From contig CAMWQE010000004.1 of the NCBI GenBank assembly GCA_947176335.1, forward strand, positions 1 to 33,707: a stretch of DNA of 33,707 nucleotides. The letters run 5' to 3'. How positions within the stretch are numbered: the first letter of the stretch is position 1; every line of letters begins with the position of its first letter. The stretch comes from an uncultured Porphyromonadaceae bacterium (lineage in GTDB: Bacteria; Bacteroidota; Bacteroidia; Bacteroidales; Muribaculaceae). Positions 1-33,707 of this stretch are shown here, piece after piece. A program made the position numbers and the translations under genes. A model generated the notes under the pieces. It did not search any database and was not told the origin of the DNA. It saw only the letters and a program-made list of their open reading frames with translations.

Positions 1-52
1 AACGACCCCGAGATTACAAATCACGTGCTCTGGCCAACTGAGCTAAAGAGGC
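1..52 (-). tRNA. tRNA-Thr (anticodon TGT), truncated by window start
   Basis: Reverse complement reads GCCTCTTTAGCTCAGTTGGCCAGAGCACGTGATTTGTAATCTCGGGGTCGTT: acceptor 5' half, D-arm and anticodon arm with TGT; the T-arm and 3' acceptor lie outside the window. Confidence 0.85.
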
Positions 53-240
53 AATCTTATCACTTCGGGAGTGTTTCCCTCTCAAAAGCGATTGCAAAGT
101 TAAGCACTCTTTCGGGAACTTCCAAACATTATTGACTTATTTTTTTGTCACCACATAGCCCAAAATCAATTAAACCACTAATAAACATCATATTAGCATT
201 CACCACTTTTTAAAAATTTTTCTTTGCAAAATAATTTTAT

Positions 241-248
241 TAAGTTTG
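241..248 (+). promoter_or_regulatory. Putative Bacteroidetes -7 element (TAAGTTTG) upstream of the M24 peptidase
   Basis: Matches TAnnTTTG; a TTTG lies upstream (223-226) but closer than the usual -33 spacing. Confidence 0.4.
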
Positions 249-316
249 TAGATGAATAATATGCCATTTCAGGCATCCATCACCCCGAATATTCACAAAA
301 AAACAATACCACCACA

Positions 317-2104
317 ATGAAAGAAGAAATACCCGCCAGAATCGCTTCCCTCAGAGATTATATGAGAGGCGCCGGCATTAATGCCGTTATTTTCCCGCAG
401 ACAGACCCGCATCAGAGCGAATATATCGCCGACCATTGGCAGGTACGCCGTTGGTTCAGCGGATTCACCGGCAGCGCAGGAGCGCTCGTCGTAACCTTAA
501 AAGACGCATATATATGGGCAGATTCAAGATACTGGCTGCAAGCTGCGGCACAGCTTGAGAGCACCGGAATCGGTGTGATGGAGGAAGGAAAACCTGAAGT
601 ACCCACAATCGAACAGTGGCTTTGCTCCAACCTTGCCGCCGGCGATACCGTTGGAATCGACGGAATGGTATTCTCAATCAATGCCACAAAAGAACTTCAG
701 GAAAAACTCGCGTCAAAAGGCATAAACCTCCGCGTAGATTTCAATCCCGCCGAAGCAATATGGAGCGACCGCCCTGCAATGCCGACAGACAAAATCTTTA
801 TTCATGAAGAAAAGTATGCCGGAGAATCCTGTGCATCAAAAATAGGCAAGATTCTTGCTGCCGCCAAAGAGCAAGGAGCTGATTCGGCATTCATCAGTGA
901 TCTCGCGGAAATTGCATGGGCGCTCAACATCCGCTCACGCGATGTGGAGAGCAATCCCGTTGCGACATCATTCCTCTTTGTAGGTGAAAACGGCTCTACC
1001 CTGTTTGTTGACGAAGCTAAGCTCACTCCTGAGGTCACCGATTACCTCACGGCAAACAATATCGCTACCGCCCCCTACTCATCGGTCAAGGAATTTCTTT
1101 CAGCACTTCCGAAGTCTAATCTCGTGCTTGTGAACGCGGCGCAGACAGCCGGAGCGGTTGCCGCAACGCTTGAGGGACATATCATCACGGGAGCATCTCC
1201 CATCGCCCTCCTCAAAGGATGCAAGAACCCTGTGCAAATCGAGGGAGTGCGCCGTGCAATGGAGCGTGACGGCGTGGCGCTCGTAAAATCATTCATGGAA
1301 ATTGAAAAAGCCCTTGCCACAGGAACTCCAATCACAGAAATGGATGTTGCTGACATACTCACCAAGCACCGCAGCGCACAGCCCCTTTACTTTGACCAGA
1401 GTTTCGACACAATCGCAGGTTACGGACCTCATGGCGCTATCGTGCACTACTCTGCAACCCCGGCGACAAACGTTGTCATCCAGCCGGAAAACCTCCTGCT
1501 CATCGACTCCGGCGCAAGCTATCTCGACGGTACTACCGACATCACCCGCACTATAACCCTCGGAGAGCCCACAGCGCAGCAGAAGAGTGATTTTACATTG
1601 GTGATGAAAGGACACATCGCCCTCGCAGAAGCAATTTATCCGGAAGGCACACGCGGAGCACAGCTCGATGCTCTTGCACGCATCAACCTCTGGAAACATG
1701 GGCTCAGCTACCTCCACGGCACCGGTCATGGTGTAGGACACTTCCTCAACGTCCACGAAGGGCCTCAAAGCATACGACTTAACGAGAACCCCACTCCCCT
1801 CATGCCCGGCATGATTACATCTGACGAACCGGGACTTTACCGTTCCGGCGAATATGGCATCCGCTGTGAAAACCTTGTGCTTACCGTTCCCGCAATGACG
1901 ACTGAATTCGGCAGATTCTTCAAATTCGAGGTCCTCACCCTATTCCCGTTCGATTTGCGCTTGTTTGACACCGAAATAATGACTGACGACGAAATCAAGT
2001 GGGTGAATGACTACCATGCGACAGTACGCGCAAGGCTTCTCCCCCTCCTCAACACGGAAGAACAGGAATGGCTCAACAAAAAGACAGAAACCCTTACCCG
2101 CTAA
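317..2104 (+). CDS. M24 family metallopeptidase (Xaa-Pro aminopeptidase, aminopeptidase P family)
   Basis: 595 aa ORF; N-terminal creatinase-like region (RDYMRGAGINAVIFPQTDPHQSEYIADHW..WFSGFTGSAG) and metal-site motifs (LLLIDSGASYLDGTTDITRT, HGTGHGVGHFLNVHEGP, SDEPGLY). Confidence 0.95.
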   Translation: MKEEIPARIASLRDYMRGAGINAVIFPQTDPHQSEYIADHWQVRRWFSGFTGSAGALVVTLKDAYIWADSRYWLQAAAQLESTGIGVMEEGKPEVPTIEQWLCSNLAAGDTVGIDGMVFSINATKELQEKLASKGINLRVDFNPAEAIWSDRPAMPTDKIFIHEEKYAGESCASKIGKILAAAKEQGADSAFISDLAEIAWALNIRSRDVESNPVATSFLFVGENGSTLFVDEAKLTPEVTDYLTANNIATAPYSSVKEFLSALPKSNLVLVNAAQTAGAVAATLEGHIITGASPIALLKGCKNPVQIEGVRRAMERDGVALVKSFMEIEKALATGTPITEMDVADILTKHRSAQPLYFDQSFDTIAGYGPHGAIVHYSATPATNVVIQPENLLLIDSGASYLDGTTDITRTITLGEPTAQQKSDFTLVMKGHIALAEAIYPEGTRGAQLDALARINLWKHGLSYLHGTGHGVGHFLNVHEGPQSIRLNENPTPLMPGMITSDEPGLYRSGEYGIRCENLVLTVPAMTTEFGRFFKFEVLTLFPFDLRLFDTEIMTDDEIKWVNDYHATVRARLLPLLNTEEQEWLNKKTETLTR

Positions 2105-2123
2105 TCTACACCTTAATTAATAT

Positions 2124-2645
2124 ATGGCACTGATTATACCTGTAAGAGGATTCACCCCCGAAATCGGTGAAGGATGTTTTCTTGCCGAAAATGCCACGGT
2201 TGTCGGAGATGTGGTGATGGGAAAGGACTGTAGCATCTGGTTCAATACTGTCCTGCGCGGAGACGTCAATTCAATCCGCATCGGTGACCGCGTGAATATA
2301 CAGGATGGAAGCGTGCTCCACACCCTGTACCAGAAATCCACAATTGAAATCGGCAATGATGTTTCGGTCGGGCACAATGTCACCCTCCACGGCTGCAAGG
2401 TTCACGACTTCGCTCTCATAGGTATGGGAGCGGTGGTTATGGATGATGCCGAAGTTGGAGAAGGCGCCCTTGTCGCAGCCGGTTCAGTAGTGCTGTCGCG
2501 CACCAAAATCGGCGCGAACGAGCTATGGGGAGGAGCACCAGCAAAATTCATAAAAATGGTCGACCCTGAGCAGAGCAAGGAACTAAACCGTAAGATAGCG
2601 GGCAACTACCTCATGTATTCCCGCTGGTACACAGAAGACAAATGA
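2124..2645 (+). CDS. gamma carbonic anhydrase family / left-handed beta-helix hexapeptide protein
   Basis: 173 aa; hexapeptide repeats (NATVVGDVVMGKDCSIWFNTVLRGDVNSIRIGDRVNIQDGSVLH) and GHNVTLHGC. Confidence 0.92.
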   Translation: MALIIPVRGFTPEIGEGCFLAENATVVGDVVMGKDCSIWFNTVLRGDVNSIRIGDRVNIQDGSVLHTLYQKSTIEIGNDVSVGHNVTLHGCKVHDFALIGMGAVVMDDAEVGEGALVAAGSVVLSRTKIGANELWGGAPAKFIKMVDPEQSKELNRKIAGNYLMYSRWYTEDK

Positions 2646-2667
2646 CATCTGCACATTTTTTTATATG

Positions 2668-2696
2668 GGGCGTGCCGTCAGGTACGCCCTTTTTTA
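2668..2696 (+). terminator. Rho-independent terminator
   Basis: GGGCGTGCC-GTCA-GGTACGCCC followed by TTTTTTATTT. Confidence 0.8.
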
Positions 2697-2732
2697 TTTC
2701 CCGACCATAATCTTTTTTTGACAGATTTAACG

Positions 2733-2740
2733 TATCTTTG
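2733..2740 (+). promoter_or_regulatory. Putative -7 element (TATCTTTG) of the TonB receptor operon
   Basis: Exact TAnnTTTG match 62 nt upstream of ATG 2803; T-rich/TTTG stretch upstream (2713-2720). Confidence 0.5.
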
Positions 2741-2802
2741 CACCCGCAAAATCATCGGAATCATCAATAACCAATCATATTCAATTTTTATATCGCTTAA
2801 TT

Positions 2803-5532
2803 ATGAAGAGACTCATTCTCTTTGCCGGCATGATTTGGCTTGCATGTGTTGCAGCAATCGCCGCCGACATCAAGTGCACAGGAGTTGTGGTTGATGAACT
2901 CAATGAGCCGATGCCCGGAGCTACGGTATCCGTACCCGGCACAGCAATCGCCACATCTACTGACCTTGACGGCAAATTCACACTTTCGGTGCCGTCAACA
3001 GCAAAAACTATCAAAATCACATTCATCGGCTACAAGACCGTGGAGAAAGCCCCCGCCGCAAACATGGGCACAATCCAGATGGATGTAGAGGCAAGGACCC
3101 TTGCCGACGTAGTTGTGACCCAGTCTATCGGTAAAACCCGTGAGACTCCGGTTGCAATGTCATCAATCTCCTCCGATGCGATTGACTACAAAATCGGAAA
3201 CCAGGAGTTGATGGAAGTCCTCAAGACAACTCCGGGTGTCTACACCATCCGCCAGGGAGGTGGCTTCGGCGACGCTGAAACACGCATGCGTGGATTCAAG
3301 AGCGCAAATGTGGCTATGATGGTAAACGGTATTCCCATCAACGACATGGAATGGGGAGGTGTTTACCAGAGCAACTGGGCAGGACTTTCTGACGTTGCGG
3401 CAAGCATCCAGACTCAGCGCGGTCTCGGTGCTACAATCGTATCTACCCCCTCTATCGGCGGCACTATCAACATTACCACACGCACAATCGATGTTAAACG
3501 CGGCGGCAGCGTATGGTATGGTATGGGCAACGACAACATGAACAATATCGGAGTGAAAGTTTCCACCGGACTCATGGATAATGGTTGGGCTGTCACATTC
3601 CTCGGTTCAAGGAAATGGGGTGACGGATATATTCAGGGCACCAACTTCAATGCTTATAACTACTTCCTCAACGTGTCTAAGCGCCTGAACGATGCACACC
3701 AGCTCAGCTTCACAGCATTCGGGGCGCCGCAGACCCACTTCCAGCGTTCAAGCTACGACGGTCTCACCATCGAGGGTTGGCAGGCTGTTAAAAACTATAT
3801 GAACGGTGAAAGCATGTACCGCTACAACCCGACATTCGGTTATGACAAGAACGGTAAGCAGCGCAGTTCAAACTATAATGTTTACCATAAACCGCAGCTT
3901 GCGCTTGCCCACACATGGCAGATTGACCACACCCAAAGTCTCTCAACATCAATTTATGCTTCTATCGCAAGAGGCTATGGTCTCAAAGGATACGGCAGAA
4001 ACGGATATAGCAGCGACTGGTACGGCGCATCAAATGGTGTCCTCAATATGAAATTCCGTGCTGCGGACGGCACATTTGACTACGCTGCAATCCAGGAGAT
4101 GAATGCCGCTTCAACTACAGGTTCAAATATGGTGATGGCACGCCAGAACAACAACCACGAATGGTATGGTCTCGTGTCATCTTACAAAAAACGCCTTGAC
4201 TTCAAGAATGGCAACCGCCTCAATATTATCGGCGGTATTGACCTCCGTTACTATATCGGTCACCACATCAACAAAATCTGTGACCTCTATGACGGTGCAT
4301 ACTACCTCGATGACTCTAACCGCAAAAATGTAAAGGCGGCAAACAGCAACCTCGCTGGAAACACCGAATGGATTTATGCAAAGCTCGGTGTCGGTGATGT
4401 AATCGCAAGAAATTATGACGGCTACACAGTACAGGAGGGAGCTTACGCCCAGGGCGAGTACACTATGCTTGGAGGCAAGCTCAACTTTGTCCTCTCAGGT
4501 GCGCTCAACAATAACACCTACTGGCGCCGCGACTTCTTCTATTATGACAAGGCTCATGAACGCTCGAAAACCATGAACTTCATCGGCGGGACAATCAAGG
4601 GTGGGGTTAACTACAACATCGACCGCCACAACAATGTGTTCTTCAACACCGGTTACATCTCACGTGCGCCATTCTTCAGCGGTGGTGTATTCCTCAACTC
4701 AAACTACTCAAACGTCACCAACCCCAAAGCTGTGAACGAAAAAGTTTACTCGGCAGAGGTAGGCTACGGATTCTCTTCACAGAAACTTGCTATCACTCTC
4801 AACGCCTACTACACCAAATGGATGGACCGTACAATGGCTAAGAGTGGTGACTTTGAACAAGGTCCCTACGCCGGTGACCGCTACTACTTCAATATGGAAG
4901 GTGTGGACGCTCGCCATATGGGTGTTGAAGTTAACTTCAAATACATCCCCGTTCGCTGGTTTGAACTTGATGGTATGTTCTCACTCGGAGACTGGCAGTG
5001 GGATAGCAACGCTACCGGCTATTTCTATAATCAGGATGGTCAGCCGTTAAAGAGTATAAGTGGTTCAACTCAGGGCGAAATTGCTTCAGGTATTCTTGCT
5101 GAAGACCACCTCAGCGCAACCCTTAACCAGAAAGGTGTTAAAGTCGGTGGATCTGCTCAGACAACCGCAGCGCTCGGTGCCACATTCAAACCCTTCAAGG
5201 GCTTCCGCATCGGTGCTGACTGGACTGTGGCGGCACGCAACTACTCCGACCTGAACATCACTGTAAGTTCACTCCAGAACGGCAAGGAAATCTCCGCAGG
5301 CGACCCATGGAGAATTCCCTGGGGAAATACACTTGACGTGTTCGCAAGCTACAACTTCAACATCGGAGGCGTAAATGCCACTCTATACGGTAACGTCAAC
5401 AACCTGGCAAACTACAACTACATCACACAGGCTTACACTCCTGTCTCTACTGTTGGCACATGGGAAAACGCTTACCAGACATTCTACTCATTCGGTCGCA
5501 CATTCTCAATCAGAATGAGAGTTAATTTCTAA
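2803..5532 (+). CDS. TonB-dependent receptor with N-terminal carboxypeptidase-regulatory-like domain
   Basis: 909 aa; signal peptide; GVVVDELNEPMPGATVSVPGTAIATSTDLDGKFTLSVP domain; plug (VLKTTPGVYTIRQGGGFGDAETRMRGFKSANVAMMVNGIPINDMEWG); beta-barrel ending in ...FSIRMRVNF. Confidence 0.93.
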   Translation: MKRLILFAGMIWLACVAAIAADIKCTGVVVDELNEPMPGATVSVPGTAIATSTDLDGKFTLSVPSTAKTIKITFIGYKTVEKAPAANMGTIQMDVEARTLADVVVTQSIGKTRETPVAMSSISSDAIDYKIGNQELMEVLKTTPGVYTIRQGGGFGDAETRMRGFKSANVAMMVNGIPINDMEWGGVYQSNWAGLSDVAASIQTQRGLGATIVSTPSIGGTINITTRTIDVKRGGSVWYGMGNDNMNNIGVKVSTGLMDNGWAVTFLGSRKWGDGYIQGTNFNAYNYFLNVSKRLNDAHQLSFTAFGAPQTHFQRSSYDGLTIEGWQAVKNYMNGESMYRYNPTFGYDKNGKQRSSNYNVYHKPQLALAHTWQIDHTQSLSTSIYASIARGYGLKGYGRNGYSSDWYGASNGVLNMKFRAADGTFDYAAIQEMNAASTTGSNMVMARQNNNHEWYGLVSSYKKRLDFKNGNRLNIIGGIDLRYYIGHHINKICDLYDGAYYLDDSNRKNVKAANSNLAGNTEWIYAKLGVGDVIARNYDGYTVQEGAYAQGEYTMLGGKLNFVLSGALNNNTYWRRDFFYYDKAHERSKTMNFIGGTIKGGVNYNIDRHNNVFFNTGYISRAPFFSGGVFLNSNYSNVTNPKAVNEKVYSAEVGYGFSSQKLAITLNAYYTKWMDRTMAKSGDFEQGPYAGDRYYFNMEGVDARHMGVEVNFKYIPVRWFELDGMFSLGDWQWDSNATGYFYNQDGQPLKSISGSTQGEIASGILAEDHLSATLNQKGVKVGGSAQTTAALGATFKPFKGFRIGADWTVAARNYSDLNITVSSLQNGKEISAGDPWRIPWGNTLDVFASYNFNIGGVNATLYGNVNNLANYNYITQAYTPVSTVGTWENAYQTFYSFGRTFSIRMRVNF

Positions 5533-5553
5533 TCATATCCGCATATCACAGCA

Positions 5554-7527
5554 ATGAAACACTATATTTACAACGCTCTTGCAGCATGTGGATGCATCGC
5601 CGCCTTTACAGCCTGCGATGAAAATTCATGGAACGAAAACGAGCTGAAAGGCTTTGAAGTACCGGAAATCACCGACGTTCAAAACCTTGAATACGCCCTT
5701 ACTGAAGAGGACTACACCACAATCTCAAAGCTGTTACTTGCAAGTGCTAAAACCAAAGAAGATACAACTGCGGCGAGAGCTATAGCATCTAACAAATACT
5801 TTGACAAAACCAGTGTTTATCCTGCAACAGTTGCAGTACCTGTTCTCTTTAGCCAAGTGTCTAGTCCTTATTATTTTCCATCAAATGGTTCAACAGTTGA
5901 TGTAACTTATAATGAAGCATCTTCAGTTCCCGAAGAAATTGCTCAGCTTGGGGCGGCAAAGACCTATACTCTCACAAGTGCTGACTATCAAACCGTATGG
6001 GAAAGTGAAGATAATTTCATTACCGGTTTTGCTCCTTCAAAACCTGCAGCATCATCTCTACCCTCAATCCTTAAGACTGCTCTTCCCGATGCAGTTGAAG
6101 GAGACTTTGCAGTCGTTACTTACAATGAAGCTGCAACTAATCCTGTTTTCGGTACAGTGGAAGGTAATGACCCTCAAGTTTACATAAATGAAACTTTCGC
6201 TGAAAGCATTGGCGACTTTACTATTGAGAATGTACAGCTACCGGAAGGTTCGACTTACGTTTGGAAATTTGACACATTTAATAGTCAGTCTTATATGAAA
6301 GCCAGTGGATTTGTAAGTAAAGCCTGTCGTGATTCTGAAGGATGGCTTCTTTCTCCTGAGTTTACCCTCTCAGACAATGCAAATGCTACATTATCATTTG
6401 AGCAGGCTTGGAAAAACTTCAAGACACTTGATAATGCAAAGGCAGAAGCGACTGTACAAATTCGTATTAAGGGTGGTTCATGGGAAAAACTTACTCCTTC
6501 TAACCTCCCGGAGAATACAAGTTATGACTTCTATCCTTCTGGTAATATTAACCTGAGCGCATATAATGGTAAAACAGTACAGATTGGTTTTTGCTATGTA
6601 AGTACTACTGCAAGTGCCGGTACATGGGAATTACGTAATGTTCTTGTTCAGGATGGAGTTACTGCTCGTAGCCGTGCTGCTGTCGCTGAAGTTCCGACAG
6701 TATCTAAGAATGCTGTTTACACATTCAACGGCTCTAAATGGACAGTAGCTGAAGGAGTTGTAATTCTTAACCCTGCTGATTATGAAGCAATGGGTATGAC
6801 CAACAACAACCTCAACGATGCTGACATATACATTCCTATTTATCTTAAAAGTCAGTTCCCATACGCTCTTGACGGAGATATGAAATATGTAATGTATAAT
6901 GGTAAGAAAGTTGATCTATTTGTTCTTGCCGGTGGGACTTGGACCCTTAACAATAACGGTCTCGAAACAGTAACAGGTCGTTATACTAAGAAAGATGGTA
7001 CGTGGTCATTTACAAAATATATCGGTAAAGCTATTTACACTGCATTCAATGAGGAGGAAATCATTCTCAACCGTAGCTACCTTATTGCAAGTGGTGCCGT
7101 ATGTGCAAATCCCGTTGAAAAAAATAAACCGTATGGTTACCTCCTTACAACACAAATCTCAATTTCAGAAGATCAGGTTGTAATGTCAAACGATGCTAAT
7201 GCGTTTACTTTTGCTACAACAGCTTCTGTTGAAGGTGTTGACTACAAAGCCCCCGACGGGTATTTCTTCATTATTGATTCTAACAATCGTTTCGTTTACC
7301 GTAGCGGTACTTTTGGTTCATTCAATGTTTCAGAGAAACCGTCAGATAGTATGGTGGGCTACTTATGGACTGCGAAACCTGCCGACGGGGGTAAATGGAT
7401 TATAAATTGCGATCTTGGGAATGGAAATACTCGCAATGTTTATTTCTCAAACAAGTATAACAACTTCGCAGTTTATGCTGATGCTACCGCAGAGGATGTA
7501 CTTCCCCAACTCTATATTTTGGAATAA
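5554..7527 (+). CDS. Secreted lipoprotein with choice-of-anchor-J-like domain, function unknown
   Basis: 657 aa; lipobox-like AAFTAC-DEN; segment ETFAESIGDFTIENVQLPEGSTYVWKFDTFNSQSYMKASGF...EGWLLSPEFTLSDNANATLSFEQAWKNF; 21 nt downstream of the TonB receptor. Confidence 0.75.
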   Translation: MKHYIYNALAACGCIAAFTACDENSWNENELKGFEVPEITDVQNLEYALTEEDYTTISKLLLASAKTKEDTTAARAIASNKYFDKTSVYPATVAVPVLFSQVSSPYYFPSNGSTVDVTYNEASSVPEEIAQLGAAKTYTLTSADYQTVWESEDNFITGFAPSKPAASSLPSILKTALPDAVEGDFAVVTYNEAATNPVFGTVEGNDPQVYINETFAESIGDFTIENVQLPEGSTYVWKFDTFNSQSYMKASGFVSKACRDSEGWLLSPEFTLSDNANATLSFEQAWKNFKTLDNAKAEATVQIRIKGGSWEKLTPSNLPENTSYDFYPSGNINLSAYNGKTVQIGFCYVSTTASAGTWELRNVLVQDGVTARSRAAVAEVPTVSKNAVYTFNGSKWTVAEGVVILNPADYEAMGMTNNNLNDADIYIPIYLKSQFPYALDGDMKYVMYNGKKVDLFVLAGGTWTLNNNGLETVTGRYTKKDGTWSFTKYIGKAIYTAFNEEEIILNRSYLIASGAVCANPVEKNKPYGYLLTTQISISEDQVVMSNDANAFTFATTASVEGVDYKAPDGYFFIIDSNNRFVYRSGTFGSFNVSEKPSDSMVGYLWTAKPADGGKWIINCDLGNGNTRNVYFSNKYNNFAVYADATAEDVLPQLYILE

Positions 7528-7588
7528 TCTATAACCTAAATTTGAATTTGTGGAATGTGACTGGTAAATAACATTACCGTTCCCATAC

Positions 7589-7628
7589 AGCCGGGCACCC
7601 GCAATTGCGGATGCCCGGCTTCTTTTTT
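7589..7628 (+). terminator. Rho-independent terminator
   Basis: AGCCGGGCA-CCCGCAATTGCGGA-TGCCCGGCT followed by TCTTTTTT. Confidence 0.85.
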
Positions 7629-7655
7629 CCATCTCATATAAACTGTGCCCATCAT

Positions 7656-7786
7656 CCCGTGCGCCGGAGAGCGCACGCAGACAGTAGCCACGCGGTTAAG
7701 GGAGCGCCAGCGACCGCAACCCGTGGAACCGCGGTAATCTACCTCTCTACCCTCCGCACGGCGCGCCGTGCGGAGGGTAGAGAGGT
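7656..7786. repeat. Dispersed structured intergenic element, copy A
   Basis: Collinear with 33397-33525 (identical 18-mer CCACGCGGTTAAGGGAGC at the same internal offset), ending in a perfect 46-bp palindrome (7741-7786). Confidence 0.8.
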
Positions 7787-7826
7787 GACGCCGTGCCTAC
7801 ATCAACCGTTAAAATTCCCTAAAAAT

Positions 7827-7834
7827 GGGGGGGG
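7827..7834 (+). repeat. Homopolymeric G8 tract
   Basis: AAAAATGGGGGGGGTAATTT, 79 nt upstream of ATG 7914. Confidence 0.9.
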
Positions 7835-7913
7835 TAATTTCCCTTGTAACCGAATGCTCACTTTCTGTGTCTAAGGATATATATATAGTAGTTATCACAT
7901 AAAACTTGCAGTT

Positions 7914-10370
7914 ATGATTAAAATCAAATTCCTGTTGGCATCACTGCTGTTGTGTACGGCGGCAGCTCATGCTCAAACCTACAAAGTAGAGGGGTCTGTC
8001 GTTGATTCTCTCGGCACCCCCGAACCCTACGTTACAGTCCGGATATTCCAGATGCCCGACTCAGTCAAGCCGGTTGCGGTAGTTGCGGCATCTGAAGACG
8101 GAAAATTTTCCAAGACCCTTAAATCTTCCGGCAACTATCGCGCGGCGGTGGCGAGTGTCGGCAAGAAAGGTGCTGTAGCGGCATTTACCCTCACGCAGGA
8201 GCAACCCGTTGCAACCCTCCGGATAATCCTCAATGATGCAAACGACCTCGGGGAAGTGGTAGTGGAAGCGAACAAACCGCTTATTTCGCGCGAAATAGAC
8301 CGCATCGCCTACGATGTGCAGGCAGATCCCATGTCAAGAAACAATATGCTTGAGGAAACCCTCCGTAATGTTCCCCTTGTCAGTGTTGACCCGGACGGTA
8401 CTATCAAAGTCAAAGGCTCATCCGACTTCAAGATTTACAAGAACGGGCGTCCGAACAGGGCATTTACGAATAATGCGAAAGAAATTTTCAAAAGCCTCCC
8501 GGCGAGCATGATTAAGAAAATCGAAGTCATAACCGATCCCGGAGCACGCGAGGATGCCGAAGGAGTTGGCATGATTCTCAACATCATCACCATGGAAAAT
8601 ACTATTATCAAAGGTGTTATAGGTTCGGTCGGACTCTATTACAGGTCAAGTTCCAATGTTCCCAATCCTAATGTATGGCTCACCACGCAGATTAATAAAG
8701 TAAACATCTCGGCTAACGCCAGCTTCTCCACATATCCCAGTCGGAGCAACCATCAGGTTCACACCACAGAGCGCACATTTGATAATTCCGACAACCACAC
8801 CGCGGAGCGCACGGAGCAAAGGATTTCCACTACCGGCACAAGCCTTGGACTTGAGGCAAGCTACGATATCAACCCGCTCAACCTCATCACTGCGGAATTT
8901 TCTGCATACATTTCAAATAAAAAGACTAAGCAGTGGTTTGACTTCGGACTTTTTGAACCGGACAATGACCTTATCTACAGCTATTCCGCCGACGGACTCA
9001 TCAAGCCGGACAGGACGCACTGGCTCGGAGGCTCGATAAACTACCAGCATCAGACCCACCGCCAGGGTGAGAAAATCATCCTTTCCTACCTTGTGTCAGG
9101 AAACGGTAGGAACTACACATGGTTCAATGACTACGAAAATATCACCGGCAATATGCCGTATGATTATAAAGGAATCCACACTACATCTGACGCCACATTC
9201 CTTGAACACACAGTTCAGTTGGACTGGACCCGTCCTCTTGCAAAAGGGCATACGCTCGATATCGGTGCGAAATACATTTACCGCGACAACAACAGTAAGG
9301 CAGACCAGGATTATATCGGCACAACAAATCGCGTGCACACCGATTTCACCCACACCACTCAGGTTGCAGCCGCTTACTTTGACTATCGCGCGGATTTGGG
9401 CAAAATCGGCTTTAGGGCGGGACTCCGATACGAGTTTGCGCGCCTTGAAGCCGAGTTCAACGACAACTCCCAACCCGGATTCCATTCAAACCTCAGCGAC
9501 TGGGTGCCGAATGCTGCATTTGGCTACATGATTAACCAGTCAAACTCCATGAGGATATATTACAGCACATACATCAACCGTCCCGGTATTAATTACCTCA
9601 ATCCTATGGTCAACCGCTCCCCTCAGTCAATTTCTTATGGCAATCCCGACCTCGGAAGCGTGCGAAACCAGTCCGTAAACTTCAATTACAGCTATTTCAC
9701 CCGCAAATTCAGCCTGGATATGAATTTCGGATACTCATTCGCGCACAATGCTATCATTGACATTAAGGGATTGGACGGAGATGTGCTTGTCAACACATTC
9801 GCAAATGGCGGCAGAAATAAATCGTACTCCGGAAACATATATATGCAATGGCAGATGACAAAGAAAACCACCCTCATGCTCAATGGAGGCACCGGTTACT
9901 CAGAATATGCCAACCCTCATCCCGGAAAAGACATCTTCGGCAACGATATCGAAGGCTATAGCGCCAACGGATGGAGCACAAACCTGTACTTTCGCCTTTC
10001 GCAGCGCCTCCCATGGTCTGTGAACCTGTCAGCCTATATCTCCTACTACTCCGGCAATCCGGGTCTGTACAGCATTTTCAAAGCAGTGGGAGCATCCAGA
10101 ATCAGTCACGGGCTCTCGCTGCAGAAATCGCTGCTCAAGGAAAACCGCCTGTCCATGCAGCTTTCTGTCAGCAACCCGTTTGGACCTGCAAGGTCTAAAT
10201 ACTCATCATATATGATTAATGTGCCTTACGACAGCCACTCTTACTCCCTTACCTCAAACAACAGATCTGTTTCAATAAGCATTTCGTACCGTTTCGGCAA
10301 ACTTAACGCACAGGTCAAGAAAGTCCGTCGTGTTTCAAACAATGACCTCATCGGCGGACCGTCCAGATAA
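7914..10370 (+). CDS. Outer membrane beta-barrel protein / TonB-dependent receptor-like with carboxypeptidase-regulatory-like N-terminus
   Basis: 818 aa; signal peptide; YKVEGSVVDSLGTPEPYVTVRIFQM domain; plug-like VVVEANKPLISREIDRIAYDV...VPLVSVDPDGTIKVKGSSDFKIYKNGRP...ASMIKKIEVITDPGAREDAEG; barrel. Confidence 0.88.
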   Translation: MIKIKFLLASLLLCTAAAHAQTYKVEGSVVDSLGTPEPYVTVRIFQMPDSVKPVAVVAASEDGKFSKTLKSSGNYRAAVASVGKKGAVAAFTLTQEQPVATLRIILNDANDLGEVVVEANKPLISREIDRIAYDVQADPMSRNNMLEETLRNVPLVSVDPDGTIKVKGSSDFKIYKNGRPNRAFTNNAKEIFKSLPASMIKKIEVITDPGAREDAEGVGMILNIITMENTIIKGVIGSVGLYYRSSSNVPNPNVWLTTQINKVNISANASFSTYPSRSNHQVHTTERTFDNSDNHTAERTEQRISTTGTSLGLEASYDINPLNLITAEFSAYISNKKTKQWFDFGLFEPDNDLIYSYSADGLIKPDRTHWLGGSINYQHQTHRQGEKIILSYLVSGNGRNYTWFNDYENITGNMPYDYKGIHTTSDATFLEHTVQLDWTRPLAKGHTLDIGAKYIYRDNNSKADQDYIGTTNRVHTDFTHTTQVAAAYFDYRADLGKIGFRAGLRYEFARLEAEFNDNSQPGFHSNLSDWVPNAAFGYMINQSNSMRIYYSTYINRPGINYLNPMVNRSPQSISYGNPDLGSVRNQSVNFNYSYFTRKFSLDMNFGYSFAHNAIIDIKGLDGDVLVNTFANGGRNKSYSGNIYMQWQMTKKTTLMLNGGTGYSEYANPHPGKDIFGNDIEGYSANGWSTNLYFRLSQRLPWSVNLSAYISYYSGNPGLYSIFKAVGASRISHGLSLQKSLLKENRLSMQLSVSNPFGPARSKYSSYMINVPYDSHSYSLTSNNRSVSISISYRFGKLNAQVKKVRRVSNNDLIGGPSR

Positions 10371-10396
10371 ACGCACCATAACTGACTCCTTCTTGT

Positions 10397-10426
10397 GCCG
10401 CGCACTCGCATTTGCCTGTGCGCGGC
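10397..10426 (+). repeat. Hairpin repeat R1 (terminator-like)
   Basis: GCCGCGCAC-TCGCATTTGCCT-GTGCGCGGC; the 29-nt core is identical in R1, R2 and R3. Confidence 0.9.
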
Positions 10427-10473
10427 ATCATTTATATGCAACCTGTATTGGCTGTAAATTAATATAAATTAGC

Positions 10474-10481
10474 TACTTTTG
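10474..10481 (+). promoter_or_regulatory. Putative -7 element (TACTTTTG) immediately upstream of the RhuM/PLD-like gene
   Basis: Matches TAnnTTTG; 4 nt before the ATG at 10486. Confidence 0.5.
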
Positions 10482-10485
10482 TGGT

Positions 10486-11346
10486 ATGGATGAAATTATA
10501 CTTTACCAGCCTGATTCAACAGTACGATTAGAAGTGCGACTTGAAGGCGATACTGTATGGCTTAACAGACATCAGATTGCTACGCTTTTTGATCGTGACG
10601 TGAAAACAATCGGCAAACACATCAATAATGCTTTAAAAGAAGAACTCGACGGTATTCCAGTTGTCGCAAAATTTGCGACAACTGCCGCTGATGGTAAAAC
10701 ATATCAAGTTGAGTATTACAACATAGAGATGATTACATCAATCGGCTACAGGGTAAAATCAAGCCGGGGAATTCAATTCAGGACATGGGCTAACAAGATT
10801 CTAAAAGAATATCTGTTACGTGGATATAGCATAAGTCAACGGTTAATATATCTGGAGAACCGTTTGGACCTACGGCTTACAGAACATGAAAAAAGAATTG
10901 ACGAGCTTTCGGATAAAGTAGATTTTTTCGTAAAAACATCTCTACCGCCTGTTGAAGGTATATTTTTTGACGGTCAAATATTTGATGCTTACGCATTAAT
11001 GTGCGATCTAATCCGAAGTGCTAAAAAACGTATTGTGATAGTAGATAATTATGTGGACGATTCTGTATTGAAACAGCTTGACAAACGGGCGGATGGAGTG
11101 GCTGCGACAATATACACCTCTCGAATAAACCGCGGTATACATCAAGACATACTTCGTCATAACTCACAATATCCCACGATAAAATTAAAATATTATCAGA
11201 AGGCTCATGACCGGTTTATGATTGTTGATGACACAGTGTATCATATAGGTGCCTCGTTCAAAGATCTTGGCAAAAAACTATTCGCCTTCTCTAAAATGGA
11301 GGTTATGTCAGCGGATGAGCTGGTCAAGCATTTGGAGGAAAATTAA
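10486..11346 (+). CDS. RhuM-like N-terminal domain fused to a phospholipase-D-like C-terminal domain
   Basis: 286 aa; N-terminus DSTVRLEVRLEGDTVWLNRHQIATLFDRDVKTIGKHINNALKEELDG...YNIEMITSIGYRVKSSRGIQFRTWANKILKEYLLRGYSI is RhuM-like; C-terminus KKRIVIVDNYVDDSVL...KAHDRFMIVDDTVYHIGASFKDLGKKLFAF is PLD-like. Confidence 0.8.
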   Translation: MDEIILYQPDSTVRLEVRLEGDTVWLNRHQIATLFDRDVKTIGKHINNALKEELDGIPVVAKFATTAADGKTYQVEYYNIEMITSIGYRVKSSRGIQFRTWANKILKEYLLRGYSISQRLIYLENRLDLRLTEHEKRIDELSDKVDFFVKTSLPPVEGIFFDGQIFDAYALMCDLIRSAKKRIVIVDNYVDDSVLKQLDKRADGVAATIYTSRINRGIHQDILRHNSQYPTIKLKYYQKAHDRFMIVDDTVYHIGASFKDLGKKLFAFSKMEVMSADELVKHLEEN

Positions 11347-11382
11347 TCCACCTTATAACAGTTTTATAACTACCTATACGGA

Positions 11383-11415
11383 CCGCGCACTCGCATTTGC
11401 CTGTGCGCGGCGTTT
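11383..11415 (+). terminator. Hairpin repeat R2, terminator-like
   Basis: CCGCGCACTCGCATTTGCCTGTGCGCGGC followed by GTTTTT; identical 29-nt core to R1 and R3. Confidence 0.85.
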
Positions 11416-11449
11416 TTAATCATTCCGTGCTATAATCTTATTTTTTTTG

Positions 11450-11457
11450 TATTTTTG
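11450..11457 (+). promoter_or_regulatory. Putative -7 element (TATTTTTG) of the MNT/HEPN operon
   Basis: Matches TAnnTTTG; 7 nt before ATG 11465. Confidence 0.45.
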
Positions 11458-11464
11458 CGGTATT

Positions 11465-11776
11465 ATGAAACTTATAGAGTTGAATATTGACAAAATCATT
11501 GCCCTGTGCCATAAGTACAGAGTGGCTAAACTATGGGTATTCGGTTCAATCCTCACATCTCGCTTTAATGACAGCAGTGACGTTGATTTCTCGGTCGATT
11601 TTGACTCAGATGCAATTAAAGAAGAAGGTATGGACTGGGCAGACACATTTTTTGATTTTATGCATGAGCTCGAAGATGTCATAGGGCGGAAGGTTGATTT
11701 GGTCTGTGATGATTCTGTCACGAATCCCTACTTCCGTAAACAACTTAACTCCACAAAGAAACTGATATATGGATGA
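11465..11776 (+). CDS. Minimal nucleotidyltransferase (MntA-like antitoxin)
   Basis: KLWVFGSILTSRFNDSSDVDFSVDF nucleotidyltransferase motif. The track ORF starts at 11447, but the promoter-like TATTTTTG at 11450-11457 favours ATG 11465. Confidence 0.88.
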   Translation: MKLIELNIDKIIALCHKYRVAKLWVFGSILTSRFNDSSDVDFSVDFDSDAIKEEGMDWADTFFDFMHELEDVIGRKVDLVCDDSVTNPYFRKQLNSTKKLIYG

Positions 11777-12107
11777 GAGGATAGCGAAATATATCAACGA
11801 TATGCTCCAGTCAATATCCGAGATTGAAATGGCGCTCCAACGCTTCGGAAAACAGTATGAGAACTTTGAGTCAGATGTTGTATTTCGCAAGTTTGTTGAA
11901 CGCAATATTGAAATAATGGGAGAAGCGATGAACCGAATACTTAAAATTGATTCCTCCATTGATATCACAGCGGCGCGTAAGATTGTGGATACCAGAAACT
12001 ATGTTATACATGCATATGACTCATTAAAAGCAGATATTCTTTGGGCTATTGTCGTAAACCATATACCCCGTCTTAAAAAAGAACTGGTCGGCTTATTAAA
12101 CGTATAA
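11769..12107 (+). CDS. HEPN domain protein (HepT-like toxin, DUF86)
   Basis: 112 aa; RNYVIHAYD matches the Rx4-6H HEPN motif; overlaps the nucleotidyltransferase gene by 8 nt. Confidence 0.88.
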   Translation: MDERIAKYINDMLQSISEIEMALQRFGKQYENFESDVVFRKFVERNIEIMGEAMNRILKIDSSIDITAARKIVDTRNYVIHAYDSLKADILWAIVVNHIPRLKKELVGLLNV

Positions 12108-12147
12108 AATACTTTAAGACTTTTCATTTACATAGTAATCACACCGG

Positions 12148-12181
12148 CCGCGCACTCGCATTTGCCTGTGCGCGGCGTTTT
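12148..12181 (+). terminator. Hairpin repeat R3, terminator-like
   Basis: CCGCGCACTCGCATTTGCCTGTGCGCGGC followed by GTTTTTATT; identical 29-nt core to R1 and R2. Confidence 0.85.
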
Positions 12182-12184
12182 TAT

Positions 12185-12192
12185 TAACTTTG
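12185..12192 (+). promoter_or_regulatory. Putative -7 element (TAACTTTG) of ruvX
   Basis: Matches TAnnTTTG; 4 nt before ATG 12197; TTTG in the R3 loop (12161-12164) is 20 nt upstream. Confidence 0.5.
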
Positions 12193-12196
12193 CAGC

Positions 12197-12622
12197 ATGG
12201 CTCGACTTCTTGCAATTGACTATGGCAGACGGCGCTGCGGCATTGCTGTCACTGACCCCATGCGCATTGTAGCTACCGGACTACCTACTGTTTCGACTTC
12301 ACAGCTAATCCAGTTTGTGAAACAGTATGTTACGGTAGAAGATGTTGATGCCATCATTGTAGGACACCCTAAGGATATGCACGGCAATGACTCGGAATCT
12401 ATGAACTATATCCGTCCGGGAATTGACCGATTGCGCAAAGAACTGCCGGCTATGGAAATTATCTTCTGGGACGAGCGTTTCACCTCTGTCCTCGCGCATA
12501 AAGGGATGATTGACTCCGGCATGAAGAAAATGCAACGTCGCCAGAAAGGCATTGCCGATGAAATGGCGGCGGTTATTATTTTGAACAGCTATCTTGAAAG
12601 CAGAAAATATAACGAATCATGA
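12197..12622 (+). CDS. ruvX: Holliday junction resolvase-like protein RuvX/YqgF
   Basis: MARLLAIDYGRRRCGIAVTDP...VGHPKDMHGN...FWDERFTSVLAHK. Confidence 0.95.
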   Translation: MARLLAIDYGRRRCGIAVTDPMRIVATGLPTVSTSQLIQFVKQYVTVEDVDAIIVGHPKDMHGNDSESMNYIRPGIDRLRKELPAMEIIFWDERFTSVLAHKGMIDSGMKKMQRRQKGIADEMAAVIILNSYLESRKYNES

Positions 12623-13185
12623 AGTTACCGGTATATCTGTACGGACACCCCGTACTCAGAAATAAATGTAAAGAGGTCACACCGGACTATCCCGACCTTA
12701 AGAAGCTCCTTGACGATATGTACGAAACAATGTATGCCTCCGACGGTGTCGGACTCGCGGCACCGCAGATTGGACGCAACGACCGTATCGTTGTTATCGA
12801 CGCATCTCCTGTGGCAGAACAGTTCCCTGAATGCGAAGGCAGAAAACTCACGCTTATCAATCCCGAAATAGAAGTGCTTGACGGTGACAGTATCACCCGC
12901 TCGGAGGGATGTCTTAGCGTGCCGGGGCTTAGCGAAAACGTCAGCCGTGTTGAAAACATCCGTCTTAAATGGGTCGATGAAAATTTCACTCCCCGCGAAG
13001 AGATTATCACCGGATTCCTGGCAAGGATAGTGCAGCATGAGTGCGATCATCTGGACGGCACCCTTTACATTGACCGCATCTCCCCTATCCGCAAGCAGCT
13101 CATCAAAGGAAAACTCAACAGCATACTCAACGGCCGCACATCCTGCGACTATCCCGTACGCTACGCTCCTAAAAAAATCAGATAA
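12619..13185 (+). CDS. def: Peptide deformylase
   Basis: GVGLAAPQIG, EGCLSVPG, QHECDHLDG motifs; ATGA overlap with ruvX. Confidence 0.97.
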   Translation: MKLPVYLYGHPVLRNKCKEVTPDYPDLKKLLDDMYETMYASDGVGLAAPQIGRNDRIVVIDASPVAEQFPECEGRKLTLINPEIEVLDGDSITRSEGCLSVPGLSENVSRVENIRLKWVDENFTPREEIITGFLARIVQHECDHLDGTLYIDRISPIRKQLIKGKLNSILNGRTSCDYPVRYAPKKIR

Positions 13186-13205
13186 ATCCAGCAGACAATA
13201 ATATT

Positions 13206-14891
13206 ATGGCAGACGACAAGAAAATCATCTTCTCTATGGTTGGGGTAAGCAAAACCTACCCTCCCCAGAAACAGGTTCTTAAAAACATCTACCTCTCCTT
13301 CTTTTATGGTGCGAAGATTGGCATCATCGGCCTTAACGGCTCAGGTAAATCCTCGCTCCTGAAAATCATTGCGGGCATTGACAAGAGCTATCAGGGCGAA
13401 GTGGTGTTCTCTCCCGGCTACACTGTCGGCTATTTGGAACAGGAGCCCAAACTCGACCCGGACAAGACTGTCATTGAAGTTGTGCGAGAAGGTGTTCAGC
13501 CTGTCATGGATTTACTTGCTGAATTTGACAAAGTAAACGAAAGTTTTGCCGACCCGGACGTGCTTGAGGATCCGGATAAAATGGATGCGCTAATCGCCCG
13601 CCAGGCAGAACTTCAGGATGCCCTTGACGCTGCGGATGCATGGAATATCGACAGCAAACTTGAGCGTGCGATGGATGCGCTCCAGTGCCCCCCGGACGAC
13701 CAGCCGGTCTCAACTCTCTCCGGAGGTGAACGCCGCAGGGTTGCGCTCTGCCGTCTCCTTCTCCAGCAGCCCGACGTGCTGTTGCTTGACGAGCCGACCA
13801 ACCATCTCGATGCGGAATCAATCGACTGGCTTGAGCAACACCTGCAGCAGTATCCCGGCACTGTAATAGCAATCACCCACGACCGATACTTCCTTGACCA
13901 TGTTGCAGGATGGATTCTTGAGCTTGACAGAGGAGAAGGAATACCTTGGAAAGGAAACTACTCTTCATGGCTTGAACAGAAAACCAAGCGCATGGCGCAA
14001 GAAGAGAAGCAGGCGAGCAAACGCCGCAAAACCCTTGAGCGCGAGCTCGAATGGGTGCGCATGGCGCCTAAGGCACGCCAGGCTAAAGGCAAAGCGCGCC
14101 TGTCAAGCTATGACCGCCTCCTCAATGAAGACCAGAAAGCACGCGAGGAAAAACTCGAGATATTCATTCCCAACGGTCCTCGTCTTGGCAACAAAGTCAT
14201 CGAAGCTACCGGACTTGCAAAAGCATTCGGCACAAAGCAACTGTTCAAAGACCTTGAATTTTCACTGCCGCCAAACGGCATTGTCGGTGTAATCGGTCCT
14301 AACGGAGCTGGAAAAACCACCCTCTTCAAGCTCATCATGGGGCAGGAAAAGGCTGATGCCGGCTCATTTGATGTAGGCGAAACCGTAAAAGTCGCCTATG
14401 TTGATCAGACCCACCATGACCTTGTGCCTGAAAAAACAGTCTACGAAGTCATTTCGCAAGGTGTTGAAAGTTTCCGCATGGGCGGCAAGGATGTAAATGC
14501 CCGCGCATACTTATCCAAATTCAACTTTGCCGGTGCGGACCAGGAAAAGAAAATCGGTGTGCTAAGCGGTGGCGAACGAAACCGCCTGCACCTTGCAATG
14601 GCTCTCAAGCAGGAGGGCAATGTGCTGCTGCTTGACGAACCGACCAACGATATTGACGTGAATACACTCCGCGCCCTTGAAGAAGGCCTTGAGGAGTTTG
14701 CCGGATGTGCTGTTGTCGTAAGCCACGACCGCTGGTTCCTTGACAGGATATGCACCCACATCCTGTCATTCGAGGGAGATGGCAAAGTAGTATTCTATGC
14801 CGGCTCATATTCCGACTACGAGGATTACAAGAAAGCACAAAACGGCGGCAAAGAGCCTCCCCGCAAACGTTACCGCAAACTTATGGAATAA
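13206..14891 (+). CDS. ettA: ABC-F protein, energy-dependent translational throttle EttA
   Basis: 561 aa; two ABC domains (GLNGSGKSSLL, LSGGERRRVALCRLL, GPNGAGKTTLF, LSGGERNRLHLA); YPPQKQVLKNIYLSFFYGAKIGI N-terminus typical of EttA. Confidence 0.95.
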   Translation: MADDKKIIFSMVGVSKTYPPQKQVLKNIYLSFFYGAKIGIIGLNGSGKSSLLKIIAGIDKSYQGEVVFSPGYTVGYLEQEPKLDPDKTVIEVVREGVQPVMDLLAEFDKVNESFADPDVLEDPDKMDALIARQAELQDALDAADAWNIDSKLERAMDALQCPPDDQPVSTLSGGERRRVALCRLLLQQPDVLLLDEPTNHLDAESIDWLEQHLQQYPGTVIAITHDRYFLDHVAGWILELDRGEGIPWKGNYSSWLEQKTKRMAQEEKQASKRRKTLERELEWVRMAPKARQAKGKARLSSYDRLLNEDQKAREEKLEIFIPNGPRLGNKVIEATGLAKAFGTKQLFKDLEFSLPPNGIVGVIGPNGAGKTTLFKLIMGQEKADAGSFDVGETVKVAYVDQTHHDLVPEKTVYEVISQGVESFRMGGKDVNARAYLSKFNFAGADQEKKIGVLSGGERNRLHLAMALKQEGNVLLLDEPTNDIDVNTLRALEEGLEEFAGCAVVVSHDRWFLDRICTHILSFEGDGKVVFYAGSYSDYEDYKKAQNGGKEPPRKRYRKLME

Positions 14892-14894
14892 GCC

Positions 14895-15689
14895 ATGCCG
14901 GAGAACAACAAAAAGCATCCATACACTCTCCTCTGGATTCTGCTTGCAGTCGCACTCGTGGCGGTATTTGCAGTGTCATTCTTCGATTTGCCGTCGATTT
15001 TTGGCTACACACCGAAGTCATCAGGAATGGCACAGGCGCTTTTCCCTACAAAAGAGCAACCTGTGGCGGTTGACACCATACCACTTGATTCCATGCCGGT
15101 ACCCACCCGTATGGAACCGGACACCGCCTCACATACAATCCTGTTCATCGGCGATTCAATGCTTGACGGTCTCTCTCCACGGCTCGCCGCATACGCCGAT
15201 GCATCAGGCCACAAACTATACTCGGTTGTGTGGTACAGCTCCTCGACAGAAATCTGGGGCAAATCGCATAGGCTCACCGATTACATCAAAAAGCTCTCCC
15301 CAAGCTACATTTTCATATGTCTCGGAGCAAACGAGCTATACGTCAAGGATATTGAGGAGAAGCGCACCCCGTTCATCCGTGAAATGATTGCGGAAATCGA
15401 CACTATCCCTTACATCTGGATTGGACCTCCCAACTGGACTACCGACACCGGCATAAACAAGATGATTGCCGACAACACCGCAGCAGGATGCTACTTCAAA
15501 AGCGACGGAATGACCTTCGAGCGCCGCTCCGACGGAGCACATCCCACTGCTAAAAGCGCGATCGAATGGATGGATAGCGTTATCAGGTGGATGCCCGAGC
15601 ACTCCTCGCATCCTATCCGCATGGATATACCGGAAAAAACAACAGCGCGCCCTGCGCAGATATTCATCCACCAGCCGGGAGAAAATTAA
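14895..15689 (+). CDS. SGNH/GDSL hydrolase family protein, membrane-anchored
   Basis: 264 aa; N-terminal TM; ILFIGDSMLDGL, CLGANELY, SDGAHPT catalytic blocks. Confidence 0.85.
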   Translation: MPENNKKHPYTLLWILLAVALVAVFAVSFFDLPSIFGYTPKSSGMAQALFPTKEQPVAVDTIPLDSMPVPTRMEPDTASHTILFIGDSMLDGLSPRLAAYADASGHKLYSVVWYSSSTEIWGKSHRLTDYIKKLSPSYIFICLGANELYVKDIEEKRTPFIREMIAEIDTIPYIWIGPPNWTTDTGINKMIADNTAAGCYFKSDGMTFERRSDGAHPTAKSAIEWMDSVIRWMPEHSSHPIRMDIPEKTTARPAQIFIHQPGEN

Positions 15690-15695
15690 CCGACT

Positions 15696-17168
15696 ATGGA
15701 CTTCACCACGCTGCCCGATTCGCTCGGTCACCTTCTCACTTACCACCGGGAAGCACCGTTGATTTTTTCAAGCGGGTTGTTTTGGGTGCTGTTCGTTTGC
15801 TTCATGCCGCTTTATGCTCTGCTGCGTCAGCGAAAATGGCAGATGTTCGTTTTCGTTATCGCTTTCAGCTTGTATTTTTATTACAAATGCAGCGGATGGT
15901 TTTTCCTTCTCCTTGTATCGACCTCCGTCATAGATTGGTTCATCAGCCGGGCGATGGTAGAGATAGGGTCATCGGCAGGCAGGAAATGGCTTGTCGCCCT
16001 TTCGGTAGTGATTTCACTCTCCGTACTCGGCTTCTTCAAGTATGCCAACTTCTTTCTATGGAACTGGAACGCTATGGTCGAAGGCAATTTCCAGCCACTG
16101 ACTCTTATACTCCCTGTCGGCATATCATTCTACACCTTCCAGTCCATAAGCTACATTGTTGATGTGTACCGCCGCAAGATTGCACCGGCGGAAACATGGG
16201 GAGAATACCTCTTTTTCCTCTCATTTTTTCCCGCACTTGTTGCCGGACCTATCGTCAGGGCTGAAAATTTCCTTCCGCAGCTCCGGGAAAACCGCCGCGC
16301 AGACCATAGTGAAGTCTACGGAGGATTATGGCTGATATTGTCCGGAGTAATAAAGAAAGCCGTTATAGCAGACTACATCGCGCAGTACAATGACCTTATT
16401 TTCGCCTCCCCTACCGGATACTCCGGATTTGAATCCCTCATGGGAGTAATCGGCTATACCATGCAGATTTACTGTGATTTCTCCGGCTACTCCGATATGG
16501 CAATAGGGCTTGCACTGATAATGGGCTTCCGACTGGACATTAACTTCAATCTGCCTTACAAATCGCAGAGTCTCACCGAATTCTGGCGCAGATGGCATAT
16601 ATCCCTCTCAACATGGCTGCGCGACTATGTTTATATTCCGCTTGGAGGAAACCGCCACGGCACATTCCGCACCTACCTCAACAATTTCCTGACTATGCTC
16701 ATCGGAGGGCTCTGGCACGGGGCAGCATGGAAATTCATCTTCTGGGGAGGGATGCACGGCATCGGTCTTATCATAAACAAACTGTGCCGCCCTTTCACAT
16801 CGCGTTTTGACGGCAAAACCTGGTTTTCAATCCTTGCCGGATTCATCACAGTCATTTATGTCTCTCTCCTATGGGTATTTTTCCGCGCCGACTCATTTAC
16901 CGATTCCATCCTCATCATCAAAAACATTTTCTGTAACTTTTCCCCGCAGTGCATTCTCCCCTTCATTGAGTTCCGGTCACTTTGGGTGGTACTTATGGCA
17001 CTCATAATAATAGCGCACTACTTGCCGGAGCAGTGGCATGACCGCGCCGCCGGTATTTTCATCCGGGCGCCGTGGATTATCAAACTACTCGTGTTTCTAA
17101 TTGTGGTACAGCTCGTTATTGAATTCTCCGGCGAAGACATCGCCCCCTTCATCTACTTCCAGTTCTGA
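15696..17168 (+). CDS. MBOAT family O-acyltransferase
   Basis: 490 aa multi-TM; PVGISFYTFQSISYIVDVYRR, FWRRWHISLSTWLRDYVYIPLGGNR, GGLWHGAAWKFIFWGGMHG. Confidence 0.95.
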   Translation: MDFTTLPDSLGHLLTYHREAPLIFSSGLFWVLFVCFMPLYALLRQRKWQMFVFVIAFSLYFYYKCSGWFFLLLVSTSVIDWFISRAMVEIGSSAGRKWLVALSVVISLSVLGFFKYANFFLWNWNAMVEGNFQPLTLILPVGISFYTFQSISYIVDVYRRKIAPAETWGEYLFFLSFFPALVAGPIVRAENFLPQLRENRRADHSEVYGGLWLILSGVIKKAVIADYIAQYNDLIFASPTGYSGFESLMGVIGYTMQIYCDFSGYSDMAIGLALIMGFRLDINFNLPYKSQSLTEFWRRWHISLSTWLRDYVYIPLGGNRHGTFRTYLNNFLTMLIGGLWHGAAWKFIFWGGMHGIGLIINKLCRPFTSRFDGKTWFSILAGFITVIYVSLLWVFFRADSFTDSILIIKNIFCNFSPQCILPFIEFRSLWVVLMALIIIAHYLPEQWHDRAAGIFIRAPWIIKLLVFLIVVQLVIEFSGEDIAPFIYFQF

Positions 17169-17170
17169 TT
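17160..17170 (+). repeat. Left copy of 11-bp direct repeat CAGTTCTGATT flanking the R-M island
   Basis: Exact match to 19839-19849; contains the MBOAT stop codon. Confidence 0.85.
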
Positions 17171-17186
17171 TTCCAGGTATCAATAC

Positions 17187-18062
17187 CTAAAAGGGCAAAT
17201 CAATCCCATAATAGGATTCATCCTCACTTATTCTGTGGGAAGTGTTAAATAATGGTGACTGAGCCTGCAACTTATCCATTATCTCTTTTCGCTTTGAAGG
17301 GATGGCAATCTCAAGCTTACGGGCTTTGCTTAGTTTCAGAAAATCCTCGCAACAGTCTATGCCAAGAAAACGTCGGTCCAACAGATTCGCTGCTATTCCG
17401 GTGGTACTGCTGCCTGTAAAAGGATCCAATATCCACGCTCCAGGAAGAGTTGACGCCTGAATAATACAGGCTAAAACACAAAGCGGTTTTTGAGTCGGAT
17501 GCTTGCCACAGGTTTTCTCCCACCTTGCAATAGACGGCAACCGCCACACATCACGCATTTGTTTTCCACCGTTTATACTTTTCATCAATTCATAATTAAA
17601 AAAATGAGAAACTTTTCGGTCCTTACGAGCCCAAAGTATATATTCTGTGGAAAAAGTAAAATACTTGCATGACAAATTAGGCGGTGGATTAGTCTTCTCC
17701 CATGTAATGCAGTTCAAAATCTTGAAGCCTGCTTCAGTGAGGCATCGTGCCACAGAGAAAATATTATGAAAAGTACCGCTTATCCATATCGTCCCATTGC
17801 TTTTAAGCTTGTTCCGGCAAGCACTTATCCATTCCTTATCGAATCTGTAATCTTCTTCGTAGCCATGAGATTTATCCCATTCCCCTTTATTTACAGACAC
17901 GATTTTACCGCTCTGAATACTGATTCCGCCATTTGAAAGACGATAAGGAGGATCGGCAAAGATCATATCGAACTTGAAATCAAAAGATTTCATTTGCTCG
18001 ACACAATCTCCTTTCAATAGAGTAAAGTTTCTGTCTTCTGATTTATAGTAAGCCGTAGGCAT
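17187..18062 (-). CDS. dpnA: DpnA-like site-specific DNA (adenine-N6) methyltransferase of a DpnII-type system
   Basis: FDMIFADPPYRLSNGGIS...GKIVSVNKGEWDK, ITWEKTNPPPNLSCKYFTFSTEYILWARK, GKHPTQKP, ILDPFTGSSTTGIAA; resembles DpnA as I recall it. Confidence 0.9.
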   Translation of the reverse strand: MPTAYYKSEDRNFTLLKGDCVEQMKSFDFKFDMIFADPPYRLSNGGISIQSGKIVSVNKGEWDKSHGYEEDYRFDKEWISACRNKLKSNGTIWISGTFHNIFSVARCLTEAGFKILNCITWEKTNPPPNLSCKYFTFSTEYILWARKDRKVSHFFNYELMKSINGGKQMRDVWRLPSIARWEKTCGKHPTQKPLCVLACIIQASTLPGAWILDPFTGSSTTGIAANLLDRRFLGIDCCEDFLKLSKARKLEIAIPSKRKEIMDKLQAQSPLFNTSHRISEDESYYGIDLPF

Positions 18063-18919
18063 TAAACTAACACTTTAGACATTACTCCATTCTCCAGATC
18101 GGATATATTATATAGATCATCCAGCACATCAAAAGTCTCCCGCAGATTATTTTTTGCCTTATGCCATCCAAAGCCATCTGTAATCCATACAAACTTAAAA
18201 TAATCCAGATCCTTAGTCTCCATGGTTATAGTTTTATAGCTACGGGCAGTCTCATTCAATTTAGAACCACTGCTGCTGTAAAAGTTGGTTTCTATTCCAT
18301 AAATACAATTCTCACCTTTCACAACAAAGTCAAAACGCTTCTCGGCGCTACCGTTATTTGAGATTGAAGATAAATCTATATTCCATTTATTTTCAATTTC
18401 ATGGATGTACATCTCCTTGAAGTAATCGACCCCTTTCCTCAATCCTGCTTTAATAAGAAATCCCTCCACGAGATTTTCCATAAGATCTCCCCCACGATTC
18501 TTACGCCCATTTGAATCAAGACCTACCTCTATACCGGTAACATAATCCACCAGATTATTTACAATATGGTTTTCCATAAGATCAAATAATCCAGTCCTGC
18601 GCATGAATGCTGCATATTCGTCTATAGTATAGTTGGGATTCTGAAAATCAAAGTCATGGAGTCCGTTTTCATCCATCACCATAATATCCCGCTCACGTTT
18701 AGCCAGCAAAATCGGGATGCACCGGAGGGTTTCCGGATAAAGCTTCACAATCTTTTTAAAGTCCTCCTCTATTGTCTTAGACCCAATCAAGGAGTTCAGT
18801 ATATTCAAAGGAATCCTTATCTCATCCACATTTCTATAAACTTTGTCGAAATCAACATAGTATCTATAGTCTGCTATAGACGGAATGAAATCGGCTAACC
18901 ATGATTCAAAGTCTCTCAT
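18062..18919 (-). CDS. DpnII/MboI-like type II restriction endonuclease (predicted GATC)
   Basis: Resembles DpnII as I recall it: LNILNSLIGSKTIEEDF, LMENHIVNNLVDYVTGIEVGLDSNGRKNRGGDLMEN, ETNFYSSSGSKLNETARSYKTI, WITDGFGWHKAKNNLRETFDVL. Confidence 0.92.
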   Translation of the reverse strand: MRDFESWLADFIPSIADYRYYVDFDKVYRNVDEIRIPLNILNSLIGSKTIEEDFKKIVKLYPETLRCIPILLAKRERDIMVMDENGLHDFDFQNPNYTIDEYAAFMRRTGLFDLMENHIVNNLVDYVTGIEVGLDSNGRKNRGGDLMENLVEGFLIKAGLRKGVDYFKEMYIHEIENKWNIDLSSISNNGSAEKRFDFVVKGENCIYGIETNFYSSSGSKLNETARSYKTITMETKDLDYFKFVWITDGFGWHKAKNNLRETFDVLDDLYNISDLENGVMSKVLV

Positions 18920-18926
18920 TCCATTA

Positions 18927-19832
18927 TCAATTAAAAACGTTTGATATTATCAGTTCAGAAATCTGTCCGCGCCCCTCTGCACAGGAATTCACCATTCTTG
19001 ATGCCGAGACCCTCCTGATTGAAAAAGGTTTATATAATTTGTCAAAGAAATTATCATCCCCATCTATATTCCGGGGATCAGAATTACTTGCCACAAACAG
19101 GGATTTGTTAAAGGAAAGCTGCTCACAGAAGTCCCGGAGCCTCATTTGCTCCGTATCATCAAATCCGTTTTTTGAATAGGAAGTGAAACTTGATGTTTCA
19201 CTCAGCGGACGATAGGGTGGATCCAGATAATACAGCACATCCTTGCCGGCATAGCATGCTGTATCGGCAAAATCGCCGCACAGTATCTCCACTTTCTGCA
19301 AAAGGGAGGAATCCGCTCTTAACGTTTCCTCGTCACATATACGGGGATTGACATATTTCCCATGAGGCACATTAAATTTACCCTTGGAGTTTACCCGATA
19401 AAGACCGTTAAAACAGGTGCGGTTCAAAAAAATGAACAATGCGGCTGTCTCAACATCCGAGTTTTCATCTTCATTGAATCGTTTTCGCTGGTCGATATAA
19501 TACTCCTTACGCATACTGTCGTTCAAGGAGCAGTATTCTTTTTGGAAACTGCCAAGCTCCGATATAAGGGCATCCACCTTATCCCTGACAACCTTGTATG
19601 TACAGATCAGTTCCTCATTAATGTCGTTGATAATCGCTTTCTCTATATTAGGATACTCCTGGAGGATCCAGAAAAGCACAGCACCTCCACCAACAAAAGG
19701 CTCTACATAAGTAATCGCCCCTTGTTGCGACAAGTCATCAGGCAGGGTTTTCTTTATATCGGAAAGCAACTGGGTCTTACCTCCGACCCATTTAACAAAA
19801 GGCTTTGCAGGATATATATTGGATCGCCTCAT
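18927..19832 (-). CDS. dam: Dam/DpnM-like adenine-specific DNA methyltransferase
   Basis: AKPFVKWVGGKTQLL, YVEPFVGGGAVLFWIL, FNGLYRVNSKGKFNVPHGKY, YYLDPPYRPLSETSSFTSY. Confidence 0.94.
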   Translation of the reverse strand: MRRSNIYPAKPFVKWVGGKTQLLSDIKKTLPDDLSQQGAITYVEPFVGGGAVLFWILQEYPNIEKAIINDINEELICTYKVVRDKVDALISELGSFQKEYCSLNDSMRKEYYIDQRKRFNEDENSDVETAALFIFLNRTCFNGLYRVNSKGKFNVPHGKYVNPRICDEETLRADSSLLQKVEILCGDFADTACYAGKDVLYYLDPPYRPLSETSSFTSYSKNGFDDTEQMRLRDFCEQLSFNKSLFVASNSDPRNIDGDDNFFDKLYKPFSIRRVSASRMVNSCAEGRGQISELIISNVFN

Positions 19833-19837
19833 GAGTT

Positions 19838-21121
19838 TCAGTTCTGATTGCCGGTGTAAAACCGTATCAGGCGGTCAATGGCAGCAATGCACGCGTCGCA
19901 GAATGTCGGATATGTGTTGTTGCGCATCCTGCATTCATCGGCGGGACGATATACACCCTTGAAGGAATAACCTCCTCCTTCATATACTCCGACAGGATAT
20001 TTCTCCGCATCCTCAACCGGAGTGGGAACGGGTGTGCCCGGTTTTAGCAGTGCTTTCCATTTGCTGTCGAAATTACGCATTGTGGTGATATTCGGCTCCC
20101 ATGGCTCCACATCCTGCGGATAAGTATCCTCCATTACATCACCAGTGTAGAAATATTCATCCGCCAACCCGCCGAAACTGTGCCCGAACTCATGCACCAC
20201 AACCGGCTTGAACAGCTTATGGCGTGCAGCAGTAAGGGTATAACTGTTATAGATGCCACCGCCACCGTATTCGTCTGTGTTCGCCAATATTATAATATGT
20301 TCATAGGGAATGCCGTCCAGCGCATCATTTATGGCATACACTTTGTCGGTAGTCAGGTAACGGTCGGAATAGAAAGTGCTGAAATGACTTGAGAATGCAG
20401 TGCTTTTCCAATCCTTTAGGCGTGGGACGCTTACACCGCTCTCTGTCGAAGGTGTGGCTATTGCAACAAAGTTAAACTCATCGCGGTGGTCCTTGAACGG
20501 CGCATAGCTCAAAATCTCATCTACAGCACTCTGCGCATGGGTATAAAAAGAATCCATCTCCTCCGGGGTATAACCCTCCGCAAGTATTGCCACATCTATT
20601 GCATTGCTGCTGTCACCGCCTCGGTGCAACCACTTATGAGGAACAGGCTCTTTTATGCCTTTGAGTGCAACCAGCTCATCATCCGGACGGTAAACGTGCT
20701 TCATCTCAGATATTTTGTTATGCCGGCTGTCAAGCAAAGTCAGGCTGACAACTGCGCGCTCCTTAGGAAGAGGCACCAATACCGTGTGCTCCATTGCACG
20801 GGGAGTGCCAAGCGCCTCATCGGTTGCAAGCCATTCCTGGAAAAGTGTAGAGAAGGAATTGCGGTAAATCGTATCACCGGTAGCCTCGTCAACAACCGTC
20901 ACCTGACCGTTGCCGATGTAAGGCAGCTTGTCAAGGCTATGGCGGCGACCTGCCCAACCTGCGCTCTTGCTCTGCCCCATAAGGTTCACGGTAACACTTT
21001 TCGCATCCCCGCCAAGTATATAATCCACACGGAGTGTGCTGTCATTGAAATGGCTGTTGAAATCCGCTGCGCCAGCAGCTCCGGAAACCAGCAGTCCGGC
21101 TAATAAAAATGAAAATCTCAT
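19838..21121 (-). CDS. M64 family metallopeptidase (IgA-peptidase M64-like), secreted
   Basis: 427 aa; signal peptide; VVHEFGHSFGGLADEYFY zinc motif; SNAIDVAILAEGYTPEEM. Confidence 0.92.
   Translation of the reverse strand: MRFSFLLAGLLVSGAAGAADFNSHFNDSTLRVDYILGGDAKSVTVNLMGQSKSAGWAGRRHSLDKLPYIGNGQVTVVDEATGDTIYRNSFSTLFQEWLATDEALGTPRAMEHTVLVPLPKERAVVSLTLLDSRHNKISEMKHVYRPDDELVALKGIKEPVPHKWLHRGGDSSNAIDVAILAEGYTPEEMDSFYTHAQSAVDEILSYAPFKDHRDEFNFVAIATPSTESGVSVPRLKDWKSTAFSSHFSTFYSDRYLTTDKVYAINDALDGIPYEHIIILANTDEYGGGGIYNSYTLTAARHKLFKPVVVHEFGHSFGGLADEYFYTGDVMEDTYPQDVEPWEPNITTMRNFDSKWKALLKPGTPVPTPVEDAEKYPVGVYEGGGYSFKGVYRPADECRMRNNTYPTFCDACIAAIDRLIRFYTGNQN
19839..19849 (+). repeat. Right copy of 11-bp direct repeat CAGTTCTGATT flanking the R-M island
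   Basis: Exact match to 17160-17170; overlaps the last codons and stop of the M64 gene. Confidence 0.85.
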
Positions 21122-21142
21122 CGCTGTAAAATCAATTTAGCG

Positions 21143-21150
21143 CAAAGATA
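21143..21150 (-). promoter_or_regulatory. Putative -7 element (TATCTTTG) of the M64 gene
   Basis: CAAAGATA on + strand = TATCTTTG on minus, about 21 nt upstream of the start codon. Confidence 0.5.
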
Positions 21151-21176
21151 GCCAAAATCAACCATTCCGCGCAAAA

Positions 21177-21212
21177 GAAAAAATGCCCCCTGCACGAAAT
21201 AATGCAGGAGGC
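21177..21212 (-). terminator. Rho-independent terminator of the fructokinase/MFS/GH32 operon
   Basis: Minus strand GCCTCCTGCA-TTATTTCG-TGCAGGGGGC-ATTTTTTC. Confidence 0.75.
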
Positions 21213-21250
21213 ACAAGAAGTGCATGAATATAAATAATGTGACAATCTAA

Positions 21251-22132
21251 TTATCTTTCTGTCAATTCTGCCGGAAGCACAGGCATTGCACCCTGCTTCG
21301 TGCATACGAATGCCGATGTCTGCACAGCCAGAGCATGAGCTTCTTCAACGCTTTTACCTTTAAGAATACCTGAGATGAAAGCGGCGGTGAAAGAATCACC
21401 GGCACCCACTGTGTCAGCGACCTCTACCTTAGGTGTTGGCTGGAAAGACACATGTCCGGGAGTAAATACATAGCTGCCGTTAATGCCACAGGTGAGAATG
21501 AGCATCTTGAGGTTGTATTTGCCGAGAAGAATCCAGCATTTGTCCTGAAGGTCAATTCCGGGATACCCGAACATACGGCTGACCATAACCAATTCCTCAT
21601 CATTTATCTTCAGGATATTGCAACGCTCCATCGAGTCGCAAAGAATCTCCTTGGTGTAGAATCCCTGGCGCAGGTTTACATCAAATACCACAAGTCGGTC
21701 ATCATCCTCAGGCATCGCGTCAAGAAACTGGTTGATTGTGGTTCTCGATACTATGTTGCGCTGTGCAAGCGAACCGAAGCACACAGCCTTCGCCCTTTTG
21801 GCAAGAGCCTCAAGCTGGGGAGTATAGGGAATATTATCCCATGCAACATTCTCCTTGATCTCATATTGGGGAATGCCTGCCTGGTCTATCTCGACCTGCA
21901 CGGTGCCGGTCGGGTAAGGCACCTCCGCAATCAGGTGGTTGAGCCCCTTGGAGGTGAAATTCTCGACAATCTCTTTTCCTAACGCATCTGCGCCTACAGC
22001 GCTGACTACACAGCTGGGTAAACCGAACTGCGATACATGATAGGCAAAATTCGCAGGAGCGCCACCTATCTTTTTTCCTTCGGGCAGCACATCCCATAGT
22101 GCCTCGCCCATTCCAACTACAATGTCTTCCAT
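21251..22132 (-). CDS. PfkB-family carbohydrate kinase (fructokinase)
   Basis: GEALWDVLPEGKKIGGAPANFAYHVSQFG; VEVADTVGAGDSFTAAFISGIL. Confidence 0.92.
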   Translation of the reverse strand: MEDIVVGMGEALWDVLPEGKKIGGAPANFAYHVSQFGLPSCVVSAVGADALGKEIVENFTSKGLNHLIAEVPYPTGTVQVEIDQAGIPQYEIKENVAWDNIPYTPQLEALAKRAKAVCFGSLAQRNIVSRTTINQFLDAMPEDDDRLVVFDVNLRQGFYTKEILCDSMERCNILKINDEELVMVSRMFGYPGIDLQDKCWILLGKYNLKMLILTCGINGSYVFTPGHVSFQPTPKVEVADTVGAGDSFTAAFISGILKGKSVEEAHALAVQTSAFVCTKQGAMPVLPAELTER

Positions 22133-22141
22133 GATTATCTG

Positions 22142-23323
22142 TTAGTTAACTTTTTTGATTCTGAATGTATAGTAGAGGAGATAAAGCACCCCTATAGTCA
22201 TAACAATCACCGCACCGATTTGTCCCATCGCGTCAGCAGCATATCCCATTGCGAGAGGAAAGACCGTACCGCCGAAAAGTCCCATAATCATTAGACCGGA
22301 CACCTCGTTTTTCTCGTTGGGAGAAAATATCAGAGCCTGCGAGAAAACCACCGAGAAGATGTTTGAGTTTCCGAAACCGATGAGTGCAAGACCGACATAG
22401 ATTCCGGTGATGCTGTGGCATACGAACAGTATCACCATTGCGGCAAGCATCATCGCAACGCTTATTCCGAAAAACAGCTTCGGAGACATTGACCTGAGCA
22501 GGAAAGCGCCGAGGAAACAGCCGATTGTGCGGAATATGAAGTAAACGCTTGTTGCGAAACCCGCCTCTTCAAGAGGAAGCCCAAGGCGCTCCATGATGAT
22601 TTTGGGTGCTGTGGTGTTTGTGCCTACATCAATACCCACATGGCACATGATTCCGATGAAGCAGAGCAGGATGAAAGGACGTCCGAGCAACCGGATGCAT
22701 TCCATTACACCGGAAGCCTTGTCCGGACGCTCCTCCTCGATTGGAGTTGCCGCAAGAGCCGAGATAGACAGCAGGCTGACAACGGCGTAGATAACGAACA
22801 AGGCTCGCCATCCGAGACCGAAAGTGGGGAAATAGGTTGTAGCACCCCATGCCGCGATTATCGGGGCGAGGAAAGAGGCGATTGCCTTGACAAACTGACC
22901 GAAAGTGAGGGTCGATGCAAGCTTGTCACCGCTTATAAGGTTTGTCACCAAGGGATTGAGTGAAGTCTGCATGACGGCGTTGCCTATGCCCAGGAGCGAG
23001 AAGGATAGCAACATTGTCATATAGCTATCGCCTGTGATAGGAATAATCAATGACACTCCGGTGATTACAAGGCTTATCAGCACGGTTCTTTTTCTTCCTA
23101 TCTTGTTCATCAGCATGCCGGTGGGCACTGAGAAGATAAGAAACCAGAAGAAAACGAGTGACGGAAACAGGTTTGCCTGTGAGTCTGTAAGAGACAGGTC
23201 TTTCTGCACATAATTGGACGCGGTGCCCACGAGGTCCACAAATCCCATTGCGAAGAAGCAGAGCATCACAGGAATAATCTGCATCAAAAAGGATTTGCGG
23301 TCAGTTGCTATTGACTGGTTCAT
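22142..23323 (-). CDS. MFS sugar transporter (FucP-like)
   Basis: 393 aa, about 12 TM; FFAMGFVDLVGTASNYVQKDLSLTDSQANLFPSLVFFWFLIFSVPTGMLMNKIGRKRTV; located between fructokinase and GH32. Confidence 0.9.
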   Translation of the reverse strand: MNQSIATDRKSFLMQIIPVMLCFFAMGFVDLVGTASNYVQKDLSLTDSQANLFPSLVFFWFLIFSVPTGMLMNKIGRKRTVLISLVITGVSLIIPITGDSYMTMLLSFSLLGIGNAVMQTSLNPLVTNLISGDKLASTLTFGQFVKAIASFLAPIIAAWGATTYFPTFGLGWRALFVIYAVVSLLSISALAATPIEEERPDKASGVMECIRLLGRPFILLCFIGIMCHVGIDVGTNTTAPKIIMERLGLPLEEAGFATSVYFIFRTIGCFLGAFLLRSMSPKLFFGISVAMMLAAMVILFVCHSITGIYVGLALIGFGNSNIFSVVFSQALIFSPNEKNEVSGLMIMGLFGGTVFPLAMGYAADAMGQIGAVIVMTIGVLYLLYYTFRIKKVN

Positions 23324-23335
23324 TGGATAGATTGG

Positions 23336-25180
23336 TTATTTTGTTGACAGGGAATATATTTTCAGGTTCTTTACTTTCGCCTTGCCGCCGAATGATGAGA
23401 GCGCCAGGCTTGAATATGGCATTTCGGGAAACACGAGGTTTGTCATGACGAACCTGCCGTCATTGCCGAACATCTCGATACTTGAACGGTCGATAAACAT
23501 ACGAACGGTTATCTTGCCATTATCCTCAAAGGTCGGTGAAGCGGTCACAACCGGGAAACTTTCGCTGAAATCCACTATACCGCTCTTTGTGCGGTCAAAG
23601 TACATTTTCCTCTCCGCGGCATTGTAAGTCAGTATTACCTTATTGTCCGCTTTGTTTGAAAGCACCATTTTCAACGAGTCGCAACCGGCGGCATCTATTT
23701 CTGCTATTATTTCGTACAATCCGCCATTTGCCTCAGGCAATGTGAATGATTTCGCGATATTGCCCAAGGAGATATTTGATTTGTCGGCTACAAGACGGTT
23801 TCTCAGCGCAAGCACCTCGGGCGAAGGAGCGTTGGACACATAAATTTCACCGTCCGCAGCGCGGAACAGCCCTATCTCGCGGGGAAGAGTGTTCGCGCTC
23901 CTGTACTGCATGGTCGGCACCTCCGCCGCATACTGCCAGTTGCTCATCCACCCGATAGCGGTGCGCCTTCCTTCCGGAGCGTCGCTCCAGCTCACAAGCG
24001 CATAGTTATCTTTACCGTAATCAAGCCACTTGGTCGGAATCTTACCGGTCGCGTCCTTGTCGGCGGTGAAAGTCTTGCCGTCCCAGTCGCCTATAAAATA
24101 TTGCACAGCCGAGCCTCCGAAAGGTCCGCCGGGATTTATGTTGCAAATCAGCACCCATTTCGTTTCTCCTGTGCCGTCCACTTTCAGCGGGAAGAGGTCG
24201 GGGCACTCCCATACTCCTGACTGCTCACCCTCCCCTTTGCCGAAACTGCTCTGAAGAGTCCATGTCTTGAGGTCCGGAGAGGTGAAGAAAAGCATTTCGC
24301 GTTCAAGCGCATGGGCGAGAACAAGATTCCACTCGCCGGTCTTTTCATTCCAGAACATATTGGGGTCACGAGCCTCGGTCTCCAAAGTAATTATAGGATT
24401 GGATGGGTAAGGGGTGAATGTCTGTCCGTTATCCGTGCTGGATGCAAGGCTCTGCATCTGGCTTGTCCCTGCCGAGGTGTAAAGCGCTATTATAGCGTCC
24501 TTGCCGAATCCCGCCGTATTATTATGGTCAACCACGCTGCTGCCGCTGAATATAGAGCCAAGTCCGTCGGGACGGATTGCCACAGGCTCATGCTTCCAAT
24601 TGACAAGGTCTGTGGAAGTCGAGTGCCCCCATGTCATATTCTGCCACTTGGATCCATAAGGGTTGAACTGGTAATATAAGTGCCACACACCGTCTTTATA
24701 GAACATCCCGTTGGGGTCATTCATCCATCCATACATAGGAGTATGGTGGAAAGCGGGACGGAATTTGGTTTCCCTGTCAGTCATGTCCGGGGTATCGGTC
24801 AGCTCAAAGCCGCGCCAGCACACATCTTCTTTCGCCTCCCGTATGGAACTGCGTCCCTGCGGGGTGACTACATCGAGGACAATATTTTTCCCTTTATAAG
24901 GTGTGAGGTCAAACGGCACATAGTAATCTGTCTTTGACTTGGCGAGGCGCACATATATTGTCTCTGCGATTTTGCCGTCCACAAGTATATTTATGCGTGC
25001 ATCGTCATTACTTTCCTGCACAGGGAGCATCAGATAGCGTCCTCCGTCACCGACTCGCACAAGGGTGTTGTTGATGCCGAGGTGGTTGATTTCTATGCCA
25101 TCCGCGCCGGAAGCTGGCACAGGGGCAAGAGCCGATGCACCGAAAATTGATAAAGCCATCAAGCCTAATTTTATGTTCAT
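23336..25180 (-). CDS. Glycoside hydrolase family 32 (levanase/fructanase/invertase-like), predicted periplasmic
   Basis: WMNDPNGMFYKDGVWHLYYQFNPYG, WECPDLFPL, EARDPNMFW motifs; type I signal peptide without an obvious lipobox Cys. Confidence 0.95.
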   Translation of the reverse strand: MNIKLGLMALSIFGASALAPVPASGADGIEINHLGINNTLVRVGDGGRYLMLPVQESNDDARINILVDGKIAETIYVRLAKSKTDYYVPFDLTPYKGKNIVLDVVTPQGRSSIREAKEDVCWRGFELTDTPDMTDRETKFRPAFHHTPMYGWMNDPNGMFYKDGVWHLYYQFNPYGSKWQNMTWGHSTSTDLVNWKHEPVAIRPDGLGSIFSGSSVVDHNNTAGFGKDAIIALYTSAGTSQMQSLASSTDNGQTFTPYPSNPIITLETEARDPNMFWNEKTGEWNLVLAHALEREMLFFTSPDLKTWTLQSSFGKGEGEQSGVWECPDLFPLKVDGTGETKWVLICNINPGGPFGGSAVQYFIGDWDGKTFTADKDATGKIPTKWLDYGKDNYALVSWSDAPEGRRTAIGWMSNWQYAAEVPTMQYRSANTLPREIGLFRAADGEIYVSNAPSPEVLALRNRLVADKSNISLGNIAKSFTLPEANGGLYEIIAEIDAAGCDSLKMVLSNKADNKVILTYNAAERKMYFDRTKSGIVDFSESFPVVTASPTFEDNGKITVRMFIDRSSIEMFGNDGRFVMTNLVFPEMPYSSLALSSFGGKAKVKNLKIYSLSTK

Positions 25181-25261
25181 GATTTTAATGTATAACGGTT
25201 AACTTCAATGATTATGTTCACTCTGAAAACCGCCGCAAAATGGTGCGCCGGTTTGGTATTG

Positions 25262-25269
25262 CAAAACTA
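25262..25269 (-). promoter_or_regulatory. Putative -7 element (TAGTTTTG) of the GH32 operon
   Basis: CAAAACTA on + = TAGTTTTG on minus (TAnnTTTG). Confidence 0.5.
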
Positions 25270-25290
25270 CAACATCGCAACCGGGACGGC

Positions 25291-25327
25291 TATTAAAAAT
25301 CGTGCATTATATATCAATTTTGTTGCA
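25291..25327 (-). promoter_or_regulatory. Candidate HTCS operator upstream of the GH32 operon
   Basis: Minus strand TGCAACAAAATTGATATATAATGCACGATTTTTAATA; shares ATGCACGATT and CAAAATT with the susC promoter region. Confidence 0.55.
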
Positions 25328-25375
25328 TCGCATTATTTTTGATGTCTTTTGCACTGTTTTTCATAGGATTATGCA

Positions 25376-25383
25376 TATCTTTG
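25376..25383 (+). promoter_or_regulatory. Putative -7 element (TATCTTTG) of the HTCS gene
   Basis: Exact TAnnTTTG, 31 nt upstream of ATG 25415; TTTG at 25348-25351. Confidence 0.5.
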
Positions 25384-25414
25384 AAGTACCTTACACTAAT
25401 AACCGGCAAACAAT

Positions 25415-28153
25415 ATGAAATCTATCCAATCCATACTCTTATACTTTTTCGCTATCGCGGTGCTTCTGCTTTTTACAGGATGCACTGAAAACAGGACATA
25501 TAAAATAGGTGTCTCGCAGTGTAGCCAAGATGACTGGCGCATGAAGCTCAACGATGAAATCGAGCGTGAAATCATGTTTCACGAAGATGCCGTTGTTGAG
25601 ATTCGTTCGGCAGATGATGACAGCCGGAAACAGATTGACGATATCCGCTATTTCGCCGAAAATAATTTTGACATAATAATCGTGGCACCCAATGAGGCGG
25701 CACAACTCACTCCTATAATAAAAGAGGTGTATGAGAGCGGTATTCCGGTTATCATATTCGACCGCAACATAATCGGCGACACATACACCGCAAGAATCGG
25801 TGTGGATGACGAAGGTCTCGGAAAATCGGCAGCACACTATGCCCTCCACCTGCTGAGACCGGGAGCTAAGGCGATTGAAATATACGGATTGCCCGGCTCC
25901 ACGCCTGCAGAAGGACGGCATGAAGGGTTTGTCAGGGAATTTACGGAAAACGGCGGCACTCTCCTGGCAAGTGTCCCGGCAAACTGGAACCAGGAAGACG
26001 CCATACCGGTAGTTGATTCACTCTTGCGTGTTTACGATGATGTTGACCTTATCTTCGCCCACAACGACCGCATGGCTATAGGAGCATCGGAGGTTGCGCG
26101 GCGTGCCGGCAGGAAAGGTATAAGAGTAATAGGCATCGACGCCGCGCCAAACATTGGCATACAGGCAGTTGCCGACAGCATTATAGATGCGACATTTCTA
26201 TACCCCACTGAGGGACACCGCATTATACGCACCGCCCTCGCCATACTCAAAGGTGTGCCTTACGAAAAAGAGACGGTATTGCCGGTATCGTCGGCGGTAG
26301 ACAAGACCAACGCCGATGTGCTGTTGCTGCAGAACGAAACCATAAAAGAGGATACTTACAAAATGAAGACCCTCAAGAACCGCATTGACGATTACTGGGC
26401 GCGCCACTCATCGCAGACATCCCTGTTTTATGCAAGCGTTGCCATCATCGTGCTCCTCTTCGGTGTGGTCTTCCTTATTCTGCGCGCATACTGGCAGCAC
26501 AAAAAACACCAGAAAATCCTCCTTGAGCAAAACAAGACCCTTGAAGAGCAGAGGGATATGCAGAAGCAACTGAACGAGCAGCTTGAGGACGCAATACAGT
26601 CCAAACTGATGTTCTTCACCAATGTGTCCCACGACCTGCGCACTCCCCTCACCCTTATAGCCGAACCGGTGGCACAGCTTGCTGCGGCAAATAATCTGAC
26701 AGACAAGCAGCATTCGCTCATCAAGATAGCCGACAAGAATGTACGAATCCTGCGCAGGCTCATCAACCAGATTCTTGACTTCAGAAAGTACGAGAACAAC
26801 AAACTGAGCCTGAAACTCACTGAAATAGATCTTGAAAAGGCTATCGGTGACTGGATGGAATCCTTCAACGAACTTGCCCGCAAGCGACATTTCAGGCTTT
26901 CATTTGAATTGGATAATTCCTCCAAGCCCGCGCATTTCGCTGTTGATGCAGAAAAGATAGAGCGCGTGTTTTTCAACCTGTTGTCAAACGCTTTCAAGTA
27001 CACTCCGGACGGAGGCGAGATAAAGGTGAGCTATTCGCTTGACAATGACGGCAAATGCAGGATTAGCGTTACCGACAACGGCGAGGGCATCAGTGAGCGT
27101 GATTTAGGTAACATCTTCGACCGCTTCTACCAGGTTGACCGCGTCCATCCCAATGGATCCGGCATCGGACTGTCGCTCTGCAAAGCATTTGTTGAAATGC
27201 ACGGAGGCACAATTAAGGTTGAAAGCACATTGAAAAAAGGCTCCGTGTTCACAGTCGAGTTGCCGGTTGTCCATGTCAGCGACACAGTGGTCGAGCCTGA
27301 GAAACTTATGTCGAGTGAAGATGTTGAAGCGGAACTCGCCACTGTTGAAACCACTGTTGAAATCGAGGAAGGTAAGCCAGTTGTGCTTGTCATTGATGAC
27401 AACCGCGACATACAGCAACTCATAACCTCCTTGCTGTCCGCTGATTACAATATCATTACCGCATCAAACGGCAGCGAAGGTATAAAGAGAGCCGTAAAGT
27501 ACGTGCCTGACCTGATTATATGCGATGTAATGATGCCGGTAATGGACGGACTCGAGTGTTGCCGCCGCCTAAAGGAGGAGATTACCACATCCCATATACC
27601 GGTGCTGATGCTTACCGCTTGCTCCATGGATGAACAGCGGGTGCAGGGATATGACAGCGGAGCGGACGGCTACCTGTCGAAACCGTTCAGCGGAGCCGTA
27701 CTGCTGTCGCGCTGCGCATCCTTGATTTCAAACCGCAAGCGCATCAAGGAACTATGGCTCAAGCAGGAGGTTACAGTCGCTCCTGTCACTGAAAAAGAGA
27801 AAACGCCCAAGGCGCCTCAGGATTTGGACAGCGAATTCTACAACCGCTTCCTCAAGATATTCACCGAGGAGATGGGAAACTCCGAACTGGGCATAGATGA
27901 GATTGCATCGCGCATGGGGCTGGAAAGGACACAGTTCTACCGCAAAATCAAGGCGCTCACGAATTTCTCTCCGGTAGAGCTATTGCGTAACCTCCGCCTG
28001 AAGCAAGGGCGGCATCTGGTCAAGACCACCGAGAAGAGCGTGAGCGAAATCGCCTACGAAACAGGATTCTCCACCCCTGCCTACTTCACCCGCTGCTACC
28101 GGGAGACATTTAGAGAGACACCTACAGAAACCCGAACTAAGCTGACCCAGTGA
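25415..28153 (+). CDS. Hybrid two-component system regulator (periplasmic-binding-protein sensor + histidine kinase + receiver + AraC-type HTH), BT1754-like
   Basis: 912 aa; type I periplasmic binding domain (YKIGVSQCSQDDWRMKLNDEIEREI...); HK motifs (NVSHDLRTPLTLI, RVFFNLLSNAFKYTPDGG, GSGIGLSLCK); receiver (DLIICDVMMPVMDG); AraC HTH at the C-terminus. Confidence 0.95.
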   Translation: MKSIQSILLYFFAIAVLLLFTGCTENRTYKIGVSQCSQDDWRMKLNDEIEREIMFHEDAVVEIRSADDDSRKQIDDIRYFAENNFDIIIVAPNEAAQLTPIIKEVYESGIPVIIFDRNIIGDTYTARIGVDDEGLGKSAAHYALHLLRPGAKAIEIYGLPGSTPAEGRHEGFVREFTENGGTLLASVPANWNQEDAIPVVDSLLRVYDDVDLIFAHNDRMAIGASEVARRAGRKGIRVIGIDAAPNIGIQAVADSIIDATFLYPTEGHRIIRTALAILKGVPYEKETVLPVSSAVDKTNADVLLLQNETIKEDTYKMKTLKNRIDDYWARHSSQTSLFYASVAIIVLLFGVVFLILRAYWQHKKHQKILLEQNKTLEEQRDMQKQLNEQLEDAIQSKLMFFTNVSHDLRTPLTLIAEPVAQLAAANNLTDKQHSLIKIADKNVRILRRLINQILDFRKYENNKLSLKLTEIDLEKAIGDWMESFNELARKRHFRLSFELDNSSKPAHFAVDAEKIERVFFNLLSNAFKYTPDGGEIKVSYSLDNDGKCRISVTDNGEGISERDLGNIFDRFYQVDRVHPNGSGIGLSLCKAFVEMHGGTIKVESTLKKGSVFTVELPVVHVSDTVVEPEKLMSSEDVEAELATVETTVEIEEGKPVVLVIDDNRDIQQLITSLLSADYNIITASNGSEGIKRAVKYVPDLIICDVMMPVMDGLECCRRLKEEITTSHIPVLMLTACSMDEQRVQGYDSGADGYLSKPFSGAVLLSRCASLISNRKRIKELWLKQEVTVAPVTEKEKTPKAPQDLDSEFYNRFLKIFTEEMGNSELGIDEIASRMGLERTQFYRKIKALTNFSPVELLRNLRLKQGRHLVKTTEKSVSEIAYETGFSTPAYFTRCYRETFRETPTETRTKLTQ

Positions 28154-28183
28154 TTTTTACGGGTTGTTTGCCCGTAAATCATG

Positions 28184-28246
28184 AATTTTGTTGCAAAACG
28201 TATTAAAAATCGTGCATTGTCAAAATTTTAATAGACGATGCACGAT
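28184..28246 (+). promoter_or_regulatory. Candidate HTCS operator region upstream of susC-like gene
   Basis: TATTAAAAATCGTGCATT (28201-28218) duplicates 25291-25308; AATCGTGCATTGTC-N12-GACGATGCACGATT imperfect inverted repeat; AATTTTGTTGCA (28184-28195) also at 25316-25327. Confidence 0.55.
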
Positions 28247-28276
28247 TCTTTATATGCACACCCTTCAATGCCGTCA

Positions 28277-28284
28277 TAAATTTG
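28277..28284 (+). promoter_or_regulatory. Putative -7 element (TAAATTTG) of the susC-like gene
   Basis: Matches TAnnTTTG; no good -33 TTTG at proper spacing, as expected for an activator-dependent promoter. Confidence 0.5.
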
Positions 28285-28315
28285 CACCAGAAAAAATCAC
28301 CAAAAACTTAATGAC

Positions 28316-31300
28316 ATGAAAAGAACATTTCTCAGTGCAATCCTGCTACTTCTGGCAGTAATCGTTGCGCAGGCACAGAACATCACTGTGCATGGGACTG
28401 TGCTCGCCAAGCTTGACGATGAACCCCTCATGGGCGCATCTGTCTATTGTGAGAGCGCGAAAACCGGAGTCGCTACAGACATTGACGGCAACTTCACTAT
28501 CTCTGTACCGCAAGGCTCGATATTAAAAGTAACTTACATCGGCTATGTGCCCGTAGAGGTGAAAGCCGAAGCTGAAATGACAATCTACCTCTCTGAGGAC
28601 AGCGAGGTTCTTGACGAGGTAGTGGTTGTCGGCTACCAGACAGTGCGCAAGGCTGATCTTACCGGCGCAGTGTCTGTAATTTCAACCAAAGCGCTTGAAA
28701 CTTCGTCTGACACCGACCCGATGAGGGCACTGCAGGGCAAAGTCCCCGGCATGACCATCACAGCAAACGGTTCTCCGAGCGGTACAGGCTCTGTGCGCAT
28801 CCGCGGTATCGGTTCGTTCAACGCATCGCAGGACCCGCTCTTCGTTATCGACGGAGTTCCCACGACCGCAAGCCTCAACTCGCTAAACATGAACGACATC
28901 GAGAGCATGCAGGTGCTTAAGGACGCGGCTTCCGCCTCTATATACGGTTCACGCGCGGCAAACGGCGTAATCATCATTACCACCAAGAAAGGTAAAAACA
29001 GCCAGGAGAAGAAAGTGAATGTGAGCTTCTCGACCAACCTCACCGCACAGTTCTACTCCTCGCAGGCTACAATGAAACTCCTCGATACCCCCGGATATGC
29101 CACTGCAATGGCACAGGCTGCGCTCAACGACGGGATTGACCCTGCCGCCTACGCTTCCGGCTACGGCCTCAATCTCAACGCTTCATCCGGTTATCCTATA
29201 TCAGTTTACGATATAGCCAACAACAGGTATGTGAACTATACTGTCAACGGTCTTTACGACGGCTTCATCAACTACAAGCGTACCATGAAAATGTCCGACA
29301 CCGACTGGCTTGATCAGATTTCACGCACCGGCTTCTCACAGAGCTATGACGCGGCTGTTTCAACCGCTTCTGAAAAAGGCACCGCATTCTTTTCGCTCGG
29401 CTACCGCAGAAACGACGGTATCCTCAAAGACACCAACTTCGAGAATATCGCGGCACGCATGAACTCCTCGTTCAACATCTCACCGGTGGTGAGCGTCGGC
29501 GAAAACTTCACCCTCACCTACACCAAGCAGGTCGACTGCCACCCTATGGAAAACGCACTGAAGATGCCTTCGACCGTACCCGTATTTGAAACCGACGGAA
29601 CCACATACGCCGGACCGGTAGGAAGCATGCCGGACCGACAGAATCCTGTGCGTGAACTCGTGTTCAACCGCGACAACGCCCTGAATGTATGGCGACTCTT
29701 CGGCAACGCATACATCGACATCAAACCTATTAACGGTCTTCTGTTCCGATCCAACTTCGGTCTTGACTACGACGCCGCTTTCATCCACTCCTATAATTAT
29801 ACCTACCACAGCGACATTGTAAACAACGACACCAACTCCACAACCCTCTCACAGGCAAATGACTCCAAATGGACCTGGTCAAACACCGCCAACTATAATT
29901 TCACCCTCAAGGAAGACCATATCTTCACTATCCTCGCCGGCATGGAGATGTTCCGCCAGAGCCGTATAGATTTCTCAGGCTACAATGAGAACTACGATGT
30001 GGAGACACCCGATTACATGTATCCGGATGCTTCATCGGGAGTAGAGAGGTCCCGGGGCAACAAATCCGCTTACGCCCTGATTTCATTCTTCGGCAAAATC
30101 GATTACAACTGGCGCAACCTTCTCCTCGCTTCATTCACCATACGCCGCGACGGCTCCTCAAGGTTCGGAAGCAACAACCGCTTCGGCACATTCCCCGCTG
30201 CGACCCTCGGCTACCGCATTTCGGAGAATATCGGCAAAAAATGGCTCAACGACCTGAAACTCCGTCTCTCATGGGGTAAGACAGGTAACCAGGCTATCTC
30301 AAACACCGCACGCTACGCCCTGTATGTAGCGGACTACGGCAACGGACGTGAAACCTCCACCGCCTACGACCTCCTGCTCCAGCAGAGCGGCATATTCCCC
30401 TCCGGCTATATCGCAAGCCAGACCGCTAACCCCAACCTGAAATGGGAATCCACCACCCAGTACAATATCGGCTTTGACTACAGCCTCTTCAACAGCCGCC
30501 TGTACGGCACAGTGGATGCCTATATCAAGGATGTGAAAGACATGCTCATACGCCCCGCATATCTCGGTTCTATGGGTGAGGGCGGCATTTCATGGCTCAA
30601 TGGTCCCTCACTGAGAAACAAAGGCATGGAATTCCTTATCGGATGGCGCGATGAACTCAAATGCGGCCTCGGTTACCGCGCTGCCCTCAACCTTGACTTC
30701 TTCCGCAACAAAGTGACCTACCTGCCCAGCACAACCACCGGCTCATACGTCCACACCACTACCCAAAACCTCGTGCAGGCAAAACAGCCGTACGGTTCGA
30801 TTGCAGGATATGTGTTCGACGGCATTTTCCAGAATCGCGAGGAAGTGCAGTCCTCCGGTCAGGACAACGCCCGCGTAGGCGGTATGAAATATGCTGACAT
30901 CAACCACGATGGCAAAATCACTCCTGACGACCAGACCTGGATTTTCAACCCCGTTCCCGACCTCTCATTCGGTCTTAATGTGGAACTGAACTACAAGAAC
31001 TTCGACCTGCAGATGTTCTGGCAGGGAGTCATAGGGCAGGATGTGTACAACAACCAGAAATTCCAGAACGACTTCTGGAGCGTTGTCGACGCCGGCAGCA
31101 ACAAAGGCGTCAGGGTGCTCGACGCATGGCTGCCCAATGTCAACGCATCATCCAGAATACCGATGCTTACCACCAACAACACCAGCGACGAGGGACGCAC
31201 ATCATCCTACTTTGTTGAAAACGGCAGCTATGCCAAGCTCCGCACACTCCAGCTCGGCTACACCCTACCCTCTAAAGTGCTGTCGAAACTGCGCATGACC

Positions 31301-31438
31301 AAAGCACGCGTTTACCTCTCAGGTCAGAATCTCCTTACGCTCAAGAGCAGCAGCCTCACCTGTTCCGACCCCGAAAACGCCAACTGGGAATATCCTATAC
31401 CCACATCATTCTCATTCGGTTTACAGCTTGACTTCTAA
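28316..31438 (+). CDS. SusC/RagA-family TonB-linked outer membrane transporter
   Basis: 1040 aa; GTVLAKLDDEPLMGASVYCESAKTGVATDIDGNF; DEVVVVGYQTVRKADLTGAVSVI; SVRIRGIGSFNASQDPLFVIDGVP; KDAASASIYGSRAANGVIIITTKKGK. Confidence 0.97.
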   Translation: MKRTFLSAILLLLAVIVAQAQNITVHGTVLAKLDDEPLMGASVYCESAKTGVATDIDGNFTISVPQGSILKVTYIGYVPVEVKAEAEMTIYLSEDSEVLDEVVVVGYQTVRKADLTGAVSVISTKALETSSDTDPMRALQGKVPGMTITANGSPSGTGSVRIRGIGSFNASQDPLFVIDGVPTTASLNSLNMNDIESMQVLKDAASASIYGSRAANGVIIITTKKGKNSQEKKVNVSFSTNLTAQFYSSQATMKLLDTPGYATAMAQAALNDGIDPAAYASGYGLNLNASSGYPISVYDIANNRYVNYTVNGLYDGFINYKRTMKMSDTDWLDQISRTGFSQSYDAAVSTASEKGTAFFSLGYRRNDGILKDTNFENIAARMNSSFNISPVVSVGENFTLTYTKQVDCHPMENALKMPSTVPVFETDGTTYAGPVGSMPDRQNPVRELVFNRDNALNVWRLFGNAYIDIKPINGLLFRSNFGLDYDAAFIHSYNYTYHSDIVNNDTNSTTLSQANDSKWTWSNTANYNFTLKEDHIFTILAGMEMFRQSRIDFSGYNENYDVETPDYMYPDASSGVERSRGNKSAYALISFFGKIDYNWRNLLLASFTIRRDGSSRFGSNNRFGTFPAATLGYRISENIGKKWLNDLKLRLSWGKTGNQAISNTARYALYVADYGNGRETSTAYDLLLQQSGIFPSGYIASQTANPNLKWESTTQYNIGFDYSLFNSRLYGTVDAYIKDVKDMLIRPAYLGSMGEGGISWLNGPSLRNKGMEFLIGWRDELKCGLGYRAALNLDFFRNKVTYLPSTTTGSYVHTTTQNLVQAKQPYGSIAGYVFDGIFQNREEVQSSGQDNARVGGMKYADINHDGKITPDDQTWIFNPVPDLSFGLNVELNYKNFDLQMFWQGVIGQDVYNNQKFQNDFWSVVDAGSNKGVRVLDAWLPNVNASSRIPMLTTNNTSDEGRTSSYFVENGSYAKLRTLQLGYTLPSKVLSKLRMTKARVYLSGQNLLTLKSSSLTCSDPENANWEYPIPTSFSFGLQLDF

Positions 31439-31459
31439 ATCATAAAATAAAACGACATC

Positions 31460-33196
31460 ATGAAACTGTCAAAATATATTCTCGCAACATTAGCCGCTGT
31501 GTCTTTCACGGCATGTGACAACTTTATCGACGTACCTCCCACCGGAGTCGTGGACGGCGAGCTTGCATATTCGCAGCCCGAAAAAATGGTGACCGCAGCT
31601 TACGCATCACTCGGTGACTGCTGGTTCAGTTATCCCTTCAACCTGTGGCCTTACGGTGACCTCGGCTCAGACGATTGCCTCAAAGGGGGAAGCGGCGTAT
31701 CCGACACCGGCTACCACCCCATGGAAGTATGGTCATCCCTTACCTCTACCCCGGGCGAACTTGACGAGCTTTGGTACAGGCTCTACTGCAATATTTCACG
31801 CTGCAACCGCGCCCTCGTGTCCCTCAACGAGTACGGAGTCAAGGAACTTGGTGAAAAAACAGCCTCGCAGCGCCTTGGGGAAGTGCATTTCCTCCGTGGA
31901 CACAGCTACTTCAAGCTCCTCACAATGTTCCGCCAGATTCCCTGGATTGATGAAAATGTTTTTGAAAATAACCTTGAGGAAAAGACCCCCAACAATGAGT
32001 TTACCTACCAGGAACTGTTTGCCAAAGTCATCAACGAATTTGAGATAGCTTACAACTCGCTGCCGGAGGAGGTTACCGACGGCGGAGGCAGAGCGAATAA
32101 AGTCGCTGCCGCGGCATACCTTGCCAAATGCTACCTCACGCTCGCCTGGGGCGACGGCTATGAGGCTTCCGACGGTGTGAATTTCATCAATCAGGACTAT
32201 ATGAAAAAGGTTGTCGAGTACACCGAAGTGGTCAAGAACTCCAGATACGGCTACCTTGAGGATTTCGGGGATATCTTCTTGCCAGAGTACAAAAACAGCA
32301 AAGAATCTGTGTTTGCAGTACAGACCTCAGGATACACCGAGGACAATACTACCTTCGGCAGGGCTAACTGGTCGAACACCCTCAACGGATGCTGGGGAAT
32401 ATGGTCCTGCGGATGGGACTTCCACAAACCGTCACAAAACCTTGTAAACGCATTCAAGACCAAAAACGGGCTGCCGATGTTTGACGACTACGCCGAGGCT
32501 GACGCCTATCCGGTAAACGGCACACCATCGACACAGAAATGGGATCCGAGATTGTTCCACACCGTTGGCATGCCTACATTCCCCTATAAATATGAAGCGG
32601 AGTACACCATGACAACCGACAACTCACGCACTCCAAACACTTACGGCTACTACACATCGCTAAAAGATGTGCCGCAACGCAGCGCCGGAGAAACATTTGA
32701 AAGCTCATGGCAGGCATTTGCGATGAATGACTATGTGTTCCGTTTCACCGATGTCATGCTCATGCGTGCCGAAGCGCTCATTGAAACCGGGAGCCTTGAA
32801 GAAGCCCGTCTGATTATCAATGACATCCGCACCCGTGCCGCAAACTCAATCGACAAGCATATCGCATACGCTAAAGACTATTGCGAAATCGCCCTCTATC
32901 CCGCTTCATATTTCACGTCAAAAGAGAGCGCACGCCAATGCCTACGTTGGGAACGCCGCCTTGAAATGGCTATGGAAAGCAGCCGCTACTTTGACCTCCG
33001 CCGCTGGGGAATTGCATCAACAGTACTCAACAAGTACTTTGAGACTGAGAAGAAGGCGAAATACGGTGACGTATCCTACGGACAATATTATCAGGATGCC
33101 CACTACACCGCAGGAAAGAACGAGTTCTATCCCGTGCCCTACAACCAGATGTATTATGTGCCCGGACTGTATGTGCAGAACAAAGGCTACAACTAA
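31460..33196 (+). CDS. SusD/RagB-family outer membrane nutrient-binding lipoprotein
   Basis: 578 aa; lipobox SFTAC-DNF; C-terminal RWERRLEMAMESSRYFDLRRWG and YPVPYNQM typical of SusD. Confidence 0.96.
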   Translation: MKLSKYILATLAAVSFTACDNFIDVPPTGVVDGELAYSQPEKMVTAAYASLGDCWFSYPFNLWPYGDLGSDDCLKGGSGVSDTGYHPMEVWSSLTSTPGELDELWYRLYCNISRCNRALVSLNEYGVKELGEKTASQRLGEVHFLRGHSYFKLLTMFRQIPWIDENVFENNLEEKTPNNEFTYQELFAKVINEFEIAYNSLPEEVTDGGGRANKVAAAAYLAKCYLTLAWGDGYEASDGVNFINQDYMKKVVEYTEVVKNSRYGYLEDFGDIFLPEYKNSKESVFAVQTSGYTEDNTTFGRANWSNTLNGCWGIWSCGWDFHKPSQNLVNAFKTKNGLPMFDDYAEADAYPVNGTPSTQKWDPRLFHTVGMPTFPYKYEAEYTMTTDNSRTPNTYGYYTSLKDVPQRSAGETFESSWQAFAMNDYVFRFTDVMLMRAEALIETGSLEEARLIINDIRTRAANSIDKHIAYAKDYCEIALYPASYFTSKESARQCLRWERRLEMAMESSRYFDLRRWGIASTVLNKYFETEKKAKYGDVSYGQYYQDAHYTAGKNEFYPVPYNQMYYVPGLYVQNKGYN

Positions 33197-33345
33197 ATCA
33201 TATCTCCTCTATATAGCTTAAATTAAGGTTAGAAAGATGTTTTTACACAGCCGGATTCCTTCCATTCATCCCGTTAGCATAGCTTACAGTACTATGGAAC
33301 CGCACTTTACATAAATTGATTGGTAATATAAAGATTCGGCTGAAT

Positions 33346-33375
33346 GCCTCCGGAACCTCTCCCCCGGAGGCATTT
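33346..33375 (+). terminator. Terminator-like hairpin downstream of susD
   Basis: GCCTCCGG-AACCTCTCCC-CCGGAGGC then ATTTC; weak T-tract. Confidence 0.5.
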
Positions 33376-33396
33376 CACTTCTCCCATATGCCATAT

Positions 33397-33525
33397 CCCA
33401 TGCGCCGGAAAACGCATCCAGAAAATAACCACGCGGTTAAGGGAGCATCATCTACTGCAACCCGCGGAAAACCAGCAATCCACCCCTCTCCACCCTCCGC
33501 ACGGCTTGCCGTGCGGAGGGTGGAG
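33397..33525. repeat. Dispersed structured intergenic element, copy B
   Basis: Collinear with copy A at 7656-7786; 18-bp-arm palindrome CTCCACCCTCCGCACGGC-TT-GCCGTGCGGAGGGTGGAG at 33488-33525. Confidence 0.8.
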
Positions 33526-33551
33526 GAACATAACGCGACCATAATCCTCGG

Positions 33552-33675
33552 GGTGCGCTACGCTTACCCACGAGGCTATTGTCCGGACGCGCTCTCCGGC
33601 GCGTCTCTGTTCCTCATTGCTTTGAGCGCGGGACGCGCGAGTCTGTGTATAGCCCCTGGCAAGCGGAGCGCAGCC
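33552..33675. repeat. GC-rich imperfect inverted repeat with internal hairpin, adjoining copy B
   Basis: TGCGCTACGCTTACCCACGAGGCTAT versus reverse complement of ATAGCCCCTGGCAAGCGGAGCGCA; internal hairpin GACGCGC-TCTCCG-GCGCGTC at 33586-33605. Confidence 0.6.
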
Positions 33676-33707
33676 TGTGGGTAGGAAATACACCCTAAGT
33701 ACGAGCC

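What the first reader, a model, noticed from the sequence alone, without database searches (positions are those of the whole stretch)
7656..7786. ~130-nt dispersed structured element (copy A) ending in a perfect 46-bp palindrome, with compensatory changes relative to copy B
Copy A (7656-7786) aligns without gaps over most of its length to copy B (33397-33525). 7741-7786 is a perfect palindrome with 23-bp arms (ACCTCTCTACCCTCCGCACGGCG|CGCC...). Between copies, paired positions change together: GTGCG/CGCAC becomes ATGCG/CGCAT in hairpin 1, and TACCC/GGGTA becomes CACCC/GGGTG in the long palindrome. The invariant 18-mer CCACGCGGTTAAGGGAGC lies between the hairpins. Compensatory change suggests selection on structure: an ncRNA/3' element, a non-autonomous mobile element (MITE/REP-like), or a protein-binding palindrome. 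Both copies start just after a terminator-like hairpin of an outer-membrane transporter operon.
Basis: partly seen in the sequence, partly recalled or inferred. Interest (0 to 1): 0.72.

Follow-up and report, generated by a model that had tools for sequence, protein, structure and literature searches.

The report
REP-pair mobile palindromes in gut Bacteroidota
The repeat is one half of a ~205-base DNA element made of two inverted hairpin repeats of the classical REP type, copied around a gut bacterium's genome; in a sister species two copies flank a transposase gene of a class on record as having no such repeats.

Summary
Copy A (7658-7786) is the left half of a ~205-nt doublet; copy B (33399-33605) is a whole, decayed doublet: L unit (hairpin H1, linker, GTAG, imperfect hairpin), long GC palindrome, inverted S unit of the same design. 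The genome has 30 unit hits, mostly intergenic, forming six doublets; one sister species has nine hits and three doublets; 145 other relatives have none.

Base pairs covary (0/500 shuffles). The GTAG-hairpin keeps an AA/GC mismatch placed as in E. coli REPs. In the sister species two doublets lie 13 and 57 bp from a 153-aa Y1 HUH transposase gene (a REPtron). So this is a REPIN/BIME-type non-autonomous repeat, not an ncRNA.

New: the transposase carries the Y---Q--HH signature of TnpA_Y1 subclass 1.2, listed in a 2018 survey as without REPs. In the genus 22/29 such genes share repeats between flanks (0/222 control ORFs); elsewhere, mostly Bacteroidota, 34/68 (0/68 mismatched). The element is absent from one orthologous site, the REPtron from three. 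No cognate transposase was found in the window's own, incomplete genome. Mobility and cleavage are inferred.

The parts
7658..7677 (+). Copy A, outer hairpin H1 (CGTGCGC-CGGAGA-GCGCACG)
   Evidence: three of seven pairs show changes on both sides across 15 units
7684..7687 (+). GTAG tetranucleotide at the 5' foot of the REP hairpin (copy A)
   Evidence: sequence; seen in most units of both genomes
7688..7726 (+).
7741..7786 (.). Central perfect 46-bp palindrome of copy A (spacer of the doublet)
7590..7619 (+). Terminator-like hairpin with T run upstream of copy A (ordinary neighbour, not part of the element)
   Evidence: sequence; repeat family D1
33399..33469 (+). Copy B, L unit (H1, degenerate tag ATAA at 33425-33428, L-type REP hairpin 33429-33467)
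   Evidence: (79.5 bits)
33485..33525 (.). Copy B central palindrome (18-bp perfect inner arms 33488-33505 / 33508-33525)
33544..33605 (-). Copy B, inverted S unit: H1 33585-33605, tag ATAG 33576-33579, S-type REP hairpin 33545-33575 with AAGCGTAGCGC core
   Evidence: (56.5 bits)
33650..33681 (+). A further REP-like hairpin without H1 (TAG + CCCCTGGC-AAGCGGAGCGCA-GCCTGTGGG) just after copy B
   Evidence: core motif twice in the window against 0.04 expected; sequence

Best explanation
The finding is one half of a REPIN/BIME-type non-autonomous DNA element: two REP units of different type (L and S) in inverted orientation around a long palindromic spacer, ~205 nt in all. Each unit carries GTAG (or a decayed form) just 5' of an imperfect hairpin with an AA/GC internal mismatch, plus an extra hairpin H1 at the outer end. 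Most likely mechanism: when the strand is single (for example the lagging-strand template), the GTAG-hairpin is bound by a cognate Y1 HUH transposase (TnpA_Y1 subclass 1.2, found between two doublets in sister species G017). The enzyme nicks near the hairpin through its tyrosine, and the doublet is copied or moved to new, mostly intergenic sites. Shown: anatomy, covariation, dispersal, intergenic placement, transposase flanked by doublets in G017, absence from orthologous sites. Inferred: binding, nicking, mobilisation in trans, and that the window's species has or had the same enzyme.
For: 30 unit hits in the window's genome and 9 in G017, none in 145 other relatives; 9 inverted doublets of 201-210 nt. 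Covariation: L units 20 cells with both sides changed, score 0.265 against 0.147 +/- 0.015, 0/500; S units 11 cells, 0.215 against 0.130, 0/500; slid controls far lower. The AA/GC mismatch persists while the stems around it covary; E. coli REPs share a conserved AA-GC mismatch whose repair severely impairs TnpA_REP activity, and GTAG is essential there (PMC8266576). In G017:C12 doublets L100:1369-1572 and 2105-2307 lie 13 and 57 bp from a 153-aa Y1_Tnp ORF (L100:1586-2047 -) with DHIH and YIRNQTEHH. Genus-wide 22/29 Y1 genes share repeats between flanks against 0/222 control ORFs; loci from the wider collection, mostly Bacteroidota, 34/68 against 0/68 mismatched. 34 of 39 units overlap no ORF of 110 aa or more. 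The G017 site orthologous to copy A lacks the element, and hflX loci of G000, G019 and G001 (95-99% identical protein) lack the REPtron.
Against: No cognate (>50% identical) transposase was found in the window's own genome: its two Y1 genes are 41% and 29% identical and sit beside other repeats. The assembly is 78% complete and several copies sit at contig ends, so this is inconclusive. Copy number (about 30 units) is low for REPs. Only one REPtron carries exactly this family. H1 has no counterpart in the classical REPs I compared. No biochemical evidence.
Confidence: 0.85

Rival explanations
1. A structured non-coding RNA or 3'-UTR/attenuator element selected at RNA level (terminator, mRNA stabiliser, RNase barrier).
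For: Copies A and B lie after terminator-like hairpins of upstream genes; strong folding; known REPs can act secondarily as RNA elements (PMC3733652).
Against: No Rfam match; absent at the orthologous site in G017; varied neighbours; no T run after the palindrome; transposase linkage and strand-specific GTAG are unexplained.
Confidence: 0.06
2. IS200/IS605-type MITE (PATE-like): an internal deletion derivative carrying one left and one right end of a classical IS.
For: The linked protein is nearest in PDB sequence to ISHp608 TnpA, weakly (E 0.05), and scores 47.6 bits on the IS200 equivalog model; IS200-class end hairpins are imperfect too.
Against: The two hairpins are on opposite strands (doublet), whereas IS200/IS605 ends are same-strand (established knowledge of the family); the gene in G017 is flanked by whole doublets, not by one half each; the protein is below the IS200 equivalog cut-off of 55.
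Confidence: 0.06
3. A chromosome-structure or protein-binding palindrome kept by the host, spread by recombination or duplication rather than by transposition.
For: The long palindrome varies between copies yet stays perfect in several; two copies on C18 lie in a tandem array with shared flanks.
Against: Perfect arms can also arise by template-switch correction; GTAG, AA/GC mismatch and transposase linkage are not expected.
Confidence: 0.03

Closest known systems
E. coli REP/BIME with TnpA_REP (TnpA_Y1 subclass 2.2, group 2)
   Same: GTAG 5' of an imperfect hairpin, AA/GC mismatch in the stem, dimorphic units in inverted pairs, mostly intergenic, linked to a Y1 HUH protein flanked by the repeats.
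   Different: Sequence unrelated; extra outer hairpin H1; long palindromic spacer; transposase of subclass 1.2 (YIxNQxEHH) instead of class 2 (Y..NP); far fewer copies.
REPINs with RAYTs (Pseudomonas, group 3 / subclass 2.5)
   Same: Non-autonomous doublets of inverted REPs able to form a long hairpin, one candidate transposase gene.
   Different: Hairpins imperfect, transposase from another subclass, Bacteroidota host, low copy number.
TnpA_Y1 subclass 1.2 (Quentin et al. 2018, PMC6006769)
   Same: ~150 aa, DH[IV]H, WQ, Y---Q--HH, low copy number, Bacteroidota.
   Different: That survey lists subclass 1.2 with no REP and generally without IS ends; here many of the genes are flanked by palindromic repeats, and one by dispersed GTAG doublets.
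CGTC-tagged REPs (PMC3733652), the REP type reported there from Bacteroidetes
   Same: Palindromic repeats in inverted dimers.
   Different: Here CGTC at the outer end is paired inside H1, not an unpaired tag; the tag is GTAG; a linked transposase exists.

Membership tests
GTAG REP / BIME-REPIN | GTAG tetranucleotide at the 5' foot of a palindrome | tested here: met
   Present in most units; copy B has decayed ATAA/ATAG
GTAG REP / BIME-REPIN | Many dispersed extragenic copies | tested here: met
   30 hits in G000, 9 in G017; 34 of 39 overlap no ORF of 110 aa or more. Moderate number, not hundreds
GTAG REP / BIME-REPIN | Units paired in inverted orientation | tested here: met
   9 doublets, 201-210 nt
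Group-2-like REP (E. coli type) | Conserved AA/GC internal mismatch in the stem | tested here: met
   Kept in nearly all full L and S units while neighbouring pairs covary; E. coli rule from PMC8266576
REPtron | Y1 HUH transposase gene flanked by the cognate repeats | tested here: met
   G017:C12 only
REPtron | Cognate transposase in the same genome as the window | tested here: inconclusive
   Only 41% and 29% identical Y1 proteins found in an assembly 78% complete
RAYT / TnpA_REP class 2 | Y..NP motif and NCBIfam REP_Tyr_transpos | tested here: not met
   Motif is YIRNQTEHH; no hit to NF047646
TnpA_Y1 subclass 1.2 | Y---Q--HH, DH[IV]H, WQ, ~148 aa | tested here: met
   75 of 76 scored relatives have the Y---Q--H pattern. 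No tree was built against the published subclass sequences
IS200/IS605 (subclass 1.1) | IS200 equivalog model score above cut-off; same-strand hairpin at each end | tested here: not met
   47.6 bits against 55; opposite-strand doublets
CGTC REP | Unpaired CGTC tag at one end | tested here: not met
   CGTC lies within the H1 stem
Known RNA family | Rfam covariance-model match | tested here: not met
   No match in the window
GTAG REP / BIME-REPIN | Single-strand-specific cleavage and strand transfer by the cognate protein | not testable with these tools
   Needs biochemistry

The most novel reading that the evidence does not exclude
TnpA_Y1 subclass 1.2, described as lacking both IS ends and REPs, is a REP/REPIN-mobilising transposase of Bacteroidota: an independent branch of REPtrons on the IS200 side of the family that uses GTAG/NTAG hairpins with the same AA/GC-type mismatch as class 2 RAYTs, here with an added outer hairpin and a palindromic spacer.
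Probability: 0.6. Interest if true: 0.7.

Novelty: new variant of a known kind. Interest (0 to 1): 0.52.

Why it matters
If right, an orphan subclass of HUH transposases gets a candidate substrate, and GTAG-type REP doublets extend to Bacteroidota, where a 2013 survey (PMC3733652) reported only CGTC repeats. REP-type recognition (GTAG plus mismatched hairpin) would then belong to both the IS200-like and the RAYT branches, which bears on how domesticated REP transposases arose. It also supplies a compact pair (a 153-aa enzyme and a ~205-nt substrate) for a direct test.

Tried and rejected
Scan of viral contigs with GCGGTTAAGGGAGC: 86 scattered hits for a 14-mer, taken as chance and not pursued. 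Rfam gathering search: none. A genus pattern for the S-type core had a wrong spacer length and found nothing; ignored. Integron attC considered and rejected by eye: GTTAAGG does not fit GTTRRRY. CGTC-REP rejected (tag is paired). IS200/IS605 MITE rejected on opposite-strand doublets. Intrinsic terminator: the scan found none in the palindrome of copy A.

Full report
Observation. The element is larger than described: copy B runs on to 33605 with an inverted unit, while copy A has only the left half and the palindrome.

Anatomy. A covariance model of the first 71 positions, built from ten copies in the window's genome, finds 30 units there with E below 0.004, plus one weak match (E 0.1), and 9 in one congener, G017. 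None of the other 145 genomes searched has any. Units come in two types. L has GTAG followed by CCACGcGGTT-AA-GGGAGC..GCGACC-GC-AACCCGTGG. S has GTAG followed by CCTCGnGGGT-AA-GCGNAGC-GC-ACCCCGAGG. Both are preceded by hairpin H1. Nine doublets (L and S in opposite orientation) measure 201-210 nt. The spacer between L and S contains a long GC palindrome whose arms differ between copies but are perfect in several.

Selection on structure. Across 15 L units and 16 S units the proposed pairs form in 96% of cells, with 20 and 11 cells changed on both sides; no shuffle reaches the covariation score and slid controls are much lower. The sequences are related, so these counts are not independent events. 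The varying arms of the central palindrome may reflect template-switch correction rather than selection. The AA/GC mismatch in the REP hairpin is different: correction would erase it, yet it persists, which argues for recognition by a protein (inference).

What it is. E. coli REPs are imperfect palindromes preceded by GTAG with a conserved AA-GC mismatch in the stem; GTAG tolerates no change and repairing the mismatch severely impairs TnpA_REP activity (PMC8266576). The units here have both features at the same relative places. In G017 two doublets lie 13 and 57 bp from a 153-aa gene with a Pfam Y1_Tnp match (8.5e-18) and intact HUH and Tyr motifs, which is the layout called a REPtron. With the inverted pairs this makes the element a REPIN/BIME-type non-autonomous repeat.

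The transposase. Its motifs (DHIH, WQ, YIRNQTEHH) fit TnpA_Y1 subclass 1.2, which Quentin et al. 2018 list as REP 'no', without typical IS ends, in Cyanobacteria and Bacteroidetes (PMC6006769). It is below the cut-off of the IS200 equivalog and does not hit the REP transposase model. I tested whether flanking repeats are general. In the genus 22 of 29 such genes share a repeat between their two flanks at E below 1e-6 (13 of 18 with at least 400 nt on both sides), against 0 of 222 other ORFs. Among 68 loci from the wider genome collection (mostly Bacteroidota, a few Ignavibacteria) it is 34 against 0 in mismatched pairs. The ORF control is not matched for length of intergenic flank. TAG at a hairpin foot is more frequent near these genes (10/66) than elsewhere (12/556); repeats count more than once there. 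Dispersed copies of other families were seen in G011 and in some Mucilaginibacter genomes, in small numbers.

Mobility. The intergenic region in G017 orthologous to copy A keeps a terminator hairpin and the downstream gene but has other sequence instead of the element. The hflX loci of G000, G019 and G001, with proteins 95-99% identical to that of G017, lack the REPtron. These are differences between species; precise empty sites and target sequences were not established. Three partial copies join H1-GTAGC to a different repeat, a mosaic structure with the break just after GTAG.

Limits. The window's own genome gave no close cognate transposase. It is 78% complete in 244 contigs and several copies lie at contig ends. 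Nothing here shows cleavage or transposition. The literature library is open-access only, so later descriptions of REPs for subclass 1.2 could be missed.

Verdict. A new family of REP doublets, ordinary in kind, with an unexpected partner enzyme and some unusual anatomy (H1 and the palindromic spacer).

Noticed in passing
G000:C78:3738-3788, C186:3204-3243, C21:3282-3321 (L121, L130, L133): Three copies join H1-GTAGC to another repeat (GGAAGCTCCGCAGGAGCG...AAGCGTAGCGCA...CGGCTTCGGAGAAGTCG); the break lies within a few bases after GTAG.
   Followed up: partly
G000:C48:733-1167 and C6:19839-20216 (L142, L157): Two other Y1 genes of the window's genome, each embedded in different palindromic repeats; the C48 repeats contain TAG + CCCCGGGTGAGGGA..GACCG..CCCGGGG, similar in layout to the L unit.
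   Followed up: partly
window 10393-10433, 11378-11418, 12143-12183: Three near-identical terminator-like hairpins (CCGCGCACTCGCATTTGCCTGTGCGCGG) after successive genes (repeat family D1).
   Followed up: no
window 7814-7840 and orthologous sites in G017, G019, G020: A run of 8-9 G followed by TAA(A/T), conserved upstream of the outer-membrane beta-barrel gene in four species, possibly a promoter element or a phase-variable tract.
   Followed up: no
L210-L270 (Mucilaginibacter and relatives): Y1 genes flanked by short palindromes followed by CTTTGTAGAA (e.g. GGGGCTACCGCTTTGTAGAAA), dispersed in up to 10 copies in one genome.
   Followed up: partly
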